Shown here piece by piece: positions 1 to 64,000 of a stretch of 64,000 nucleotides of DNA. Both the position numbers and the translations under genes were made by a program. Location: assembly GCF_008630935.1 (NCBI RefSeq), contig NZ_CP043908.1, positions 620,001-684,000 of the forward strand, given 5' to 3'. Within the stretch, counting starts at the first letter, position 1. Each line of letters begins with the position of its first letter. The stretch is from Thermodesulfobacterium sp. TA1. Lineage in GTDB: Bacteria; Desulfobacterota; Thermodesulfobacteria; Thermodesulfobacteriales; Thermodesulfobacteriaceae. The notes under the pieces are model-generated. The model made no database searches. It had not been told where the DNA came from and was given only the letters and a program-made list of their open reading frames with translations.

Positions 1-1410
1 AAAATTTATTTTAAGGAAGTTTTTGCTCATAAACTTCTTACTAAAGAAGATGAAGTTAGGATAGGAAAAACAATAGAAGAAAAAGAAAAGGAAATCTTAA
101 GTGAAATTTTTAACTACTATGCTACGGTTGCTAAATTTTTTCATTTGGTAGTTCAGTCAGAACGACATGGTAAAATGGGACTCCTCTTTAAAGACTATGA
201 GGAGTTGCAAAAACGAAAAGAAGAGTTTGAGAAATGGCTTCAAGCCCTTAAACAAAATTTAAGCGACATTTTAGAGATTTTCTATACCCAAGAAAATAGA
301 GAATTTTTGGTTGAAAAGACCATAGAACTTATTTATCAAGTAAGACCAAGTAAACTTCTCTTAGATGAACTTTGCTGTGAAATTCTAGAAACCTACGAAA
401 GAATTAACAACTTAAACCGATTAAAAAATAAACTGCAAAGCAAGTATTCCATCAAACCTATCACGATAGAGAGGCTTTTTTCAGTTAATGGGAAACAGAT
501 TAACTTTCCCCGTTTAGCCAAAAGGTTTTCTATAGAAAAAATAGACTTAGAAAAACTGATTAAAGAAGTAAATGAATATAGGAAATTTATTAAACACTTT
601 GATGAATTTTTTGGAGAACCTTTAGAAAAGGTATATCAAAGCGGAGAAAAGATTGTAAAAGCCTTTCAAGTCATAAAGTCTTGTAAAGAAGAATTAGTAA
701 AATCTAATTTAAGACTTATCATTTCTATAGCTCGTAAATACTCTCCTAAGGGTATGTTTCTTTCTGACTTGATACAAGAAGGTAACATAGGTCTTCTTAA
801 AGCCATAGAAAAGTTTGATTACCGAAAAGGTTTTAAATTTAGCACCTATGCTACTTGGTGGATAAGACAGTCGATTACCCGATATTTAGCAGAAAATACA
901 AGGACTATAAGGGTCCCCCTTCATATAATAGAGACTATCTATAAAATAAGTAAAATTATTTCAAACAAATTTTATCAAGAATATGGAAGAGACCCAACTT
1001 TAGAAGAACTTTCAAAAGAAACCGGACTTTCTATAGAAAAATTGAACTACATTTTTAAAATCATGAAACAACCCATTTCTCTTGAAACCAACGTTGGAGA
1101 GGAGGAAGACTCTACTTTAAGAGATTTTATAGAAGACCATAAGGCTATTAAACCTGATGAAATTGCTTTTAATCAAGACTTGTCAGAAAAAATAAGAGAA
1201 TTACTTAAAGGTTTGTCTCCAAGAGAGGAAAAAATTATAAGGCTTAGGTTTGGAATAGGAGAAAGAGAATCTTATACCTTAGAAGAAGTAGGTAATAAAT
1301 TTGGAGTTACTAAAGAAAGGATAAGGCAGATAGAAAACATCGCTTTAAGAAAACTAAAATATCCACAGAGGATAAAACTTTTAAAAAATTTTCTTATCTA
1401 TGGCTCTTAG
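1..1410 (+). CDS. rpoD: RNA polymerase sigma factor, sigma-70 (RpoD/SigA type), 5'-truncated by window edge
   Basis: The frame is open from base 1, so the gene begins before the window; an internal TTG at 145 is not its real start. The first residues (YFKEVFAHKLLTKEDEV, then a Glu/Lys-rich helix) look like sigma region 1.2. Region 2.1-2.4 follows around base 690-930 (SNLRLIISIARKY, DLIQEGNIGLLKAIEKFDYR, FSTYATWWIRQSI, RTIRVPLH), matching primary sigma factors closely and including the -10 recognition helix. Region 3 follows, and region 4 lies at the C-terminus (LSPREEKIIRLRFG, TLEEVGNKFGVTKERIRQIE), the -35 recognition helix-turn-helix. Group 1 versus a close group 2 paralogue cannot be settled without the N-terminus. 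The next gene starts 3 bases after the stop. Confidence 0.93.
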   Translation, partial: KIYFKEVFAHKLLTKEDEVRIGKTIEEKEKEILSEIFNYYATVAKFFHLVVQSERHGKMGLLFKDYEELQKRKEEFEKWLQALKQNLSDILEIFYTQENREFLVEKTIELIYQVRPSKLLLDELCCEILETYERINNLNRLKNKLQSKYSIKPITIERLFSVNGKQINFPRLAKRFSIEKIDLEKLIKEVNEYRKFIKHFDEFFGEPLEKVYQSGEKIVKAFQVIKSCKEELVKSNLRLIISIARKYSPKGMFLSDLIQEGNIGLLKAIEKFDYRKGFKFSTYATWWIRQSITRYLAENTRTIRVPLHIIETIYKISKIISNKFYQEYGRDPTLEELSKETGLSIEKLNYIFKIMKQPISLETNVGEEEDSTLRDFIEDHKAIKPDEIAFNQDLSEKIRELLKGLSPREEKIIRLRFGIGERESYTLEEVGNKFGVTKERIRQIENIALRKLKYPQRIKLLKNFLIYGS

Positions 1411-1413
1411 TTT

Positions 1414-2388
1414 ATGGATGTTGAAAAAAAGATTCTATCAGTTATCCAAAAGGATTTTCCCTTAGAGCGTAGGCCTTTTTTAAGGTTGGCTGAAAAGGTC
1501 GGATTAGACGAAGAGTTTTTTTTAGAAAAGATTAGGGAATTACAGAAAAAGAATATAATAAGGCAGGTTTCCGCGGTATTTAACCCTTCTTTTTTTGGAC
1601 ATAAATCTGGACTTTTTGCCGTAAAAGCCAAAGAAAAAGATCTTTTTCAAACGATAGAGATTATAAACAGTCATAACGGAGTAAGCCATAACTATCTTAG
1701 GGACCATGCCTATAACCTTTGGTTTATTTTGGTAGTCCCTCCCGGAAAGGACCTTTTAGCAGAAGCAGAAGCCCTTTGCAAGACCTGTCAAGTCAAAGAA
1801 TACCTTTTTTTACCTGCGTTAAAGGTTTTTAAGATTTCTACGGTTGTATGGATAGAGCCTTATGAAAACGAAAAAAACGATGTTTTTGAAAACCAACATC
1901 AAAAAGAAAGTAAATTTTCAGAAAGGGATGTTATTTTTGTTAAACATCTTCAAGAGCCTCTTCCACTGATAAAAGAGCCGTTTAAGATTATAGCTGAAAA
2001 ACTGGGAGTTAAGGAAGATGATATTTTTTCTTGGATGATTAACATGCAAAATCAAGGAGGACTAAGAAGATTTGGAGCTTTGGTTAAACATGACCGTTTA
2101 GGGTATAAAACCAACGTTATGGTAGCTTGGAAGGTACCTGAAGAAAAAATCGAAAGTTTTGTTAAGGAAGTAAATCGTAAAACCTTTATTACTCATTGTT
2201 ACGAAAGAAAAACCTATCCCTTTTGGGAGTACAACCTTTATACCATGTGTCATTTTAAAAATGAAGAAGAGAAAAATTGGATAAAAGAGCTTGCCCAAAG
2301 GTTAAAGATTAACGACTATCTCATGCTCAACACCTTAAAAGAGTTAAAAAAAGTTAGGCTAAAGCTTTTTTACGACCGTGTTCTTTAA
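1414..2388 (+). CDS. ahbAB: fused siroheme decarboxylase (AhbA-AhbB / NirDL-type)
   Basis: 324 residues with two AsnC/Lrp-like halves. The N-terminal half carries GVSHNYLRDHAYNLWFIL near residues 90-108; the C-terminal half carries RRFGALVKH and HCYERKTYPFWEYNLYTM near residues 220-275. These are signatures of siroheme decarboxylases, which remove two acetate side chains from siroheme to give 12,18-didecarboxysiroheme in the alternative haem route of sulfate reducers and archaea (AhbA/AhbB) or in haem d1 synthesis (NirDL). In Desulfovibrio the two subunits are separate genes; here they are one chain. No other ahb or nir gene is nearby, so haem b rather than haem d1 is an inference from the likely lifestyle. 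It follows the sigma factor by 3 bases, with no clear ribosome site, and is probably co-transcribed. Confidence 0.85.
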   Translation: MDVEKKILSVIQKDFPLERRPFLRLAEKVGLDEEFFLEKIRELQKKNIIRQVSAVFNPSFFGHKSGLFAVKAKEKDLFQTIEIINSHNGVSHNYLRDHAYNLWFILVVPPGKDLLAEAEALCKTCQVKEYLFLPALKVFKISTVVWIEPYENEKNDVFENQHQKESKFSERDVIFVKHLQEPLPLIKEPFKIIAEKLGVKEDDIFSWMINMQNQGGLRRFGALVKHDRLGYKTNVMVAWKVPEEKIESFVKEVNRKTFITHCYERKTYPFWEYNLYTMCHFKNEEEKNWIKELAQRLKINDYLMLNTLKELKKVRLKLFYDRVL

Positions 2389-2458
2389 GGTCTAATAAAA
2401 TAAGACCAAATATATCTTATACTGATGAAAAATACCAAGGTGGTTATGATAAACCTTA

Positions 2459-3283
2459 TTAGTCTTTGAGGCATTTTTTTTGGGCTTTAGCCCCAAGATA
2501 AAGCCCGACCGCTCCACCTAACCCAAGGAGTGCTCCAAGTACCCAGTCTGGACCATTACCCCCTAAGGTAAACACTATAACCCCTACCACTGAGGTTAGA
2601 CAAGTACCAAAAAGGGTGGCTCCAGCAAACACATAAGGAGGAAGATGAAAAAAACCAAGCAAAATGGGGGCCATTAAAGCTCCTCCCCCTATACCATAGA
2701 TACCCCCGATAATTCCTATAAAAAAGGCAGTTATAGAAATGGTTACAGAGTTTGCTTTATAGTTTTTTTGAGCATAGATAAACTCTAAGGTTTTCCAGTT
2801 AAACTTAAGAAGTTTTGGCGGTTCTGGAGAAAAAGAGGCATCTTTTTTCGGCGGAAAGATAAGGTCATAGAGAAGTTTTAAGCTTATAAACAAAAGCACT
2901 CCTCCTACCAAGAGCTTAAACCTGTGTAACTCTTGAAAATAGCCTATTCTTAGAAAATATCCTATAATAACCCCAGGGAAGGTACCCAAGGTAATTATTA
3001 AGGTTAAAGGATAAAAAAAGCGCTTTTCTTTCCAATAACGATAAACCCCAAAAGGGATGGCAAACACGTTGAAAAGATGGTTGGTGGCACTAACCGCAGG
3101 GGTAGTAAACTTAAGAAAGCTTACTTGAAAAGGCAAAAGTAAAAAGGCACCGCTTATTCCCCCAGCCGCACAAATGAAAGCAGTTGCAAAGGCTACTACC
3201 AGAGGTACTAAAACCGAAGTAGTAACTCCTGAGGTCTTAAAGGTAACTACCAAAGGTAAAGAGGTTAATAAACCTTCTAACAT
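2459..3283 (-). CDS. TauE/SafE (YfcA)-family membrane permease
   Basis: 274 residues, almost entirely hydrophobic, with about eight membrane segments in two similar halves. The first half has GGISGAFLLLPFQ and the second GGIYGIGGGALMAPILLGF, the repeated Gly-rich motif of the TauE/SafE/YfcA family. Family members export or import sulfur-containing anions such as sulfite, sulfoacetate or thiosulfate across the inner membrane; the substrate here is not deducible. A short cytoplasmic stretch around residues 125-165 (KKDASFSPEPPKLLKF) links the halves. It is convergent with the siroheme decarboxylase gene and lies 21 bases downstream of the peptidase gene's stop on the same strand, so the two minus-strand genes may share a transcript. 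Confidence 0.85.
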   Translation of the reverse strand: MLEGLLTSLPLVVTFKTSGVTTSVLVPLVVAFATAFICAAGGISGAFLLLPFQVSFLKFTTPAVSATNHLFNVFAIPFGVYRYWKEKRFFYPLTLIITLGTFPGVIIGYFLRIGYFQELHRFKLLVGGVLLFISLKLLYDLIFPPKKDASFSPEPPKLLKFNWKTLEFIYAQKNYKANSVTISITAFFIGIIGGIYGIGGGALMAPILLGFFHLPPYVFAGATLFGTCLTSVVGVIVFTLGGNGPDWVLGALLGLGGAVGLYLGAKAQKKCLKD

Positions 3284-3304
3284 TTGTCTACCTTTGAGAT
3301 TTTT

Positions 3305-4594
3305 TCAATATCTTAGTCTATTATACCTCACCTTGCAGTCGTTATACCAAGAGGCCTCTTTAGGACCTAACTCTAAGGCTTTTTGATAGTTTTGTAAAGC
3401 TAAGCTGAGCTGATTTTTAGCTTCGTAGACCCTACCTTTATAGTAGTAGGAAATACCGTGAAAAGGAATAAGCTGAGAGGCTTTTTCAAAATAAGAAAGG
3501 GCGATGTCTACTTCCCCTGTTTTAAAACAGGCTATTCCTGCAAGGAGTTGAGCAGAAAAAAAGTTTGGGTCTAAAACTACAGCCCTTATAGCATAAGCCT
3601 TTGCATTATTAAAGTCTTTTTGTTCTAACTTAATAGAAGCTAAGTAGACTAAAGCTAAGTTGTTTTTTGGATATAACTTTAAGGCTTCTAAGAAGTGAGT
3701 TTCTGCAGCTTGAAAATTTTTCTTTTTATATTCAGCCTTGCCTTTGACTACTTGTTTGTATGAAGGTTGATTAGCTACCAAAAGATTTTTAATTTTTTGA
3801 AAGGTTTCGGTATCATAAATAAAAGTCCCAGAAGGTTTGAAGGTTTTGATGTATTCTTTAGCTTCTCTAATCCTGGTTTCAGGTAAAGGGTGAGTAGAAA
3901 GCCATTCAGGTGGTCTTTCTTTTTCCATTGCTTTAAACTTTTCAAAGACCTCTATCATTCCCTGTGGAGAATAACCAGCTTGATAGGTAAAAAGAAACCC
4001 ATAACGGTCTGCTTCTCTTTCTTGGTCTCTGCTAAACTTAAGCTGAAGCAGAGAGGCAGAAACAGCCCCTAACTGTAATAAAGCCTCTCCTGTAAGACTT
4101 TCTGGGGCTAAAAGACTACCTATCTGTAAAAGAAGGTTAAGGGCAAGCTGTTTTTCTAACATTTTTACATGATGTTTAGCGTTTATATGCCCTATTTCAT
4201 GCCCAATAACCCCTGCTAACTGACTCTCCTTGTCTAAGTTTAGAAGAAGCCCTCGGGTGATGACAACCGGACCCCCTGGTAAGGCAAAAGCATTGACTAT
4301 GTCAGAGTTAACTACATAAAATGTATAAGGTACCTTCCTTTCAGAAAACTTAGCAAGCTTGTTCCCTATCTTTGAAATATAATCTTGAACCTCTTTTTCA
4401 GGATAGAGTCCGTCGTATTCATCTATAGCAGCATAAACATATATCTTTCCCAGTTCTATCTCTTTTTCTTCAGGAATAAGGTTCAAAATAGGACCTTTGG
4501 AGTTTGCACAACTTGAAAGATAAAATATCAAAAAAATAAAATAAAAAGTATAGAAAAATCTTTTTAAAAACAAGTTTTTCCTCCTTTTAAACAA
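3305..4594 (-). CDS. M48-family periplasmic metalloprotease lipoprotein with TPR repeats (BepA-like)
   Basis: 429 residues. The N-terminus is a lipoprotein signal (Arg/Lys start, hydrophobic core, lipobox LSSC at about residues 26-29). The zinc site HEIGHINAKHH lies near residue 130, with the third ligand region DQEREADRYG further on, as in M48 peptidases. The C-terminal third holds three to four tetratricopeptide repeats (for example KAEYKKKNFQAAETHFLEAL, and later ALQNYQKALELGPKEASWY). This layout matches BepA/YfgC, which degrades or rescues stalled outer-membrane proteins and LptD. A lipid anchor, rather than BepA's cleaved signal, is a variation. The 287-base gap upstream separates it from the divergent speD. 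Confidence 0.88.
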   Translation of the reverse strand: MFKRRKNLFLKRFFYTFYFIFLIFYLSSCANSKGPILNLIPEEKEIELGKIYVYAAIDEYDGLYPEKEVQDYISKIGNKLAKFSERKVPYTFYVVNSDIVNAFALPGGPVVITRGLLLNLDKESQLAGVIGHEIGHINAKHHVKMLEKQLALNLLLQIGSLLAPESLTGEALLQLGAVSASLLQLKFSRDQEREADRYGFLFTYQAGYSPQGMIEVFEKFKAMEKERPPEWLSTHPLPETRIREAKEYIKTFKPSGTFIYDTETFQKIKNLLVANQPSYKQVVKGKAEYKKKNFQAAETHFLEALKLYPKNNLALVYLASIKLEQKDFNNAKAYAIRAVVLDPNFFSAQLLAGIACFKTGEVDIALSYFEKASQLIPFHGISYYYKGRVYEAKNQLSLALQNYQKALELGPKEASWYNDCKVRYNRLRY

Positions 4595-4805
4595 GGAACT
4601 TGGTATTAAAATATTAGTTCCTTTATTTTTTTTGGACTAAAATTTTAAATTTATTAATAAATAATTATATAATCGGTGTTTAACAAGTCAATTTTAAATT
4701 CGGTTAAAAAAACAAAAAATTTTATAAAAAAATAAAGGTTTTTTGGTTATTAACAAGGCTATTACTAAATAATCAAAATTTTTGCAAAAATTTTCTGGAA
4801 AAATC

Positions 4806-4837
4806 TTGACAAAAAATTTTTATGATATATTTTAAAA
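4806..4837 (+). promoter_or_regulatory. extended -10 promoter of speD
   Basis: TTGACA at 4806-4811 is followed by TGATATATT (extended -10 TGn plus TATATT at 4826-4831). The spacer between TTGACA and TATATT is only 14 bases, so the TG-extended -10 may do most of the work. The 15-mer TGATATATTTTAAAA (4823-4837) recurs exactly at 20987-21001 before the DsrE-like gene. The start codon of speD lies 44 bases downstream behind a strong ribosome site (AGGGGGGA). Confidence 0.5.
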
Positions 4838-4881
4838 GCCGTCCTAAGGTTTTTAATTTCATGGTTTAGGGGGGACTAAAG

Positions 4882-5328
4882 ATGAAAAACACAGAAAAGT
4901 TTGAGTATGGTTTTGGTCAACACTTGGTAATAGATGGTTATGGGGCTAATCGAGAAAAATTGATGGATTTAGATTTTATATATAATTTTTTAAGCAAATA
5001 TCCAGAAGAAATAGAGATGACTAAAATCATGCCCCCTTATGTTTTTAAATATTATGCTCCTGTGCCTGAGGATTGGGGAATTTCTGGTTTTGTTATTATT
5101 GCGGAAAGCCATATAAGCATCCATACCTTTCCAGAAAAGCTTTACCTTAGTATAGACGTTTTTTCTTGCAAGCCCTTTGATGCTGACAAGGTGATTACCG
5201 ATGTAACCCAAATTTTTGAAATCCAGAAAAGCGAAATCAAGTTCTTTGATAGAGGGCTTGAATTTCCTCGTTCTATCAGGGCGGTGGAAAAATTTATTAG
5301 AATGGAAAGAAAGGACCTTATCTTATAA
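4882..5328 (+). CDS. speD: S-adenosylmethionine decarboxylase proenzyme (prokaryotic class)
   Basis: 148 residues. It contains AESHISIHTFPE at about residues 73-84, the signature in which the chain cuts itself before the serine to make the pyruvoyl cofactor. The C-terminal FFDRGLEFPRSIRAVEKF also fits family members. The enzyme decarboxylates S-adenosylmethionine to provide the aminopropyl donor for spermidine and its longer relatives. The family is usually about 120-140 residues, so this one is slightly long at the N-terminus; the ATG at 4882 is fixed by a strong Shine-Dalgarno. An agmatinase-like gene follows after 22 bases, so both belong to polyamine synthesis. No aminopropyltransferase (speE) or arginine decarboxylase is visible here. 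Confidence 0.92.
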   Translation: MKNTEKFEYGFGQHLVIDGYGANREKLMDLDFIYNFLSKYPEEIEMTKIMPPYVFKYYAPVPEDWGISGFVIIAESHISIHTFPEKLYLSIDVFSCKPFDADKVITDVTQIFEIQKSEIKFFDRGLEFPRSIRAVEKFIRMERKDLIL

Positions 5329-5350
5329 TTAGCCTGTGTTATAGCTTAGT

Positions 5351-6217
5351 ATGAAAATTTCATTTTTAGGGCTACCTGACCATCCTCAAGCTAAGGTAGC
5401 CCTTATCCCTGCTCCTTTTGAATACTCTACTTCTTGGAAAAAAGGCACCAAAGAGGCCCCTTTAGAGATTCTTAAAGTAAGTCCTAATATGGAGTTTTTT
5501 GACGAAGAATATTTTTTAGACCCATCAGAAAAGCTTGGTTTTTTTACCTATTCAGTAGAGGAACTTTCTTTTGACCCAGAGGAAGCGCTAAAGGAGATAG
5601 CCCAAAAAGTAGAAGAAAGTCTAAGTGTAGGTAGGTTTCCCTTGGTTATCGGTGGGGAGCATACGGTAACTTTAGGAAGTATCAGGGTTTTAAAAGAGGC
5701 TTTCCCAAGGTTAAAGGTGGTTCATCTTGACGCTCACTTAGACCTTAGGTATCGATATAATCAAAGTTTGATCACCCATGCTACGGTTATGAGAAGGGTT
5801 TATGAACTTGGGGTGCCTATTTTGAGTGTGGGGATTAGGACTTTATGTGAAGAAGAGTATGAGTTTATCAAAAAAGAAAACTATCCGGTTATTTGGGCGA
5901 AAGACTTAAAGGCTGATTTTAAAGGTTGTTTAGAAAGGTTAAAGGAGTTTGTTAAAGGAGGGCCTTTTTTTCTAAGCTTTGATATGGATGTGTTTGACCC
6001 TTCGGTTGCACCTGGGGTTGGTACTCCTGAGCCAGGGGGTGTTAATTGGTGGGAGGTTTTAGATATTTTAAAGGTTCTGGTTAAACATCGATTGGTAGGT
6101 ATGGACTTGGTTGAGGTAAAACCAGATCCTGTTAACCCAAATACCGAATATGTAGCAGCTAAACTTATCTTTAAGGTAGCAGTCTATTTGGCTGCCAAAC
6201 ATGAAGGAATTTTATAG
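5351..6217 (+). CDS. speB: agmatinase / aminopropylagmatine ureohydrolase
   Basis: 288 residues, ureohydrolase family. The binuclear manganese ligands are all visible: GGEHTVTLG, HLDAHLDLR and SFDMDVFDPSVAPGVGTPEPGG. The enzyme removes urea from agmatine to give putrescine, or, in thermophiles such as Thermus, from N1-aminopropylagmatine to give spermidine. The position directly after speD fits either; the second route would explain why the decarboxylase and ureohydrolase are paired, but this is inference. Its last 17 bases overlap the next gene. Confidence 0.9.
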   Translation: MKISFLGLPDHPQAKVALIPAPFEYSTSWKKGTKEAPLEILKVSPNMEFFDEEYFLDPSEKLGFFTYSVEELSFDPEEALKEIAQKVEESLSVGRFPLVIGGEHTVTLGSIRVLKEAFPRLKVVHLDAHLDLRYRYNQSLITHATVMRRVYELGVPILSVGIRTLCEEEYEFIKKENYPVIWAKDLKADFKGCLERLKEFVKGGPFFLSFDMDVFDPSVAPGVGTPEPGGVNWWEVLDILKVLVKHRLVGMDLVEVKPDPVNPNTEYVAAKLIFKVAVYLAAKHEGIL

Positions 6218-6794
6218 CAAGTATGCTAACCTGCTTTTTGAAGTAGCCTTTCTTAAAAGGATAGAAAGGACAGGTTATCCCTATCTTGGCACAGGCCGTG
6301 AAAATGTAGCCTCTCATTCCTTTGGGGTGGTGTTTATTGCTTGGATTCTCTCCTCGCTTTCAGAAGAAAAGGTAGATAAGGAAAAACTTTTTAAGATGGC
6401 TTTGCTTCACGACCTTCCTGAAACAAGGACCGGAGACTTTAATGCCTTAAACAAACTTTACAACCGGACCGATGAAAAAAAAGCCCTTGAAGACGCTTTT
6501 GAAGGCATGTCTTTAAGCCAAGAGGTACTTTCTCTTTGGCAAGAATATAGGGCCTTGAAGTCTTTAGAAGCAAAATTGGTTCACGATGCAGATGTAATAG
6601 ACCTTATCATCCAGCTTAAAGAACAAAAAGACCTAAACAACCCTTATGCCCAGAAGTGGATCGATTATGCTAAACCCAGGTTGATTACTGAGGTAGCTAA
6701 AAAATTGGTTGAGGCTATCTTAGAGACCGATTGGTGTAGTTGGTGGTATGATTTTTTGATAGAAAAAAATGGAAACCATCTCAAAAATCACTAA
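6201..6794 (+). CDS. HD-domain phosphohydrolase (YfbR/HDDC2-like)
   Basis: 197 residues, HD superfamily. The metal-binding positions are visible: the His of ASHSFGVV (about residue 37), the HD pair in ALLHDLPET (about residues 68-69) and the downstream Asp in KLVHDADVIDLI. This pattern is that of the YfbR/HDDC2 group, 5'-deoxynucleotidases acting on deoxynucleoside monophosphates. Substrate assignment is by family only. The ATG at 6201 lies inside the end of speB (17-base overlap) and the 3' end overlaps the next gene by 26 bases, so it is translationally embedded in an operon. Confidence 0.8.
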   Translation: MKEFYSKYANLLFEVAFLKRIERTGYPYLGTGRENVASHSFGVVFIAWILSSLSEEKVDKEKLFKMALLHDLPETRTGDFNALNKLYNRTDEKKALEDAFEGMSLSQEVLSLWQEYRALKSLEAKLVHDADVIDLIIQLKEQKDLNNPYAQKWIDYAKPRLITEVAKKLVEAILETDWCSWWYDFLIEKNGNHLKNH

Positions 6795-7830
6795 AGCTAA
6801 CCTTTGTACCCGTTGTGGTAAGTGTGTTCCTTACTGTCCAACCTATAAAGTTTTTAAGTCTGAAGTCTATTCTCCCAGAGGAAGGCTCTTTCTTTTTCAG
6901 CACAAGATGTCACATCAATCTTTCGAAACCTGTCTTTTTTGCGGTAGGTGTGAAAGGGTTTGTCCTAATAAGGTGGGTTTTGTAGACTCAGGGCTTGAGT
7001 TTATCAAAAACAAAAAAGAGAATATTATTTTAAAAGAACTCTTAGAACAAGTAGGAGAGCACCCTCTTCAAACACTTGCTAAGTTCAGGTTTTTAGGAAG
7101 ATTTAGCAAGGTTTTACCTGAAAAAAAGGGTCAAACTAAGCAGTCAAGTTTACAATTTTTAGATAAAAAGCCTGATTTGTTGATTTATCTTTCTTGCGAC
7201 CTAAAACATCTTTATCCTCAGGCTTTGGACAAATTTTTAGGGATTTTAAAGAAAAAAGGTATAAATCCTTGGGTAGTTGAAGGGTCTCAATGCTGTGGAG
7301 CTCATTTTTTAAGTTTAGGCCTTCCTTCCTTAGTAAAAGAGCAGGGGATAAAAAATCTAAAAATTTTACAGGAGTTTATGGCTCCTGTAGTATTTTTTTG
7401 TGCTACCTGTTTTTGGATGTTTAAAAGGGTTTATCCTAAGTTTTTTGAGGGTAGTTCTTATGAAAGAGATTTTTTGAATTTAGCTGAAAGGAGTATTTCT
7501 GCTTATAAAGCTTTAGAACTTTGGGCAGAAGATGAGCTTAAGGTTTTATCAGAGAAGGCTGAAGACAGCACTTTACTTTTTCATCTTCCTTGCCACTTGA
7601 CAGAAGAGTTTTCTTTGGTAAAAAATAAAATAAAGACAATTGAATTTTGTTGTGGCTCTCCAAAAATTTCTCTTTATTGGGAAGGTTTTTCTGAAAAATA
7701 TAAGAGTTTTTGGGTTCAAAATCTGACCAAAGTAAAGGTGCTTGCTACCTTTTGTGCTGGTTGTTTCCTTAACTTTAATATGTTTATAAGACGACCTCCC
7801 CAAATAAAACATTGGTTAGAGCTTTTATGA
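6769..7830 (+). CDS. GlcF-like (Fe-S)-binding oxidoreductase subunit with two CCG domains
   Basis: 353 residues. The N-terminus has two ferredoxin-type cluster motifs, CTRCGKCVPYCP and CLFCGRCERVCP, enough for two [4Fe-4S] clusters. The rest has two cysteine-rich CCG-type modules (SQCCGAHF with CATCFWMF, and FCCGSPKI with CAGCFLNF). This order is that of GlcF, the Fe-S subunit of glycolate oxidase, and related lactate or heterodisulfide-type electron carriers. No GlcD/GlcE flavoprotein is adjacent, so the partner and substrate are unknown. Start and stop overlap the neighbours (26 bases upstream, ATGA downstream). Confidence 0.8.
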   Translation: METISKITKANLCTRCGKCVPYCPTYKVFKSEVYSPRGRLFLFQHKMSHQSFETCLFCGRCERVCPNKVGFVDSGLEFIKNKKENIILKELLEQVGEHPLQTLAKFRFLGRFSKVLPEKKGQTKQSSLQFLDKKPDLLIYLSCDLKHLYPQALDKFLGILKKKGINPWVVEGSQCCGAHFLSLGLPSLVKEQGIKNLKILQEFMAPVVFFCATCFWMFKRVYPKFFEGSSYERDFLNLAERSISAYKALELWAEDELKVLSEKAEDSTLLFHLPCHLTEEFSLVKNKIKTIEFCCGSPKISLYWEGFSEKYKSFWVQNLTKVKVLATFCAGCFLNFNMFIRRPPQIKHWLELL

Positions 7831-8756
7831 GGCCTTATCCTTCTTATCTTAAATTAATGGATAATGGGGAAATAGATAAAAGGATAGAAGCCCTCTATAC
7901 TAAGCTTGAATGTTGCGACCTTTGTCCTAATCGATGCGAGGTTAATCGGCTAAAAGGAGAACGAGGTTTTTGTAAGGTTTTAGACAGACCTATGGTTTCA
8001 AGCTATGGACCACATTTTGGAGAAGAGCGTCCATTAGTAGGAAAAAACGGTTCAGGGGCTATCTTTTTTACCTATTGTAATATGGCTTGTGTATATTGTC
8101 AAAACTGGGAAATAAGTCATTTGGGTGACGGAGACATTGCATGGGTAGATGATTTAGCTAAGATAATGCTTATTCTTCAAGCTTGGGGATGTCATAACAT
8201 AAACCTTGTTACTCCTACCCATCAGGTTCCTTTTATCGTAAAAGCTATAAAGTTGGCAGCAGAAAAAGGATTAAGACTTCCTATCGTTTATAACTGCGGA
8301 GGGTACGAATCGTTAGACACCTTAAAATTGTTAGAAGATATAGTAGATATCTATATGCCAGACATTAAATACATGAACGATGAGGTAGCCTTAAAACTTT
8401 CTAAGGTAAAAAACTATTCTTCGGTGGTTAAGACTGCAGTAAAGGAAATGTATAGACAGGTGGGTGATTTAGTGATAGAAGACGGAATAGCTAAAAGAGG
8501 ATTGATTGTGAGACATTTAGTTTTACCTCAAGATCTTTCTCAAACCGAAGAGGTAATCAAATTTATTGCAGAGGAGATTTCAAAAGACACCTATTTTAAT
8601 CTTATGGACCAGTATAGGCCTTGTGGAGATGCCTGGAAATATCCTCCTCTTGATAGAAAAATTACTCAAGAAGAATGGGAAAGAGCTTTAAGTTTAGCTA
8701 AAAAATATGGTCTTAAACGTCTTGATGACCGAAGGGCAAGGTTTTGGGATATATAA
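7827..8756 (+). CDS. radical SAM protein, PflX / pyruvate formate-lyase activase-like
   Basis: About 309 residues. The radical SAM motif is CNMACVYC (CxxxCxxC), near residue 85. Before it lies a cysteine-rich segment, CCDLCPNRCEVNRLKGERGFC, typical of the PflX / AmmeMemoRadiSam-type group rather than true PflA. Members cleave S-adenosylmethionine to start radical chemistry; the target of this subgroup is generally not known. I place the start at the ATG of the ATGA overlap with the previous stop (7827); an upstream TTG at 7812 is also in frame. The next gene starts in a TAATG overlap. Confidence 0.82.
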   Translation: MRPYPSYLKLMDNGEIDKRIEALYTKLECCDLCPNRCEVNRLKGERGFCKVLDRPMVSSYGPHFGEERPLVGKNGSGAIFFTYCNMACVYCQNWEISHLGDGDIAWVDDLAKIMLILQAWGCHNINLVTPTHQVPFIVKAIKLAAEKGLRLPIVYNCGGYESLDTLKLLEDIVDIYMPDIKYMNDEVALKLSKVKNYSSVVKTAVKEMYRQVGDLVIEDGIAKRGLIVRHLVLPQDLSQTEEVIKFIAEEISKDTYFNLMDQYRPCGDAWKYPPLDRKITQEEWERALSLAKKYGLKRLDDRRARFWDI

Positions 8757-9412
8757 TGTCCGAAGACCTTAGGATGTTTGCCATCGGAGACATCCATGGT
8801 TGTCTTGATAGTTTAGAAGCTTTGCTTGAGATTTTACCGGTTGATTGGGGCCATGACTTGGTGGTTTTTCTTGGAGATTATATAGACAGAGGAGAGAGCC
8901 CTAAAGGAGTAGTAGAAAGGATAGTAAGTTTAAAGAAAGAATATCCAGACCGAGTGATTACCCTTAAGGGGAATCATGAATGGATGTTCGAAAGATTTTT
9001 GGAAGGAAAAGATGTTGAACTTTTTCTTTATAACGGAGGGGAGGTTACTATAAGAGACTATTATAATCCAGAAAAAAGGATGATAGAAATTCCTACCGAA
9101 CATCAACTTTTTTTTAAAGACCTTAAGCTGTTTTTTGAGAATAAGGATTATTTTTTTGTTCATGCAGGGATAAATCCTTATAAACCTTGGGACAAACAAA
9201 CAGAAGAAGATTTTTTATGGATAAGAGAAACTTTTTATGGTTCTACTAAACCTTTACCTAAAACAGTGGTTTTTGGACATACTCCCTTTATTACCCCTTT
9301 TGTAGGACCTAACCGGATAGGTATAGACACCGGCTGTATTTACGGTGGTTTCTTGACAGCAGTTATGTTACCTGAGTTAGAGTTTTTTCAGGTAAAATGT
9401 AAAATAAGGTAA
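8756..9412 (+). CDS. PP2A-like serine/threonine protein phosphatase / calcineurin-like metallophosphoesterase
   Basis: About 218 residues, with the canonical metallophosphoesterase motifs in order: GDIHGCLDSL, GDYIDRGESP, GNHEWM, VHAGINP and GHTPF. The spacing is that of bacterial PrpA/PrpB-type phosphatases and of diadenosine tetraphosphatase relatives, which use two metal ions to hydrolyse phosphoesters. Whether it acts on proteins or small molecules cannot be read from sequence. The start is taken as the ATG of the TAATG overlap with the radical SAM gene (8756); an in-frame TTG at 8744 is the alternative. Confidence 0.82.
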   Translation: MSEDLRMFAIGDIHGCLDSLEALLEILPVDWGHDLVVFLGDYIDRGESPKGVVERIVSLKKEYPDRVITLKGNHEWMFERFLEGKDVELFLYNGGEVTIRDYYNPEKRMIEIPTEHQLFFKDLKLFFENKDYFFVHAGINPYKPWDKQTEEDFLWIRETFYGSTKPLPKTVVFGHTPFITPFVGPNRIGIDTGCIYGGFLTAVMLPELEFFQVKCKIR

Positions 9413-9425
9413 GGAGGAGGTAAGG

Positions 9426-9920
9426 ATGGCAAAAGATGACGGAGACAGAAAACTTTCTTGGAGGGAAATAGACAAGCTAAAGTCCCAAAGTGGATTAAGT
9501 AAAATTAGAAAAAAGTTAGAAAGACAAGACAGAACTTCCTCTGTAGCAGACACTAAAAATAAGCAAAAATATTTAAAAGAGCTTGATAAATTGTTTTTAG
9601 ATAAAGATGAGTTAGAAAAGCAAAGTTTTTTAGAGAAACTTCATCAGCAGTACGGCAATAAAAATTTTAAAAAATTAGCTAAAGAGTTTGTAGAAAAATA
9701 CGGATTACCTGAAGACTGGAGAACCCTTATGTTGTTTTTAGACTTAGAAGATAAAACTTTAGTTCTCCAGACCTTAGAAAAAATAAAAGAAACTTTTCCT
9801 CAGAAAACCACCACCGAAAAACAAGGGATGCTTTCAAAACTTAAAACTATGGTCCTTACTTCAAAGGATGAAACCATAAGCTTTAAAGTGGAAACCCTTT
9901 TAAAGGAATTAAGCCTTTGA
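9426..9920 (+). CDS. conserved hypothetical, charged coiled-coil protein
   Basis: 164 residues, not recognised. It is extremely rich in Lys, Glu and Leu, begins MAKDDGDRKLSWREIDKLK, has no membrane segment and no cysteine, and is predicted by eye to be almost wholly helical. It has a very strong ribosome site (AAGGAGGAGGTAAGG, 9411-9425) and its stop overlaps the TTG start of the recombinase gene (TTGA). The basic, charged first 50 residues could bind nucleic acid, but there is no motif to support this. Confidence 0.65.
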   Translation: MAKDDGDRKLSWREIDKLKSQSGLSKIRKKLERQDRTSSVADTKNKQKYLKELDKLFLDKDELEKQSFLEKLHQQYGNKNFKKLAKEFVEKYGLPEDWRTLMLFLDLEDKTLVLQTLEKIKETFPQKTTTEKQGMLSKLKTMVLTSKDETISFKVETLLKELSL

Positions 9921-10801
9921 TACAGGATTACGTAGAAGAATTTTTGTCTTTTTTGTCGGCGGTAAAAAACGCCTCTCTTAATACGTTGATTTCCTATGGG
10001 TCTGACCTTAAAGATTTGATAGAATTTTTACAAAAGAAAGGGAACCTTAGTTTAGAAGGTTTAAATCACCTTGCCGAGTATTTAGAGTATTTAAGGGCAA
10101 AAGGTTATAACCCTTTTACCGTGGCAAGAAAGCTTTCAAGTCTTAGAAGTTTTTTAAAGTTTTTAGAGGTAGAAAAAGGATTAAACGTAAACCTTGGTTT
10201 TTTAGAAAATCCTAAACTTCCGTTAAGGCTTCCTAAGGTTTTGAGTTTAGAAGAAATAGAAAGGTTGTTGTCTCAACCAGACCTAAAACATCCCTTAGGA
10301 TATCGGGATAGGACGATGCTTGAGCTAATGTATGCTACAGGTATAAGGGTTTCTGAATTGATAGGATTAAAGGGGCAGGACCTAAACCTTGAGCTGGGTT
10401 TTTTAAGGGTTATGGGAAAGGGAGGAAAGGAAAGACTTATTCCTATAGGGGATTATGCCCTTGATTTTTTAAAAAACTATCTTAATAACATAAGACCTAT
10501 ATTAATCAGTCCCAAAAGTAAGGACCACGTTTTTTTAAACCGAAGGGGAACTCCTCTTACCAGGCAAAGGTTTTGGCAGATAATTAAACAATACGCTTTA
10601 AAAGCAGGGATAGACGTTGAAAAGATCTCTCCCCATGTTTTAAGACATTCTTTCGCCTCTCATCTACTTCAAAGAGGGGCAGACCTAAGGGCCCTTCAAT
10701 TGATGCTTGGGCATAGCAGTTTAGCTACCACTCAGGTTTACACCCATTTAGACTACAAGAGACTAAGAGAGGTTTATGACCGGCACCACCCCAGGGCTTA
10801 A
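9917..10801 (+). CDS. xerD: tyrosine recombinase XerC/XerD
   Basis: 294 residues, normal XerC/D length. The N-terminal SAM-like core-binding domain covers residues 1-85. The catalytic set is complete: Arg in ATGIRVSELIGL, His-x-x-Arg in SPHVLRHSFASHLL, the second His in MLGHSSLATTQ and the Tyr nucleophile in VYTHLDY. It resolves chromosome dimers at dif sites. Start is TTG overlapping the previous stop (TTGA). Being chromosomal, lone and in an operon with housekeeping genes, it is not a phage or integron integrase. XerC versus XerD cannot be decided by eye; no dif site was recognised. Confidence 0.9.
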   Translation: MIQDYVEEFLSFLSAVKNASLNTLISYGSDLKDLIEFLQKKGNLSLEGLNHLAEYLEYLRAKGYNPFTVARKLSSLRSFLKFLEVEKGLNVNLGFLENPKLPLRLPKVLSLEEIERLLSQPDLKHPLGYRDRTMLELMYATGIRVSELIGLKGQDLNLELGFLRVMGKGGKERLIPIGDYALDFLKNYLNNIRPILISPKSKDHVFLNRRGTPLTRQRFWQIIKQYALKAGIDVEKISPHVLRHSFASHLLQRGADLRALQLMLGHSSLATTQVYTHLDYKRLREVYDRHHPRA

Positions 10802-12086
10802 GGTCTATCCTATTGATTTTGCAGACTTTATAGACTTTGTAGCCAAAGACAGAGAGGCTAAAAAATTTTTGCTTAGACTGAGAGACCTTGCTCAGAAAAG
10901 AGGAGAGTTTTTGTATTTTGCAGGAGGGATGGTAAGAGATTATCTACTCTTTAAAAAAGGGCGTTTATCTTTTAAAGAAATTAAAGATTTTGATTTAGTT
11001 TTAGAAGGAAACCTTGAAGAGTTTTTGCAAGAACTAAACGGAGGAATAAAAAAAGAAATTCTTTTTAAGTCTCAATTTCTTACTTATAAGGTTAGGGTCT
11101 TTTTAGGGAAAATTTCTTTAGAAGTAGACTTTATTACCGCAAGAAAAGAAGTTTATGAAGGAATCGCTCAGCTTCCTAAGGTTTTTCCTTCTAATTTTTT
11201 AGACGACCTTTTAAGAAGGGATTTTACGATAAACTCCTTAGCTATAGGTCTATCACCCCCTTATGAAGGCCTTTTGCTTGATCCTTTAGACGGCAAAAAG
11301 GATCTCGAGTCTGCGCTTATCAAACCTTTGCATCTCTATTCCTTTGTAGAAGACCCAACCCGGATTTTTAGAGGGATAAGGTATAAGGTAAGGCTGGACT
11401 TTAGTTTCGCTGAAGAGTTTTATCAGGCACTGGAGGTTTGTTATCAGAAAGAGGCTTTAAAAAGGCTTTCTTCTACCAGGTTGGTTAACGAATTAAGGCT
11501 TTATCTGCTTAAAGAAGGAGAAGACCTTTTACCTGACCTCCTTGAGACGACCTATCAGCTTGGGGTTTTTGAGAACGCAGGGATTGAAGTAGCCAGAGAA
11601 AACTTCCCTGTACTTTGTGAGGTGTTGAAAGAAATAAAAGAAGAGTTTAGCCCTAAGGAAAGGGAAAGGGTCTATTTGTTAGGGCTGGTTGCAACCCTTA
11701 GTGATTTGGAAAGATTGGGATTTAGCGAAGTAGAGGTTAAAAGGTTGGCGAACTTACTTCATGACATAAAGGGGCTTTGTAATAGGATTAAAAAGTTATC
11801 TTTAAAAGAAAAATTAGATTGGTTTGATAAAATCCGTAGAGATTATCTTTGTGCCTTTGCCGTGATTTTTCCGGAGCTTAAGGAGGAGGTTTTGCGTTAT
11901 CTAAAGATTTATTCTAAGGTAAGACCAGAGCTAAACGGAGAGGACCTTAAAAAATTGGGGTTTAAACCTGGAAAAGATATAGGAGAGATTCTTAAACTAC
12001 TTCGTTTAAAAAGGTTGGAGGGAACGATTAAAAACAAGAAAGAAGAAATAGAGTTTTTAAAAAATTTTTTGGTTAAAAACCAGTAG
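10776..12086 (+). CDS. tRNA nucleotidyltransferase / poly(A) polymerase family protein
   Basis: 436 residues, class II nucleotidyltransferase fold. The head domain shows FAGGMVRDYLL and KDFDLVLEG, then VDFITARKE, a DLLRRDFTINSLAIGL motif and DPTRIFRGIRYKVRL. These are the usual motifs of CCA-adding enzymes and bacterial poly(A) polymerases. The C-terminal half is helical with a possible HD-like region (LLHDIKG). Organisms of this type may split C- and A-adding between two proteins, so it may be only one activity. The ATG at 10776 overlaps the recombinase by 26 bases; the first dozen residues are unlike the family, so the true start may be a few codons later. Confidence 0.85.
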   Translation: MTGTTPGLKVYPIDFADFIDFVAKDREAKKFLLRLRDLAQKRGEFLYFAGGMVRDYLLFKKGRLSFKEIKDFDLVLEGNLEEFLQELNGGIKKEILFKSQFLTYKVRVFLGKISLEVDFITARKEVYEGIAQLPKVFPSNFLDDLLRRDFTINSLAIGLSPPYEGLLLDPLDGKKDLESALIKPLHLYSFVEDPTRIFRGIRYKVRLDFSFAEEFYQALEVCYQKEALKRLSSTRLVNELRLYLLKEGEDLLPDLLETTYQLGVFENAGIEVARENFPVLCEVLKEIKEEFSPKERERVYLLGLVATLSDLERLGFSEVEVKRLANLLHDIKGLCNRIKKLSLKEKLDWFDKIRRDYLCAFAVIFPELKEEVLRYLKIYSKVRPELNGEDLKKLGFKPGKDIGEILKLLRLKRLEGTIKNKKEEIEFLKNFLVKNQ

Positions 12087-12147
12087 TAAATCGTAAAATT
12101 TTGAGGTAAAATTACCTAACAAATTAAAAATTATTTAGTAAACTTTT

Positions 12148-13959
12148 ATGAGGCTAAAACATAAAATTTTACTTTGGCTTTTTACTCAACTTATCCTGTT
12201 TTTTGGGTTAAGCTGGTTTATTTATTTGCTTTTTGTGCAAAAGAGTTTTTTTAAGATAGAAAAGGAGTGGGTTTTTTCGATAGCCTCAGAGGTAATAAAA
12301 TATTTAGAGGTAGAAAAGAAAAGGTCGGAACTTCTTACCAGGGATTGGGCGGTTTGGGATGATGCCTATGATTTTTTAACCGGAAAAATGCCTAACTTTC
12401 CTAAGAGCAATTTGAACAGAGAAACCTATGTAAACAATAAACTTTCTGTGATTGCATATCTTTTTTTAGACGGAAAAGTCAAGGCAGGTGGTTTTTATGA
12501 CAAGAAGGCCGACCAGATTTTACCTGTAGACCCTGTATGGCTAAAGGAACATTACCGATATTATCGGTCTCTTTATCCTGAAATTACCTTACAATCCTTT
12601 TACACCGGTCTATCTTTTTATCAAGGGGTACCTTCCATAGTAAGTTTTTATCCGGTAACTGATTCAGAGGCTAAAAAAACTCCTGTAGGACTTTTAGTGA
12701 TGGTTTTTCCTTTAGAAGGAGAAAAATTAGACTTAATAAAAGATATTTTTGGGCTTATCAACATAGATTTTATAACTTTTCAAGGAAAAAAGATAGAAAA
12801 TACCATTAAGTTAAACGAAAAAGGAATCTATGAGATTTTAATTAGTCTTAGAGATTTCTTCGGAAACCCTCTGGGCCTAAGTTTTACAGTTTCTAAAAAA
12901 ATTGCCTTTGAAAAGTATCTCGAAAAGTTTTTATTAGTGCAGTTTTTAGTTTTAATGATGGTTTTTGGTGTATTTTATTTTCATATGAGGTTGATTCTAA
13001 AGAAAATAGAGTATGTTAAATCTGAGATAGACCTTATTTCTAAAGGAAAGAAGGAGAAAATAACCTTAAAAGGAGAAGATGAACTTGTTGAATTGGTAAA
13101 ACGTTTTAATTTGGTTTATTCTCTTTTAAAAACACAGCTTGAAGAGGTTAACAAGGCTACCAAGATTTATCAGATGATAGCCGAAAGGTCTAACCTTGCG
13201 GTTGCAGTCTTTAATCAAGATGAAAAGTTAGTCTATGCAAACAGCTTTTGGAAAAACTTTATAGAAGAAAATTTAGAAAAATCGATTTTCTCTTTTATAG
13301 ACCGAGAAGGATTAGAAAAAACTAAGCCTTTTAAGTTATGCTTTAAAACCAAAACCGGAGAAGAGGTATGTTTAAGTTTTGAGGTAATACCTATAAAAGA
13401 ATACAGCCTTTATTATCTGGTGATAGGCTATGACATTTCTTATCTTAAGGAGGAGATGGACCAACTTTTTGTTAGGGCAACCAAAGATCAATTAACTGGA
13501 CTTTATAACAGGACCTATTTAGAGGATATTATTAAAAGGATTTTTGATTTGATTAAAAGAGGTCAAGAGTATAGTGTAATTTTTGTAGATGTAGACTATT
13601 TAAAAGATATCAACGACCAATTCGGACATTTGACAGGAGATAGGTATTTAAAAGCGGTAGCTGAGGTTATCGCTAAAAACTCCAGAGCAGAGGATATCCC
13701 TGTGAGATGGGGAGGGGATGAGTTTATTCTAATCATTAGGTCAGACCTTGAAGGAGCCAAAAAGGTAGCAGAAAGGATTTTACAGGGGGTAAAAGAGATT
13801 TGCTTAAAGGTAAACGGAAACGAGATAAAAGGGTCGGTAAGTATAGGGGTTGCTAAGATAGAACCAGATAAAAGTTTAGAAGAATTGATATTTAAAGTAG
13901 ACCAAGCCCTTTATCAAGCCAAATCGGAAGGAAAAGGAAAGATTAAGGTTATAGTTTAG
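12148..13959 (+). CDS. membrane diguanylate cyclase, CHASE4-PAS-GGDEF
   Basis: 603 residues. One membrane helix at about residues 6-29 and another near 258-282 flank a periplasmic domain with the CHASE4 hallmark TRDWAVWDDAYDF. A HAMP-like linker (about 285-335) and a PAS-like segment (about 340-430) lead to a C-terminal GGDEF domain. The active motif RWGGDEFIL is intact, and RAED stands five residues before it, matching the RxxD inhibitory site. It should make cyclic di-GMP under control of an external signal and product feedback; the ligand is unknown. A K+ channel gene follows 5 bases later. Confidence 0.88.
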   Translation: MRLKHKILLWLFTQLILFFGLSWFIYLLFVQKSFFKIEKEWVFSIASEVIKYLEVEKKRSELLTRDWAVWDDAYDFLTGKMPNFPKSNLNRETYVNNKLSVIAYLFLDGKVKAGGFYDKKADQILPVDPVWLKEHYRYYRSLYPEITLQSFYTGLSFYQGVPSIVSFYPVTDSEAKKTPVGLLVMVFPLEGEKLDLIKDIFGLINIDFITFQGKKIENTIKLNEKGIYEILISLRDFFGNPLGLSFTVSKKIAFEKYLEKFLLVQFLVLMMVFGVFYFHMRLILKKIEYVKSEIDLISKGKKEKITLKGEDELVELVKRFNLVYSLLKTQLEEVNKATKIYQMIAERSNLAVAVFNQDEKLVYANSFWKNFIEENLEKSIFSFIDREGLEKTKPFKLCFKTKTGEEVCLSFEVIPIKEYSLYYLVIGYDISYLKEEMDQLFVRATKDQLTGLYNRTYLEDIIKRIFDLIKRGQEYSVIFVDVDYLKDINDQFGHLTGDRYLKAVAEVIAKNSRAEDIPVRWGGDEFILIIRSDLEGAKKVAERILQGVKEICLKVNGNEIKGSVSIGVAKIEPDKSLEELIFKVDQALYQAKSEGKGKIKVIV

Positions 13960-13964
13960 GGTCT

Positions 13965-14966
13965 ATGGATTATACTTATTCGGTAAACAGACGTCTTTTT
14001 TTGGTTTTAATTTTGGTTGCTGGTATAATAGCTTTGGGAACGGTAGGTTATATCATAATAGAAGATATGCTTTTTTTGGAAGCTCTGTACATGACGGTTA
14101 TCACCTTAGCTACTGTAGGGTTTAAAGAAGTGAAACCTCTTAGCGAAGCAGGGATGATTTTTACCATTTTGCTTATTATTTTAGGTTTTGGGGTTTTTAC
14201 CTATGCAGTGACCACAGGTGCTCAAATTTTGATAGAAGGAGAGCTAAGAGATGTTTTTAACGAAAGGAGAAGAAAGAAGATGTTAGTAAGGCTTAAAGGA
14301 CATTACATCATTTGTGGTTATGGTAGGATGGGAAGGATTATCGCTAAAGAGCTTAAAGCTCATGGTGAAGAGATTGTAGTGATAGAAAGGCAGGGTGAAA
14401 TTAAAGAAGAAGGATTTTTCTTTATAATCGGAGACGCTACCAAAGATGAGGTTCTTAAGGAAGCAGGGATTGAGAGGGCAAAAGGGCTTGTGTCTGTTCT
14501 TTCTTCAGATGCAGACAACCTTTATGTAGTTTTAAGTGCCAGGGCTTTAAACCCAAACCTTTTTATCATAGCCAGGGCAGCTGAAGAGTCAGCCAGAAAA
14601 AAATTAAAAATAGCAGGGGCAAACAAGGTAGTCTGTCCCTATCATATAGGTGGTTTAAGAATGGCCCATATGTTGTTAAAACCTAATGTAGTCGATTTTT
14701 GGGAGTTTATTACTAGATCAGAGTATTTAAACATAGACATAGAAGAACTTGTGGTCTCAGAAAAATCACCTTATGCAGGTAAGACCTTGCGAGAGACAGA
14801 AATAGGTAAGACCTTTGGGGTTATTATCGTAGGTATAAAAAGAAAGGAAGGACAGATAGAATTTAACCCTTCGGCTGAAAGCCTTATTCTACCAGGGGAT
14901 ATCCTCTTAGCCATAGGACCTCCAGAAAAACTTAGCTTACTTGAAAAGAGTCTATCTAATGGATAA
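13965..14966 (+). CDS. potassium channel with RCK (TrkA-N, TrkA-C) domains
   Basis: 333 residues. Two membrane helices (about residues 8-32 and 65-88) enclose a pore loop with the filter TLATVGFKEV, close to TVGYG but with Phe for Tyr and Lys for the following Gly. The cytoplasmic part has a Rossmann RCK/TrkA-N domain (HYIICGYGRMGRIIAKEL, then IIGDATKDEVL) and a TrkA-C domain (SPYAGKTLRETEIGKTFGVIIVG). This is the MthK/Kch layout: a tetrameric channel gated by nucleotide or ion binding. The changed residue after the filter phenylalanine is unusual and could alter selectivity. It lies between the diguanylate cyclase and a lipoprotein gene. Confidence 0.87.
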   Translation: MDYTYSVNRRLFLVLILVAGIIALGTVGYIIIEDMLFLEALYMTVITLATVGFKEVKPLSEAGMIFTILLIILGFGVFTYAVTTGAQILIEGELRDVFNERRRKKMLVRLKGHYIICGYGRMGRIIAKELKAHGEEIVVIERQGEIKEEGFFFIIGDATKDEVLKEAGIERAKGLVSVLSSDADNLYVVLSARALNPNLFIIARAAEESARKKLKIAGANKVVCPYHIGGLRMAHMLLKPNVVDFWEFITRSEYLNIDIEELVVSEKSPYAGKTLRETEIGKTFGVIIVGIKRKEGQIEFNPSAESLILPGDILLAIGPPEKLSLLEKSLSNG

Positions 14967-15537
14967 AAAATTTTTGATTAAAAGATTACCCTTAGTTTTG
15001 GTCTTGGTTTTACTTTTGCCTTCTTGTGCTTTAAAAGAAAGGTTTCAAGAGTTTAAGGATGATAACCTAGAACGCGCTAAGGTATTTTTAGCAAGACTTC
15101 CTTTAGTTAAAAGGTATGTCTCTCTTTATCCGCCGCCTAAGGAGTTTTATCAAGAGGTAAAAGGAATGGTAGAATGGATAAAAGGGGCTAAGGTTCCTGA
15201 TCTTTATAAAGAAGAACAAAAGGCAGTCTTAAAACACTGGGAGGAGATAGAAAATCTTTATAAAAGTAAATATTACCGAAGATGTGAAAGGGAGTTAAAG
15301 AAACTCAAACCTAAGGCAGAAACCCTAAAAAACAAACTTGAAACCTATAGAGAAACCTTAAAAAGAGAGGCTATGCAAAAATATCAGGCTTTAGAACAAA
15401 AGGCTAAAGAGGTTTTAAAAACCAAAAAAGGAGAGGACCGATTAAAAATAGAGCTTTATCTATGGAAATTAAGGTCTTTGATTACTTTAGAGGATTATGA
15501 TAGCTTTAACAAGGAGATAGAAAATGCCCCTTTCTAA
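14959..15537 (+). CDS. small lipoprotein, helical, unknown function
   Basis: About 192 residues. The N-terminus is a lipoprotein signal (Lys-rich start, then a leucine-rich core ending in LLLPSC at about residues 15-20). The mature part is Lys/Glu-rich and almost wholly helical, with coiled-coil-like stretches (KKLKPKAETLKNKLETYRET). I recognise no family. The start is put at the ATG overlapping the channel's stop by 8 bases. The 3' end overlaps pgpA by 14 bases, so it is translated within the same operon. Confidence 0.7.
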   Translation: MDKKFLIKRLPLVLVLVLLLPSCALKERFQEFKDDNLERAKVFLARLPLVKRYVSLYPPPKEFYQEVKGMVEWIKGAKVPDLYKEEQKAVLKHWEEIENLYKSKYYRRCERELKKLKPKAETLKNKLETYRETLKREAMQKYQALEQKAKEVLKTKKGEDRLKIELYLWKLRSLITLEDYDSFNKEIENAPF

Positions 15538-16015
15538 ACAGCCTAATTTTTTCCGCAACCTTATTTGGATTTTTATCTCATCCGGTGGTTTTGTCGGTTT
15601 TTTACCAGTTTGTCCAGGGACTTTTGGGGCCTTAACCGGGCTGGTATATTTTTGGTTTCTTAAAGAGACTTCATTGTTATATCAATTGGTTTTGACCTTA
15701 AGCCTTTCAGGTTTAGGAGTAGTTGCAAGTCATCTGGCAAGCAAAATAGTACGAGAAAAAGACCCTGAGTTTGTGGTTATAGACGAAATAGCAGGGATGT
15801 GGTTTGCTTTGATAGGTAAAAACACTTGGGTTGAGTTTGTATTAGCCTTTGTGGTTTTTAGGTTTTTAGACATTAAAAAGCCTCTTTTTATCGGTAGGTT
15901 AGAAAGGTTTTCAGGAGGATGGGGTATCATGTTAGATGACCTTTGGGCGGGTATCCTTACTAACGGCATAGTGTCCTTGGTGTTTTATGTTGCTAAATTT
16001 TATGGTTTGATATAA
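15524..16015 (+). CDS. pgpA: phosphatidylglycerophosphatase A
   Basis: 163 residues, normal PgpA length. It shows GFLPVCPGTFGALTGL near the start, VVIDEIAGMWFAL in the middle, and FRFLDIKKPLFIGRLERFSGGWGIMLDDLWAGI near the end, the conserved PgpA blocks with the acidic catalytic residues. It has three to four membrane segments. It dephosphorylates phosphatidylglycerol phosphate to phosphatidylglycerol on the inner membrane. cinA follows 13 bases later. Confidence 0.92.
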   Translation: MPLSKQPNFFRNLIWIFISSGGFVGFLPVCPGTFGALTGLVYFWFLKETSLLYQLVLTLSLSGLGVVASHLASKIVREKDPEFVVIDEIAGMWFALIGKNTWVEFVLAFVVFRFLDIKKPLFIGRLERFSGGWGIMLDDLWAGILTNGIVSLVFYVAKFYGLI

Positions 16016-16028
16016 ACTTATTTTTAAG

Positions 16029-17297
16029 ATGGAAGGGGTTTTAATCTTTATCGGAGATGAGTTGGTTTCTGGACTGGTAGCTAACACCAATGTCTTGGTA
16101 GCTACCAGAGAACTTTTTTCTCATGGCTTTCAGATAAAAGAGATTATTACCTTACCAGATGATTTGTCCTTGATTAAGGAGTATTTGCGAAAACTTTTAC
16201 GAAAATATTCTTTTCTGGTTCTGTCAGGAGGGCTTGGTCCTACTGATGATGACCTTACTAACCAGGCGGTTGCTGAGGCTTTAGGGTTTAACTTGATAGA
16301 AAATACAGAAGTTGCCCAGGCTATAGCCTTTTCTAAAGAATATGTCAGTTCTCACGAAATAGCAAGAAAGATGTCTCTTTTACCTGAAGGAGCTGTTCCT
16401 TTAGCAGACGACCTGACGATGGCAGGTTATTTTATAGACCTCAAAGAAAAACTTCTTTTTGTTTTACCAGGTGTTCCTTCTCAGTTTGAGCATCTTTTAA
16501 CCCAGAAAGTGATACCTCTTTTATCTCAAAGGTTTAGACCTGAAGTTTTAGAGTATTCTCAAGTTTTAAGGTTTTTTGACCTAAACGAAACCGACTTAAA
16601 CCTTTTTTTAAAAGACCAGGTCTTTGACCCTAAGGAGTTAAAAATAGGGTATTATCCCCTTTTGCCTGAAGTAAAACTGGTGCTTAGGAGTAGAGATAAA
16701 GGCCTTTTAACTGAGGTGGTATCTAAACTCAAAAAAAGGTTTGGTCCTTCTTTGGTGAGTGAAGAAGATGTTTCTTTGGTAGAAGTAACCGGTAGACTTT
16801 TAATCTCTCAGGGTAAAAAATTGGCAGTAGCAGAGTCTTGCACAGGTGGTATGCTTTCTTCCCTGTTGACCTCGGTTGCAGGTAGTTCTAACTATTTTGA
16901 AAGGGGTTTTGTGACTTATAGTCCGGAAAGTAAGGTGGAGTTGCTTGGGGTAAAAAAAGAACATATAGAACGTTTTGGGGTGGTTAGTTATCAAGTAGCT
17001 TTAGACATGGCAGAGGGGCTTAAAAATAGAGTAAAAGTAGACTATGCCATCGGGATTACAGGATATGCAGGACCTGGAGGAGGGGCTACTGAAAACCCTG
17101 TAGGTACTGTCTACATAGGTCTTGCTTATCAACAAAAGGTTAAAGCCTTTAAGTTTTGGTTTCAAGGATTAGAGAGGAGGGAAATTCAGCTGATAAGCAG
17201 TTATACCGCTTTAGACATGTTAAGGAGGCTTATAGTTTATGATGAGGGCTTTCTTAGGTATAGATTTGCCGTCGGAGTTGAAGAAAGGTCTCTCTGA
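16029..17297 (+). CDS. cinA: CinA-family protein: MoaB-like domain plus nicotinamide-nucleotide amidase domain
   Basis: 422 residues, full length. The N-terminal MoCF/COG1058 domain (about 1-170) starts MEGVLIFIGDELVSGLVANTN and has the SGGLGPTDDDLT loop. The C-terminal domain (about 260-410) has LAVAESCTGGMLSSLLT and GITGYAGPGGG, the PncC nicotinamide mononucleotide deamidase signature with its catalytic Ser/Thr region. Together they recycle pyridine nucleotides (ADP-ribose pyrophosphatase and NMN deamidase activities known from the family). The 3' end overlaps the next gene by 59 bases. The order pgpA-cinA-thpR is common in bacteria. Confidence 0.92.
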   Translation: MEGVLIFIGDELVSGLVANTNVLVATRELFSHGFQIKEIITLPDDLSLIKEYLRKLLRKYSFLVLSGGLGPTDDDLTNQAVAEALGFNLIENTEVAQAIAFSKEYVSSHEIARKMSLLPEGAVPLADDLTMAGYFIDLKEKLLFVLPGVPSQFEHLLTQKVIPLLSQRFRPEVLEYSQVLRFFDLNETDLNLFLKDQVFDPKELKIGYYPLLPEVKLVLRSRDKGLLTEVVSKLKKRFGPSLVSEEDVSLVEVTGRLLISQGKKLAVAESCTGGMLSSLLTSVAGSSNYFERGFVTYSPESKVELLGVKKEHIERFGVVSYQVALDMAEGLKNRVKVDYAIGITGYAGPGGGATENPVGTVYIGLAYQQKVKAFKFWFQGLERREIQLISSYTALDMLRRLIVYDEGFLRYRFAVGVEERSL

Positions 17298-17811
17298 GTT
17301 AGAGAAGATTAAACAACCAGAGGGACTTAAGGCTAAGTGGGTAGAGGAAGAAAATTTTCATCTTACTTTAGTCTTTTTCGGAAACGTTAGTGCTGACCTT
17401 TTAGAAAGATTAAGTAAATCGGTAGAAAAGGTTTTAACTAACTATCCAGGTTTTGTATTAACCATAGATAAAATAGGTTTTTTCCCTGAGAAAGGAACCC
17501 CGAGGGTGGTTTGGATAGGGCTTAAAGAACCCACAGGAACTTTGGTAAAACTGGTAGAGGATTTACATAAAGCTTTTAAGAAATTCAAACTAAAACTTGA
17601 CCAAAGGTTTCATCCTCATATTACCCTTTTTAGAGTGAAAGAGCTGGTCAATAAAACAGCCTTTGAAGAATACTTTAAAAACCTCTCAGAAATCGCCCAA
17701 AAATTAGAGGGGTTTAGATTTCCTGTAAAAGAAGTGAAGTTTTTTGAGAGTACTTTAACCCCCAAAGGTCCTATTTATAAAACCCTTAAGGAGGTAAGCT
17801 TAGGATTATGA
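17239..17811 (+). CDS. thpR: RNA 2',3'-cyclic phosphodiesterase (2'-5' RNA ligase family)
   Basis: 190 residues. The two catalytic HxTx motifs are present: ENFHLTLVFFG (about 42) and FHPHITLFRV (about 125). The N-terminus MRAFLGIDLP is the usual beginning of the family, so the second of the two tandem ATGs (17242) is the likelier start. The enzyme opens 2',3'-cyclic phosphates on RNA and can ligate tRNA halves in vitro. It overlaps cinA by 59 bases and the psiE-like gene by 4. Confidence 0.9.
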   Translation: MMRAFLGIDLPSELKKGLSELEKIKQPEGLKAKWVEEENFHLTLVFFGNVSADLLERLSKSVEKVLTNYPGFVLTIDKIGFFPEKGTPRVVWIGLKEPTGTLVKLVEDLHKAFKKFKLKLDQRFHPHITLFRVKELVNKTAFEEYFKNLSEIAQKLEGFRFPVKEVKFFESTLTPKGPIYKTLKEVSLGL

Positions 17812-18299
17812 AAAAAGAGTCGCCTTGTAGTCCACCTTTTCAATTTGAAATTTTTCAAAATTGGATAATCTGTTTCTACAAAGGGATTATAAAACTTGCT
17901 TTTAATTTAGCTATTATTATTCTGATAATAAGTTTAGGAATAGGAATTTTTAAAACGATTAAGGACTTAACCCTGGTTTTTACCGAGCCTACGGTTAGGG
18001 CTAGTTTTAAAGAATTGGTAACCAACGTATTAAGTTTGATCGTAGTGCTTGAGTTGATAAGGGCCTTTGTAGACTATTTTGAGCATGAAGCAGTTAGTAT
18101 AGAAATTCTTATAGAGGCTTTGATAGCCTTTTTGATAAGAGAGTTTATGATATATCTTTTTGAAGGAAAAGCTACAGGATTCGAAGTTTTTTGGTGGGCC
18201 TTAGGGATAGTTTTGGTGGTGTTTAGTAGGTTTATTTTTGTGATTTACAAAGGAATAAGGTTTTTTAGAAAACCTATGATTAAGTCTTCACAGGAATAA
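17808..18299 (+). CDS. PsiE-like phosphate-starvation-inducible membrane protein
   Basis: 163 residues with about four membrane helices (LAFNLAIIILIISLGIGIF, VLSLIVVLELIRAFVDYF, ILIEALIAFLIREFMIYLF, FWWALGIVLVVFSRFIFVIY). The acidic helix LELIRAFVDYFEHE resembles the conserved block of the PsiE/DUF2127-type family. Function is unknown; in E. coli psiE is induced by phosphate starvation. No PHO-type repeat is visible upstream, since the gene starts inside thpR (ATGA overlap). Assigned by similarity of pattern only. Confidence 0.65.
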   Translation: MKKESPCSPPFQFEIFQNWIICFYKGIIKLAFNLAIIILIISLGIGIFKTIKDLTLVFTEPTVRASFKELVTNVLSLIVVLELIRAFVDYFEHEAVSIEILIEALIAFLIREFMIYLFEGKATGFEVFWWALGIVLVVFSRFIFVIYKGIRFFRKPMIKSSQE

Positions 18300-18301
18300 G
18301 T

Positions 18302-19942
18302 ATGTCTCTTAAATTAAGGTTTTTTCTTGTAGTTCTGTTCTTAGGTCTGATAGTAGTAGCAGGTAAAGAGGTATTAACCTATGAAGGTTCTTCTAATAAG
18401 CATCTTTCTAAGGATTATGGAGATGCTTTGGTTATAGGAGCCATATCCGATGCAAGCGTGATGGTTCCGATGATAGCTACAGATGTTATGAGTCACACGA
18501 TAGGAGGGCACTTATTTTTAGGGGTGGTCAAGTATGGACCTGACCTTAATCTTGTAGGAGAACTCGCTGAAAGATTTGAAATATCCGAAGACCAAAGAAC
18601 GATAACTTTTTATTTAAGAAAAGGGGTAAAATGGAGTGATGGGGTTGAAGTAACCTCAGAAGACATAGCTTTTGGCTATAGGTTGATTACCGACCCGAAA
18701 ATTCCTACTCCTTATGCCAGCGATTTTCAGGAAGTAGAAAAGTTTGAGGTGCTTGACCCTTACACTTTTAGGGTTACCTATAAAAAACCTTTTGCTTTAG
18801 CCCTTTCTTCTTGGGGTAACCTGGTGGTCCTCCCTAAACACTTGCTTGAAGGCAAAGACCTTGATTATTTAAGAAATGTCTTTGGTAGAAAACCTGTAGG
18901 TAATGGGCCTTTTATGTTGGTTCATTGGAAACCTCAACAGGAAATCCTTCTAAAGGCTAACCCGCTTTATTACAAAGGTAGACCCTATTTAAACTATCTT
19001 ATCTATCGCATCATTCCTGACCCTACCACCCTTTTTATGGAGCTTCGTTCTGGAGGCATAGATTGGGTACCTCTAACCCCACTTCAATACTTAAAGCTCC
19101 AAAAAGAAAAAGAAGTAGAAAAATTTTTTCAGGTATATAAATATCCGGCTTTTTCTTTTACTTACATAGGGTATAATTTAGCCCATCCTTTTTTTAAGGA
19201 TCAAAGGGTAAGAAAGGCCCTATGTTTGGCTATAGACAAACATAAGATAGTTAAAGGTGCACTCTTAGGGCAAGGGATCCCTGCTTACGGTCCCTATAAA
19301 CCAGATGCTTGGTTTTACAATCCAGAAATAGAAAAAAGTTGTCCTTACGATCCACAAAAAGCCTTAGCTCTTCTTTTTGAGGCAGGGTTTAAGAAAAACG
19401 AAAAAGGGCTTTTAGAAAAGGACGGAAAGATTTTTGAGTTTACTTTGTTAGTAAATCAGGGGAATCTTCCGAGGCTACTAGCTGCCCAGATCGTACAACA
19501 AGAACTTTTTAAAATAGGAATAAAGGTAAACATCAGGACTTTAGAATGGACTACCCTTATTCATCAGTTTATAGATAAAAGAAGGTTTGAAGCCGTGATT
19601 TTAGGATGGTCTACCGGACCTGATCCAGACCTTTATGACATCTTTCATTCCTCTAAAAAGAACTCCCCTGGACTAAATTTTGTGGGTTATGTTAATCCTG
19701 AGCTTGATAAACTTTTAGAAGAAGGAAGATATACTTTAGATAAAAAAAGACGAAAAAAGATCTATGCAAAGATACAAGAAATTTTAGCAGAAGACCAACC
19801 TTATACCTTTCTTTATATTCCGATGAGTTTAGAGGCTATAAGTGTTAGGATTCAAGAAGTTAAAACTTCGGCCATAGGCATAGGCTATAATTTAGAAGAA
19901 TGGTGGGTCCCTAAAGAAAAACAAAAATATTTAATACCATGA
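18302..19942 (+). CDS. family 5 extracellular solute-binding protein (peptide/oligopeptide type)
   Basis: 546 residues with an N-terminal hydrophobic segment (about residues 5-22) serving as signal or anchor. The domain is SBP_bac_5: FYLRKGVKWSDGVEVTSEDIAFGY near residue 100, then PVGNGPFMLVHWKP and DQRVRKALCLAIDKHKIV, and later GWSTGPDPDLYDIFHS. Such proteins feed Opp/Dpp ABC importers or bind other large ligands. No permease or ATPase gene is adjacent, so this is an orphan binding protein. It is 2 bases after the psiE-like stop and 16 bases before gpsA. Confidence 0.85.
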   Translation: MSLKLRFFLVVLFLGLIVVAGKEVLTYEGSSNKHLSKDYGDALVIGAISDASVMVPMIATDVMSHTIGGHLFLGVVKYGPDLNLVGELAERFEISEDQRTITFYLRKGVKWSDGVEVTSEDIAFGYRLITDPKIPTPYASDFQEVEKFEVLDPYTFRVTYKKPFALALSSWGNLVVLPKHLLEGKDLDYLRNVFGRKPVGNGPFMLVHWKPQQEILLKANPLYYKGRPYLNYLIYRIIPDPTTLFMELRSGGIDWVPLTPLQYLKLQKEKEVEKFFQVYKYPAFSFTYIGYNLAHPFFKDQRVRKALCLAIDKHKIVKGALLGQGIPAYGPYKPDAWFYNPEIEKSCPYDPQKALALLFEAGFKKNEKGLLEKDGKIFEFTLLVNQGNLPRLLAAQIVQQELFKIGIKVNIRTLEWTTLIHQFIDKRRFEAVILGWSTGPDPDLYDIFHSSKKNSPGLNFVGYVNPELDKLLEEGRYTLDKKRRKKIYAKIQEILAEDQPYTFLYIPMSLEAISVRIQEVKTSAIGIGYNLEEWWVPKEKQKYLIP

Positions 19943-19958
19943 TAAGAGGCGTAGCCAT

Positions 19959-20972
19959 ATGAAAAAGATTACCATCATCGGAGGAGGAAGCTGGGGAACA
20001 GCCTTAGGTAAAGTGTTAGCCTCAAAAGAAATAGAAGTTTCTCTTTTAGTAAGAAGAGAGGTAGTTTGTGATAGTATTAACAAGGAAAAAGAAAATCCTT
20101 TTTACCTCCCAGGGATTAAACTTCCGAAAAAACTGAAGGCTACCTTAGACCTAGAGGAGGCTTTTGGTAATTCTGAAGCGGTTTTTTGGGTAATTCCTTC
20201 TCATACTTTGAGACAGATGTTAGAAGGATTAAAACCTTTAGCTGAAAGAGTAAAATATCATGTTTCTGCTATCAAAGGGATAGATCTTGAAACTCAAAAA
20301 ACACCTTACCATATTCTAAGAGAAGGTCTACCTGATGGTTGCGAAGTGATGGTGTTAGGTGGACCTTCTTTTGCCAAAGAAGTAGCTAAAGAGCTTCCTA
20401 CAGCCGTGGTTTTAGCTGGAGAAAAAGAAGACGAGACAAAAAAGATACAGGAGTTGATAGCCCAGCCTTATTTTAGGGTTTATAGAAGCGAAGATCCTAT
20501 AGGAGTAGAGATAGCAGGAGCCCTGAAAAACGTGATAGCCATAGCCTCTGGGATTTGTGACGGACTTCAATTAGGATTAAACGCCAGAGCTTCTTTAATA
20601 ACCCGAGGACTTATAGAAATGATACGGTTAGGCACTAAACTAGGAGGAAAACTTCACACTTTTTATGGTCTCGCAGGTCTTGGAGACTTAGTTTTAACTT
20701 GCACCGGAGCCCTTTCTCGTAACTATCAGGTAGGTTATAGAATAGGAAAAGGGGAAAAACTGGAGGATATCCTTAAAAGTCTAAGAGAAGTAGCAGAAGG
20801 GGTAAAAACTTCTAAGGTAGTAAAGAATTTAGCCTATAAATTAAAAGTAGAAATGCCCATCTGCGAAGAGGTCTATCAAGTTTTGTTTGAAAAAGAGAGC
20901 CCTCAAAAGTGTTTAAAAAGGCTTCTTTCAAGAGGGCTTAAAAAAGAGTTTGAGGGTTGTTTAGTATTGTAG
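19959..20972 (+). CDS. gpsA: NAD(P)-dependent glycerol-3-phosphate dehydrogenase
   Basis: 337 residues. The N-terminal dinucleotide motif is GGGSWGTALGKVLA. Downstream are HVSAIKGID, GGPSFAKEVAKELPTAVVLA, GALKNVIAIASGICDGL with the catalytic lysine, and GLAGLGDLVLTCTGALSRNYQVG. All are GpsA blocks. The enzyme reduces dihydroxyacetone phosphate to sn-glycerol-3-phosphate for ester-lipid synthesis. It is the last gene of the long plus-strand run that starts at speD or xerD. Confidence 0.94.
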   Translation: MKKITIIGGGSWGTALGKVLASKEIEVSLLVRREVVCDSINKEKENPFYLPGIKLPKKLKATLDLEEAFGNSEAVFWVIPSHTLRQMLEGLKPLAERVKYHVSAIKGIDLETQKTPYHILREGLPDGCEVMVLGGPSFAKEVAKELPTAVVLAGEKEDETKKIQELIAQPYFRVYRSEDPIGVEIAGALKNVIAIASGICDGLQLGLNARASLITRGLIEMIRLGTKLGGKLHTFYGLAGLGDLVLTCTGALSRNYQVGYRIGKGEKLEDILKSLREVAEGVKTSKVVKNLAYKLKVEMPICEEVYQVLFEKESPQKCLKRLLSRGLKKEFEGCLVL

Positions 20973-20986
20973 TTTTTAAATTTTTG

Positions 20987-21001
20987 TGATATATTTTAAA
21001 A
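20987..21001 (+). promoter_or_regulatory. extended -10 promoter of the DsrE-like gene
   Basis: TGATATATTTTAAAA contains an extended -10 (TG, then TATATT at 20990-20995) and is identical to the 15-mer at 4823-4837 upstream of speD. There is no good -35 hexamer; the upstream bases are T-rich. The gene start at 21024 lies 23 bases downstream. Confidence 0.4.
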
Positions 21002-21023
21002 AAACTTGGTAGGGGAGGGAAAT

Positions 21024-21365
21024 ATGGGATTAAGGCTTTTACTGCATGTTCCCCAGTCTGACAGGTTTATGCCAGCCCTTAAGATGGCCAAAAACTTTCT
21101 TAACGCCTGTACTTCTGAAGAAAAACCTTTAGTTAAAATCATCGTAAACTTTGAAGGAATAACCGTTTTAAAAGATTTTAGTCCATATAGTGAACTTTTT
21201 AACGAGCTTCTCGGTTTGGGTGGAGAGGTTTATTTTTGTGAAAACGCCTTAAAAGGATTTAATCTTTCTTTAGATATGGTGCCTAAAGGGGGCAAGACTG
21301 TTCCTGCAGGCATCAAAGCCCTTGTTGAGTTACAAAAAGAAGGTTATGCCTATGTAAGGGCTTAA
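21024..21365 (+). CDS. DsrE-family small sulfur-transfer-like protein
   Basis: About 113 residues. The pattern GLRLLLHVPQSDRFMPALKMAKNF, then GGEVYFCENALKGFNL and VPAGIKALVELQKEGYAYV, is that of single-domain DsrE/YchN-type proteins, with one conserved cysteine in FCENAL. Relatives carry or relay sulfane sulfur, or have unknown roles. I start at the ATG 21024 behind AGGGGAGGG; an in-frame TTG at 21006 lies upstream of that ribosome site. Its stop shares bases with the stop of the convergent parB (TTAA, 21362-21365). Confidence 0.78.
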   Translation: MGLRLLLHVPQSDRFMPALKMAKNFLNACTSEEKPLVKIIVNFEGITVLKDFSPYSELFNELLGLGGEVYFCENALKGFNLSLDMVPKGGKTVPAGIKALVELQKEGYAYVRA

Positions 21366-22240
21366 TAATTTCCAAAGGCTTTTTTAAGCCCTTCTATAAA
21401 ATCTTCGACCCTTTCTATTTCGTCAAACTCAAAGATAAAATAAGTTTTCTTTTTTTGCACCTTTACATTAACTTTTGTTCCTATCAACTTGCTTATTTCT
21501 TCAGAAAGATATAAAAGGTTAGGGTCAGGTTGCTTAACCTTTTCCGGTTTTTTTTCTGCTAAGAGTTTATTTACCAGTCTTTCGGTTTCTCTTACCGAGA
21601 GCCCTTTTTGTAAAATGAGGTTTCTTACAGTTAATTGTTGTTCTTTGGAACTTAAAGAAAGAAGGGCTTTGGCATGACCTACCGTGAGTCTTTCTTCCAA
21701 AAGGTCCTGCTGAATTTCTTGAGGGAGGTTAAGTAGCCTTAATAGATTAGCTATAGTAGCACGGTCTTTCCCTACCTTAGCCGCGATTTCTTCTTGAGTA
21801 TAACCAAATTTTTCCGCAAGGTTTTTGTAAGCTATGGCTTCTTCTAAAGGATTTAGGTTTTTTCTTTGAAGGTTTTCTATCAAGGCAACTATCAAAACCT
21901 CTTCGTCAGAAAGGTTTTTAACGATAGCAGGAACCTCAGTGAGTCCTGCTTTTTTAGAGGCTCTAAGCCTGCGTTCACCTGCTATACATTCAAAAAGTCC
22001 CTCTCCTTTTTCACGCACCAAAATAGGTTGTAAAACCCCTTTTTCTTTAATAGATTTTACTAACTCTTCGAACTCTTCGTCTTCCTTATAGACCAATCTT
22101 GGTTGCAGTTGAGAAAAAAGGATTTGGTCTATCGGAATAAATCTTATCCCTCCGTAAGAAGGTTTTTCTTGTAAAGAGATTTCTTGGTCTATGTCAGGGA
22201 TTAATTCAGAAAGTCCTTTGCCAAGTGCTTTTCTTTTCAT
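21362..22240 (-). CDS. parB: chromosome partitioning protein ParB / Spo0J
   Basis: 292 residues. The start MKRKALGKGLSELIP is the conserved ParB N-terminus. The CTP-binding core has LQPRL, LVKSIKEKGVLQPILVR and IAGERRLRASKKAGL; the helix-turn-helix segment follows (YTQEEIAAKVGKDRATIANLLRLL) and then a Lys-rich linker and dimer domain. It binds parS and spreads by CTP-gated clamping. The usual partner parA is not adjacent; here parB ends an operon with gatCA, thiD and mnmE. I did not find a clear parS palindrome in the window. Confidence 0.93.
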   Translation of the reverse strand: MKRKALGKGLSELIPDIDQEISLQEKPSYGGIRFIPIDQILFSQLQPRLVYKEDEEFEELVKSIKEKGVLQPILVREKGEGLFECIAGERRLRASKKAGLTEVPAIVKNLSDEEVLIVALIENLQRKNLNPLEEAIAYKNLAEKFGYTQEEIAAKVGKDRATIANLLRLLNLPQEIQQDLLEERLTVGHAKALLSLSSKEQQLTVRNLILQKGLSVRETERLVNKLLAEKKPEKVKQPDPNLLYLSEEISKLIGTKVNVKVQKKKTYFIFEFDEIERVEDFIEGLKKAFGNY

Positions 22241-22244
22241 CTTG

Positions 22245-23714
22245 CTAACCCTTTATCAGAGGGGGAATAAATTTTTGGTCTATCAGTTTTTCGATTTGAT
22301 AGGCAAGACTAAAAAGCAAGTCTTCTCTAAAATGGGGTCCTATTATCTGAAGTCCTATGGGAAGTCCTTCAGAGTTAAGACCTATTGGAAGACTGATACC
22401 AGGAAGACCTGCTAAATTAACCGGAATAGTAAAGATGTCAGAAAGATACATCTGTAATGGGTCAGTAATCTTTTCTCCTATCTTAAAAGGTGGGGTAGGG
22501 GTAACAGGGGTGATTAGTAAGTCAACTTCTTTAAAAGCTTCTAAAAAGTCTCTCAGAATAAGGGTCCTTACCTTAGAGGCTTTGAGATAAAAGGCATCAT
22601 AGTATCCGGCAGAAAGGGCATAGGTTCCTATCATAATCCTTCTTTTTACTTCTTTTCCAAAACCTTTAGCCCTGGTCTTTTTATACATATCTATCAGATT
22701 AGAACTTTCTATTCTTAACCCATATTTAACTCCATCATAACGAGCTAAGTTAGAAGAAGCCTCAGCAGGGGCGATGATATAATAAGTAGCCACTGCATAT
22801 TCTGTATGAGGCAGAGAGACTTCTTTTATTTCGTGGGTTTTTTTTAGGGCTTCTACTACTTCCTCTATTTTTTGTTTTATCTCAGGGTCCATCTCGGTTT
22901 GCATATATTCCTTAGGAAGGCCTATCTTGAATTTAGTTTTTTCGTTTTGATGTATAATCTGTAAATAGTCTGGGATAGGAACTTCAGCAGAGGTTGAATC
23001 CTTTTCATCTTTGCCTGCGATAGTCTTTAAAAGAATGGCAGTATCTTCTACTGTAAGTCCAAAGGGACCTATTTGATCTAAAGAAGAAGCAAAGGCTACC
23101 AAACCATAACGGGAAACAAGCCCATAAGTAGGTTTTAGACCAACCACTCCGCAAAAGGCTGCAGGTTGTCTAATAGAACCTCCGGTATCAGAACCTAAAG
23201 ACCCAAGCCCCATCCTTACCGCCACCGCCGCAGCAGAACCACCTGAAGAACCTCCAGGAACCCTTTCTAAATCCCAAGGGTTTCGGGTCGTAAAAAAAGC
23301 TGAATTTTCGGTAGAAGAACCCATAGCAAACTCATCTAAGTTAGTTTTACCTATAAACACCGCCCCTTCAGTCCTTAATTTTTCAATAACCGTAGCCTCA
23401 TAAGGGGCAATGTAGTTTTCTAAAATTTTAGAGGCACAAGTAGTAGGATATCCTTTGATGCAGATATTATCCTTTATAGAAAGAGGTATCCCTAAAAGGC
23501 TTCCTTTTTCTCCCTTTTTTCTTTTTTCATCTGATTCTTTTGCTTGTAAAAGGGCCTCTTCCTTAAAAAGATGCAAAAAAGCCTTAATTTTAGGGTCAAT
23601 CCCCTCAATCTGTTTAAATGTCTCTTCTACTAATTCAGTCGCGCTTATTTTTCCTTTTTCCATTAATTCTAAAGCTTCTTTTATCGTAAGGTTGGTTAAA
23701 TCAGTCTTTGCCAT
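22245..23714 (-). CDS. gatA: aspartyl/glutamyl-tRNA(Asn/Gln) amidotransferase subunit A
   Basis: 489 residues, full length. The amidase Ser-cisSer-Lys triad is visible: Lys in [13 protein letters not shown], cis-Ser and Ser in [17 protein letters not shown] and [13 protein letters not shown]. GatA supplies ammonia from glutamine so that GatB can amidate misacylated Glu-tRNA(Gln) or Asp-tRNA(Asn). gatC lies immediately upstream on the same strand; gatB is not in this window. Confidence 0.96.
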
Positions 23715-23732
23715 CTTTCACCTCTCTTGTTT

Positions 23733-24029
23733 TTATGAAGGAGCTTTTACTACCTTAGACACTACTATCATGTTGTCTTTGGTCTTAGGAGCGTTAGCTA
23801 ATAAACCTTCTATGTTTTCAAAAGGTTTAACCTTGTCTTCTCTATAAGGGGTAGGAAGTTTGATGGCATGAAAAGTAGGAGGAACGTCTTTGGTATCTAA
23901 AGTTTGTAAGGTTTTGAAATAGTCTAATATTTTAGAAAGTTCTTCCGAAAACTTTTTAGCCTCCTCTTCCTCAAACTCAAGCCGACATAAATGGGCGATT
24001 TTTAACACCTCTTCTAAAGAAATAGGCAT
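23733..24029 (-). CDS. gatC: aspartyl/glutamyl-tRNA amidotransferase subunit C
   Basis: 98 residues, normal for GatC. The typical start SLEEVLKIAHLCRLEFEEEEAKKFSEE and the later DVPPTFH and YREDKVKP blocks are present. GatC wraps and stabilises the GatA-GatB complex. It overlaps the end of thiD by 16 bases and precedes gatA by 18, consistent with one operon. Confidence 0.94.
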   Translation of the reverse strand: MPISLEEVLKIAHLCRLEFEEEEAKKFSEELSKILDYFKTLQTLDTKDVPPTFHAIKLPTPYREDKVKPFENIEGLLANAPKTKDNMIVVSKVVKAPS

Positions 24030-24787
24030 AGCTTACCTCCTAAAGGATTGACCGTTCCTTTTTTGAGATATAAGTATAACCAATTTTTGGCTTTTTTAAA
24101 GGCAAAAAAAGGAGAAGCCCCTTTAACTAAAAATCCCAAAAGACTTGAAGAAAAGGCACATCCTGTGCCATGGAACTCAAAGGCTAACTTTTTTTTACCT
24201 AAGAAAGCCTTTTTTTCTGCAGAAAAAAAACAGTCATAAATCTTATCCTTTTTCTGGTATCCTGTAATAATCACCTGTTTACACCCATATCCTAAAAGGG
24301 TTTTTCCTGCTTTTTCTAAATCTTTGAGATTTTTTAGTTCTGTTTGAGTAAGAAGTGAGGCTTCGTAAAGATTAGGGGTGATAAAGTCTAAAAGAGGAAG
24401 TAAATTTTTTTTTACTAAAGGTAAAAATTCCTCAGAAGAAAAAAGAGGATGGTTCAACGTAGCTTTAAGTACAGGGTCATAGACTATGGCTAAACCTTCA
24501 GAGTGATATTTTTTAAGATAAAAAAGTAATACTTCTAATATCTCACAAGAGCCAATCATTCCTATCTTAATTCCCTTTACAGGCAGGTCAGAAAATACAA
24601 GTTTTAAAGCTCTCTCAAAGTAATTAACGTCTACAGGGGTCCAACCTTCAAAAACCGAGGTGTTTTGTAGGGTAAGGGTAGTAGGAATTCCACCTCCTTT
24701 TAAACCTAACAAAGAAAAAACCTTGATATCCATGAGGATACCTGCTCCACCTGAAGGGTCAAAACCTGCTAAAGACAGGACGAACAT
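24014..24787 (-). CDS. thiD: hydroxymethylpyrimidine/phosphomethylpyrimidine kinase
   Basis: 257 residues, ribokinase-like fold. It starts with LSLAGFDPSGGAGILMDIKVF, the substrate and Gly-rich motif of ThiD, and has VYDPVLKAT and FITPNLYEASLL. The anion-hole motif appears as FHGTGCAFSSSLLGFL. It phosphorylates HMP and HMP-P for thiamine synthesis. No TPP riboswitch is expected or seen, because the gene sits 14 bases behind mnmE. The body is slightly divergent and low in similarity around residues 160-190. Confidence 0.85.
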   Translation of the reverse strand: MFVLSLAGFDPSGGAGILMDIKVFSLLGLKGGGIPTTLTLQNTSVFEGWTPVDVNYFERALKLVFSDLPVKGIKIGMIGSCEILEVLLFYLKKYHSEGLAIVYDPVLKATLNHPLFSSEEFLPLVKKNLLPLLDFITPNLYEASLLTQTELKNLKDLEKAGKTLLGYGCKQVIITGYQKKDKIYDCFFSAEKKAFLGKKKLAFEFHGTGCAFSSSLLGFLVKGASPFFAFKKAKNWLYLYLKKGTVNPLGGKLCLFL

Positions 24788-24801
24788 TTAAACTTCTCCG
24801 A

Positions 24802-26202
24802 TTATTTACCTATACAAAAGGTACAAAAGATTTTGGTTAAGAGGTCTTCGGTGGTAATTTCTCCTATTATTTCAGAAAGGGCAGAAATAGCTTCTCTTAG
24901 CTCTATAGCAATGATTTCAGGAAGGGGGTTAGGTTTTTTAAGCTCTTTTAAGGCGTTTCCTAAACATTTTATCGCTTTTTCTAAGTCTACTTTTTGCCTT
25001 AAGTTAGGTACTACCTCAGGTATTTCTGGTTCTTTACCTCCTGTGATCTTTTCAAAAATTTTTTTCCCAAGAAGGTCCAAGTTGGTACCATCTTTTACAG
25101 AAATGGCTAAATAATCGTTTATTTTCCAGTTAGCAAGCTCTTTTTCCCAATCTTTTAAATAGTTAGGTTTCAAATCTATTTTATTGAGCAAAATTAAATG
25201 AGGGTATGGTTTCACTTCTTCAAAAATTTCTCTTTCTTCTTCAGAAGGAGGGGAGCTTACATCTAACAAAAACAGAATAAGGTCTGCCTCTTTAAACTTG
25301 TTTTTAGCCCTTTCTACTCCTATTTTTTCTACCGGGTCTTCTGTAGGTCTTATTCCTGCAGTATCAATAAGCTTAACCGGAAGCCCTTCGATAGTAGCCT
25401 CTTCTTCTAAGAAGTCTCTGGTAGTTCCAGGAATAGGGGTTACTATAGCCCTTTCTTCTTTCAACAAGACATTCATCAAAGAAGATTTGCCTACGTTAGG
25501 TTTTCCTGCTATCACTAAACTGATCCCTTCTTTGTAGACCTTACCTTCTTGATAATTTTTAATAAGTTTTTCTAATTCTGGTATAATTTGGGAGCTTATT
25601 TTTTCAATAAGTAAAGGCGGAGAAAGAATTTCGAGGTCCTCTTCTGGGAAGTCTATGGCGCTTTCTACCTGGGCCAATAGATCTAAAAGGTTCTCTTTTA
25701 TCTGGTTTATTTTTTCAGAAAGCTTACCTAAAAGGACATTTAAAGAAAGCTGTAAAGCCTTTTCGGATTTAGCTGAGATTAATTCTTGGATTGCCTCAGC
25801 TTGAGAAAGGTCGATCCTTCCGTTTAAATAAGCCCTTAAAGTAAACTCCCCTGGTTGAGCAGGTCTTGCTCCAGCTTTTAATACCAATTCCAATATTTTT
25901 TTTAAAATAAAAGAACCGCTGTGGGCATAAATCTCTACTACATCTTCTTTAGTATATGTTTTAGGTTTTTGCATATAAACAGCCATAACTTCATCTATTA
26001 CCTTTTCTGTTTCTGGGTCTACGATAAAACCATAATGAAGGCGGTGCGATTGAAAGGAAGCTTTAGGGTTTTTAGGTCTAAAGATTCGCTTCAAGATAGA
26101 TAAAGAGGCCTCACCGCTTATCTTGATGACACCTATAGCCCCCCTTCCTAAAGGGGTAGCGATGGCTGCTATGGTGTCTTCAGGATAAAGTTTAGGCTCC
26201 AT
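24802..26202 (-). CDS. mnmE: tRNA modification GTPase MnmE (TrmE)
   Basis: 466 residues. The N-terminal tetrahydrofolate-binding domain (about 1-120) begins DTIAAIATPLGRGAIGVIKISG. The inserted GTPase domain has G1 GKPNVGKSSLMN, G2/G3 region TPIPGTTRDF and DTAGI, and G4 LNKIDL. The C-terminal FCIGK is the catalytic Cys motif. With MnmG it builds the cmnm5 group on U34 of tRNAs. mnmG is not in the window. The 37-base gap upstream (26203-26239) holds a strong hairpin. Confidence 0.96.
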   Translation of the reverse strand: MEPKLYPEDTIAAIATPLGRGAIGVIKISGEASLSILKRIFRPKNPKASFQSHRLHYGFIVDPETEKVIDEVMAVYMQKPKTYTKEDVVEIYAHSGSFILKKILELVLKAGARPAQPGEFTLRAYLNGRIDLSQAEAIQELISAKSEKALQLSLNVLLGKLSEKINQIKENLLDLLAQVESAIDFPEEDLEILSPPLLIEKISSQIIPELEKLIKNYQEGKVYKEGISLVIAGKPNVGKSSLMNVLLKEERAIVTPIPGTTRDFLEEEATIEGLPVKLIDTAGIRPTEDPVEKIGVERAKNKFKEADLILFLLDVSSPPSEEEREIFEEVKPYPHLILLNKIDLKPNYLKDWEKELANWKINDYLAISVKDGTNLDLLGKKIFEKITGGKEPEIPEVVPNLRQKVDLEKAIKCLGNALKELKKPNPLPEIIAIELREAISALSEIIGEITTEDLLTKIFCTFCIGK

Positions 26203-26211
26203 AAAACATCA

Positions 26212-26232
26212 GGGGGGAAGCCCCCCTTTTTT
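26212..26232 (+). terminator. G6/C6 hairpin followed by six T, oriented against the flanking genes
   Basis: GGGGGG (26212-26217), a three-base loop, CCCCCC (26221-26226) and TTTTTT (26227-26232) form a textbook intrinsic terminator reading on the plus strand, yet both flanking genes (jag, mnmE) are on the minus strand. Read on the minus strand the hairpin is followed by TGATGTTTT, a weaker U-tract, so partial attenuation between jag and mnmE is possible. Confidence 0.55.
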
Positions 26233-26239
26233 AAACCTA

Positions 26240-26887
26240 CTAAGAGTTAGTCCAATTTAGAATAATCTTTTTTTGCTTGCCTTCGCCCTCGATCACTGAC
26301 TCTATATTTTCTTCAGTTTTTACTAAATTAAGAACAATTCTTTGCTCCCGCGGAGAGCCTACTTTAATTATCTGAGGCTCTTTGGAGGCTTTTACCTTTT
26401 CAATAGCTTTTTTTACCGCTGAGATAAGTCTTTTTTCTCTTTCTAAGTTGATACCCTCAGGTTTTAACACAATTTTAGGTCCAACTCCTAAGGATTTAGC
26501 TACGATTTTATTGGTAAGAAATTCTAAAGCAGAAAGCACTTCGCCTCCGTTTTGCACAAGATACTTCAGGTCTTCACCTTTCAAAACGATTTCTATTTGA
26601 AGTTTGTCTTTTAGAAGGTTTGTTTGGGTTTCTATCTGAAAATCAGTATAGTAAAAAAGGTCTTTTAAGAAGGTTAAAGCCTTGTTAGCCCTTTCAGAAA
26701 GCATTTTGTTGGGTTTAAGTTTGGCTTTAACCTTAATTTTTTTACTAGGCATTCCTAACAAACCAGACGAAGTGGTGACCTCTAATATTTCTAACTCCAA
26801 ATCTTCGGGCATACAGCCCAATTCTTGACAAGCAGCCTCCAAAAGTTGGTCTAAACTTTTTCCTTCAAACTCTTTCTCTAAAACCAT
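26240..26887 (-). CDS. jag: Jag/KhpB (SpoIIIJ-associated) RNA-binding protein
   Basis: 215 residues. An N-terminal Jag-N domain (MVLEKEFEGKSLDQLLEAAC, then SGLLGMPSKKIKVKAK) is followed by a linker, a KH-like domain (about 85-150; GGEVLSALEFLTNKIVAKSLG) and a short R3H-like tail (SPREQRIVLNLVKTEENIESV). The R-x3-H signature is not intact here: the aligned stretch reads Q-R-I-V-L. Jag is co-encoded with YidC in many bacteria and binds RNA. It lies 16 bases after yidC, as expected. Confidence 0.85.
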   Translation of the reverse strand: MVLEKEFEGKSLDQLLEAACQELGCMPEDLELEILEVTTSSGLLGMPSKKIKVKAKLKPNKMLSERANKALTFLKDLFYYTDFQIETQTNLLKDKLQIEIVLKGEDLKYLVQNGGEVLSALEFLTNKIVAKSLGVGPKIVLKPEGINLEREKRLISAVKKAIEKVKASKEPQIIKVGSPREQRIVLNLVKTEENIESVIEGEGKQKKIILNWTNS

Positions 26888-26903
26888 AGTCCCACCTCTC
26901 AGA

Positions 26904-28523
26904 TTATTTTTTGACTAACCTTAGAGTAAAATATTGTTGTACGATCGACAAGACGTTGTTTACAAACCAATATAAAACAAGTCCTGAAGGAAAGTTAATA
27001 AAAAGCACAGTAAAAAAGATAGGCATAAAAAGCATAAGTTTGGCTTGCATAGGGTCAGGAGAAGAAGGGGTTAGTTTTTGCTGGATATACATCGAAAGCC
27101 CCATCAAAATCGTAAGCACAGGAATACCACCTAAGTAAGGTATGACAAAATTTCCTATATAAAGTCTTTCTGGAGCACTAAGGTCTGTTATCCAGAGTAT
27201 AAAAGGTGCATGTCTTAGCTCTATCGCCATCAACAACACTTTGTAAAAAGCGATAAACACAGGTATCTGAATAAGTATAGGGAGGCATCCAGAAAAGGGA
27301 TTGATTTTTTGTGTTCTGTAAATATTCATAATCTCTCTGTTTAAGGCTTGTGGGTCATCTTTATATTTGTCTCTTAACCTTTGAATAACAGGCTGAAGCT
27401 CTTGCATCTTTTTCATGCTTTTATAGCTTATGTGGTTTAAGGGAAAGAAAAGCACCCTTAACAGCAAGGTCATAAGGATGATGTCCCATCCAAAGTTATG
27501 TGTAAACTGATGAGTAAATTTTAATACATAAAGCAAAGGTTTAGCGATAAAGTCGAAAATTCCGAAGTATAAAGCCTTGGTAAGTAGAGGGAATTCTTTT
27601 TGCATCTCTTCTATTTTTTTAGGTCCCATGTAAACTTTAAACTGATAGGTAGCATTTTCTCCTGGTTTAAGATTTTCTACCGGAACCCATAAGATAAACT
27701 CTTGAACTGTGTCGGTCAAATTTCTAAAAGTAGCCCTTAATGAACTATTGTTTAAGCCTTCAGGAATGACAGCTACCATAAAATAGTTATCTTCATAACC
27801 TAAATATTTTAAGTTTCCTACATATTCTTCTACTTTAGAATTTTTAACCTTAACTTCGTTTAAATGGTTGGTGTAATAAAAAGGACCGATAAACACATAT
27901 TTTGTTCCATCTACAAAAGGTGCAAAAGCCCCTCTTAAAAGGAGTTTGTCGTTAAGTGTTTGATTGCTTTGGTTGGTTATCTTTACTTTAAGGTCTATAT
28001 AGTAAGATTGGGGTTTAAACCTGAGGGATTTTTCTAAGTTTATCCCTTGGTGATTGGTAAAAAAAGATAATTCCTTTTCTCCATCCTTTTCTAAAACCAC
28101 TTTAGAGGGAGCCTCACCATTATAGCCTAATACTGCAAATTCTGGTTTAGTTTCTAAATAAACCTCGAGGGGTAGAGAATAACTATTTGCGGTAATAAGG
28201 TTTACAGGTTCCTTTTTGGTTAGGTCTTTAAAATATTCTTTTAGGAAAAATTCAGTAAATCTTATCCCAGAAGAAGTAAGGGTTGCGTTGTATTTGGGAG
28301 AAAGGATGGTATAGGTAGGCAAGTTTTGGGTTTCAAAAACCTTAGGTTGTGGCGTAGTTGTGTTTTGGGTTAAAGGTTCAGACCGAGGTTCGGTCTGATT
28401 AGTCGTTGAATTTATGACAGGAGGTTCTATGTTAGGAGTAGGGACAAACTTAAGATAAAGATAATGAAAGAAAATTATTACTAAAAAAGAAAGTCCTAAA
28501 GCAATCAAAATTCTATTATCCAT
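26904..28523 (-). CDS. yidC: membrane protein insertase YidC (Oxa1 family)
   Basis: 539 residues, the Gram-negative form. An N-terminal membrane anchor (ILIALGLSFLVIIFFHYLYL) is followed by a large periplasmic P1 domain (about 30-330) and the conserved five-helix core from about residue 350, with the hydrophilic loop YKSMKKMQELQPVIQRLRDKYKDDPQALNREI cut here to its start YKSMKKMQELQPVIQR. It inserts and folds inner-membrane proteins with or without SecYEG. The position after yidD and before jag is canonical. Confidence 0.95.
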   Translation of the reverse strand: MDNRILIALGLSFLVIIFFHYLYLKFVPTPNIEPPVINSTTNQTEPRSEPLTQNTTTPQPKVFETQNLPTYTILSPKYNATLTSSGIRFTEFFLKEYFKDLTKKEPVNLITANSYSLPLEVYLETKPEFAVLGYNGEAPSKVVLEKDGEKELSFFTNHQGINLEKSLRFKPQSYYIDLKVKITNQSNQTLNDKLLLRGAFAPFVDGTKYVFIGPFYYTNHLNEVKVKNSKVEEYVGNLKYLGYEDNYFMVAVIPEGLNNSSLRATFRNLTDTVQEFILWVPVENLKPGENATYQFKVYMGPKKIEEMQKEFPLLTKALYFGIFDFIAKPLLYVLKFTHQFTHNFGWDIILMTLLLRVLFFPLNHISYKSMKKMQELQPVIQRLRDKYKDDPQALNREIMNIYRTQKINPFSGCLPILIQIPVFIAFYKVLLMAIELRHAPFILWITDLSAPERLYIGNFVIPYLGGIPVLTILMGLSMYIQQKLTPSSPDPMQAKLMLFMPIFFTVLFINFPSGLVLYWFVNNVLSIVQQYFTLRLVKK

Positions 28524-28527
28524 TAAA

Positions 28528-28770
28528 TTAAGGCCTCCTCAGAAGATTTTTAGGCACAGGGTCATAGCCACCCTTAGAAAAAGGATGACATCTAAGAATC
28601 CTTTTAACCCCTAAAAGGAATCCTTTTAATAAACCAAATTCTATTATGGCTTCTTTGGTATAATCACTACAAGAAGGATAAAACCTACAGTTTATATTAA
28701 AGTATACAGATAGTATAGGAGATAGGAACCTTTTATAAAGGTCTATCAAAAAACAGGCTAAACTCTTCAT
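28528..28770 (-). CDS. yidD: membrane protein insertion efficiency factor YidD
   Basis: 80 residues. It has [14 protein letters not shown] near the start, then [15 protein letters not shown] and the end block [15 protein letters not shown], all diagnostic of YidD with its conserved cysteines. It helps YidC-dependent insertion at the inner membrane. It is packed between rnpA (1 base) and yidC (4 bases). Confidence 0.95.
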
Positions 28771-28771
28771 G

Positions 28772-29119
28772 TTAGTTCTTAAGCTCAGTAAGTTTTTCTA
28801 AAAACTTAGCCTTAACTTCAGCCAAACTCAACTCCGCCATCTTAGGATGGGGTATAATTATAAAATCACATCCTTCAGGAAAAAATTCTTTATTTTTTCT
28901 AAAAATTTCTCTAATCAAGCGTTTAACTCGGTTTCTTTTGGTAGCTTTTTTAATTTTTTTAGAAACTACTATCCCAATCCTTTTTATTCCTAATTCGTTT
29001 GATAAATAAAGCATCAACAATATAGAATTAACCCATACTTTTTTACCTTCTTTAAAAACCCTTTGAAAATCTTTATTACGGTTTAACCGTTCTTTTTTAG
29101 AAAATTTTTCTCTTTTCAA
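28772..29119 (-). CDS. rnpA: ribonuclease P protein component
   Basis: 115 residues, basic. The RnpA signature is visible: [17 protein letters not shown] near the start and [18 protein letters not shown] in the centre. It binds the RNase P RNA and helps cut tRNA 5' leaders. It sits 24 bases downstream of rpmH, the universal arrangement. Confidence 0.95.
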
Positions 29120-29143
29120 ACCCGTTTAGGGAGCGTTTAAGGC

Positions 29144-29278
29144 TTAAACCGTTAAACGCCAACGTCCTTTTCTTCTTCTGTTTTTAAGTATCCTTCTTCC
29201 AGAACGGCTTTTCATTCTGGCTCTAAATCCATGTCTTCTTTTCATTTTTAAACGGCTTGGTTGGTAAGTCCTCTTCAT
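29144..29278 (-). CDS. rpmH: 50S ribosomal protein L34
   Basis: 44 residues, too short for most gene finders' default cut. Reading from the CAT at 29276-29278: [18 protein letters not shown], then [20 protein letters not shown] and RWRLTV, a complete L34. A good ribosome site (GGAGG) lies 9-13 bases upstream. It heads the minus-strand cluster and is divergent from trpC over a 98-base gap. Confidence 0.97.
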
Positions 29279-29376
29279 ACTCTTACCTCCGTCCTTCTAA
29301 AATTTATGATATTAACATCTTTTAAAAATTTTTCTACAGGATAAAATAAAAGAAAAAATTTCCTTATAAAAATAAT

Positions 29377-30177
29377 ATGGAAAACCGTAAAATCAACCCA
29401 GTTTTGGAAAGTATTCTTTTAGAAAAATACTATGAGGTTTTAAAACGCAAAGAAAAGGGACTTTATTTTAGGCCTTTTAGTGATAGAACGCCGATTGATT
29501 TCGAAAAATATTTAGAAAGAGAAGGTTTTGTTATCATCGCTGAGATAAAGAAGGCAAGCCCTTTAAAGGATAATTTTAGAAAGGATTTTGACCCCTTAAA
29601 AATTGTCCAAGCCTATCTTAAAGGAGGAGCTAAAGCTATCTCTGTGATTACAGAAGAAATTTTTTTTCGAGGCTCCTTAGAATATCTTGCAGCTATAAGG
29701 CTGGTTGCTGACCTTCCTCTTTTAAGAAAAGATTTTATCTTAGACCCTATACAAATAGAAGAAGCTAAAGCTTTTGGAGCAGACCTTGTTCTTCTTATTA
29801 GTAATATTTTAGCCAAGGAAGACCTTAGAGAACTTATTAAACAGGCAAAGAAGTTAGGTCTTTCTTCTTTGGTTGAGGTGCACGACGAAGAAGATTTAGA
29901 AAAAGCCCTTTCTGCAGGAGCAACCCTTATCGGTATTAACAACCGAAACTTAAAGACCTTACAGGTTGATACGACTCAAAGCTTAACCCTTTTTGACCTT
30001 ATTCCGAAGAGATGTCAAGTAATAGCCGAAAGCGGTTATCAAAAGCCTGAAGACTTGATACCTTTACTTAAAAAGGGATTTAAAGGGGTTTTGATAGGAA
30101 CTTCTTTGGTTAAAGCCAAAGACCCGGAAAAAAAACTAAAAGCTTTTAGGGAGGTAGTAGATGGATTTTCGACCTAA
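29377..30177 (+). CDS. trpC: indole-3-glycerol phosphate synthase
   Basis: 266 residues, TIM barrel. IIAEIKKASPLKDNF (catalytic Lys), LLRKDFILDPIQI, LVEVHDEEDL, IGINNRNLKTLQVD and VIAESGYQKPEDL with the phosphate-binding GVLIGTSLV are in the family order. It closes the indole ring in tryptophan synthesis. No other trp gene is adjacent; it overlaps hisI by 17 bases, so tryptophan and histidine steps share a transcript. The start is the ATG behind a weak ribosome site. Confidence 0.95.
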   Translation: MENRKINPVLESILLEKYYEVLKRKEKGLYFRPFSDRTPIDFEKYLEREGFVIIAEIKKASPLKDNFRKDFDPLKIVQAYLKGGAKAISVITEEIFFRGSLEYLAAIRLVADLPLLRKDFILDPIQIEEAKAFGADLVLLISNILAKEDLRELIKQAKKLGLSSLVEVHDEEDLEKALSAGATLIGINNRNLKTLQVDTTQSLTLFDLIPKRCQVIAESGYQKPEDLIPLLKKGFKGVLIGTSLVKAKDPEKKLKAFREVVDGFST

Positions 30178-30544
30178 ATTTGAAAAGATGGGAGGCCTTG
30201 TGCCGGCGGTTATCCAGGATTATCAAACCTCTAAGGTTTTGATGGTAGGGTTTTTAAACGAAGAGGCTTGGTTGAAAACCTTAGAAACAGGACTGGTACA
30301 CTTTTATAGCCGAACAAGAAATAAGATTTGGTTAAAAGGGGAGACTTCAAAGCATTATTTAGTTGTAAAGGAGATTTTGATTGATTGCGACGAAGATACT
30401 TTACTTTTTAAGGTAGAACCTAAGGGTCCTGTATGCCATGAAGGATATATGAGCTGTTTTTATAAGAGGCTTGAAGAAAAAGGTTTAGAGATAATAGAAG
30501 AAAAATTATTTAATGCGGAGGAAGTTTATGGAAAAAAAGCTTAA
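30161..30544 (+). CDS. hisI: phosphoribosyl-AMP cyclohydrolase
   Basis: 127 residues. The metal sites are visible: IDCDEDTLLFKV supplies the DxDxD-type magnesium ligands and GPVCHEGYMSCF the zinc ligands. SRTRNKIWLKGETSKHYLVV is the substrate-binding block. It is a stand-alone cyclohydrolase (third step of histidine synthesis), not fused to HisE. It overlaps trpC by 17 bases. Confidence 0.95.
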   Translation: MDFRPKFEKMGGLVPAVIQDYQTSKVLMVGFLNEEAWLKTLETGLVHFYSRTRNKIWLKGETSKHYLVVKEILIDCDEDTLLFKVEPKGPVCHEGYMSCFYKRLEEKGLEIIEEKLFNAEEVYGKKA

Positions 30545-31403
30545 GTTTGGTATTCCTAAAGGCAGTTTAGAAAAGGCAACCATCGAGCTTTTTGAAAAGG
30601 CTGGATGGACGATAGACGTTCATCACAGAAATTATTTCCCAGAGGTAGATGATTGCGAGTTAGAAATGGTTATTTGTAGACCACAAGAAATGAGCAGGTA
30701 TGTTGAGCTTGGTATTCTTGATGCCGGTATTACAGGAAAAGATTGGATTTTAGAAAACAACTCTAAGGTAGTAGTCGTAGAGGATCTTATTTATTCTAAG
30801 GTAAGTAAAAGACCTGCCAGATGGGTTTTGGCAGTAAAAGAAGGTTCTGGTATAGAAAAGCTTGAGGACTTAGCCGGTAAAAAGATAAGCACAGAGCTTG
30901 TGCAGTTTACTAAAAGGTTTTTTGAAGAAAAGGGTATACCGGTTGAAGTAAGTTATTCTTGGGGGGCTACAGAGGCAAAAGTAGTCCAAGGTCTTTGTGA
31001 TGCTATCGTTGAAGTGACTGAAACAGGCACTACCATTAAAGCCCATGGTTTAAAAATTATATATGAACTTTTGGTCACCTATCCTCAGTTGATAGCTAAT
31101 GAAAATGCTTGGGAAGACCCATGGAAGAGGAAAAAAATAAACCAAATTTCTGTTTTACTTAAAGGGGCCCTTAATTCCCATAAAAAGGTAGGGCTTAAAA
31201 TGAATGTGCCTGCCAGCAATCTTGAAAAGGTTATAGAGGTTTTACCAAGCATAACATCTCCTACCATCTCGCAGTTGTATAATAGAGATTGGTATGCTTT
31301 AGAGGTAATCGTTTCAGAAAAAGAGGTCAGAGACCTTGTACCTAAACTTTTAGAATTAGGGGCTGAAGGAATTATAGAGTATAGTTTAAACAAAGTTATC
31401 TAA
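30528..31403 (+). CDS. hisG: ATP phosphoribosyltransferase, long form
   Basis: About 291 residues. LKFGIPKGSLEKATIELFEKAG opens the protein; LGILDAGITGKDWI and the phosphoribosyl-binding loop DAIVEVTETGTTIKAHGL follow. The C-terminal 75 residues (LNSHKKVGLKMNVPASNLEKV onward) are the ACT-like regulatory domain of long-form HisG, so it should be feedback-inhibited by histidine and not need HisZ. The start is the ATG at 30528 behind GGAGG (30517-30521); an upstream in-frame ATG at 30513 has no ribosome site. It overlaps hisI by 17 bases. Confidence 0.95.
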   Translation: MEKKLKFGIPKGSLEKATIELFEKAGWTIDVHHRNYFPEVDDCELEMVICRPQEMSRYVELGILDAGITGKDWILENNSKVVVVEDLIYSKVSKRPARWVLAVKEGSGIEKLEDLAGKKISTELVQFTKRFFEEKGIPVEVSYSWGATEAKVVQGLCDAIVEVTETGTTIKAHGLKIIYELLVTYPQLIANENAWEDPWKRKKINQISVLLKGALNSHKKVGLKMNVPASNLEKVIEVLPSITSPTISQLYNRDWYALEVIVSEKEVRDLVPKLLELGAEGIIEYSLNKVI

Positions 31404-31415
31404 AGGGGTTAGAGA

Positions 31416-31724
31416 ATGCAAAGGTTACCTTTATCTTATGTAATACCTGGCATGAAGACCTATGAAGAGGTAATAGATGCAAACGGAAGAACCCTCTGCG
31501 GTAAAGGGGTAGAGCTTACTGAGGAACACCTAAAAAGGTTTCAAGAGTTTGGGGTCCAGTTTATTACAGTAGAAGGGCTTAAAGTAAAGCTTCCTTGGGA
31601 GAAAACTTTAGAAGAAGAACTTGAAGGGTTAGAAAAAAGGTTTGAAGGGATTTCAGATCCTGTACTTCTTAAGATTAAAGAGGCATTAAAGGAGTTTTTG
31701 ATGGAAAAATATAAAGAGGCTTAG
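31416..31724 (+). CDS. small protein with DUF3391-like N-terminal domain, signalling module
   Basis: 102 residues. The pattern LSYVIPGMKTYEEVIDANGRTLCGKGVELTEEHLKRFQEFGVQFITVEG resembles the short beta-rich segment found in front of HD-GYP or HDOD domains, given here only as the start LSYVIPGMKTYEEV and end FGVQFITVEG. A Glu/Lys-rich helix completes it. No catalytic motif is seen. It lies 12 bases after hisG and 9 before the HDOD gene, so it may act as a detached sensor or adaptor of that protein. Confidence 0.6.
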   Translation: MQRLPLSYVIPGMKTYEEVIDANGRTLCGKGVELTEEHLKRFQEFGVQFITVEGLKVKLPWEKTLEEELEGLEKRFEGISDPVLLKIKEALKEFLMEKYKEA

Positions 31725-31733
31725 GAGACTTTT

Positions 31734-32606
31734 ATGGATCCCTATGAGAAGAGAAAAGAAGTAAGGAAAAAGCTACGTAAACTTGAGGGTTTACCTACAT
31801 TGCCCCCTATAGTTCAAAGGCTAAACGCTATGGTAGAAGACGAAAGGGTTTCTATAGGACAGATAGCAGACCTAATCGAGAAAGACCAGGTGATTACTTC
31901 TAAAATTTTAAGACTGGCTAATTCCGCCTTTTATGGTTTTCCTAGAAGAGTGAGCACCGTTCAAAATGCCCTTATGTTACTTGGTATAAACGTAGTAAAA
32001 ATTTTGATTACCACCTCTTCTATTTTTGAAATCCTACATAAAGAAGACGTAGGGCTTTGGGAACATTCTGTAGGGGTAGCTGCTTGTGCGAAAATTCTTT
32101 CAGAAAAAGTGGAGCTAAAGGAACCACAGGAGATAGCTACCGCCGGTCTTTTGCATGACCTTGGTAGGGTAATCGAAAAGGTGGCTTTTCCTGAGGAATA
32201 CCAAAAAATAATTGAGTTGGTAGAAAAAGAAAAGAAGGACCCTCTTAAGGCAGAGGAAGAGGTTTTAGGGATAAACCATGCAGAGATCGGTGCTTTTCTA
32301 ATGAGACAGTGGAACCTGCCTGATAGGCTGATAGAAGCTGTGGAAGCCCACCATGACCTTTCGAAAGCCAAAGAGTTTAAAAAAGAGGCTGCGGTGATAC
32401 ATCTTTCTGATGTACTTATCCATGCAAGAGGTTATGGAGAAAGCCTTTATAAAAAAGTCCCCCCTCTTGATGAAAGGTCCTTTAAGATACTTAAGCTTGA
32501 CCTATCTTTTATCAAAGAAGTATTTTTTAAACTTGAGCCTAAGCTTTACGAACTTAAGTTCTTTACTGAAGAGCTTAAAAAAGAAACCGAAGGAACCGAG
32601 GCTTAA
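31734..32606 (+). CDS. HDOD-domain signalling protein
   Basis: 290 residues. LEGLPTLPPIVQRLNAMVED, then VITSKILRLANSAFYGFPRRVSTVQNA, is the HDOD beginning. It also keeps several HD-type residues (AGLLHDLGRVIEK, AVEAHHDLSKAKE), so a residual phosphohydrolase activity is possible. HDOD proteins take part in motility, stress and c-di-GMP-linked output. The stop overlaps the GGDEF gene in TAATG. Confidence 0.85.
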   Translation: MDPYEKRKEVRKKLRKLEGLPTLPPIVQRLNAMVEDERVSIGQIADLIEKDQVITSKILRLANSAFYGFPRRVSTVQNALMLLGINVVKILITTSSIFEILHKEDVGLWEHSVGVAACAKILSEKVELKEPQEIATAGLLHDLGRVIEKVAFPEEYQKIIELVEKEKKDPLKAEEEVLGINHAEIGAFLMRQWNLPDRLIEAVEAHHDLSKAKEFKKEAAVIHLSDVLIHARGYGESLYKKVPPLDERSFKILKLDLSFIKEVFFKLEPKLYELKFFTEELKKETEGTEA

Positions 32607-33541
32607 TGCCTAAGACCATCTATCTATTTTTAAAAAGGGATAATTTTTTTAAATTTAAAAAATTGAAAGAACAGTTTGTTGCCGAGCAAAAAGATAGATA
32701 TGTTTTTAAATTTTTTAATTCTTCTAAAGTTTTGTTAGAAAAATTTTTGTTTAATCCCCCTGACATGGTCCTTATCGACCATGAGAAAGACCCTTCAACC
32801 TTTGAGCAAATATTGGCTCTTAAAAAGGATTTCAACCTAACCACCATTCCTATCGTGTTGGTGGTTAACAATCTGGATTTTGAATTTTTGATGAAGAAAG
32901 CTGAAGTTGTGGATGATTTTGTGCTTATCTACGAAGACTTAAAAGAGGTTATCCTAAGGATAGAGTACGCCTTTAAAAGAATAGAAAGGATTTCAGACAA
33001 CAATCCACTTACCGGACTTCCTGGTAATACCTCTATCTCAAAATTTTTAGAAAAAATTATTAAAGAAAAACAAAAAGTTGTTATAGGTTATGTAGATTTA
33101 GACAATTTTAAGGCTTATAATGATGTTTACGGTTTTTCCAGAGGGGATGAGGTTATAAAAAACTTAGCCAGGATTTTAGCCTCCACCTTAAACGAAAAGG
33201 CACGCGAGGGTTCTTTTTTAGGACATATAGGTGGAGATGATTTTGTGTTTGTCGTCCCCATCGATAAGGCAGAGGAGGTAGCCAAGGAAATCATAAGGAA
33301 GTTTGAGTCAACCCTTTCTATTTTTTTAAAAGAGAAAGACCTGAAAAAAGGATTTTTAATAACTAAAGACAGGCAAGGTCATTTAAGTGAAATCCCTTTA
33401 CCATCGGTTTCTATAGCCTTGATACCTGTTTATCCTAATAAATTTAGACATATAGGAGAACTTTCTCAGCGAGCGGCTGAAGTAAAAGCCATAGTAAAAA
33501 AGATGAAAGGAAGTAATTACTTTATAGACAGAAGAAAATAA
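32606..33541 (+). CDS. GGDEF-domain protein with receiver-like N-terminus
   Basis: 311 residues. The first 130 residues look like a response-regulator fold (PPDMVLIDHEKDPSTFEQILAL) but the phosphate-accepting surroundings are not typical, so it may be a pseudo-receiver. The GGDEF domain runs from about 135: NPLTGLPGNTSI, IGYVDLDNFKAYNDVYGF and the active-site loop HIGGDDFVFV. The loop is GGDDF, not GGDEF or GGEEF, which may weaken or abolish cyclase activity and make it a c-di-GMP or GTP binder. It overlaps the HDOD gene by one base. Confidence 0.82.
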   Translation: MPKTIYLFLKRDNFFKFKKLKEQFVAEQKDRYVFKFFNSSKVLLEKFLFNPPDMVLIDHEKDPSTFEQILALKKDFNLTTIPIVLVVNNLDFEFLMKKAEVVDDFVLIYEDLKEVILRIEYAFKRIERISDNNPLTGLPGNTSISKFLEKIIKEKQKVVIGYVDLDNFKAYNDVYGFSRGDEVIKNLARILASTLNEKAREGSFLGHIGGDDFVFVVPIDKAEEVAKEIIRKFESTLSIFLKEKDLKKGFLITKDRQGHLSEIPLPSVSIALIPVYPNKFRHIGELSQRAAEVKAIVKKMKGSNYFIDRRK

Positions 33542-33564
33542 AAATTTAAAAGGAGAATGAAATT

Positions 33565-33813
33565 ATGGGGATAGTATATGACGAGGTCTGGTTTACCACT
33601 TCTCGAGAAATAAAGGTCTGTGAAGAAAACATCAAAAACCTAACCCAAAAATTAGAAGCTTTGGAAAAAGAATTTAACTTAAAAGCTCACGAATTAGACG
33701 AAAAAGACGTAGAAAACAACCCTAAGCTTAAAAAATTATGGCAAACCTATAAAGCCTTAGAAAGGGAAAAACAACGCTTAACAGAATTTAAAGCTTTTAT
33801 GGAAAAAGGTTAA
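33565..33813 (+). CDS. short coiled-coil protein, unknown
   Basis: 82 residues, not recognised. It is a helical, heptad-rich chain (NIKNLTQKLEALEKEFNLKAHELDEKD) with no cysteine pair or membrane part. AAAGGAGA gives a clear ribosome site. It is the last gene of the hisG-HDOD-GGDEF run and its stop shares bases with the stop of the convergent flagellar gene (33810-33813). Its length and coiled-coil nature suggest a small adaptor, but nothing proves a role. Confidence 0.6.
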   Translation: MGIVYDEVWFTTSREIKVCEENIKNLTQKLEALEKEFNLKAHELDEKDVENNPKLKKLWQTYKALEREKQRLTEFKAFMEKG

Positions 33814-34067
33814 AATTTGGTATAGGCCTTTTTAAGGTTAAGAAATTTTTGGGTTTCGATTAATTCCGCTTGTTTTTCTTTAAGAAGTTTTTCTAAAAAG
33901 TTTACTAAATTTAAGATTGCTTGCAAATTTTCTTGGTTTATACTATTTTTATAGTCTTCCCAATTAAGGTTTATTTCTTCGTAAAGCTTTAAAGCCCTGT
34001 CTAAATCTTGGTTTTTTATCGCAAGCTCTATTTCGATTAATCTTTCTTTTAGGTTTGGTCTTGACAC
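33810..34067 (-). CDS. FliT-like flagellar chaperone candidate
   Basis: 85 residues, all helical and charged (ERLIEIELAIKNQDLDRALKLYEEI). It directly follows fliS (19-base overlap), the place where FliT, the FliD export chaperone, is normally found. Length and helicity fit, but there is no diagnostic motif, so it is named by position. It is also the terminal gene of the flaG-fliD-fliS operon. Confidence 0.6.
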   Translation of the reverse strand: MSRPNLKERLIEIELAIKNQDLDRALKLYEEINLNWEDYKNSINQENLQAILNLVNFLEKLLKEKQAELIETQKFLNLKKAYTKF

Positions 34068-34438
34068 TTAAGCTCTTCCCAAGTTTTTTTAAGTTTTTCT
34101 AAAACCTCTATACTGTCTGCAATTTTTTGCACGTCATTTCGAGAATTGGCTACAAGTAATTCGTTTAAAAGGGTTTGATAGACCTCATTTAAATTTTTAG
34201 CAATCTCCCCTCCTTTTTCAAAGTTAAGCGACCCTTGAAGATAAGCTATGATTTCTGTAGCTTTACTTAAGTTCTCTGCCTTCTTTTTTACGTCTTCAGG
34301 GGTGTTTAACCCTGCTTCTATGGTGTTTTTAGATATTTTAAGACAGGCTATAGCCTTACCATAAAGCATAATCACTAAGTCGAGAGGGTCTGCATTTTTC
34401 ACTTGATTTTCAAGATAGTTATAAACAGTTTTAACCAT
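34049..34438 (-). CDS. fliS: flagellar export chaperone FliS
   Basis: 129 residues. It starts VYNYLENQVKNADPLDLVIMLYGKAIACLK, of which NADPLDLVIMLYGKAI is the FliS hallmark. NEVYQTLLNELLVANSRND near residue 90 is also typical. FliS holds flagellin in the cytoplasm until export. No flagellin gene is in the window. It is preceded by fliD (24-base gap) and followed by the FliT-like gene. Confidence 0.9.
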   Translation of the reverse strand: MVKTVYNYLENQVKNADPLDLVIMLYGKAIACLKISKNTIEAGLNTPEDVKKKAENLSKATEIIAYLQGSLNFEKGGEIAKNLNEVYQTLLNELLVANSRNDVQKIADSIEVLEKLKKTWEELKCQDQT

Positions 34439-34461
34439 AAATCCTCCTTATTTTAAAAGGA

Positions 34462-35757
34462 TTATTTAGATTCGGATATTGGGGTAGCAAAACTCTGTAT
34501 CCTATATTTTAACTGGTCGTTTTGGTACATAAGGGCTTCTATCTTGCTAAAGGTTAATCTTAGCCTGTTTTCTTCTTTTGCGATACTCTCTTGTAAAGAG
34601 GAAATTTTTTTATCTATAAGTTCTATTTGAAGGTTTTGTCTACTTTGGTAGGCGTTAAAAGTAGAGTTGAGATTGGTTAAAGTCTTTGAGAAGTTGTTTT
34701 TAAATTCGTAAATTGCTTGTTTTACTTGGTCAGGGTTGCTTGATAGCAAGCTGTTTAAGGTAGAAGTGTTTAACGAGAAGGTTCCGTCATCTGCTGCGTT
34801 GATTATTCCTAATTTGATAAGTGGTTGTAGGTTGCTTAAAAATTGAGTTTTAACTTGGGTAAACATTACATTGCCTTGAAATAGTTGATTTTTATCGGTG
34901 TTAGACTTTATTAAATTAATCACAGAATTAAGGTTTTCTAAAACTTTTGACAAATTGGAAGAAACTGCTGAATAATCATCTTTTATGTTTATCGAAGTAC
35001 TACCTGTTTTTTTTATGTTTAAAGTTAACCCAGGGAGGAGGTTAGTTAAAGTGTTGTCAGGGCTTTCTATCGTGTTTGTTCCTAATTGAATTTTGGTATT
35101 TTTGGCTTCTTGCATCGTAACAAGATCTCCTAAAGTAGAAGGAAGGTTTTCAATTTGTATAACCGCATCCGTATCTTGAGTTTCTTTGGTTGAAGAATTT
35201 GCGTTTTTTTCAGCGAGCATAAGTTTATAAGAAGTTCCATCGAAAAAAATAGAGGCTGTAACCTTATCTTGAGCTTGGTTTATAGCATCAACTAAGTTTT
35301 GAAGGTTGCCTCCGCTAAAGTTGATGTTAAAAGAGAGATAATCGGTATTAGAAGTGTAATATTTTAAGGTAAAGTTGGTGGCCTCTATAGAGCTTGACAA
35401 GCTGTTTACCCCTTGGGTAGATACTCTGGTTTCTGTCTGGGCAAGCTGAGATACGGTTATGTTTAGCGAAACATTAGGGGTTTCTTTGGTAGCCGAAGCA
35501 GAAAGGATTGAACTATCTCCTACCGTAGCAGTTTTACCTTTAAAAAGGTCCTCAACATTTAAACTGTCTATCGATGCTTGAGCGCTTTTTATAGCTCCAA
35601 GTAGGTTTTCTATAGCCGTGTTTTTAAGTTGAAGAGAGGCTTTGTCTTGTTGTAGTTTTGCAAATTTTTTTAACTTGGGTTGCAAGATACCCTGAACCAT
35701 AGAATCTATATCAAGCATTCCGGTTACATTGTTTAAATATAAAGGTGTTTCAGCCAT
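34462..35757 (-). CDS. fliD: flagellar filament cap protein FliD
   Basis: 431 residues. The N-terminal FliD-N part (about 1-110) includes YLNNVTGMLDIDSMVQGILQ and helical heptads; NLNITVSQLAQTETRVSTQG, written here in part as VSQLAQTETRVSTQG, is conserved. The middle D2-D3 region is Ser/Thr/Asn-rich, and the C-terminal part (from about 270) returns to helices with SNLSKVLENLNSVINLI and QSRQNLQIELIDKKISSLQESI. It caps the growing filament and inserts flagellin. It lies 3 bases after flaG. Confidence 0.92.
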   Translation of the reverse strand: MAETPLYLNNVTGMLDIDSMVQGILQPKLKKFAKLQQDKASLQLKNTAIENLLGAIKSAQASIDSLNVEDLFKGKTATVGDSSILSASATKETPNVSLNITVSQLAQTETRVSTQGVNSLSSSIEATNFTLKYYTSNTDYLSFNINFSGGNLQNLVDAINQAQDKVTASIFFDGTSYKLMLAEKNANSSTKETQDTDAVIQIENLPSTLGDLVTMQEAKNTKIQLGTNTIESPDNTLTNLLPGLTLNIKKTGSTSINIKDDYSAVSSNLSKVLENLNSVINLIKSNTDKNQLFQGNVMFTQVKTQFLSNLQPLIKLGIINAADDGTFSLNTSTLNSLLSSNPDQVKQAIYEFKNNFSKTLTNLNSTFNAYQSRQNLQIELIDKKISSLQESIAKEENRLRLTFSKIEALMYQNDQLKYRIQSFATPISESK

Positions 35758-35760
35758 AGT

Positions 35761-36198
35761 TTATACCTCTTTTTGGAGTAACAACCCTTTTAACTTTTCT
35801 AAATTTATATTATCAGAAAAATTCATTTCTCGGAAGTACTTTAAAAGCTTTAAACTTTCTTCCCAAGGTATTTGACGTAAAACCTCTTTAGTTTCTTTGT
35901 CTAATATTTTAAAGATAGGAATATTTAAGTCTTGGTCTATTTCTATTTTAAGTTCTTTATTAAGTGGGTCTAAACGTTTGTTTAGGAGATCAACCAATTT
36001 ATTAAAATTTTTTAAGGTCTCTTTTAGTTCCTTAGGGTCTATGGTTGAGGGTTCTTGAAAAAGATCTTCCTTAGATAAGGAAAAGGTTTTATCAGAAGCT
36101 CTATTTAATGAAGACGTTTGATCCCTAGGTTTTATACTAACTTCTTGTCCAGATAAGAAAAGGTCAAAGGACTGGCTATCTATTTTTTTTATGTTCAT
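35761..36198 (-). CDS. flaG: FlaG-family flagellar protein
   Basis: 145 residues. The C-terminal half has LNKELKIEIDQDLNIPIFKILDKETKEVLRQIPWEESL, represented by the motif IFKILDKETKEVLRQIP, which marks the FlaG family. The N-terminal half is unstructured and Ser/Lys-rich. FlaG affects filament length and is usually next to fliD, as here. It is the first gene of the operon, behind a sigma-28 promoter. Confidence 0.87.
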   Translation of the reverse strand: MNIKKIDSQSFDLFLSGQEVSIKPRDQTSSLNRASDKTFSLSKEDLFQEPSTIDPKELKETLKNFNKLVDLLNKRLDPLNKELKIEIDQDLNIPIFKILDKETKEVLRQIPWEESLKLLKYFREMNFSDNINLEKLKGLLLQKEV

Positions 36199-36389
36199 AG
36201 GTACACCCCTTTATTTTCTCAAATAATATTATCGGATAAATTAAAAAAAACTTAAGGCCTAATTTTAAAAATTTTTTCAAAAATTTTTAGGTCCTAAAAA
36301 ATTAATATAGCCTTAGAAATTTTAGAGGTTGTATCTTGAAAAAATCTGTTTAGAGGCTATTATATTTAAAAATCTAGTTTAATTTTTTT
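36199..36389. other. intergenic gap, flaG to tRNA-Arg
   Basis: AT-rich. It holds the sigma-28 promoter at 36229-36255. The remainder is A/T runs (such as AAAAATTTTTTCAAAAATTTTTAGG from 36270) with no reading frame of note; the tRNA's own promoter is likely in the last 60 bases, where I see no clear hexamers. Confidence 0.5.
36229..36255 (-). promoter_or_regulatory. sigma-28 (FliA) promoter of flaG-fliD-fliS
   Basis: On the minus strand TTAAGTTT (36255-36248), an 11-base spacer, then TCCGATAA (36236-36229). The consensus is TAAAGTTT-N11-GCCGATAA, so 14 of 16 positions match with exact spacing. The flaG start codon lies about 31 bases downstream of the -10. This is what late flagellar genes need. 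Confidence 0.82.
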
Positions 36390-36463
36390 GCCCCCGTAGC
36401 TCAGGAGGATAGAGCACGAGATTCCTAATCTCGGTGTCGCAGGTTCGAATCCTGCCGGGGGCG
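36390..36463 (+). tRNA. tRNA-Arg, anticodon CCU
   Basis: 74 bases folding as a standard cloverleaf. Acceptor arms GCCCCCG (36390-36396) and CGGGGGC (36456-36462) pair fully; the T arm is GCAGG-TTCGAAT-CCTGC (36439-36455); the anticodon arm is CGAGA-TTCCTAA-TCTCG with anticodon CCT reading AGG. The discriminator is G and CCA is not encoded, so the CCA-adding enzyme is needed. No integrase-type duplication of its 3' end was noticed. Confidence 0.97.
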
Positions 36464-36752
36464 TGTTTATCAAAAAAATTATTATTTAAAAACAAGTTAG
36501 AATCTATTTGGTTGTCTTTCTTTTCGATTCGAATCGTTAAGGTATTATGTGATCGGCTACTTTTATTTCAGCTAACTTGAACCTTTAATAACTTGATTTG
36601 ATGTGAAATTTTATTTCTGTTAAGCTTTACAAATTAATAAGGTTTTTAAACCACTTTCATTTTTTAAGTTTGACAAAAAACAAGTTGAGATTAAAATAAA
36701 ACCCCAAGATAAATATATTTTTTATAAATTTTTACAAAAAAGGAGGATTTTT
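36464..36752. other. intergenic gap, tRNA-Arg to mrp
   Basis: It contains a perfect 12-base palindrome CGATTCGAATCG at 36525-36536 and, further on, the sigma-70 promoter listed separately. No open frame worth calling. The palindrome could be an operator but there is nothing to name its protein. Confidence 0.45.
36670..36697 (+). promoter_or_regulatory. sigma-70 promoter of mrp
   Basis: TTGACA (36670-36675), 16-base spacer, TAAAAT (36692-36697). The -35 is perfect and the -10 has one mismatch. The start codon at 36753 is 55 bases downstream behind AAAGGAGGA. Confidence 0.6.
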
Positions 36753-37925
36753 ATGGTTGGTAAGGAAAAAGGCTTTTTGATGGACCAGCAAGATAAAAAG
36801 GTAAGAGAACAACTTAACAAGATAAAACATAAAATCATGGTAATGTCTGGTAAGGGTGGGGTAGGTAAAAGTACGGTATCTGTTAACCTGGCTGTAGGTT
36901 TATCTTTGCAAGATTTTATGGTAGGTCTTTTAGACGTAGACCTTCATGGACCAAGTATTCCTAAGATGTTAGGAGCAAGAGACCTTAGGATTTCTCGTAA
37001 ACCAGACGGAAGGATGGGAGCCATAAAATATTCCCCCAACTTAAACTTTCTTTCTATAGAACCACTTTTACCTTCTGAAGATACAGCCATCATTTGGAGA
37101 GGGCCTATAAAGCATTCTGCCATTAAACAGTTTATAGGAGATATAGACTGGGGAGAGCTTGATTATTTAATAATAGACGCCCCTCCTGGTACAGGAGACG
37201 AGCCTTTAACCGTAGCTAAAACTATACCTGATGCTTACGCTTTAATCGTTACCACCCCTCAAGAAGTTTCTTTGATAGACGTAAAAAAGTCTATTAGGTT
37301 TTGTCAAAAGATAAAGATGAGGATTTTAGGAATTGTAGAAAACATGAGTGGTTTTATCTGCCCTCATTGCGGCAAACCGATAGACCTTTTTAAAAGAGGA
37401 GGAGGACAAAAATTAGCTGACGAGTTTGGGTTAAGGTTCTTAGGAAGGATTCCTGTTGACCCAAGGGTAGTTGATACAGGGGATACTGGAAGGCCGGTGA
37501 TTGCTGCTTATCCAGAAAGTATTACAGCTAAAGCCTTCGAAGAATTGGTTAGAAATATTGTTGCTGCTACCGAAGAGATGAAGGCAGATGTTTTGGAAGA
37601 AAGGTTTATGAGGGTCGCGGTACCGGTTACTACTCCTCCTAACAAGATAGAGCCATCTTTAGAGAATTTTGACATGTTTTTGGTGTATGACATAGAAAAT
37701 AACAAAATTTTGGTAAAAGATTTGATAAAAAAACCTCAAAATCAAGACCTTTTTTCTTTCTTGGCAGAACAGGTAGCTACCCATATTTTACTTTATAACC
37801 CTCCTAAAGAGCTTGCTGATAGTTTAGTCCAACAAAGAATAAAGGTTTTGGTGGCTGAAACACCAGAAGAGAATCCTGATAATTTGATAGAAGAATATCT
37901 TGCCCAAAAAGCTTTAAACTATTAA
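36753..37925 (+). CDS. mrp: Mrp/NBP35-family Fe-S carrier ATPase with NifX-like C-terminal domain
   Basis: 390 residues. The deviant Walker A VMSGKGGVGKSTVSVNLA at about residues 31-48 and the CxxC FICPHCGKP near 210 are those of Mrp/ApbC, a homodimeric scaffold that passes [4Fe-4S] clusters to target enzymes. From about 285 the chain changes to RVAVPVTTPPNKIEPSLENFD, then VYDIENNKI, the pattern of NifX/NafY dinitrogenase-cofactor-binding domains. Such Mrp-NifX fusions are known in sulfate reducers and other anaerobes. It opens a run towards the flavodoxin-like and sigma-54 activator genes. Confidence 0.88.
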   Translation: MVGKEKGFLMDQQDKKVREQLNKIKHKIMVMSGKGGVGKSTVSVNLAVGLSLQDFMVGLLDVDLHGPSIPKMLGARDLRISRKPDGRMGAIKYSPNLNFLSIEPLLPSEDTAIIWRGPIKHSAIKQFIGDIDWGELDYLIIDAPPGTGDEPLTVAKTIPDAYALIVTTPQEVSLIDVKKSIRFCQKIKMRILGIVENMSGFICPHCGKPIDLFKRGGGQKLADEFGLRFLGRIPVDPRVVDTGDTGRPVIAAYPESITAKAFEELVRNIVAATEEMKADVLEERFMRVAVPVTTPPNKIEPSLENFDMFLVYDIENNKILVKDLIKKPQNQDLFSFLAEQVATHILLYNPPKELADSLVQQRIKVLVAETPEENPDNLIEEYLAQKALNY

Positions 37926-37932
37926 ACTAAAG

Positions 37933-38373
37933 GTGGAAGTTTTTTATTTTACCTATACAGGGTTTTCTAAGGTTGTGGCTGAAGAGATAGCTTTCTCCTT
38001 AGGAATAAAACCTAAGGAGATAAGAACCTATAGGTTTCCTTATTTTTTATGGCTTTTTCTCTCTTTTATACCTAATTTGGCTGTTAAAAGTTGGTTTGAT
38101 CCACCCCAAGGTAAAAGGTTGATCGTTTGTTTTCCTAAATGGACTTTTAATTGTCCCCCTATAACCTATTTTTTAAAAAAAATAAGATGTAAACACCTAA
38201 TCTTGGTGATCTCTTATAAAGGATGGGGGAAAGAACACTACGAAAAGATATATAAGTCTTTAGGCTTAAAAAGATCTGAGCAAGTAGACCTGTTTTTTAT
38301 CAAAAAAAAGACCTGGCAAAAGAATTTATCAGAAATCATAGAGGTTTTAAGGAGAAAGTTGGATGCCTCATAA
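37933..38373 (+). CDS. flavodoxin-like protein
   Basis: 146 residues. The N-terminus VFYFTYTGFSKVVAEEIAFSLG has the flavodoxin phosphate-binding pattern TxTGxS. The rest is a mixed alpha/beta fold with an unusual aromatic stretch (RFPYFLWLFLSFIP) near residues 38-52 that could touch a membrane or partner. FMN binding is likely but not shown. The start is a GTG 7 bases after the mrp stop behind AAAGGTGG. It overlaps the next gene by 11 bases. Confidence 0.6.
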   Translation: MEVFYFTYTGFSKVVAEEIAFSLGIKPKEIRTYRFPYFLWLFLSFIPNLAVKSWFDPPQGKRLIVCFPKWTFNCPPITYFLKKIRCKHLILVISYKGWGKEHYEKIYKSLGLKRSEQVDLFFIKKKTWQKNLSEIIEVLRRKLDAS

Positions 38374-39904
38374 AGAGGTTGTAGAACAGCTTGAAAGAAA
38401 AAATAAAGAACTTTTAGCCTTGCTTGAGATTAGTAAAATATTAAGTTCCTCTTTTAACTTGCAACACAATCTTTACCAAAGTCTTAAAGTTTTATCAGAT
38501 ATTTTAGACATGAAAAGAGCAACTATTACCCTTTATGACAGCGAAACCAATACTTTACATATTTCCGTAGCTTATGGACTTACACCAGAACAGATAAAAA
38601 GGGGTATTTATAAAAAAGGAGAGGGTATAGTAGGTAAGGTTTTTGATACCGGAGAACCTATAGTAGTACCTAATATCGGGAAAGAACCGATGTTTTTAAA
38701 CAAAACCGGAGCAAGATTGACTAAAGAAAACATTTCTTTTTTATGTTTACCTCTTAAGATAGAAGGAGAGGTTTTAGGAGTTCTATCAGTAGATAGGATA
38801 TTTAGTGAGGATATAGACCTTAAGGAAGATATAAGATTTTTAAACATCGTATCTACTCTTTTTTCCCAGTACTTAAAGCTTTATCAGATGTTTAAAAAAG
38901 AAAAGGAAGAAAAAGAAAGTTTATCTTTAGAACTTAAGGGAAAATATCAGTTTAGAAATCTTATAGGTGTCTCTGATAAGATGCAGCAGGTGTTTAAGCT
39001 TGCACTCAAAGCAGCTAAGTGTAAAGCTAACATTTTGATTATAGGAGAAAGTGGGACAGGAAAAGAACTTATAGCTAAGGCCATTCATTTTGAAAGCGAT
39101 CGGGCTAATGGACCTTTTGTAGCTATTAACTGTGCTGCCATTCCTGAAACCCTTCTTGAGGCAGAACTTTTTGGCTATAAAAAAGGGGCTTTTACCGGGG
39201 CGCTTATTTCAAAGCCAGGTAAATTTGAATTGGCCAATGGAGGAACCATATTTTTAGACGAGATAGGAGATTTGCCTTTGTCTTTACAGGCTAAACTTCT
39301 AAGGGTTATTCAAGAAAAAACTTTTGAAAGGATAGGAGATACTAAGCCGATAAAGGTAGAAGTAAGGATTATAGCTGCAACCAACAGAGATTTAGAAGCT
39401 ATGATAAGAGAAGGTACCTTTAGAGATGACTTGTATTTCAGGTTAAACGTTATACCTATTTATATACCCCCGCTAAGAGAAAGAAAAGAAGATATTCCTC
39501 TTTTAGTAGAGCATTTTCTAAAAAAATTTAATCAAGAATATAACAAAAATGTACAGGTTTCTGCTGAAGTAATGGAAAAGTTGGTAGCTTATCATTGGCC
39601 TGGGAACGTAAGAGAACTTGAGAACACCTTAGAGAGGTTAGTAGTATTGGCGGAAAAGGAGTTTATTTCCTTAGAGGATCTTCCTTTTTATATAAGACAA
39701 GCTTCTTTAGAATTTAAGATTAAAAGAGAAAAAGATTTTCAAGAAAAACTTTTGCCCAATCAGATAGAACTCATAGAGAAAAAGGCTATAGAAGAGGCAC
39801 TCAAAGCTTGTAAATATAATCAAACTAAAGCAGCTAAACTTCTTGGACTTACCAAAAGACAGATAAGCTATCGTATCAAAAAATATGGCATACTCACAGA
39901 ATAA
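38363..39904 (+). CDS. sigma-54-dependent transcriptional activator, GAF-AAA+-Fis (NifA-like)
   Basis: 513 residues. A GAF domain (about 20-180) is followed by the AAA+ domain: Walker A GESGTGKELIAKAIH, the sigma-54-contacting GAFTGA loop, Walker B GGTIFLDEIGDLP, and the ATNRDLEAMI and FRDDLYFRLNVIPI blocks. The C-terminal Fis-type helix-turn-helix is KYNQTKAAKLLGLTKRQISYRIKKY. There is no receiver domain, so it senses a ligand or partner through GAF as NifA does. A GG-N10-GC promoter lies 100 bases downstream, before the glutamate-synthase-like gene, which is the most likely target. Confidence 0.93.
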   Translation: MPHKEVVEQLERKNKELLALLEISKILSSSFNLQHNLYQSLKVLSDILDMKRATITLYDSETNTLHISVAYGLTPEQIKRGIYKKGEGIVGKVFDTGEPIVVPNIGKEPMFLNKTGARLTKENISFLCLPLKIEGEVLGVLSVDRIFSEDIDLKEDIRFLNIVSTLFSQYLKLYQMFKKEKEEKESLSLELKGKYQFRNLIGVSDKMQQVFKLALKAAKCKANILIIGESGTGKELIAKAIHFESDRANGPFVAINCAAIPETLLEAELFGYKKGAFTGALISKPGKFELANGGTIFLDEIGDLPLSLQAKLLRVIQEKTFERIGDTKPIKVEVRIIAATNRDLEAMIREGTFRDDLYFRLNVIPIYIPPLRERKEDIPLLVEHFLKKFNQEYNKNVQVSAEVMEKLVAYHWPGNVRELENTLERLVVLAEKEFISLEDLPFYIRQASLEFKIKREKDFQEKLLPNQIELIEKKAIEEALKACKYNQTKAAKLLGLTKRQISYRIKKYGILTE

Positions 39905-39935
39905 AAATTTCTTTTTTGAGCTAAAACAACATTTT

Positions 39936-39950
39936 TGTACTTTTGTTACA
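39936..39950 (+). promoter_or_regulatory. possible activator-binding site upstream of the sigma-54 promoter
   Basis: TGTAC-TTTTG-TTACA is an imperfect inverted repeat (one mismatch), reminiscent of the TGT-N10-ACA NifA site but with N9. Its centre lies about 60 bases upstream of the -24 element, in the range for enhancer sites. It is weak on its own. Confidence 0.3.
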
Positions 39951-40003
39951 TTATTGTTAGTTTTATACCAGCTTTATTTTATGTTTTTTGGTAAATTTAT
40001 TTA

Positions 40004-40018
40004 GGCATGAATTTTGCA
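40004..40018 (+). promoter_or_regulatory. sigma-54 (-24/-12) promoter
   Basis: GGCATG-AATT-TTGCA matches TGGCACG-N4-TTGCW, with GG (40004-40005) and GC (40016-40017) separated by exactly 10 bases. The start codon of the glutamate-synthase-like gene is about 41 bases downstream behind AGGAGGGG. The matching activator is encoded immediately upstream. Confidence 0.8.
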
Positions 40019-40058
40019 TAAAACATGCACAAAAATTAAAATATAAGGAGGGGTAATT

Positions 40059-41639
40059 ATGAGCGTTTATCCAGGTCAACCCAACGCTAGTTCAGCAACA
40101 GGTACCCGTAACAGGGTTTCTGACCCAGCACCTTATTCTGGTATTTGTTCTGTCTGTTTAGACGGATGCCCAGGTTTTTGTGAGGTTGGTAAATCCTCTT
40201 TTAGAGGAAGAGAAATTCTTTATCCTCAACCTTTTGGAAAGGTCACTGCTGGTGCTACCAAGAAATATCCAGTAGATTACTCTCATCTTAACATTCAAGG
40301 AACCTGTGTAGGAGCAGTAGGTGTTGAACCAGACCCAGACAAGGCTACTTTTCCTGCGGTTAACACCGAAAGAGAAATAGGAAGGAATTACAAAATTAAG
40401 CTTAGAATTCCTATTTTTACCGGTGCGTTAGGTTCTACCGATGTTGCCAAAAACAATTGGGATGAGTTAGCCATTGGCGCTGCTATCTCTGGTATAATGG
40501 TAGTTATTGGAGAAAATGTAGTAGGTATGGACCCTGACGCCAAGTTTAAAAATGGGAAAGTAACCAAATCTCCAGAGCTTGAAAGAAGGGTTAAAGCCTT
40601 TAAAAACTGGTATGAAGGTTATGGAGAGGTTATTTTACAACAAAACGTAGAGGACTCAAGGCTTGCCTCTGCCGAATATGCAATAGAAAAATTAGGGGTT
40701 AATTGCATCGAACTTAAGTGGGGGCAGGGAGCTAAAGACATCGGAGGAGAGGTTAAGTTAAGAACTTTAGAAAGGGCTTTAGAGCTTAAAAAGAGAGGTT
40801 ATATCGTTGTACCTGACCCAGAAAATCCTGTTATTCAGGAAGCCTTTAAAAAAGGAGAAATTAAAGAATTTGAAAGGCATTCAAGGCTTGGAATGGTAGA
40901 TTATGATGATTTTATGAAAACTGTAGAACATTATAGAAAGGTTGGTGCTAAGTTTGTTTCTTTAAAAACCGGTGCTTATAGGATTACTGACCTTGCTAGG
41001 GCTTTAAGGTTTGCCTCTGATGCTGGTATTGACCTTGTTACTATAGACGGAGCTGGTGGTGGAACTGGTATGAGCCCTTGGAGAATGATGAACGAATGGG
41101 GTATTCCTACCATCTACTTACAGTCTATAGCCTATAATTTTGCTAAGGAACTTGCTGCCAGAGGAAAATACGTGCCTGATTTAGCTATAGCAGGTGGGTT
41201 TTCTCTTGAAGACCACATCTTTAAAGCTTTAGCCCTCGGTGCTCCTTTCTTTAAAGCAGTTTGTATGGGAAGGGCTTTGATGATACCTGCTTTTGTAGGT
41301 AAAAACATAGCTAACTGGTATAAAGAAGGGAAACTTCCTCCTGAAATCAAAAAATATGGCGACTCTCTCGAACAGATTTTTATCAACACAGAAATACTTA
41401 AAAAGAAATATGGAAAAGATTTTGAAAGGATACCTTGGGGTGCTGTAGCTATGTATACTTTTGTGGAAAGGCTTACCATCGGTTTAAAACAACTTATGGC
41501 CGGAGCCAGAAAGTTCTCTATTGAATATCTTGACAGAAACGACTTAGTAGCCCTTACTAAAGAAGCTGCTGAGGTTACAGGTATTCCTTATGTGATGGAA
41601 GCTGATATGGAAAAGGCTTATGAGATTTTGTTAGGATAG
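40059..41639 (+). CDS. FMN-binding glutamate synthase-family protein (stand-alone GltB synthase domain)
   Basis: 526 residues. The N-terminus has a cysteine cluster CSVCLDGCPGFC. The main part is the GltS/Glu_synthase barrel: RIPIFTGALGSTDVAKNNW, IELKWGQGAKDIGGEV, FVSLKTGAYRITDLARAL, and the FMN-binding region VTIDGAGGGTGMSPWRM with AIAGGFSLEDHIFKALALGA. There is no glutaminase domain and no GltD-like small subunit nearby. It may be an archaeal-type GOGAT core using ammonia or a separate amidotransferase. A sigma-54 promoter precedes it and glnA follows, with a strong terminator between, so control is shared in theme but not in transcript. Confidence 0.85.
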   Translation: MSVYPGQPNASSATGTRNRVSDPAPYSGICSVCLDGCPGFCEVGKSSFRGREILYPQPFGKVTAGATKKYPVDYSHLNIQGTCVGAVGVEPDPDKATFPAVNTEREIGRNYKIKLRIPIFTGALGSTDVAKNNWDELAIGAAISGIMVVIGENVVGMDPDAKFKNGKVTKSPELERRVKAFKNWYEGYGEVILQQNVEDSRLASAEYAIEKLGVNCIELKWGQGAKDIGGEVKLRTLERALELKKRGYIVVPDPENPVIQEAFKKGEIKEFERHSRLGMVDYDDFMKTVEHYRKVGAKFVSLKTGAYRITDLARALRFASDAGIDLVTIDGAGGGTGMSPWRMMNEWGIPTIYLQSIAYNFAKELAARGKYVPDLAIAGGFSLEDHIFKALALGAPFFKAVCMGRALMIPAFVGKNIANWYKEGKLPPEIKKYGDSLEQIFINTEILKKKYGKDFERIPWGAVAMYTFVERLTIGLKQLMAGARKFSIEYLDRNDLVALTKEAAEVTGIPYVMEADMEKAYEILLG

Positions 41640-41683
41640 TTTGAAACTCATTAAACATTAAGGGAGTTTAGATCTTAAGTATG

Positions 41684-41719
41684 GGGGTTAGACGGTCAAT
41701 TTCGTCTAACCCCTTTTTT
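41684..41719 (+). terminator. intrinsic terminator after the glutamate-synthase-like gene
   Basis: An 11-base perfect stem, GGGGTTAGACG (41684-41694) with CGTCTAACCCC (41703-41713), an 8-base loop and TTTTTT (41714-41719). It ends the upstream transcript before glnA, so glnA needs its own promoter in 41720-41780; I see no sigma-54 element there. Confidence 0.93.
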
Positions 41720-41794
41720 AATTGGAAGGTTTACTTTTTTTTATTTTGAGTTTTAATAAAACATAAAGAACGGACAATTAGGAGGCATTAAGAG

Positions 41795-43129
41795 ATGGTA
41801 ACAGAGAAACCTAGGGATAAAAAAGATGTGCAAGAACTTATCAAAAAGTATAATGTTAAGTTCGTTAGCTTATGGTTTACCGACATTTTAGGGCAGTTGA
41901 AAAGTTTTACGGTTGCGGTTGAGGAGTTAGAAGCTGCCTTTGAAGAAGGAATGGGTTTTGATGGGTCTTCTATTCATGGTTTTGCAAGGATTGATGAGTC
42001 AGACATGATAGCTATCCCAGACCCTACTACCTTTGCCCTTTTACCCTGGACTTTTCCTGAAAGAAATACCGCCAGGATGTTTTGTGATATCTATGAGCCA
42101 GGTGGTAATCCTTATAAAGGTGATCCAAGGTACATTCTTAAGATGAACCTTGAAAAAGCCGCAAAGCTTGGTTATACCTTTTATATCGGTCCAGAGCTTG
42201 AATTTTTCTATTTTAAAACAGATAAATATCCAGAACCTTTAGATGAGGCAGGATATTTTGACTATTCCTTAGATGCCGCTGAAAATATCAGAAGAGATAC
42301 TATCCTTACTTTAGAAAAAATGGGAATAAAGGTTGAGTATTCCCACCATGAAGTGGCACCATCTCAGCATGAAATCGATTTGAGATATGCTGAAGCTTTA
42401 ACGATGGCAGATATTGTTATGACCTATAGAGTAGTGGTAAAAGAGATAGCTAAGAGATATGGAGTTTATGCTACCTTTATGCCTAAGCCTCTTTTTGGAA
42501 AATGTGGAAGTGGTATGCATACCCATCAATCCCTTTTTGTTGGAGATAAGAACGCCTTTTTTGATGCAAGTGATCCTTTTTATCTTTCCAAGCTGGCAAA
42601 ACATTATACTGCAGGCCTTTTAAAGCATATCAAAGAGATAACCTTGGTGCTTAACCAATGGGTAAACTCTTATAAAAGGCTTGTCCCTGGGTATGAAGCT
42701 CCGGTTTACATCTGCTGGGCAAGAAGAAACCGTTCTGCCCTTATCAGAATACCTTTATACAAGCCTGGAAAAGAAAAGGCTACCAGGATTGAGCTTAGGT
42801 CTCCTGACCCTGCTTGTAATCCTTATTTGGCTTTTGCTTGTATGCTTAATGCAGGTCTAAAAGGTATTACCGAAAGCTATGAGCTACCTCAACCGGTAGA
42901 AGTTGACGTTTATCACTTAGACCCTGAAGAAAGGGCTTCCTTGGGTATAGATAACCTTCCCGGTAGTTTGATAGAAGCTATAGAATATGCCGAAAAAAGT
43001 GAATTACTAAAAGAAACCTTAGGAGAACATACTTTTTATAACCTTATAGAAAGCAAAAAAAGAGAATGGGATGAATATAGGATACAAGTTTTCCCTTACG
43101 AGTTAGAAAGGTATTTACCTATTCTTTAA
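41795..43129 (+). CDS. glnA: glutamine synthetase type I (alpha form)
   Basis: 444 residues. It shows GMGFDGSSIHGFARIDESDM near residue 50, the metal and glutamate site YIGPELEFFYF, KPLFGKCGSGMHTHQSL, and the flap and nucleotide region VPGYEAPVYICWARRNRSALIRIP. At 444 residues it lacks the insertion of the long GSI-beta form, and the adenylylation-loop tyrosine context (NLYDLP) of that form is not seen. Control is thus likely by feedback or transcription, not by GlnE. A ribosome site AGGAGG precedes the ATG. Confidence 0.96.
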   Translation: MVTEKPRDKKDVQELIKKYNVKFVSLWFTDILGQLKSFTVAVEELEAAFEEGMGFDGSSIHGFARIDESDMIAIPDPTTFALLPWTFPERNTARMFCDIYEPGGNPYKGDPRYILKMNLEKAAKLGYTFYIGPELEFFYFKTDKYPEPLDEAGYFDYSLDAAENIRRDTILTLEKMGIKVEYSHHEVAPSQHEIDLRYAEALTMADIVMTYRVVVKEIAKRYGVYATFMPKPLFGKCGSGMHTHQSLFVGDKNAFFDASDPFYLSKLAKHYTAGLLKHIKEITLVLNQWVNSYKRLVPGYEAPVYICWARRNRSALIRIPLYKPGKEKATRIELRSPDPACNPYLAFACMLNAGLKGITESYELPQPVEVDVYHLDPEERASLGIDNLPGSLIEAIEYAEKSELLKETLGEHTFYNLIESKKREWDEYRIQVFPYELERYLPIL

Positions 43130-43142
43130 AAGGGAATAATTG

Positions 43143-44825
43143 ATGTGCACACTAAACATAGGGTTGGTCCAAATAAACCCGGTTTTAGGAGATTTTGAAC
43201 AAAATTTAAATAAAGTTTTAGAAGTTTGGACTCAAGTTGACGGACATTCCCATATAGTAATTTTACCAGAACTTGCCCTTTGTGGCTTTTTCCCTGCAGA
43301 TTTGTTTTTTGAGACTGATTTTCTTTTAAACTTAAATAAAACAATAAAAAAATTGATAGAAGCCTCAGAAAATTTTAATTCAACCCTTATCATAGGAACC
43401 CCTTATTTTGACCGAGGACTTTTTAACAGCGCTTTAGTAATTAAGAAAGGGGCAGTTTTAGCAGGCTACTATAAACGCTGCTTAAACGAAACCCTTAATG
43501 AAAGAAAGTATTTTTATCAGGGTTTTAAACCTTTAATCATAAATTTTAAGAAGTTTAAGATAGGAATTAGCATAGGCTGGGATTGCTGGAAAGATAATGG
43601 CTGGTTTCATTTTTATGAAGATATGGATATAGACCTATTGATAAACTTAGGGGCTTTCCCTTATTATGTAGGGTCTTTTCAAGAAAGACAAAAGGTTTTT
43701 AAAGCCTTAGCTCAGAGGTTTAACTCCTATATAGTTTGTTCAAATCTTGTAGGTGGGCAGGAATGTTGGGTTTTCGACGGAAGGAGTTTTGTGATAGACC
43801 CTTATGAGGAAACTGCAGTCCTTCTTTCAGGATTTAAAGAAGATTTTTGCATTTTTTCAATAGATTATGAATCAATTCTTAGAAAAAAACTATCTAACAC
43901 ACAAGCTAAGAAAGAAATAGAACCTTGCAAGTTTTGTGTCTTTGATGAAATTTTTTTAGAGGACAAAAGAACGCCTTTGAGGTTTGATGGTAAAAAAGAA
44001 CCAAGCCTTGCCGAAGAAGAGAAAGTTTATAAAGCTTTAGTTTTAAGCTTAAGAGATTATGTAGAAAAAAATAAATTTAAAAAAGTGGTGTTAGGTCTTT
44101 CTGGAGGAATGGATTCTTCCTTAGTGGCTTGCATAGCGGTTGACGCTTTAGGTAAAGAAAGAGTAATAGGGGTTTTTATGCCTTCTCCTTTTACTTCTAA
44201 AGAAAGCAAGGAAGATGCTGAGGCCCTTGCCCAAAATTTAGGGATAGAGTTTTTAGAATATCCTATCGGAGAGGTTTTTGAGACTTTTAGGAAAACCTTA
44301 GGCTATTCTGACTTTGATGTAGCTGACGAAAACCTTCAGGCCAGAATTAGGGCTAACATTCTCTTTTATCTTTCTAACAAAAAAGGGTATCTGGTTCTTT
44401 GCACTTCAAACAAGAGCGAAGCATCGGTAGGATATGGGACCATTTATGGGGATATGGCAGGTGGTTTTGCACCGATAATAGATGTTTATAAAACGATGGT
44501 ATATAGGTTGGCTAAATATAGAAACCATCTTAAACCTGATATTCCAGAAAGGGTTTTTCTAAAAGTCCCTTCTGCTGAACTACGTCCCGGACAGACAGAC
44601 TATGAGGTTTTACCTCCTTATGAAATCCTTGACCAAATTTTATATCTTTATCTTGAAAAAAAGTATTCTTGTCAGGCTATTATAGAAAAAGGGTTTGAAA
44701 AGTCAGTGGTAGAAAAGGTATTAGCCATGGTTAAAAGGGCTGAGTTTAAAAGAAAACAAGCACCTTTTGGCCCTAAGGTTACTAAAATTTCTTTGGTAGC
44801 AGATAGAAATTATCCGGTAGTTTAA
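43143..44825 (+). CDS. nadE: glutamine-dependent NAD+ synthetase
   Basis: About 560 residues. The N-terminal nitrilase-type glutaminase has its triad: Glu in ILPELALCGFF, Lys in GYYKRCLNE and Cys in GWDCWKDN. The C-terminal synthetase has the ATP loop LGLSGGMDSSLVACI and SNKSEASVGYGTIYGDMAGGFAPI, then VPSAELRPGQTDYEVLPPYE. It amidates deamido-NAD+ using glutamine. The start is the ATG at 43143; a TTG is directly before it. It follows glnA by 13 bases, so the maker and a user of glutamine are paired. Confidence 0.94.
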   Translation: MCTLNIGLVQINPVLGDFEQNLNKVLEVWTQVDGHSHIVILPELALCGFFPADLFFETDFLLNLNKTIKKLIEASENFNSTLIIGTPYFDRGLFNSALVIKKGAVLAGYYKRCLNETLNERKYFYQGFKPLIINFKKFKIGISIGWDCWKDNGWFHFYEDMDIDLLINLGAFPYYVGSFQERQKVFKALAQRFNSYIVCSNLVGGQECWVFDGRSFVIDPYEETAVLLSGFKEDFCIFSIDYESILRKKLSNTQAKKEIEPCKFCVFDEIFLEDKRTPLRFDGKKEPSLAEEEKVYKALVLSLRDYVEKNKFKKVVLGLSGGMDSSLVACIAVDALGKERVIGVFMPSPFTSKESKEDAEALAQNLGIEFLEYPIGEVFETFRKTLGYSDFDVADENLQARIRANILFYLSNKKGYLVLCTSNKSEASVGYGTIYGDMAGGFAPIIDVYKTMVYRLAKYRNHLKPDIPERVFLKVPSAELRPGQTDYEVLPPYEILDQILYLYLEKKYSCQAIIEKGFEKSVVEKVLAMVKRAEFKRKQAPFGPKVTKISLVADRNYPVV

Positions 44826-45067
44826 TCATTTTTATTTTATAGTTAATTAAATTCTAAAGATCTTTTTACTTCAAAGTTTATATAGATAAAGATCTGATTC
44901 GGAGTGAATAAGAGTACTTTATCAACTTTTCTCAGGTTTATAGAACAACTAATCAGAATTTGTTAGTGAAATTTTTAATTAAAATACGCTTGATTAATTG
45001 AAAGTTTTTTGTTAAATTTATTTCACTTTTTGGTTGGTAGTTTAAACTTCAAAAAGTGAGGTGAGCT
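44826..45067. other. intergenic gap, nadE to fadL-like gene
   Basis: 242 AT-rich bases. Two AAAGATCT-type words (from 44856 and 44889) stand about 33 bases apart and could be part of a binding site. I see no confident promoter hexamers or terminator. Confidence 0.35.
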
Positions 45068-46387
45068 ATGTTTTTAAGTTTGTTTTTGAGTATTGGGGCG
45101 ATTTTAACTTTTTTTTCTTTGTTAGTAGTAAACGCGTATGCGGCTGGGATTGCTATTTATGAACAAGGAGTAAGCGGGCTTGGAAATGCCTATGCAGGTG
45201 CTGCGGCCTCTGCTGAAGATGGAAGTACCATCTTTTATAATCCTGCGGGCTTGATTAAGCTCAATAAGCCGGAGGCATCTTTTGGAGCCCATGTGATCAT
45301 TCCCAATGCCAATTTTAAAAATACAGGCTCTATAGGACGCAATCCCATTACTAATTCTACTTATTCTCTTTCTGGCAACAACGGAGGGGATGCTGGAGTA
45401 ACGGCAGTAGTTCCTAATCTTTATGTTTCAATGCCTGTAGATGAACGTTTAGTGGTAGGTTTAGGGGTTAATTCTCCTTTTGGGCTCCAGACTGAGTATG
45501 ATAAAAACTGGGTAGGACGCTATCATGCGATAAAATCTAAGCTTATAACCATTAATTTTAATCCAGCTGTGGCTTACCGAGTAAACTCAAAACTCAGTCT
45601 GGGCTTAGGTTTAAACTTTCAGTGGGCAGAGGCAGAAATAAACAACGCTATAAACCCTATAACTTTTGCTAAGTTTGGGGATTTTACTACTCAAGATGGA
45701 TTTGCTAAGCTAAAAGGGGATGATGTGTCTTTTAGCTGGAACATAGGATTTCTTTATGAACTTTCAGAAAATACCAGATTGGGTGTTTCTTATAGGGCTA
45801 AGATGACCCATCAATTAAAAGGAAAGATTGAGTTTGAAAACATACCCACCAACTCAACAAAGATTTTTAAAAAAGATGATGTTAAGGCTAGGCTTAACCT
45901 TCCACCGATGCTTTCTGTTAGTGGTTTACATAAAATAAATAAAAACTGGACTGTTTTAGCAGATGTAACTTGGACCGGTTGGAGTAGGTTCGAAGAATTA
46001 AGGATTAAATATGACACTTTAGTTATAGGTGATACGGTTATCACTACTAAATGGAAAGATTGTTTTCGCTATTCTCTGGGGATATCTTATCAACCTAATA
46101 CTAAATGGATTTTTCGTACAGGTATAGCCTATGATGAAACACCTATTTCTTCTGACAAACATAGAACCCCGAGGATACCAGATACTGACAGATTTTGGGT
46201 ATCTTTTGGTGTAGGATATAGTTATTCTGAGAGGTTAAAGTTTGATTTAGGATATGTGCATATTTTTTTCAAAAAATCTTACATAGATAAAGAACCTGTA
46301 GGAGAAGACCTTCTTAGAGGAGGTTTAAAAGGCTATTATCGCGGACATGTAGACATAATAAGCGCTCAGTTTCGTTATGCTTTTTAA
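45068..46387 (+). CDS. outer-membrane long-chain fatty acid transporter, FadL/OmpP1/TodX family
   Basis: 439 residues. A signal peptide ends at about VNAYA-AGIA. The mature N-terminus AIYEQGVSGLGNAYAGAAASAEDGSTIFYNPAGL is diagnostic of FadL-like barrels, represented here by GNAYAGAAASAEDGSTIFY. The rest alternates amphipathic strands and ends in an aromatic residue (FRYAF), as outer-membrane barrels do. It carries hydrophobic substrates such as fatty acids or hydrocarbons. An acyl-CoA ligase gene starts 23 bases later, supporting fatty acid uptake. Confidence 0.92.
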   Translation: MFLSLFLSIGAILTFFSLLVVNAYAAGIAIYEQGVSGLGNAYAGAAASAEDGSTIFYNPAGLIKLNKPEASFGAHVIIPNANFKNTGSIGRNPITNSTYSLSGNNGGDAGVTAVVPNLYVSMPVDERLVVGLGVNSPFGLQTEYDKNWVGRYHAIKSKLITINFNPAVAYRVNSKLSLGLGLNFQWAEAEINNAINPITFAKFGDFTTQDGFAKLKGDDVSFSWNIGFLYELSENTRLGVSYRAKMTHQLKGKIEFENIPTNSTKIFKKDDVKARLNLPPMLSVSGLHKINKNWTVLADVTWTGWSRFEELRIKYDTLVIGDTVITTKWKDCFRYSLGISYQPNTKWIFRTGIAYDETPISSDKHRTPRIPDTDRFWVSFGVGYSYSERLKFDLGYVHIFFKKSYIDKEPVGEDLLRGGLKGYYRGHVDIISAQFRYAF

Positions 46388-46410
46388 AACTTTTAAAAGA
46401 GGTAAGATAG

Positions 46411-47931
46411 ATGCAACTTCATGAAAGATTTATTTATACTGCTAAAGCCTATTATAATAAGATAGCTATTATTGACAGAGCAGTTGACAAAAGATTTACT
46501 TACCAGCAAACCCTGATAGCAAGTCTTATTTTTTCTCGTAAGATAAAAAGATTTAAAGATCGATTTATAGGGATTATGCTTCCAAATTCTTCAGCTGCTG
46601 TGTTTACAGTTATCGGGACCCTAATGGCAGGAAAAGTCCCTGTTATGCTTAATTATTCTACTAAAGCAGAGTATAACATAAGATATGCCAGGGAAAAATG
46701 TAATTTTCGTCCGGTGGTTACTTCTAAAAAATTGCTTGAAAGGATTAATTGTCCGGTTTTAGAAGATATGGTTTTTGTAGAGGACTGGTTAGAAGAGATA
46801 GATTTAAAGGAAAAATTGATAGCTGTAGGTATTTCGAAACTTCCGCTAAAGTTTCTCCTGACCTACTGTAATGTAGATGAAGACCAAGAAAGGACTTCAG
46901 TCATTCTTTTTACCAGTGGAAGTGAGAAAGACCCTAGGGCTGTAGAATTAAGCCATAAAAACATCCTTAGCAACATTGAAGGTTTTAGTGAAATGGCTAA
47001 ACTTACAGAAAAAGATGTTATCATGTCTATTTTGCCTTTTTTTCATGTTTTTGGGATTACAGTAAACCTTTGGACCCCTCTTTATCATGGCATGACTTTT
47101 ATTACCTATCCCACCCCTCTTGATTATCAAAAAATCTGTCAAATCGTAAAAGAAGAAAAACCCACTGTAATGGCTGCTACTCCAAGTTTTTGGTGGGGAT
47201 ACCTTAAAAAGGCAGAGCCAGGCACTTTTGATAGCTTAAGGTTAATGGTAAGCGGAGCTGACAAATGCCCTCAATCTCTTAGAGATGCTTTTTGGGAAAA
47301 ACACGGAAAACTCCTTTTAGAAGGCTATGGAACTACAGAAACTTCTCCTGCTATTTCAGCCAACATGCCAGAGGCTAATAAACCTGGAAGTGTAGGCAAA
47401 CCTCTTCCTAATCTTGAAGTTAGAATAGAAAACTATGAAACCGGAGAAATCTGTGGCCCTAATGAAATAGGAAGGATATTAGTAAGAGGGCCTAATGTGA
47501 TGAAAGGTTATTATAATGATTTAGAAGAAACCTCTATGAGGATAAGACATGGATGGTATGACACAGGAGACATGGGATATTTAGACGAAGACGGATATCT
47601 TTGGCATGTAGGGAGGCTCAAGAGGTTTGTTAAAATAGGGGGAGAGATGGTATCGTTGGTAAAAGTTGAAGAGGAATTAGAAAAAATTTTACCTAAGGAA
47701 GTAGAATGCTGTGTGGTAGAGGTACCTGATGAGGTTAAAGGGGCTAAAATTGTTGCGGTCGTAAGCCAGAAGGTAGATGAAAAGGATGTGCTAAAAAAAC
47801 TTGCTAAGGTTCTTCCTAATTTAGCCCTACCTAAACAATTTGTAGTAATGGAAGAGCTTCCTAAGATGGGAAGTGGAAAAATAGATTTCCGTAGAGTACA
47901 AGAACTGGTAATAGAAAAGATGACCTTTTAA
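46411..47931 (+). CDS. AMP-forming acyl-CoA / acyl-ACP ligase
   Basis: 506 residues. The ANL signature is present: VILFTSGSEKDPRAVELSHKN (P-loop), LEGYGTTETSPAISANMP, the hinge GWYDTGDMGYLDEDGYLWHVGR and the C-terminal catalytic lysine region LPKMGSGKIDFRRV. The overall pattern resembles the acyl-ACP synthetase half of Aas more than a classical FadD. It would activate fatty acids imported through the FadL-like channel. Acyl chain length and acceptor (CoA or ACP) are not deducible. Confidence 0.9.
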   Translation: MQLHERFIYTAKAYYNKIAIIDRAVDKRFTYQQTLIASLIFSRKIKRFKDRFIGIMLPNSSAAVFTVIGTLMAGKVPVMLNYSTKAEYNIRYAREKCNFRPVVTSKKLLERINCPVLEDMVFVEDWLEEIDLKEKLIAVGISKLPLKFLLTYCNVDEDQERTSVILFTSGSEKDPRAVELSHKNILSNIEGFSEMAKLTEKDVIMSILPFFHVFGITVNLWTPLYHGMTFITYPTPLDYQKICQIVKEEKPTVMAATPSFWWGYLKKAEPGTFDSLRLMVSGADKCPQSLRDAFWEKHGKLLLEGYGTTETSPAISANMPEANKPGSVGKPLPNLEVRIENYETGEICGPNEIGRILVRGPNVMKGYYNDLEETSMRIRHGWYDTGDMGYLDEDGYLWHVGRLKRFVKIGGEMVSLVKVEEELEKILPKEVECCVVEVPDEVKGAKIVAVVSQKVDEKDVLKKLAKVLPNLALPKQFVVMEELPKMGSGKIDFRRVQELVIEKMTF

Positions 47932-47933
47932 AC

Positions 47934-48833
47934 TTAGCCCTGGTTGTACTCTTTAGGTTCTATATGTATGGTTACCTTAACGTCTTCGTGTTTTTCTGAA
48001 ATGTTTTTTTCTATTTCATTACAGATATCGTGGGCACATTTTACAGACATCGTGTCTGAGACCGTGAGATGAAACTCTACAAAGCTTTTTCTTCCTGCTC
48101 TTCTGGTTTTAAACTCGTGAATATCATGAATTTGGTCTCTTTGAGGGTGGCTTTCAATGGTGTTAGTAATGATATTTTTTATTGATTCAGCCTTATCTTT
48201 TGGTAAACTTGCATCAAGTAGAGAGCTGACCGATTCTTTAGTAAGTTTAAATCCCATATAAAGAATATTAATCCCTAAGACTATGGCTATCAAAGGGTCT
48301 AAAATCCATTTTTGAAAAATTTTTGCCAAAAAAAGCCCTACTATCACCCCTGAAGTGGTTAAAACGTCGGTAAAAATATGATGGGCGTGTGCTACTAATA
48401 TCGGTGAGTTTTCCTTTTTTCCTTGTAAATAAGCTAAAAGTGAAATAAGCCCATTAAAAACGATGGTTAGACCTATTAAAATAAACCCTTGGTTAAGGTT
48501 AGGGGGAGGTTGAGGTGCTTTAAGATTTTGAAAGGCCTTCCACAAGATAGAAATAGAGGCTAAAAGGATAAAGGTTGCTTCTAAGATAGAAAAAAGGTAT
48601 TCTATTTTGGTATGGCCATAAGGATGTTCTGGGTCAGGTGGTTTAAGCGCGATCTTTAACCCTATAAAGGCGGTAAAAGCAGAAAGTATGTTTATGGTAG
48701 ATTCCATCGCATCTGAATAAATAGCTACAGATTTAGTAATAAAATAAGCTATGAGCTTGATTAAAAAAATTAAAATACTTAAAAACAGACTGAAAAGCGA
48801 AACTTTAATACCACAAGTTCCTTTAGCTTCCAT
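47934..48833 (-). CDS. cation diffusion facilitator (FieF/MamM-type) metal transporter
   Basis: 299 residues. There are six membrane helices. The first site is YSDAMESTINIL (Asp-x3 type), the second AHAHHIFTDVLTTSGVI, the zinc/iron site in helices 2 and 5 of CDF proteins. PDPEHPYGHTKIEYL lies in the first loop. The C-terminal cytoplasmic domain (about 210-295) is present and has HDIHEFKTRRAGRKSFVEFHL. It exports Zn2+, Fe2+ or a similar ion in exchange for protons. It is convergent with the ligase gene (2-base gap). Confidence 0.92.
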   Translation of the reverse strand: MEAKGTCGIKVSLFSLFLSILIFLIKLIAYFITKSVAIYSDAMESTINILSAFTAFIGLKIALKPPDPEHPYGHTKIEYLFSILEATFILLASISILWKAFQNLKAPQPPPNLNQGFILIGLTIVFNGLISLLAYLQGKKENSPILVAHAHHIFTDVLTTSGVIVGLFLAKIFQKWILDPLIAIVLGINILYMGFKLTKESVSSLLDASLPKDKAESIKNIITNTIESHPQRDQIHDIHEFKTRRAGRKSFVEFHLTVSDTMSVKCAHDICNEIEKNISEKHEDVKVTIHIEPKEYNQG

Positions 48834-49064
48834 CAGCTACCATCTATCAGAATGGGCTACCATCTATCAAAATTTATTTTACCATTCGATTCCTAAAAGA
48901 AAAAGTAGAATAAAATAACGATATAAGGGCCGTTAGCGTAAAACTAAAAGAATCCTTTAAATAAATTAATATCTTAAAATCTTAAGTAACCACACCTTGA
49001 CGATAGGGTTTAAGTCTATTAAACTTTTTACAAATTAAATTTATCAAAGTAAATTAAGTATAAA

Positions 49065-50333
49065 ATGAAATCTTCTCAAAAAATACTTATTTTATCTGGT
49101 CTTGTAGGAAATATAATCGAATGGTATGATTTTGTTATATATGGTTATTTTGCCCATATTTTTGCTAAATTATTTTTTCCAACTTATGATCCTGTAGTTT
49201 CGCTTATTCTAAGTTTTTTGACCTTTGCGGTAGGATTTTTAGCCCGTCCTGTTGGGGCTCTTTTAATAGGTTATTTAGCAGACAAGAAGGGTAGAAAACC
49301 TGCCTTGATTATTTCTATATATCTTATGGCAATCCCTTCTTTGCTTATTATGTTTCTTCCTACCTATCAAACTATAGGAATTTCTGCTCCTATCATTCTT
49401 GGGATTTTAAGGATCTTTCAAGGTCTTTCTACCGGTGGAGAATATACTACCTCGGTTACATTTTTACTTGAGCATAGTCATCCTAATCGTAGAGCCTTTT
49501 ATGCAAGCATAAACCTTTTTGGAGCAATTCTTGGTATCCTTATTGGTTCGTTTACTGCTACCATTTTTCATCACATCTTTACCGAAGAAGAACTATTAGG
49601 TTTTACCTGGAGGTTAATCTATCTTCCTACTATAATTTTAGCTTATCTCGGGGTGGTGATAAGAAAACAAACCTATGAGACACCGTCCTTTGTTAAAGAA
49701 GCTCTTTCGCCTTCTAAAGGTTTCCCTCTGGTTTACGCAATAAGGCACCATAAAAAGTCTATAATTTTAACCCTTTTTCTCTCTGCGGTTCAAGGTATAG
49801 CCTTCTTTACCCTTTTTGTTTATCTATCCACTTATTATCACAGAGTTCTTAAAATCCCTTCAGACCAAGCCTTTTTTATAAATACTGTTGCTATGATAGT
49901 GCTTGACCTTTTTATTCCTATTATTGCTTATTTTTCTGACCTTTACGGAAGGAGACCCTTCTTTTTATTTTCTCTGTTTTTATATTCTGTTTGTTCTATC
50001 TTTTTAATTAATCTCATGCTTTCTGGAGAGTTTAAAGTAATTCTAATTAGCCATCTTGGCTTTGCTTTGATATCTAGTCTTTTCATGAGTATACTTCCGG
50101 CTACCTTAGCTGAACTTTTTCCTGTAAAAATACGGGGAACTTCTTTTTCGTTGCTTTACAATACCTCCCTTGCAGTTTTTGGTGGAACCGTTCCTATGGT
50201 TTGTACCTATTTTGTTGAAAAAGTAAAACTTTTAACTTTTCCTGGGATTTATCTCTCGGTCATTTCAGGTTTAACCTTAGTTTTATCCATCTTTTTGCTT
50301 CCTGAAACCAATCCCCAAAAGACTAAAGACTAA
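49065..50333 (+). CDS. MFS transporter, metabolite:H+ symporter (ProP/KgtP-like)
   Basis: 422 residues, 12 membrane helices. The N-terminus GLVGNIIEWYDFVIYGYFAHIFAKLFFP is the MHS-family opening, and ARPVGALLIGYLADKKGRKPAL is the motif between helices 2 and 3. It imports organic acids, betaine or proline-like solutes with protons. The C-terminus ends in a tandem repeat: the stop lies inside (GACTAAA)4. A possible promoter TTGACG-N17-TAAACT lies at 48997-49025. No catabolic gene is adjacent to hint at the substrate. Confidence 0.88.
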   Translation: MKSSQKILILSGLVGNIIEWYDFVIYGYFAHIFAKLFFPTYDPVVSLILSFLTFAVGFLARPVGALLIGYLADKKGRKPALIISIYLMAIPSLLIMFLPTYQTIGISAPIILGILRIFQGLSTGGEYTTSVTFLLEHSHPNRRAFYASINLFGAILGILIGSFTATIFHHIFTEEELLGFTWRLIYLPTIILAYLGVVIRKQTYETPSFVKEALSPSKGFPLVYAIRHHKKSIILTLFLSAVQGIAFFTLFVYLSTYYHRVLKIPSDQAFFINTVAMIVLDLFIPIIAYFSDLYGRRPFFLFSLFLYSVCSIFLINLMLSGEFKVILISHLGFALISSLFMSILPATLAELFPVKIRGTSFSLLYNTSLAVFGGTVPMVCTYFVEKVKLLTFPGIYLSVISGLTLVLSIFLLPETNPQKTKD

Positions 50334-50348
50334 AGACTAAAGACTAAA
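50321..50348 (+). repeat. tandem repeat (GACTAAA)x4
   Basis: Four perfect 7-base units. The MFS gene's stop codon TAA (50331-50333) lies in the second unit, so unit number changes would shift the last codons but nearly any frame meets a TAA soon. Probably of little functional effect. Confidence 0.85.
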
Positions 50349-50439
50349 AATTAAGGTATCTAAAAAAACACAGATTGATATAAAATTTAAGGTTAACATC
50401 AGGTTGACAACCTAAGCTTTTAGATTTTAAAATAAAGAC

Positions 50440-51183
50440 ATGTTTAAAGTGTTTTTGTCTCCAGGAGAAAAAGGGTGTCAAAAAGTAAGGGAGCTTAAGG
50501 CAATAGCTGTGGTAGTAGATGCTTTAAGGGCGAGTGCTACTATAATAGCTTTATTAGAAAAGGGGATAGAAACCATTTTTGTAGTTTCTGAGGTAGAAGA
50601 CGCTTGGGAATTAAAAAAATCTTTTCCAGAGGCTTTGTTGGTAGGAGAAAGAAATAATTTAAAAATAGATGGGTTTGATTATAGCAACAGTCCATCAGAA
50701 ATATTTAATGCTCCTAACCTTAACGGAAAATCTGTTATTTTTACTTCTACCTCCGGAGCAAGAAGGATACTTGCTTGTAAAGGGGCTACTAAGGTTTTTG
50801 TAGGCACTACCTTAAACGCAGAGTTTTTATCTTCTGTCTTAAGGGAAAACAGCTTGAAACATCAAAAAGACATCGTCATCATCCCAGCAGGTGTTTATGA
50901 AAAAGAAGATTTTTCTGAAGAAGACGTGGTAGCTTCTTGGGAAATAGCTAAAAGGATAGGGTTTCCTGTAATCGATGAAACCGGTTTTTTAACCGAAGAG
51001 ATTAAAAATCGAGAGGTAGAAAAAAATTTCTATCTTTCTAAACACGGTAGAGAACTTTTAGAAATTGGGTTAGAAAAAGACGTAAAAATTTGTGCTCAAG
51101 TAGGAATAGCCCAAACCATACCAGAGGTTTATCAATTTACAGAAAAAGCAGCAGTAATTAAAAATTCTTTAGAAAAGGTTTAA
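50440..51183 (+). CDS. comB: 2-phosphosulfolactate phosphatase family protein (ComB)
   Basis: 247 residues. VVDALRASATIIALLEKGIE, LVGERNNLKIDGFDYSNSPSE and TSTSGARRILACKGA are the three conserved ComB blocks with the acidic metal ligands. In methanogens ComB makes sulfolactate for coenzyme M; in many bacteria the role of the homologue is unknown. No comA, comC or other coenzyme M gene is in the window. The 3' end overlaps the convergent CBS gene by 26 bases. Confidence 0.88.
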   Translation: MFKVFLSPGEKGCQKVRELKAIAVVVDALRASATIIALLEKGIETIFVVSEVEDAWELKKSFPEALLVGERNNLKIDGFDYSNSPSEIFNAPNLNGKSVIFTSTSGARRILACKGATKVFVGTTLNAEFLSSVLRENSLKHQKDIVIIPAGVYEKEDFSEEDVVASWEIAKRIGFPVIDETGFLTEEIKNREVEKNFYLSKHGRELLEIGLEKDVKICAQVGIAQTIPEVYQFTEKAAVIKNSLEKV

Positions 51184-51559
51184 TAATATCTCTAAGGGTA
51201 ATAATACCTACTATTTCTTCTCCTCTAATTACCGGTAGTCTTACTAATCCAGTCATTTCCATAAGTTTAGCCGCGTATTTGATGTCATAAAAATCTGGCA
51301 CCGTGATACAGGGTTTGGTCATTATCTCTAAAACCCTGACTTTTTCTAAAGGTAATCCTTTAGCTATAACCTTATAAACTATGTCTTTGACCGTGATAAT
51401 TCCATAGGCGTCTTCTTCGTCGACCTTTTCTACCACCAAACCTCTGCATCCGTTTTTTATCATAAATTCTGCAGCTTCTTTAACTGTGGCATTGCCGTTA
51501 ATGGTAAAAACAGGAGTACTCATTACATCTTTTACTCTGATTTTTTGAATATCAATCAT
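51158..51559 (-). CDS. CBS-domain pair protein
   Basis: 133 residues with two CBS motifs: VKDVMSTPVFTINGNATVKEAAEFM (represented by VKDVMSTPVFTI) and VLEIMTKPCITVPDFYDIKYAAKLM (VLEIMTKPCITV), each followed by GIITVKDIVY or GIITLRDIIK. Such pairs bind adenosine nucleotides and regulate partner proteins or act alone as energy sensors. The partner is unknown. It ends inside the 3' end of comB. Confidence 0.9.
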   Translation of the reverse strand: MIDIQKIRVKDVMSTPVFTINGNATVKEAAEFMIKNGCRGLVVEKVDEEDAYGIITVKDIVYKVIAKGLPLEKVRVLEIMTKPCITVPDFYDIKYAAKLMEMTGLVRLPVIRGEEIVGIITLRDIIKPFLKNF

Positions 51560-51675
51560 ATTTTCCCACCTCTTAAAAAGTTTGCTTAATTATAATAATA
51601 AACTTAATTTCGTCAAGCTTATTGATCATGATGTGTGTTTACTATTTTTAAATGTCAGCCCCACTCCTCCGTTCC

Positions 51676-52833
51676 TTAGACATCAAATATTCTATCTGAA
51701 TATATAACCCTTCCCTCTCTCATTGTCATAACCACCCTCGCAAAGCTTTCTTCCATTTTCACTAGAATCAAGTCCGCATCCTTTCCTTCCTCAATACTTC
51801 CCTTTTTATCCAAATTCACCGCCTTTGCTGGATTGAGCGTGGCTAATTTTATCGCCTCATGAAGAGGAAGTATATCCTCTGTACTAAGCTTAAATATTGC
51901 TTGAATTAATGTTGATGGTGTATAATCTGAACATAGAATATTTGCATAGCCGAGTTTTATAAGCTCCCTTGCACTTAGGTTTCCATGATGAGATAAGCCT
52001 CTTAACGCGTTAGGTGATCCTACGCATACAGTCATCCCAAGCTCTTTGGCAGTTTTCGCTGCTTCTATGCTTGTGGGAAACTCTGAAACCGTTATCCCCC
52101 TTTCATAAACCCACCTAACTTTTTCTGCGCTGTCATCATCGTGGGAGATTAATGTCAATCCCTTTTCTCTGCATCTGATGAGAAACCGTTCAACTTTTTC
52201 TATGACACTGTCCCTCAAAGAAAGCTTCTCCTTTATTAGAAGGCTTACATCTTCTGATTTTATCTTGTAAGTCTTTTCTAAGTACTCTTTGTAATCCTTT
52301 TCTTTTTTGAACTGCCCTTGTCCTGGCGTGTGATCCATTATGGACAGGGCATCTATAGCGCGCTTTTCTATAAGTTCGCCAAGATAGTCTATACCCTTGA
52401 CATTGGTTAGTTCAAGCCTGGCGTGAATTTTGTGATTGGTCAAAAGCCTTGGTTTTAGCTTTAGGATGGTTTCTGCTAGCTTACTTGCCAGCTGATTGCT
52501 CCTTAGGCCTAACTCTTTGTCCGCAAAGGAAATAGCATGGAAGAAGGTAGTTATACCCCAAAGAGCTAATTTCCTGTCTAACTCCAAAATGGCCAACTCA
52601 AAGGGGAAAAAGGTATTTGGCCTTGGCTCCACTTCTTTTTCTATAGCATCGCTGTGAAGGTCTATCAGTCCAGGCAAAAGAAACATTCCCTTTGCCTTTA
52701 TTCTTTTTACGCTGTATTTTGGCTCCCCTTCTCCTACCTCTAAAATCTTTCCCTCACTTACAAGCACGTATCCTTGGTCTAAAACACCAAAGGGAGTAAT
52801 AACCTTTGACCCTTCAATCAAAAACTCACTCAT
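51676..52833 (-). CDS. phnM: alpha-D-ribose 1-methylphosphonate 5-triphosphate diphosphatase
   Basis: 385 residues, amidohydrolase family. FLLPGLIDLHSDAIEKEVEPRP gives the HxD-type metal site, and the later HKIHARLEL, LISHDDDSAEKVRW and CSDYTPSTLIQAI blocks fit PhnM. It removes pyrophosphate from the ribose triphosphate phosphonate to make the substrate of PhnJ. It overlaps phnL by 8 bases and is the last gene of the operon; no phnN or phnP follows. Confidence 0.94.
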   Translation of the reverse strand: MSEFLIEGSKVITPFGVLDQGYVLVSEGKILEVGEGEPKYSVKRIKAKGMFLLPGLIDLHSDAIEKEVEPRPNTFFPFELAILELDRKLALWGITTFFHAISFADKELGLRSNQLASKLAETILKLKPRLLTNHKIHARLELTNVKGIDYLGELIEKRAIDALSIMDHTPGQGQFKKEKDYKEYLEKTYKIKSEDVSLLIKEKLSLRDSVIEKVERFLIRCREKGLTLISHDDDSAEKVRWVYERGITVSEFPTSIEAAKTAKELGMTVCVGSPNALRGLSHHGNLSARELIKLGYANILCSDYTPSTLIQAIFKLSTEDILPLHEAIKLATLNPAKAVNLDKKGSIEEGKDADLILVKMEESFARVVMTMREGRVIYSDRIFDV

Positions 52834-53515
52834 ACTTTTTCACCTCCAAGACTTTATCAGCAATAGCTTTTAGATGAGCTTCGTTGTGGAATATACCTAT
52901 CATACCCACTTCTTCCTCTTTTAACTCCTTTAGAAGCTCAAGAACTATCCTTGCCGATTTTTCGTCCAAAGAGGCAGTAGGCTCGTCAAGAAGGAGAAGC
53001 CTTGGCTTCCATATTATGGCTCTAGCAATATTTACCCTTTGCTGTTCGCCTCCGCTAAAGGTAGAAGGATAAGCATCAAGGAGATTGGATGGTATACCAA
53101 GCCTCCTTAGGAGCCATCTAGCCCTTTCTCTCGCTTCTTTTTCATCCACACCAAAGTATCTCACAAGAGGCTCTGCCACTATATCCATTGCAGACACCCT
53201 GGGAATAACGCTGAAGAACTGGGATACGTATCCTATCTCTTTCCTTCTTAGCCTTATCATTTGCCAGTCGGGAGCTTTTTGTATAGGGACCAATCCGTAT
53301 TCATAAGAGTTGTAGAGAATATGGCCTTTTGTTGGTATGTATGTGCGGTATATGCACTTTAGGATACTGCTCTTGCCAGCCCCACTTGGCCCACAGAGAG
53401 CCAAAAACTCTCCTTTTTCCAACTCAAAGCTTATTCCGTTGATGCTCTCTATTAGTTTTTTTTGTCCTACCTTTATCTCAAACTTTTTGGATAAGTTTTC
53501 TACTCTCAAAAGCAT
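52826..53515 (-). CDS. phnL: C-P lyase complex ATPase subunit PhnL
   Basis: 229 residues, ABC ATPase. Walker A GPSGAGKSSILKCIY, signature FSGGEQQRVNIARAI and Walker B LLLLDEPTASLDEKSA are intact. PhnL joins PhnK as a dual-ATPase module on the C-P lyase core. It lies 10 bases after phnK and overlaps phnM by 8. Confidence 0.93.
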   Translation of the reverse strand: MLLRVENLSKKFEIKVGQKKLIESINGISFELEKGEFLALCGPSGAGKSSILKCIYRTYIPTKGHILYNSYEYGLVPIQKAPDWQMIRLRRKEIGYVSQFFSVIPRVSAMDIVAEPLVRYFGVDEKEARERARWLLRRLGIPSNLLDAYPSTFSGGEQQRVNIARAIIWKPRLLLLDEPTASLDEKSARIVLELLKELKEEEVGMIGIFHNEAHLKAIADKVLEVKKYE

Positions 53516-53525
53516 TTTTTCCCCT

Positions 53526-54371
53526 CTAAAGTTGAGATGATACTAAGAGTTGTGTGTATTCGTGCTGAGGATCGTTGAGTATCTGGTCAGTAAGCCCCAT
53601 CTCCACAATCCTCCCTAACTTCATCACAATAACCCTATCCGCTAAAAGGTTTATCACTCTCAAGTCGTGGGAAACAAAGATTATTGAAAGGTTTAGCTCT
53701 TGGTGAATTTTTCTTATCAGGTCAAGGACCCTTGCTTGCACGGAAAGGTCCAAACCTGTGGTTGGCTCGTCCAAGAGAAGGATGGATGGCTCGTTGGCTA
53801 GGGCTTTTGCTATCTGCACCCTCTGCTGCATTCCCCCGCTTAGGTTCCTAGGAAGGTCCTTCATCCTATGATTTGGAAACTCCATCTTTTCCAAAAGATA
53901 TTCAACTCTGTTTTTTATGGAGCTGTAGTTTCTCCAACCTGAGACAAGCAGGCTATCTGCCACATTGCCTGCGGCGCTTACGTTTGGATTTAGACCAAGC
54001 AGTGGATTTTGATAGACCACGCCTATGACTGTGTTTTTTAACATCCTTTTCTGATAGGAGTTCAGAGAGAAGAGATTTTTACCATTTACCCATTCCGCCC
54101 CTCTAACATCATAAAGATGAGCCTCTCCAAAGGTCGGTTCTATTTCAAAGTTTAGGAGTTTTATCACTGTGCTTTTTCCAGAACCGCTCTCTCCCAAGAT
54201 GCCTAAAATTTCCCCTTCGTAGAGTTCAAAGGACACATCAGCGCAGGCAACTACAGAGCTACATCTTCTGCAGATGTTTGTTTCTTGCTTTGGCCCTGTG
54301 ATAGAAAGACACTCTGGACAGCCTTTGCCGTGAATTTTAGTCAGATTAGAAACTCTTAGAACTACCCGCAT
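53526..54371 (-). CDS. phnK: C-P lyase complex ATPase subunit PhnK
   Basis: About 281 residues from ATG 54371, preceded by GGAGG nine bases before; the frame is open further, to an ATG at 54422, but that has no such site. Walker A GESGSGKSTVIKLL, signature LSGGMQQRVQIAKALA and Walker B ILLLDEPTTGLD are intact. Two cysteine pairs (GCPECLS and NICRRCS) lie in the inserted region before the Walker A, as in many PhnK proteins. It docks on the PhnGHIJ core. It overlaps phnJ by 26 bases. Confidence 0.92.
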   Translation of the reverse strand: MRVVLRVSNLTKIHGKGCPECLSITGPKQETNICRRCSSVVACADVSFELYEGEILGILGESGSGKSTVIKLLNFEIEPTFGEAHLYDVRGAEWVNGKNLFSLNSYQKRMLKNTVIGVVYQNPLLGLNPNVSAAGNVADSLLVSGWRNYSSIKNRVEYLLEKMEFPNHRMKDLPRNLSGGMQQRVQIAKALANEPSILLLDEPTTGLDLSVQARVLDLIRKIHQELNLSIIFVSHDLRVINLLADRVIVMKLGRIVEMGLTDQILNDPQHEYTQLLVSSQL

Positions 54372-55209
54372 GTTTGTTAGCCTCCATTCTTTTTTCACAG
54401 TAGCTTGTATCGGAGCAAGCATACAGTCTTCTTACAGTGCCGTCTTCCACTATCTCGTCTAAGAAGGTATCCGTAGCACCGCACTTGTAGCAAGCTTTGC
54501 CACTGAAGTCTTCCACTCTGAATTTGAAGTCTTCAAACTCCAGAGGTTCAACTGTTGTGTATGGGGGTACCGCGTATATTTTCTTCTCTCTTCCTGCTCC
54601 AAAGAGGAAGAGGTTGTCTGCCATATTGAGCCTTGGCACGTCCCACCTGGGTATAGGAGTTGGGTCCATGATGTAGCGTTTGTTTACCATGACCGGATAC
54701 CTAGCACCTATGGTTATCTCTCCGTATCTTAGAATATCCTCATAAAGGTAGAGATACATTTTGCCATAGTCCTTTTCCTCATGCATTCTTCTGGTTTCCT
54801 CTTCGCTTGGCTCAACAAGCCTTAGGGGCTCTGGATAGGGCACCTGAAGAACGAGGATTTGGTCTTGTCGTAAAGGTTCCTCCGGGATTCTGTGTCTGGT
54901 CTGGATGACGGTGGCTTTTGTGGTGTCCGTGGTTGTTTCTACTCCGGTCATGGCCTTGATGAACTTTTTTATGTTTACAGCGTTTACGCTGTAATCACAT
55001 CCTTGGTCTATGACCTTCAGCATGTCGTCAGGACCGATGATGGACAGAGTTATCTGAAGGCCTCCTGTACCCCAACCTTTGGCTATGGGAAGCTCTCTTG
55101 AGGCAAAGGGAACCTGATAGCCCGGTATGGATATGGCTTTTAAAATGGAGCGCCTTATCTCCCTTTTGGTGTTTTCATCTAAAAAGGCAAAATTGTAGCT
55201 AAGCCTCAT
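54346..55209 (-). CDS. phnJ: alpha-D-ribose 1-methylphosphonate 5-phosphate C-P lyase (radical SAM)
   Basis: 287 residues. The catalytic cysteine set has exactly the spacing known from E. coli PhnJ: CYKC, 21 residues, C, 5 residues (SDTSY), C, that is CX2CX21CX5C near residues 236-267. The glycine-bearing segment GYQVPFASRELPIAKGWGTGG is near the N-terminus. It cuts the C-P bond of the ribose methylphosphonate, giving methane and the cyclic phosphate when the substrate is methylphosphonate. It overlaps phnI by 4 bases (ATGA). Confidence 0.96.
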   Translation of the reverse strand: MRLSYNFAFLDENTKREIRRSILKAISIPGYQVPFASRELPIAKGWGTGGLQITLSIIGPDDMLKVIDQGCDYSVNAVNIKKFIKAMTGVETTTDTTKATVIQTRHRIPEEPLRQDQILVLQVPYPEPLRLVEPSEEETRRMHEEKDYGKMYLYLYEDILRYGEITIGARYPVMVNKRYIMDPTPIPRWDVPRLNMADNLFLFGAGREKKIYAVPPYTTVEPLEFEDFKFRVEDFSGKACYKCGATDTFLDEIVEDGTVRRLYACSDTSYCEKRMEANKHAGSSKSF

Positions 55210-56294
55210 CTTTTCACCTCTGCAAACTGGCTTTGTATCTTTCTTAGCCTGTCCAAATCGGATTGGAAGGTAACATAGTGAGGAAGCTTGTAGTGATTGG
55301 CAAAGCCCATAGAATCAACGCTATCTACGTGATAGAATACAAACTCGCTGTCTTGGGAGGGATGCTGTGGTTCTTGTGTTTGCATAGCCTTGTCTAAAAC
55401 AGCCATGCATATAGCCTTTGTTTCGTTATGTCCAAAACATGCACCGTATCCCAAGGAGAACTTAGGCATACCGTCCTGGCTTTCTATCTTTGCTACCAGT
55501 TCTACCTCTGTCACCTTCACCTCTCCAACATAAATCTCTTCTCCTGTGTAAGGATGAAGCACGCTCACTGGTGCATAACCTACTCTCAGCTCTGCCACGG
55601 TAGGATGTATGTCTCCGTAACCTCTCATGTTGGAGTAGCCTAAAAGCAAAAGTCCTCCTGTTTCTCCTCTGGCCATGTTCTGTAGAATGGCGCTTCTTGG
55701 GGGAGGAAATTTGCTGACCGCCTCCTTTGTAATATCCACAAACTCCGTAGATTGATAGGAGGGTGCATCTACAACAAGCCCCTCTTTCCTAAGAATCTCA
55801 ACAAGCTTGGGAAACTCAGTAGGAAGGTCTTCATCTCCTATCTCACCTAAGAGCTCCTCTATAAATTTCTTTCTTCTTTCCTCATCTTCTTCTAGAAGCT
55901 CAAACTTAAAGAGCCTAAGACAGTAGTCTGAGGTAGGTCCTAAGATCTGTCCTCCTGGGATGTCTTTGAAGGCGGCAGAGATCCTTCTTATTATCTTAAT
56001 CTTCTCCGTTTTGATAGGTAGGGAGTATCCCAAGCTGGGAAGGGTGTTCCTGATGGCTCTGAGAATAAAGGAAGCCTCAAGTATGTCTCCCGCCGCCTGC
56101 TTGATGGCTAGAGCAGCTATCTTTGGAGCGTAAAGGGAACCCTCAGACATAATTCTATCAACCAGGAAGTAAAGCTGTTCAGCTATCTGATCAACGGACA
56201 GTAGCTTTGACTTTCCCTTCAACCTCTGATACTCCAAAAGCTTACAAGCGTATTCTATAGCTTTTTCACCACCTCTAACCGCTACATAACCCAT
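55206..56294 (-). CDS. phnI: C-P lyase core subunit PhnI
   Basis: 362 residues. MGYVAVRGGEKAIEYACKLLEYQRL is the normal PhnI opening, and LGYSNMRGYGDIHPTVAELRVGYAPV is conserved. With PhnG, PhnH and PhnL it replaces the adenine of ATP by phosphonate. The start is 1 base after the phnH stop; the end overlaps phnJ. Confidence 0.95.
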   Translation of the reverse strand: MGYVAVRGGEKAIEYACKLLEYQRLKGKSKLLSVDQIAEQLYFLVDRIMSEGSLYAPKIAALAIKQAAGDILEASFILRAIRNTLPSLGYSLPIKTEKIKIIRRISAAFKDIPGGQILGPTSDYCLRLFKFELLEEDEERRKKFIEELLGEIGDEDLPTEFPKLVEILRKEGLVVDAPSYQSTEFVDITKEAVSKFPPPRSAILQNMARGETGGLLLLGYSNMRGYGDIHPTVAELRVGYAPVSVLHPYTGEEIYVGEVKVTEVELVAKIESQDGMPKFSLGYGACFGHNETKAICMAVLDKAMQTQEPQHPSQDSEFVFYHVDSVDSMGFANHYKLPHYVTFQSDLDRLRKIQSQFAEVKR

Positions 56295-56295
56295 T

Positions 56296-56880
56296 TCATA
56301 ACACCTCCTCTTTCACAGACCTGGGAATGCTTACTAACATTCCCTTTTTATCGACAAAAAAACAGTCTACTCCCAGAGGAAAGAGTTGATTCACTTGGGC
56401 AAGAGTTATGAACTCCTGCCGTGGCAGGCCCAAAAGGCTAACAAGTTTTTCCCCCTTAACTCCCGGCCCGGATAGTCTAAGAACAACCCCACTGTGTATT
56501 CCCTCTTGCACCTCTTCAACCAGGTAGATGACAGTAGCAGCCTTTTCTGGATTGCGAAGGTCCCCTACTTTGACATCCCAAAGTCTTTCATGCAAAGCCT
56601 CCGTTGCTATTACAAAATCGGCCTCTTTCATAGATAAAACTTTACTTTTAGTTAGCCAGACTATCTTTTCCTCTAAAACTTTGCTGTCTGGACCTACAAC
56701 ACAGAAGCTCGTCTGCCCGTCTATGAGCGTAAGAGCTATGGCCCCTAAGGGCCAAAACTTAGGACCTAAAAATTCGTAAAGGTCCTCTGACAACTCAAGA
56801 CTCTGAACTGTTCCCGGAAAGCTAATCGCCTTTAGCAAACCTCTAAAAACTCTTTGAGTGTAAAATACCTCTCCTTTCAT
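56296..56880 (-). CDS. phnH: C-P lyase core subunit PhnH
   Basis: 194 residues. TQRVFRGLLKAISFPGTVQSLEL, then ALTLIDGQTSFCVVG and VLRLSGPGVKGEKLVSLLGL, are PhnH blocks. It forms a dimer in the PhnGHIJ core and has no catalytic motif of its own. It is 6 bases after phnG. Confidence 0.93.
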   Translation of the reverse strand: MKGEVFYTQRVFRGLLKAISFPGTVQSLELSEDLYEFLGPKFWPLGAIALTLIDGQTSFCVVGPDSKVLEEKIVWLTKSKVLSMKEADFVIATEALHERLWDVKVGDLRNPEKAATVIYLVEEVQEGIHSGVVLRLSGPGVKGEKLVSLLGLPRQEFITLAQVNQLFPLGVDCFFVDKKGMLVSIPRSVKEEVL

Positions 56881-56886
56881 GTTTTT

Positions 56887-57309
56887 TCACCTTTTTACCA
56901 TAGTTTCAAACTGAACCTTAGTCTTTGCTATAAGCTTTCTTTCCTTTTCCCAAGCTTCTTCAATCTTCTTTTTCTCCTTGCTTAAAAATCGGTGGAGTTT
57001 TTTCTTTAGATTTTCCTCATCCGATTTAAAAACAGCTTCTAAGACAGCTATCGCAACAGCTTTCTCTTCCTCCTCTGCCAAAACCAAACCGTAGCCCTTA
57101 ATGCCCTTATACTCTACCTCTGCTTCAAAGACCAAGGCTTCTCCCAAACAGAACTCTACACCAAAGCAATCCTTAGCCTTTATCATCAAACATCCAGCCT
57201 GCGGTCCTTTCTTTACTTTGACCTCTTCCATTGAAAGCATCTTAAAGAAAATATTCAAAGATTTCTGATCCATCTTAACCACCACCTCTCTAAAGTCCAA
57301 ATCCATCAC
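56887..57309 (-). CDS. phnG: C-P lyase core subunit PhnG
   Basis: 140 residues. KGPQAGCLMIKAKDCFGVEFCLGEALVFEAEVEY carries the family core, represented by FCLGEALVFEAEV. The last 40 residues are a charged helix. PhnG belongs to the four-subunit core that starts the pathway. It overlaps phnE by 4 bases. Confidence 0.9.
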   Translation of the reverse strand: MMDLDFREVVVKMDQKSLNIFFKMLSMEEVKVKKGPQAGCLMIKAKDCFGVEFCLGEALVFEAEVEYKGIKGYGLVLAEEEEKAVAIAVLEAVFKSDEENLKKKLHRFLSKEKKKIEEAWEKERKLIAKTKVQFETMVKR

Positions 57310-58850
57310 ATAAACCTCCTTCTTAGATAGGCGGAAAAGTAGTCTATAATCAACAAGGTGAAGACTATCACTAGTATCATCGCAGACACCTTGTCGAACT
57401 CAAAAAGCTTTATCCTCATCACAAGCTCAAAACCTATTCCCCCTGCTCCTACCACCCCCATTACAGTGGCAGCCCTTACGTTTCTATCCAGTATGTAAAG
57501 ATTGTAGCTATTGAATAAAGGAAGTATCATAGGTATTATCGCGTGTCTTATGGTTTGAATTAGTCTGGCTCCCACAGCCTCCAAAGCCTCTATAGGCCTG
57601 TAGTCTAAGTCTTCTACTATTTCAGAATAAAATTTGGCTAAAAAACCCGTCGTATGTAAAGCTATTGCCAAAACACCTGCAAAGGGACCAAGTCCTACTG
57701 CGCTGACAAAAATCAAAGCAAGCACAAGCTCAGGAATAGCCCTCAAAAAGTTTACCATCTCTCGTAAAAGATTGGTTATGAAAGCATTATTTACCAAGTT
57801 TCTGGCCATTAGCATCCCCAATTGAACAGACAACAAAACCGCTATCGTTGTCCCAGTCAAAGCTATGGCTATAGTTTCAAGCATGAGCATAAGGTAAGTT
57901 TTCAGCTCACTAAAGTCGAGCTTGAGAAAGTCCCCAAGCAAGGGCAGTAGGTTTTTAAAGCCATTGATTAACTCTGAAGTGTCGATGGGTAAAAACTTCA
58001 AAGATAAAAGAGAAAGTATGAATATGGTCACAAGGACCATAACGTCCTTGGTCTTTGTGTGGTATGCCAAGAGCTTATACTGATATATATCGTTTCTGAG
58101 CTTGGCAGAAAGCCTGTCTATTATAGATACTACTATCAATATTACTACGAGTATACCGCCGACCTGAGGGTAGTTAAAGGACCTTATCTGACTAAAAAGC
58201 TCAATTCCAAGACCACCTGCTCCTACCACTCCTAAAACTATAGCCACTCTGATGTTATGATCTAGAAGATATAGGTTATATCCAACAAAAGAGGGAAGTA
58301 TCTGTGGTATTATGGCATATCTGAAGACCTGGATGCTATGACTACCTGTGGCCCGCAGAGCTTCCAAAGGTCTTGTATCTACACTCTCTATTGCTTCTGA
58401 ATAGAACTTGCCCAGAAGACCAACTGTGGAGATAGCAAGAGCTATAATTCCAGGCAAAGGTCCAATACCAAAGGACACCACCAAAACAAGCGCATAAAGA
58501 AGTTCCGGTATGGACCTTAAAAAAGTCACCAATCCACGAAAGATGTAGTAAATCAAAAGGTTTGGTGAAGTATTTCTGGCGGACAAAAAGCCTACCGGAA
58601 GGGAAATGAAACTTCCTATTATGGTTCCCCATAGGCCTATGACTATAGTCTGGACGGTAAGATTGATTATGTTTTCCACCCCACTAATCTTTGGGGGAAT
58701 CATTTCCCCAATTAGGGCTATAGAATTGGAAAAACCCTCCACCAGAGCGAATAGATCGAATTTAGAAAAACTAAAGGATAGATAAAGGGTTGCCAGAAAA
58801 AGGAACCACCACAGATGTTTCAAAGATAGGCTTGGGAGACTGTACTTCAA
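57306..58850 (-). CDS. phnE: phosphonate ABC transporter permease, fused double PhnE
   Basis: 514 residues, about twice the usual PhnE (about 260). Two full permease domains follow one another. Each has the EAA-type loop: ESVDTRPLEALRATGSHSIQVFRY near 165 and EDLDYRPIEALEAVGARLIQTIRH near 425, and each has a glycine-rich end (VLGVVGAGGLGIELFS and VMGVVGAGGIGFELVM). A fused dimer is expected to form the whole transmembrane pore. The start is TTG at 58850 with GAGGAGG six bases before it; this overlaps phnC by 80 bases. Confidence 0.93.
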   Translation of the reverse strand: MKYSLPSLSLKHLWWFLFLATLYLSFSFSKFDLFALVEGFSNSIALIGEMIPPKISGVENIINLTVQTIVIGLWGTIIGSFISLPVGFLSARNTSPNLLIYYIFRGLVTFLRSIPELLYALVLVVSFGIGPLPGIIALAISTVGLLGKFYSEAIESVDTRPLEALRATGSHSIQVFRYAIIPQILPSFVGYNLYLLDHNIRVAIVLGVVGAGGLGIELFSQIRSFNYPQVGGILVVILIVVSIIDRLSAKLRNDIYQYKLLAYHTKTKDVMVLVTIFILSLLSLKFLPIDTSELINGFKNLLPLLGDFLKLDFSELKTYLMLMLETIAIALTGTTIAVLLSVQLGMLMARNLVNNAFITNLLREMVNFLRAIPELVLALIFVSAVGLGPFAGVLAIALHTTGFLAKFYSEIVEDLDYRPIEALEAVGARLIQTIRHAIIPMILPLFNSYNLYILDRNVRAATVMGVVGAGGIGFELVMRIKLFEFDKVSAMILVIVFTLLIIDYFSAYLRRRFM

Positions 58851-59607
58851 AGTATACCTCCTCTAATTCTGTTTTGTAAAGATCTCTTGCCATGTCTAAG
58901 CTAAAGTCCGACTGAGGTCCGTCAAAGTATATTTTTCCATCCTTTAGGGCAACCACTCTATCAAACTCTTGAACGTAGTAGATCTGGTGAAGCACACAGA
59001 TCAGGGTTATACCTCTTTCTTTACTTATTTTTAGAAGCTGGTTTATTATCTTTCTGCTTGTACCTGGGTCTAAGTTGGAGATGGGCTCGTCTGCAAGTAA
59101 AACTTCCGGATCTTGCATAAGCGCTCGGGCTATGGCCACTCTTTGCTTTTGACCTCCGCTTAGTCTATCTGTCCTGACGTATGCTTGATCTGCAAGACCT
59201 ACATATTCCAGAAGATAGAGTGCCTTTTCTTTTACTTCTTTTGGAAAGAAACCTAAACTGGTCATGAGATAATCTATTCCTCTGTCGTATTTACCCAAAG
59301 CCCCCATCATCACATTTTCTAAGGCAGTCGCTCTTTCTACGAGGTTAAACTGCTGATAGATTTTTCCAATTTTTTTACGGATGTTTCGTAACATTTCTTT
59401 TTTACGAAAATCCACCTTTAAACCATCAAAATAGACTTCTCCCCCATCTGGGAGGACGAACCCGTTGATTATCCTCAAAAGGGTAGTCTTCCCAGAACCG
59501 CTGGGACCAATGAGAGTAACTACTTCCCCCTTCCTTACCTTTAAAGATACATCATTTAAAACCTTTTTCCCATTAAAGCTTTTGTTGATATAGCTAAGAG
59601 AAAGCAT
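58771..59607 (-). CDS. phnC: phosphonate ABC transporter ATPase
   Basis: 278 residues. Walker A GPSGSGKTTLLRIINGF, signature LSGGQKQRVAIARALMQDP and Walker B VLLADEPISNLDP are complete. It energises uptake of phosphonates together with PhnD and PhnE. The last 27 residues lie in the overlap with phnE. It is 13 bases after phnD. Confidence 0.93.
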   Translation of the reverse strand: MLSLSYINKSFNGKKVLNDVSLKVRKGEVVTLIGPSGSGKTTLLRIINGFVLPDGGEVYFDGLKVDFRKKEMLRNIRKKIGKIYQQFNLVERATALENVMMGALGKYDRGIDYLMTSLGFFPKEVKEKALYLLEYVGLADQAYVRTDRLSGGQKQRVAIARALMQDPEVLLADEPISNLDPGTSRKIINQLLKISKERGITLICVLHQIYYVQEFDRVVALKDGKIYFDGPQSDFSLDMARDLYKTELEEVYFEVQSPKPIFETSVVVPFSGNPLSIL

Positions 59608-59620
59608 CTTTACCCTCCGT

Positions 59621-60541
59621 TTATTTACTCTTTTGGGTATCTATAAATTTTTTTATTTTTTTTATAGTTTCATAGTCCGCATCTGACACAAGCTTATATC
59701 CTACTATCTTCCCATATCCTACCACTACATCCCTAGGCACTCTGGTAATAGACTTTCTTAGAGCTTCTTTTATTTTTTCTGGCAAGTCCTTCCTATAAGC
59801 CATAGGAGGACCTGGTATTTCTGGAGACATCCAGATAACTATGTTTTTTTCCTTTGTGATTTTGCCTTCTCTTAAGAGCTTGTCATAGGTGATGTCGTTG
59901 TCAGCTACTATATTCAACGTCTTTTTGAAGACCGCCAACTCTGCCGCATCGTGCGTTCCAACAAAACCTACATTTCTAAAGTAGGCTTTGGGATCCATAC
60001 CTGCTTTGGCCATATAGTAGAAAGGAACTGCGTATCCAGAAGTAGAGGCTGGGTCTGTGAAAGCAAAGCTGAATTTTCCTTTGTGTTTTTCAAGCTTTTC
60101 CCTTAAAATTTTCATACCGTTCTCACCCTCAAGTGGCCTATTAATTCCAAGTAACTGTGCCACTTCCTGAGTTGCCACAAGATAGGACCTGTAGGTTGTT
60201 CTTCCTTTCTCATCAATTCCCACAGCAAAAGCTTCCGCACCTGCTCTTTCGTTTGCCAATACGTAAGAAAAGGCTCCAAACCATGCAAAGTCTACCTTCT
60301 TTGCCCTCATAGCCTCAATAACTCCCGTGTAGTCAACCGCTGTAAACATCTCAATACACATTCCCATATCTTTTTCCATCCACTCCTTCATGGGCCTGTA
60401 GCGCTCAATCATGGATTTAGGTTCCTCTGCAGGTATGAGGCCCATCACTAAGCACTTCTTCTCTGCGGCATAGGATAGAGAAAGGCTCCAAAGCAGGCCT
60501 ACAAAAAGAACTAACAGCAAAGCTCTGAGCAGTCCTTTCAT
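59621..60541 (-). CDS. phnD: phosphonate ABC transporter, periplasmic binding protein
   Basis: 306 residues. A signal peptide (about residues 1-26, ending SLSYAAEKK) leads to the phosphonate-binding domain: GLIPAEEPKSMIERYRPM, DFAWFGAFSYVLANERA and FSFAFTDPASTSGYAVPFYYM. It is the first gene of the operon, with a strong ribosome site (AGGAGG) and the PHO-like box upstream. Confidence 0.94.
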   Translation of the reverse strand: MKGLLRALLLVLFVGLLWSLSLSYAAEKKCLVMGLIPAEEPKSMIERYRPMKEWMEKDMGMCIEMFTAVDYTGVIEAMRAKKVDFAWFGAFSYVLANERAGAEAFAVGIDEKGRTTYRSYLVATQEVAQLLGINRPLEGENGMKILREKLEKHKGKFSFAFTDPASTSGYAVPFYYMAKAGMDPKAYFRNVGFVGTHDAAELAVFKKTLNIVADNDITYDKLLREGKITKEKNIVIWMSPEIPGPPMAYRKDLPEKIKEALRKSITRVPRDVVVGYGKIVGYKLVSDADYETIKKIKKFIDTQKSK

Positions 60542-60681
60542 TGTTAAACCTCCTAAAGTTTTTTTGTATGTATCATAGAAGCCTATCGTTAAGGAATTAT
60601 TAAATAATTATTAAAAATTTGTTAAAATTATCTTTGATCTTTCACTTAAAAAAAATTAAGTATGCTGAAGATGAAAGGGGT
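60542..60681. other. phnD upstream region
   Basis: It holds the operator and promoter listed separately; the rest (60626-60681) is AT-rich with no recognised element. It abuts an IS left end at 60682. Confidence 0.5.
60572..60625 (-). promoter_or_regulatory. PHO-box-like four-repeat operator plus -10 of the phn operon
   Basis: On the minus strand TTAACA (60625-60620), TTAATA (60614-60609), TTAATA (60603-60598) and TTAACG (60592-60587) stand exactly 11 bases apart, with five-base spacers. This is the direct-repeat layout that PhoB/PhoP-type regulators bind, with the six-base unit close to the Bacillus TT(A/T/C)ACA type. Nine bases further downstream is TATGAT (60577-60572), a good -10, so the array takes the place of a -35. 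The phnD start codon is 30 bases after the -10. Confidence 0.78.
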
Positions 60682-60836
60682 AGTGTCTCATTAATTTTGT
60701 AAAGACTTGAGGTGAAGGGTATGGTAGCTTCCCCAATTCTTAATAACCAAAACTACCAGAAAGGAGGGGAAGCTACCATTAAGCAACTAAACAACTTAAA
60801 CCCTCAACTCCAACAAGAAATTTTAGACTCCTATAC
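60682..60836 (+). mobile_element. IS left end, copy A, with a 14-base inverted repeat over the ribosome site
   Basis: AGTGTCTCATTAATTTTGTAAAG begins the copy; about 100 bases (60682-60779) are nearly identical to 62961-63061. ATGGTAGCTTCCCC (60721-60734) pairs perfectly with GGGGAAGCTACCAT (60766-60779), covering the GGAGGGG ribosome site. After 60779 it differs from copy B (AAGCAACTAAACAACTTAAA) and stops at the IS3 remnant. Confidence 0.75.
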
Positions 60837-61548
60837 TGGACCCCATAGGAACTGGACACACTAAAGTTGTAGAGGTTAAACTCTCTTGTTAGGCAGGGAT
60901 AAAATATTAAGACAGGAGGTGTGAGATGAAACAGAGGAAATGGACGGCAGAGGAGAAATTAGCAATAGTCCTTGAGGAGCTAAAGGAAAAGAGGTCAGTA
61001 GCTGATATATGCAGGGGCATAAAATCAGCCAAACCTTATATTACCGATGGAGGAATAAATTTCTTGAGGCTGGCCAAAAAGAACTTATGAATGCCTCATC
61101 TGACGATAATCCCTATAAGGCATAGATAGAGAAGCGAAAGAAGTTCCGTGGCAAGCTATAGAGATAGAAATTTAAAAAAAACAGAGGAGCTATTAAAAAC
61201 AAGATAGAGGCAATAGAGATGCTTAAGGAAGCTATATATACGATTAGAGCTGCCTGTAAGGCTTTAGGAATATCAAGGGAGAGCTTTACGCTGCCAAAGA
61301 GGTAAAGGTTGTTGAATGGTTAGCAGAAGGTCCAAAGGATGAGGAACTTTTGAGGAGGATAAAGGCGATAAAACCAGAGCATCCTTTTTTGGGGATATAG
61401 GCAAGTTACCGCCTGGCTTAAGCATAGAGAGGGCTTAAAGATCAATCACAAAAGGGTTTATATGCTCATGAGCGAGCAAGGATTACTTGTCACAAATACA
61501 GCTCATAAGGCGAAGAGGGCAGCATCAATCTCTACCTCCACTTTTTAA
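60837..61548 (+). mobile_element. IS3-family remnant inserted in copy A
   Basis: From about TGGACCCCATAGGAACTGGAC a different element begins, holding the frameshifted transposase described next. The right end is not found; the sequence runs into the 3' end of the repeat-protein gene. The left boundary is approximate. Confidence 0.65.
60926..61548 (+). pseudogene. IS3-family transposase orfA/orfB, frameshifted and 3'-truncated
   Basis: From ATG 60926 (behind GGAGG) the orfA helix-turn-helix reads KQRKWTAEEKLAIVLEELKE and then shifts frame: RWRNKFLEAGQKELMNAS continues in another frame and stops at 61123. orfB pieces follow: MLKEAIYTIRAACKALGISR, a frameshift, VVEWLAEGPKDEELLRRIKA, then one extra T in the T6 run at about 61385, then WGYRQVTAWLKHREGLKIN and KRVYMLMSEQGLLV. 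The DDE catalytic domain is missing. It cannot be active. Confidence 0.85.
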
Positions 61549-62589
61549 ATAAAATTCCCTTAAATGTTCAGGCAATAATTCCGCAGGATATATTCTTTTG
61601 GACAACTTATCAAGATGCCACCACCACTCCTTTAAGTCATGCTCATCATAGTCATAAGGCTCAATACAACGGTTTTCCAAGGCATAACGCAAGAGTGCCT
61701 TGTCTGCCTCAACTACCCTCGGATGATTGTCTAATCCCCTCTTATGAATCTCATCCCTACTTAGAAATAAAGGGGCCTCATAGTCATCGTAGCAAAGTTT
61801 ATAAACATACTCCTCATCATAGACTATTCTTTCCCAATCGCTTAACACGTCTTCATACACGTATGTCTCTTGCAAATGCTCTGGTAGAAGCTCAACTGGA
61901 TAAGTCCTTTCTTTAATTTTATCTAAATGCCACCACCAAAAATTAAGGCTCTTACGAAAAATTGGTTTATAAGTTTCTTCTTCTGTATTATGAATTGTTA
62001 TAATTAGCACAGTAATTAGGCGTTTATCGCTTTTTACTACAGCTTCTTCCCTGCTAAGTCCTCTATTTTCTATTTCATCTCTTATAGATAAGTAAAAGAA
62101 GGATTGTCTGTGATGATAGGCTGGAATATAAAAAAACTCATCCTCTTTAGTGTAAAGGTCCCACTCCTTTATTAGCTCACTATCAGACTTTTCTGGAATT
62201 GTCCTTAAACGATCTTTTAAATCTTCTAAATAAACCTCTCTCAAATAGGGATAATCATAGAAATAATTGGCAGGATAAAGCCTTTTAGTTATAAGGTCTA
62301 AACACCACCACCATAAAGAACTATCTCTGCCTGCAGACCAATCTACTCCTTCTTTTAAAACCCAACGAAGAAGTTTTTCATCTGCATCTCTAACAGCAGG
62401 AATATATTCCAATCCAGTTCCATAAAACTCCCGATGATGTGAATTTTCATCGTATATTTTCTGTCTAACTAAAAGATAATCGTTACAAGTTTCATAGCTT
62501 TTAAACTTCCAAAGATTTTCTTCTTTACAGCACTCAACCCAAAGTTCTACTAACTCATCAAGTTGATAGACAGATAAACCTCTTTTCAT
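61525..62589 (-). CDS. unrecognised Trp-rich protein made of three about 105-125-residue repeats
   Basis: 354 residues, not recognised. Three repeats are plain: each has a WWW triplet (residues 93-95, 218-220 and 322-324) followed exactly ten residues after its last W by Tyr-Pro (105, 230, 334). Repeats 2 and 3 share WWWHLDK and YPxELLPEHL. Each WWW is preceded by an acidic-basic helix with [AS]D-[EK]-x-L (residues 69-73, 187-191, 295-299). There is no signal peptide or membrane segment; it is very rich in Asp, Glu, Tyr, Trp and Leu. The last 8 codons overlap the decayed IS3 gene on the other strand, so its C-terminus may be altered. The start is in an ATGAA tandem repeat. Confidence 0.7.
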   Translation of the reverse strand: MKRGLSVYQLDELVELWVECCKEENLWKFKSYETCNDYLLVRQKIYDENSHHREFYGTGLEYIPAVRDADEKLLRWVLKEGVDWSAGRDSSLWWWCLDLITKRLYPANYFYDYPYLREVYLEDLKDRLRTIPEKSDSELIKEWDLYTKEDEFFYIPAYHHRQSFFYLSIRDEIENRGLSREEAVVKSDKRLITVLIITIHNTEEETYKPIFRKSLNFWWWHLDKIKERTYPVELLPEHLQETYVYEDVLSDWERIVYDEEYVYKLCYDDYEAPLFLSRDEIHKRGLDNHPRVVEADKALLRYALENRCIEPYDYDEHDLKEWWWHLDKLSKRIYPAELLPEHLREFYLKSGGRD

Positions 62590-62618
62590 TTCATTTCATT
62601 TCATTTTGTTTTATCCAT
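62585..62618 (-). repeat. (ATGAA)x4 leader with overlapping start-stop mini-ORFs
   Basis: On the minus strand ATGAA occurs four times in tandem (ATG starts at 62604, 62599, 62594 and 62589). Each of the first three reads ATG-AAA-TGA, whose TGA overlaps the next but one unit's ATG; only the fourth opens the 354-residue protein. Just upstream, ATG GAT AAA ACA AAA TGA (62618-62601) also ends overlapping the first ATG. A 12-base palindrome CCTCTTTTGAGG (62621-62632) precedes it. Confidence 0.8.
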
Positions 62619-62960
62619 AACCTCTTTTGAGGTAATAGGTCTGTAAATTTGATCTACAAAGTGGAAAGTAATTTTCACGGTTGTGGGTAAGTTCATAGGG
62701 TATGTATATTTTTAAAAATCTCCTCTTTGATGCTTGCATTTTAATTACCTTTCTTAGGGCACTCCTGCATTTTTTCAGACAAAGAAATATTACAGGGCTA
62801 AGTTTTCTTAGGTCATCAAATATTTAGTATTTTTGAATTTTTCATCCCTTAGCCCCTTTTAGTCTTCAATGTTTATTTTGTAATTTTACAGGTGAAAGTT
62901 CAATTGGTCTACCCCTCGGTTTAGCTTAAAAAGCTCTCGCGAAAAATTATAATCTACAAT
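62619..62960. other. gene-free stretch upstream of the repeat protein
   Basis: About 340 bases, no supported reading frame. It has GGGCTAAG (62795-62802) and CTTAGCCC (62848-62855), an 8-base inverted repeat 45 bases apart. The sequence ends at the IS256-like element. No promoter for the repeat protein is clear. Confidence 0.45.
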
Positions 62961-63358
62961 AGTGTCTCTTTAATTGTGTAAAGACTTGAGGAAAAGGGAA
63001 GGGTATGGTAGCTTCCCCAATCCTTAATAACCAAAACTACCAGAAAGGAGGGGAAGCTACCGTGAAAGAAAAAACTAAAACTTTAACAAAACAACCTATA
63101 GAAGAAATTCTAGACTTTTTTCAGCAAGAAGTCAACAATCTTATTAAAAACCTTTTAGAAAACCTTATGCTTAAAGAAAGAAGGATTTATTTAGAAGAGC
63201 AAGAAGACTATGAATCAAGTTGAGAGAGTCGTTATATTTAATCTTGAAAGAAATAGATGAGAGATTAAACTCAAGGAGGTTAAGAGGATTTAATGGAGGT
63301 TAAAGTGAGGACTACCATGCTCTCCTCAAAAGATTCTTTACACAATAAAAGAGACACT
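62961..63358 (+). mobile_element. internally deleted IS256-like element (copy B), 398 bases
   Basis: The ends are inverted: AGTGTCTCTTTAATTGTGTAAAG at 62961 and, on the other strand from 63358, AGTGTCTCTTTTATTGTGTAAAG, one mismatch in 24. Inside, GGTAGCTTCCCC (63007-63018) pairs with GGGGAAGCTACC (63050-63061), which masks the ribosome site. Only the transposase N-terminus remains. I could not see a convincing target duplication at the flanks. Confidence 0.8.
63062..63223 (+). pseudogene. IS256/mutator transposase N-terminal fragment
   Basis: GTG at 63062 follows the hairpin ribosome site AGGAGGGG. The 53-residue product reads KEKTKTLTKQPIEEILDFF, then IKNLLENLMLKERRIYLEEQ, like the start of mutator-type transposases, and ends before the DDE domain. 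The rest of the gene has been deleted. An in-frame ATG at 63005 is inside the hairpin and not needed. Confidence 0.7.
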
Positions 63359-63651
63359 ATGATCTTTTACTCTCTAACGGCAAGCATCAGTCGTCAGAAA
63401 GCGTGAGAAAAAAATGATTTAAGAAAGAAATGGCAACATGAACAATCACAATAATTATAATGCAACATTAAAATTTGTTAAATCAACAATAGCCCTACTT
63501 ATGAGATACTTTGAGCCATCATCTCGTCTCTGAAGAATATTCTACCAATCTGACCTCTCATATTAGGAATTAAGGGTGAACTTTATAATAGTAACCACAA
63601 TTATTTTTCTTGATCTTGAAAAAGAAGGTTAATGGTATATCTTTTTAAACT
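63359..63651. other. gap between the IS256-like element and the small gene
   Basis: AT-rich, no frame worth calling, no further transposase remains seen. The promoter of the following pair must lie in its last part; TATAATAGT at about 63585 is a candidate -10. Confidence 0.4.
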
Positions 63652-63918
63652 ATGAAAGGAGAGACAAAAAAGTACCTCTGGGATGATGCAAAAAGTAAGG
63701 ATACGCTTGCTTTCAGAAAAATGTGCTTTGAACCTTACGAGATTCTTTTGGAAGCTTATCCATTGGAATACTTGAAAGAGCTTTACTTTAAGTTCTACTA
63801 TCAGTTGGACAAAAGAAACAAAAACTTCTGGAAAATAATCTTGGGAATCTCGGATGAAGAAATTAACCAAAAGGCAAAGAAAGGTTTTAGAGAGGCTTGT
63901 AAGATCTGGAATTATTGA
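63652..63918 (+). CDS. small protein preceding an AbiEii-type gene, possible antitoxin/partner
   Basis: 88 residues. The start KYLWDDAKSKDTLAFRK, then YEILLEAYPLEYLKELYFKFY, is a helical, aromatic-rich chain. Short proteins beginning with a WD-type motif are often found directly before AbiEii-like nucleotidyltransferases. Its 3' end overlaps the next start by 65 bases, so the two are probably co-translated. The family is not identified with certainty. Confidence 0.6.
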   Translation: MKGETKKYLWDDAKSKDTLAFRKMCFEPYEILLEAYPLEYLKELYFKFYYQLDKRNKNFWKIILGISDEEINQKAKKGFREACKIWNY

Positions 63919-64000
63919 AGAAGGATTTTATTTAGCAGGTGGGACTGCCTTAACCTTAAAATACAATCATAGAGGCTCAAGAGATTTTGACTTTTTTTCT
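63854..64000 (+). CDS. nucleotidyltransferase, AbiEii/AbiGii toxin family, 3'-truncated by window edge
   Basis: 49 residues in the window, frame open to base 64000. After MKKLTKRQRKVLERLVRSG comes EEGFYLAGGTALTLKYNHRG, followed by SRDFDFFS: the GG-x-A-L loop and the [RK]xSxDFD acidic pair of AbiEii-type nucleotidyltransferases. These transfer nucleotides to tRNA or other targets and form toxin-antitoxin or abortive-infection pairs. The ATG at 63854 is the first in frame; it overlaps the small gene upstream. Confidence 0.75.
   Translation, partial: MKKLTKRQRKVLERLVRSGIIEEGFYLAGGTALTLKYNHRGSRDFDFFS

Follow-up and report, generated by a model that had tools for sequence, protein, structure and literature searches.

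A predicted sigma-54 switch linking a NifA-like GAF activator to a GltS-like FMN protein gene in Thermodesulfobacterium sp. TA1

Which genes does a one-component sigma-54 activator control when it stands in front of a putative FMN enzyme gene, glutamine synthetase and NAD synthase, and to what signal does it respond? The question is raised by a locus of Thermodesulfobacterium sp. TA1, a hot-spring sulfate-reducing bacterium with a one-contig genome of 1.83 Mb, from which we analyzed bases 620001-684000 (64,000 nucleotides, hereafter the window, whose own numbering is used below). The activator gene, EBP1 (38363-39904), is followed on the same (+) strand by a gene for a 526-aa GltS-like FMN TIM-barrel protein (40059-41639, ATG at 40059), hereafter the target gene. 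Next come glnA, encoding a type I glutamine synthetase (41795-43129; TIGR00653, 520.9 bits), and, after a gap of 10 bp, a gene for a glutamine-dependent, amidase-fused NAD synthase (nadE, 43140-44825; PRK13981, 585 bits). The order target-glnA-nadE, with all genes co-oriented, is identical in the four species that possess the locus, and the nearest named relative of the target gene, from Thermodesulfobacterium thermophilum DSM 1276, is 98% identical and shares the gene order. EBP1 is located behind a MrpORP-type Fe-S carrier gene; the 146-aa ORF between the two (37933-38373) has no Pfam or NCBIfam match and belongs to a cluster with nine members in the loci compared. These open reading frames agree with an earlier note on this DNA, which described a sigma-54 activator gene directly upstream of the promoter region and glnA and nadE downstream. 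The note also let its reading depend on sigma-54 being encoded in the genome; a profile search found the sigma-54 gene in a single copy (206.9 bits), together with 16 PF00158 matches, including 11 strong sigma-54 activators.

Sigma-54 promoters are recognized by a GG-N10-GC pattern in a TGGCAYG-N4-TTGCW-like context. The sequence AGGCATG-AATT-TTGCA at 40003-40018 (+) has GG at 40004-40005, ten bases, and GC at 40016-40017, and it matches every specified position of TGGCAYG-N4-TTGCW except the first (A for T). Its core, GGCATG-AATT-TTGCA (40004-40018), ends 41 bases before the target ATG, as the earlier note had recognized. There are two exact matches to GGCAYGNNNNTTGCW genome-wide (about 1.4 expected by base composition), and within the 154 bases between EBP1 and the target gene, on the correct strand, 5.8e-5 would be expected; with one mismatch allowed, the pattern has 56 matches in the genome, versus 25 for the reversed pattern. 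The sole other exact match lies at genome position 1305625-1305639 (+) (G000:C1, locus L091). An alignment of the gap was built from the window, three further species and a T. thermophilum record that matches one of the three. It shows that the position of the promoter is kept in all four species while the surrounding sequence has drifted, with constant spacing of GGCAT and TTG; G023 has TTGTA instead of TTGCA as its -12 element. By the sigma-54 convention, transcription would start at 40029 (+), 12 nt downstream of the C in the -12 GC. Loose consensus matches are plentiful (94 for GGYAYRNNNNTTGNW, 38 for its reversed control), and a weak sigma-70 match at 40013-40042 overlaps the element, so that one might suppose a chance match and transcription of the target gene from a sigma-70 promoter. 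Against the rarity of the exact match, its position and its conservation in four species, we regard this as highly improbable. As judged from sequence and comparison, the sigma-54 promoter at 40003-40018 is real.

The candidate for its activation is EBP1, a 513-aa protein with a GAF domain, an AAA+ sigma-54 interaction domain, a lid and a Fis-type HTH (Pfam PF01590, PF00158, PF25601 and PF02954). The AAA+ domain (PF00158, 247.9 bits) contains the GAFTGA motif and intact Walker A and B motifs, and the N-terminal part consists of GAF only, with no receiver family matched in the Pfam scan. A GAFTGA-bearing AAA+ domain and a sensory domain are thus found in the same chain, as in one-component sigma-54 activators (bEBPs). 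Against the NCBIfam nifA model (TIGR01817) EBP1 scores 527.2 bits, a near miss 1.7 bits under the cut-off of 528.85, and among solved structures a NifA (9qq6) is closest to it, with Nlh1 and Nlh2 closest for the GAF domain. The earlier description of a NifA-like GAF sensor lacking a two-component receiver is consistent with both the domains and this score. No protein of the genome reaches the NtrC cut-off (558.6; best 419.6), and none reaches that of nifH, which is exceeded in 11 of the 41 genomes of the class. In a tree of 39 activators, those from glnA neighbourhoods form one group (22 rows, support 93/89), the other groups being found next to nifH, mostly next to a poly(A)-polymerase-like gene, or next to glnK. 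Of 21 related genomes with a match to the window glnA, 16 have an activator of the EBP1 clade as the immediate neighbour of this gene. The remaining five are G031, with one gene between activator and glnA, G025 and G026, both contig-edge cases, G029, and G030, which has no EBP1-type activator and two glnA genes, neither with an upstream sigma-54 site.

Two copies of an ACA-N4-TGT dyad upstream of the promoter are the putative activator sites: ACATTTTTGT at 39929-39938 (+), at about -100 to -91 relative to the predicted start, and ACATTATTGT at 39948-39957 (+), about -81 to -72 and 19 bp downstream of the first. The first copy and the 19-bp spacing are kept in all four species. The earlier note had placed activator binding at the imperfect palindrome TGTACTTTTGTTACA (39936-39950). 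The palindrome is present, but it is composed of the right half of the first copy, the spacer and the left half of the second; as ACA-N4-TGT is what recurs, and the palindrome spans the interval between tandem copies, its reading as the site is unsupported. The search for the same palindrome before other genes, which the note had proposed, leads to ACA-N4-TGT repeated in the upstream regions of the family instead.

From upstream of glnA, glnK or the target gene we collected 39 regions, of which 26 have a sigma-54-like site and 13 have none over the threshold of a hand-made weighting of the consensus, which served in place of a trained matrix here and in the sigma-54 counts below. Dyads were counted in 23 of the 26, the near-duplicates L161 and L162 and the region L183, which is below the length limit, being dropped. 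ACA-N4-TGT occurs at 29 sites in 16 of the 23 regions, whereas 200 dinucleotide shuffles average 1.25 sites and never exceed 5; this significance is overstated because the regions are related to one another. The extended form ACAA-N2-TTGT is found 21 times in 13 regions (shuffle mean 0.29); ACAA is the commoner beginning in the family, and the two window copies start with ACAT. Seven of the 23 regions have no exact ACA-N4-TGT, including the three counted glnA2 regions of a second activator (see below). The tandem core TTGT-N6-11-ACANNNTTGT has eight matches in the genome, of which the window copy alone is followed by a sigma-54 site, an argument that the regulon is very small.

The binding site of NifA is TGT-N10-ACA, and this canonical form was considered and rejected as the recurring unit. 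The stretch 39905-40003, by reading, contains TGT-N9-ACA and no N10 form. In the 23 regions the enrichment of these patterns (9 matches to TGT-N9-ACA; 11 matches to TGT-N10-ACA in 8 regions) is milder than that of ACA-N4-TGT, and we take it as a by-product of tandem ACA-N4-TGT copies at varying spacing; between loci the TGT-Nk-ACA spacing is variable, whereas ACA-N4-TGT is fixed. As a separate observation, TGT-N10-ACA does not occur in the 300 bases that precede the leading gene of the nifH cluster in any of five nif-bearing loci of relatives (L187, L189, L191, L193 and L195), four of which have a sigma-54-like site; the NifA of these relatives may use another site. The literature consulted, largely without subscription papers and including the accessible portions of PMC4641369, PMC12316311, PMC2725144 and PMC9866876, contains no report of the locus or of the ACA-N4-TGT site.

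The same genome possesses a second activator of this type, EBP2, which is 63% identical to EBP1. It is encoded in a cluster at 713-723 kb of the genome, where glnA2 is divergent from EBP2 and is accompanied by glutamate synthase genes (a GltB FMN subunit at 453 bits, a glutaminase and a GXGXG protein), glnK and amtB; the only PII gene of the genome is the one beside EBP2. Sigma-54-like sites precede glnA2, glnK (G000:C1:721130-721144, +, about 25 bp upstream) and gltB (G000:C1:716462-716476, -, about 50 bp upstream). Given the identity of the two activators, the NifA-like character of both HTH regions and the position of glnK beside EBP2, it could be EBP2 that activates the target promoter, or both proteins might cross-activate, the adjacency of EBP1 being historical. 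The gap between glnA2 and EBP2, however, holds a strongly conserved block that is different from the gap before the target gene and has no exact ACA-N4-TGT in the glnA2/EBP2 regions counted, so EBP1 and EBP2 probably read different sites. The predicted recognition helices are also unlike (TKRQISYRIKK in EBP1 and TRRQLNYR in EBP2), and we consider control by EBP2 quite unlikely. EBP1 remains the predicted regulator of the target gene.

Two further features of the second cluster were observed. A mini sigma-54 activator of 237-240 aa is encoded 2 bp after glnA2 (L180:11550-12263, -, corresponding to G000:C1:716549-717262), with relatives at L158:2140-2862, L160:5964-6686 and L162:6144-6866, and occurs in all four species with EBP2. 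It keeps Walker A and the lid; the GAFTGA loop, Walker B, GAF and HTH are missing. Its dN/dS is about 0.16-0.18 (NG86). The protein might act on the activators as a dominant-negative partner. The gap between EBP2 and glnK (L180:15506-16170) is long and contains many broken frames, and three relatives have a GATase-like gene there; in the window genome it is perhaps a decayed insertion.

How far transcription from the sigma-54 promoter extends is suggested by the region between the target gene and glnA. An intrinsic terminator at 41683-41719 (+) consists of a 13-bp stem (41683-41714; GGGGGTTAGACGG-loop-TCGTCTAACCCCT) followed by a T run, with a folding energy of -23.2 kcal/mol (z -5.1), a stability that no shuffle out of 200 attained. 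Across the four species 52 of 52 stem cells are paired and three pairs are changed on both sides, compared with 54-61% pairing in slid controls; when the 3' letters were shuffled, the observed values were reached in 10 of 500 trials. Downstream, the alignment shows a conserved block at 41726-41757 (+) that we read as a candidate sigma-70-like promoter for glnA, with TTTACT (41730-41735), 16 bases and TTTAAT (41752-41757), which was not listed by a consensus promoter scan. No sigma-54 site precedes glnA in the four species with the locus, the best score before the window glnA being 8.4 on the hand-made weighting. Taken together, the conserved, covarying terminator, the sigma-70-like block and the lack of a sigma-54 site before glnA suggest that the sigma-54 unit is probably the target gene alone, with possible read-through, and glnA probably belongs to a separate unit. 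These features speak against the inclusion of glnA and nadE in the same unit, as the earlier note had it. The alternative is a longer glt-glnA-nadE operon driven by the sigma-54 promoter, in which the hairpin would act as an attenuator or leaky terminator and glnA would have no strong promoter of its own. The co-oriented genes, the 10-bp glnA-nadE gap and the order kept in four species fit such an operon, as does the presence in relatives of the same type of site and promoter before glnA itself. Set against the stability and covariation of the stem with its T run, the spacing of the conserved sigma-70-like block and the four species without a sigma-54 site before glnA, the long operon appears rather unlikely. 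Under the one-gene reading the terminator may still leak, so that some RNA from the sigma-54 promoter reaches glnA.

What the target gene encodes is answered in part by its fold. The match to PF01645 is partial (55.4 bits, 125 of 369 positions), NCBIfam has no family for the protein, and a phmmer search of the PDB returned designed TIM barrels only, with weak scores. A structure model (pLDDT 80.4, pTM 0.85) resembles FMN TIM-barrel enzymes generally, with flavocytochrome b2 (Z 25.0, rmsd 4.3, 310 residues) closely followed by hydroxyacid oxidases and type 2 IPP isomerase. Foldseek matches include glutamate synthase 1ofd, but flavocytochrome b2-type oxidases come first in the VIA rows. In an hhalign comparison with the GltB of the same genome, the probability is 94% over 257 columns, and the GQGAK and GGTG stretches are common to both. 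Glutamate synthases carry 3Fe-4S cysteines as CX5CX4-5C after the barrel. This pattern is present in the genome's own GltB, is matched by 3 of 40 members of the target family and is absent in the target, and an N-terminal CX2CX3CX3C is found in all 40. Glutaminase and GXGXG partner genes were not found among the eight window ORFs scanned, and both adjoin the real GltB (L180:7986-11411). The target is thus best described, from its sequence, as a distant, uncharacterised GltS-like FMN barrel protein. The function of a stand-alone glutamate synthase domain, assigned in the earlier note, is unsupported, since the distant barrel lacks the 3Fe-4S cysteines and the real glutamate synthase is encoded elsewhere in the genome.

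The taxonomic distribution of the target is patchy. At E 1e-100 or better, a 96-98% identical copy is carried by the window genome and three others among the 41 genomes of the class, three genomes have a 53-54% identical form and 34 have none. Metagenome bins, several of them labelled Thermodesulfovibrio or Nitrospirae, contain copies that are 84-87% identical; this, together with the patchy distribution, suggests that the gene was likely gained laterally. We further analyzed the neighbourhoods of 76 target homologues. NrpR-like genes are found in 26 loci, GAF-ANTAR genes in 9, NtrC-type activators in 8, glnA in 7, PII in 6 and GDH in 5, and 32 loci have none of these; NrpR, GAF-ANTAR, PII and GDH were named from one representative per cluster, and the others from sequence and BLAST match. 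The GAF-ANTAR genes (L039, L041, L045, L048, L059, L060, L061, L072 and L081), from Deltaproteobacteria and others, appear to be a third type of regulator near target homologues, as seen in the one representative checked. An NrpR-type operator, searched with NrpR operator patterns, precedes the homologues in only 2 of 72 regions, and sigma-54 sites scoring 16 or more on the same hand-made weighting are scattered over 3 of 72 regions outside the four species. Without a consistent sigma-54 site elsewhere, sigma-54 control of the target would be a local arrangement. The neighbour genes support a nitrogen role for the target.

A broader reading is offered only tentatively, as one we hold possible yet somewhat less than probable. 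The target would be no glutamate synthase; it would represent an uncharacterised, nitrogen-status family of FMN/iron-sulfur enzymes that, in different phyla, came under nitrogen regulators unrelated to one another: NrpR-type repressors in Nitrospirota and others, GAF-ANTAR proteins in Deltaproteobacteria and a NifA-like sigma-54 activator here. In Thermodesulfobacterium the gene would have arrived by lateral transfer and taken over an enhancer of glnA type together with a sigma-54 promoter, while glnA was left to a promoter of its own downstream of a terminator.

For the locus itself, we are fairly confident of a local, probably one-gene sigma-54 switch run by EBP1 under nitrogen limitation. 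When nitrogen is ample, the GAF domain of EBP1 would hold the AAA+ ring inactive. Under limitation, EBP1 would assemble on the tandem ACA-N4-TGT sites (39929-39938 and 39948-39957) and loop to sigma-54 RNA polymerase at 40003-40018; the transcript, beginning near 40029, would comprise the GltS-like FMN gene and end at the terminator (41683-41719), while glnA-nadE would be transcribed mainly from their own promoter. The signal is inferred to be nitrogen status, with 2-oxoglutarate or GlnK acting on the GAF domain. Some features would suit another signal, such as redox, sulfur or energy state, with a different GAF ligand: according to PMC9866876, no ligand is known for the GAF domain of Nlh1, the nearest relative with a solved structure, the target is an FMN-type enzyme whose cysteines could bind a cluster, and EBP1 follows the MrpORP-type gene. 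The glnA adjacency of EBP1-clade activators in 16 of 21 genomes and the NrpR, PII, glnA or GDH genes near target homologues in many loci make such a signal a less favoured, unlikely option. The same two lines of evidence uphold the nitrogen setting of the local regulon proposed earlier; the membership of glnA and nadE in it is not supported.

By comparison with NifA of nitrogen fixers (TIGR01817; PDB 9qq6), EBP1 is similar over its full length (1.2e-109 to 9qq6). It differs in scoring just under the family cut-off, in residing in a genome without a nifH over cut-off and in having ACA-N4-TGT sites rather than TGT-N10-ACA; moreover, in nif-bearing relatives nifH is adjoined by a different activator clade. 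The NrpR-associated loci of Nitrospirota, Chloroflexota and others share a target homologue with the window, but have nearby a repressor gene of another family where the window has a sigma-54 activator. Closer in kind are Nlh1 (PDB 4g3k, 4g3w) and Nlh2 (4g3v), NifA-like homologues that a review assigns to Aquifex aeolicus; the same review holds that Nlh1 probably has nitrogen assimilation, and not fixation, under its control (PMC9866876). Like EBP1, both are GAF-AAA+-HTH one-component sigma-54 activators of a thermophile, and the EBP1 GAF sequence matches them at 1.3e-30 (Nlh1) and 1.5e-26 (Nlh2). EBP1 likewise is a NifA-like GAF activator found in a nif-less genome beside ammonium-assimilation genes. 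Compared with Nlh1, the EBP1 locus adds a target promoter, tandem sites and an adjacent single-gene target identified by comparison, and this target is a GltS-like FMN protein. In Geobacter sulfurreducens, likewise an anaerobe, RpoN controls glnB-glnA and GOGAT from sigma-54 promoters before ammonium-assimilation genes, and the predicted RpoN targets include a "glutamate synthase-related" gene; in contrast to the window unit, glnA and a multi-gene GOGAT unit are part of these operons, and the accessible part of that report names no NifA-type GAF activator for them (PMC2725144). In kind, the switch is an Nlh1-like nitrogen-assimilation switch, a type already known.

With its landing site and target redefined, the switch becomes testable: the locus offers a defined, predicted enhancer-promoter pair on which a NifA-type activator of a nitrogenase-less lineage would act. 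It bears on the question of whether NifA-like GAF activators served ammonium assimilation in addition to nitrogen fixation, or even earlier. The analysis further brings to view a widespread, unnamed family of GltS-like enzymes, whose substrate is worth finding because the gene accompanies nitrogen regulators of quite different families.

Follow-up and report, generated by a model that had tools for sequence, protein, structure and literature searches.

A predicted four-unit PhoB operator upstream of the C-P lyase operon in Thermodesulfobacterium sp. TA1

Background

The window analysed here (the whole stretch of 64,000 nucleotides, in whose numbering positions are given unless another locus is named) contains a C-P lyase operon preceded by a run of similar hexamers, and the question raised by this locus is whether these hexamers form the operator of a phosphate-responsive regulator and, if so, how an operator of this kind came to stand before this operon. 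PhoB-type proteins bind head-to-tail on 11-nt direct repeats (PMC4415409) and touch sigma-70 via their transactivation loop (PMC3973317), and the phn C-P lyase operon of E. coli is controlled by PhoB (PMC1906773). No paper on phosphonate use or on a Pho regulon in Thermodesulfobacterium was found in the literature searched.

Results

The operon comprises the phnGHIJKLM core of C-P lyase together with the phnDCE transporter, in the compact order phnD-C-E-G-H-I-J-K-L-M (Table 1), in which neighbouring genes overlap or have at most 13 bases between them. Because the genes overlap or nearly abut, a single promoter upstream of phnD could serve all ten of them. The TTG start listed for phnE falls within phnC.

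On the minus strand, the hexamers TTAACA (60625-60620), TTAATA (60614-60609), TTAATA (60603-60598) and TTAACG (60592-60587) follow one another at an exact 11-base period, and the region upstream of phnD reads TT-TTAACA-AATTT-TTAATA-ATTAT-TTAATA-ATTCC-TTAACG-ATAGGCTTC-TATGAT-ACATACAAAAAAACTTTAGGAGGTTTAACA-ATG. The TATGAT -10 element lies nine bases past the last hexamer, and the phnD ATG begins 46 bases from that hexamer. In 11-mers, the array reads TTTTAACAAAT TTTTAATAATT ATTTAATAATT CCTTAACGATA, followed by GGCTTC and then TATGAT, and inspection of the sequence revealed no TTGACA-like -35 at 17 nt from TATGAT. An earlier note on this DNA had described these repeats, their period, the position of the -10 and the distance to the phnD start, all of which are correct to the base. 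While two direct repeats at an 11-bp period are enough for a Pho box, the phn array has four.

Table 1. Features of the phn operon and of the region upstream of phnD (window positions)
Feature	Position	Strand	Basis or remark
phnM	51676..52833	-	profile match
phnL	52826..53515	-	profile match
phnK	53526..54422	-	profile match
phnJ, C-P lyase catalytic subunit	54346..55209	-	PF06007 1.5e-144
phnI	55206..56294	-	PF05861 3e-138
phnH	56296..56880	-	profile match
phnG	56887..57309	-	profile match
phnE, double-length permease, two PhnE domains in one ORF	57306..58850	-	TIGR01097, two stretches
phnC, ABC ATPase	58771..59607	-	TIGR02315 above cut-off
phnD, phosphonate-binding protein, first gene of the operon	59621..60541	-	TIGR03431 1.3e-75; ATG begins at 60541
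phnD ribosome-binding site AGGAGG	60549..60554	-	sequence
-10 element TATGAT	60572..60577	-	sequence and spacing comparison
6-nt spacer GGCTTC, last 11-mer to -10	60578..60583	-	same length in 12/12 family arrays
Predicted Pho unit 4, CCTTAACGATA	60584..60594	-	3.3 bits, pstS-trained matrix
Predicted Pho unit 3, ATTTAATAATT	60595..60605	-	5.3 bits, pstS-trained matrix
Predicted Pho unit 2, TTTTAATAATT	60606..60616	-	7.8 bits, pstS-trained matrix
Predicted Pho unit 1, TTTTAACAAAT	60617..60627	-	13.3 bits, pstS-trained matrix; top-scoring phn unit

The genome (1,829,881 bases in one contig) encodes exactly one regulator of the OmpR/PhoB family (Trans_reg_C), whose gene is divergent from pstS-pstC-pstA-pstB and has a gene for a PhoR-like histidine kinase next to it. 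The best NCBIfam model for the regulator is PhoB (9e-58), though the match is below the equivalog cut-off, and that for the kinase is PhoR, likewise below its cut-off; a cognate PhoB/PhoR pair is therefore at hand. The phoB-pstS intergenic region, read towards pstS, contains TTTTAAACAAA CTTTCATAAAG TTTTAACCAAA TTTTAACAAAA, followed by CATGTT and TATCGT. The same motif in a four-unit 11-base array is thus found before pstS of the same genome, where its absence had been named beforehand as a refutation of the operator. In the PhoB protein (224 aa, L014:5419-6093, minus strand), the two arginines with which E. coli PhoB contacts bases, Arg201 and Arg219, are retained as R198 and R214, and E. coli Thr194, Val197 and Arg200 are replaced by V, A and C, replacements that would be in keeping with an altered unit sequence. 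Elsewhere in the genome, a second PstS-like gene (L015 4402-5499; G000:C1 about 98.4-99.5 kb) belongs to another gene cluster, where it lies behind a phosphoribosyltransferase-like gene with no pstCAB adjacent, and the DNA upstream of it looks alike in several related genomes. PhoU and a second PhoU-like domain (TIGR00153) are fused in a protein of 452 aa that is encoded far from pst (L016 7153-8511).

Arrays of this kind are also present in relatives. The PstS protein is 87% identical to that of Thermodesulfobacterium thermophilum and 86% identical to that of T. hveragerdense, the closest named organisms, and the phoB-type pstS genes of G009, G010, G012, G013, G015, G020 and G021 have three or four such 11-mers each; six or more other genomes of the genus have phoB-type pstS promoters with the layout described above. 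The consensus unit of the pstS arrays is TTTTAACAAAA; about 80% of these units retain the C at position 7 despite their AT-rich setting. TTAAC arrays are found in the pstS promoters of Desulfobacca and Syntrophorhabdaceae, and TTCACA pairs in GC-richer genera of the same family, from which it follows that the TTAAC-type unit is ordinary for this lineage. Two further arrays precede other genes. A near-perfect four-unit array with 6 nt and TATAAT (L214, G016:C46, oriented 1501-1575) directly precedes an unknown ORF of 125 aa (MLEYLSWQDGG...); in this Thermodesulfobacterium relative, the ORF is a candidate member of the Pho regulon. Another (L218, G018:C55, 1501-1650) stands before a gene for a secreted-looking protein without a Pfam match, and G011 has a gene for a similar protein next to phoB and a fragment of pstS; the guess that the G018 gene encodes a phosphate porin had no support from Pfam and was rejected.

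The distance to the -10 element was the same throughout. All 12 arrays from outside E. coli, phn included, have exactly 6 nt between the last 11-mer and a TANNNT motif, whereas at any other offset from 0 to 23 the motif is present in 0-2 of the 12; these arrays are not fully independent, because their pstS orthologues are related to each other. Four of them, located before a second-type PstS gene and the unknown gene (both G016), before the gene for the secreted-looking protein (G018) and next to phoB and the pstS fragment (G011), were found by a model that held no -10 information. The E. coli phoA and pstS promoters (NC_000913) have a 6-nt gap to the -10 as well, in line with a published account that puts the Pho boxes of E. 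coli 10 bp upstream of the -10 (PMC1906773). The phn array therefore takes the place of a -35 at the fixed distance from the -10.

The phn array was scored with an 11-mer weight matrix trained solely on pstS arrays of other species, with the genome itself and phn left out. With this matrix, the phn array ranked first in the 64-kb window on both strands (27.5 bits, compared with 20.6 for the next unrelated site), and when the upstream region was dinucleotide-shuffled 4000 times, no shuffle reached its four-unit score. With the background set at 18% GC, the array still ranked first, and its score was reached in 0 of 4000 shuffles for four units and in 3 of 4000 for three. Three copies of TTAAYR at an 11-base period with zero mismatch occur at the phn array and nowhere else in the 1.83-Mb genome (two overlapping matches), a pattern that was picked after the array had been seen, which does not apply to the matrix test. 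When a pooled, position-averaged model of 44 bases (4x11; R2), trained without the phn site but including the pstS units of this genome, was run genome-wide, the top match was pstS (E 2.4e-6) and the next one the phn array (E 0.0059), with 150 of 5290 first-look candidates fully scored and the E-values rough in so AT-rich a genome. The third-ranked match (window 43190) lies inside a reading frame resembling NAD synthetase and was taken as chance. A fully position-specific model of the pstS promoter (R1) scored the phn site at 9.2 bits, with an E of 3 and a genome-wide rank of about 25, probably because R1 had learned the pstS spacers too. Units 2 to 4 at phn score lower than the pstS units (Table 1), and the upstream region has a G+C content of only 24%, so that weak matches come easily.

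The phn operon itself is sporadic. Of the 14 genomes of the genus, 1 has a close PhnD, as do 2 of 30 in the family and, at E below 1e-50, 5 of a phylum-wide sample of 395; none was found in the other 13 genomes of the genus, which accordingly offer no orthologous phn promoter for footprinting. The operon (51676-60541) has 42.6% GC versus 35.6% for the part of the window to its left, a difference which suggests that it may have been acquired from elsewhere, and insertion-sequence remnants begin 54 bp upstream of the array. An insertion-sequence-like end is present in two copies (60681-60782 and 62959-63360), which are 96% identical over 69 bases. The copy at 62959-63360 opens an element with 26-base inverted-repeat ends and 350 nt between the arms, within which a short ORF resembles, by eye, the start of an IS256-type transposase; the copy at 60681-60782 is followed at about 60927 by a broken reading frame that looks IS3-orfA-like by eye. 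Among genomes of other families, the four phn-bearing ones that were inspected have no array of the phn type before phnD. In G002, the sole relative in the family with phn, there is one good unit and one weak unit, then 6 nt and TATTTT, about 200 bp upstream of phnD.

Discussion

The phn repeats agree with those at pstS in this genome both in sequence and in their precise spacing. It is therefore very likely that a PhoB-type regulator binds them, and we hold with high confidence that the array is a four-unit PhoB operator which replaces the -35 and would activate phnDCEGHIJKLM under phosphate limitation. The PHO-type operator in place of a -35 that the earlier note had placed before phnD is thereby supported, since pstS of this genome and of its relatives is preceded by comparable arrays with the same distance to the -10. 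Under phosphate limitation, a trigger suggested by the presence of the PhoR/PhoB/Pst set, the PhoR-type kinase would phosphorylate the single PhoB-like regulator, which would then bind TTTTAACAAAT-TTTTAATAATT-ATTTAATAATT-CCTTAACGATA head-to-tail. With the last unit at the -35 position and TATGAT exactly 6 nt further on, bound PhoB would recruit sigma-70 RNA polymerase to a promoter that lacks a -35, and the resulting expression of the ten phn genes would lead to phosphonate uptake and C-P bond cleavage.

Alternatively, the repeats could be a chance TTAA-like run in AT-rich promoter DNA, with phn transcribed from an ordinary sigma-70 promoter such as TTAACA-18-AATAAT (60625-60596). The low G+C content of the region is in favour of this, as are the score of the TTAACA/AATAAT pair (10 of 12, a match of which about one is expected by chance) and the inability of the fully position-specific pstS model to tell the phn site from noise. 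However, chance would have to account for the first rank in the window with a matrix from other species, for a four-unit score that no shuffle reached even at 18% GC, for a rank in the genome behind pstS only and for the exact 6-nt geometry, and we regard it as unlikely.

It is also conceivable that another regulator acts at the array, for instance a PhnF/GntR-type repressor responding to phosphonate rather than phosphate; apparent GntR/UTRA C-termini are encoded, by inspection, before phnD in two genomes of other families (G301 and G270), and one UTRA regulator is present in the genome studied here. GntR regulators usually bind inverted repeats, however, whereas the phn array consists of head-to-tail 11-bp repeats; moreover, the gene for the UTRA protein is at a linear distance of about 839 kb, and its product gives weak matches to HutC/PhnR models, and the phn operon contains no regulator gene, which together make such a repressor very improbable. 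Even less probable is that phased AT-rich DNA raises promoter strength without a specific activator, by bending or as an UP element: the T-rich blocks do have an 11-base phasing, but the TTAA at the centre of each phn unit contains a TpA step, and such steps do not favour A-tract bending, while most pstS units retain the C at position 7 despite the AT-rich setting.

The PhoB operator that we favour can be compared with known Pho systems. The E. coli pstS operator (NC_000913) likewise has four 11-mers (CTGTCATAAAA CTGTCATATTC CTTACATATAA CTGTCACCTGT), 6 nt and a -10 (TATTTT), with PhoB bound in place of a -35, as is predicted for phn, but its core is TGTCAT rather than TTAACA and it drives pst, not phn. 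In the E. coli phnC operator, one stretch reads TTAATTAACCAA, similar to the phn array, whereas its units are mostly GTCAC, and the E. coli operon has the order phnCDE... with phnF and phnNOP in addition. The TGTCA core that each unit of a CTGTCAT-type box would have is absent from the arrays of Thermodesulfobacterium sp. TA1, where unit 2 of the pstS array (CTTTCATAAAG, near E. coli CTGTCATAAAG) alone approaches it. The PhoP boxes of Bacillus subtilis have a TT-x-ACA-like unit and an 11-bp period, and are thus like the phn array by description rather than by comparison of sequences, in a Gram-positive organism. Also comparable are the cyanobacterial SphR boxes, CTTAACCT, which are predicted before phnD-C-E-E2-G-H-I-J-K-L-M in Trichodesmium IMS101 (PMC1906773): the unit is of the TTAAC type, it makes 11 bp with its 3-bp linker, at least three copies stand in tandem, and the operon is nearly identical in make-up to that of Thermodesulfobacterium, although the phylum is another one, the regulator is SphR and the unit ends in CCT. 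PhoP of the Gram-negative Riemerella binds a TTTAACA core (PMC9603813). The box of Desulfovibrio vulgaris PhoB (DVU1083) is also a PhoB-bound direct repeat in a sulfate reducer, but has the consensus (c/t)GT(n)AC with a 4-bp spacer (PMC3333781).

It had been proposed that the unit is nearer to the Bacillus TT-x-ACA type than to that of E. coli and that this is notable for a Gram-negative. The resemblance holds, while the view of the TTAAC unit as unusual was dropped, since it occurs across the genus, in some deltaproteobacterial pstS promoters (Desulfobacca, Syntrophorhabdaceae), in cyanobacteria and in Riemerella. Both a Pho-controlled C-P lyase operon and TTAAC-type boxes before phnDCE...M are of kinds already known. 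What is more interesting than the type of the unit is a sporadic, G+C-richer, IS-flanked operon with a Pho operator of the host type. Because of the sporadic PhnD, the GC contrast, the insertion-sequence remnants and the lack of an array in the four phn operons of other families, we tentatively suggest, at somewhat below an even chance, that the C-P lyase operon came in by horizontal transfer and was then brought under the host Pho regulon, in which case the host-type operator would have arisen or been captured in situ after arrival.

Conclusions

This analysis yields a Pho box consensus for Thermodesulfobacterium that can be tested, namely TTTTAACAAAA at an 11-bp period with 6 nt to the -10. 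E. coli and this thermophile appear to have one promoter geometry, in which the distance from PhoB to the -10 is kept and the base sequence of the site drifts. The proposed operator predicts that a thermophilic sulfate reducer would scavenge phosphonates when phosphate is short.
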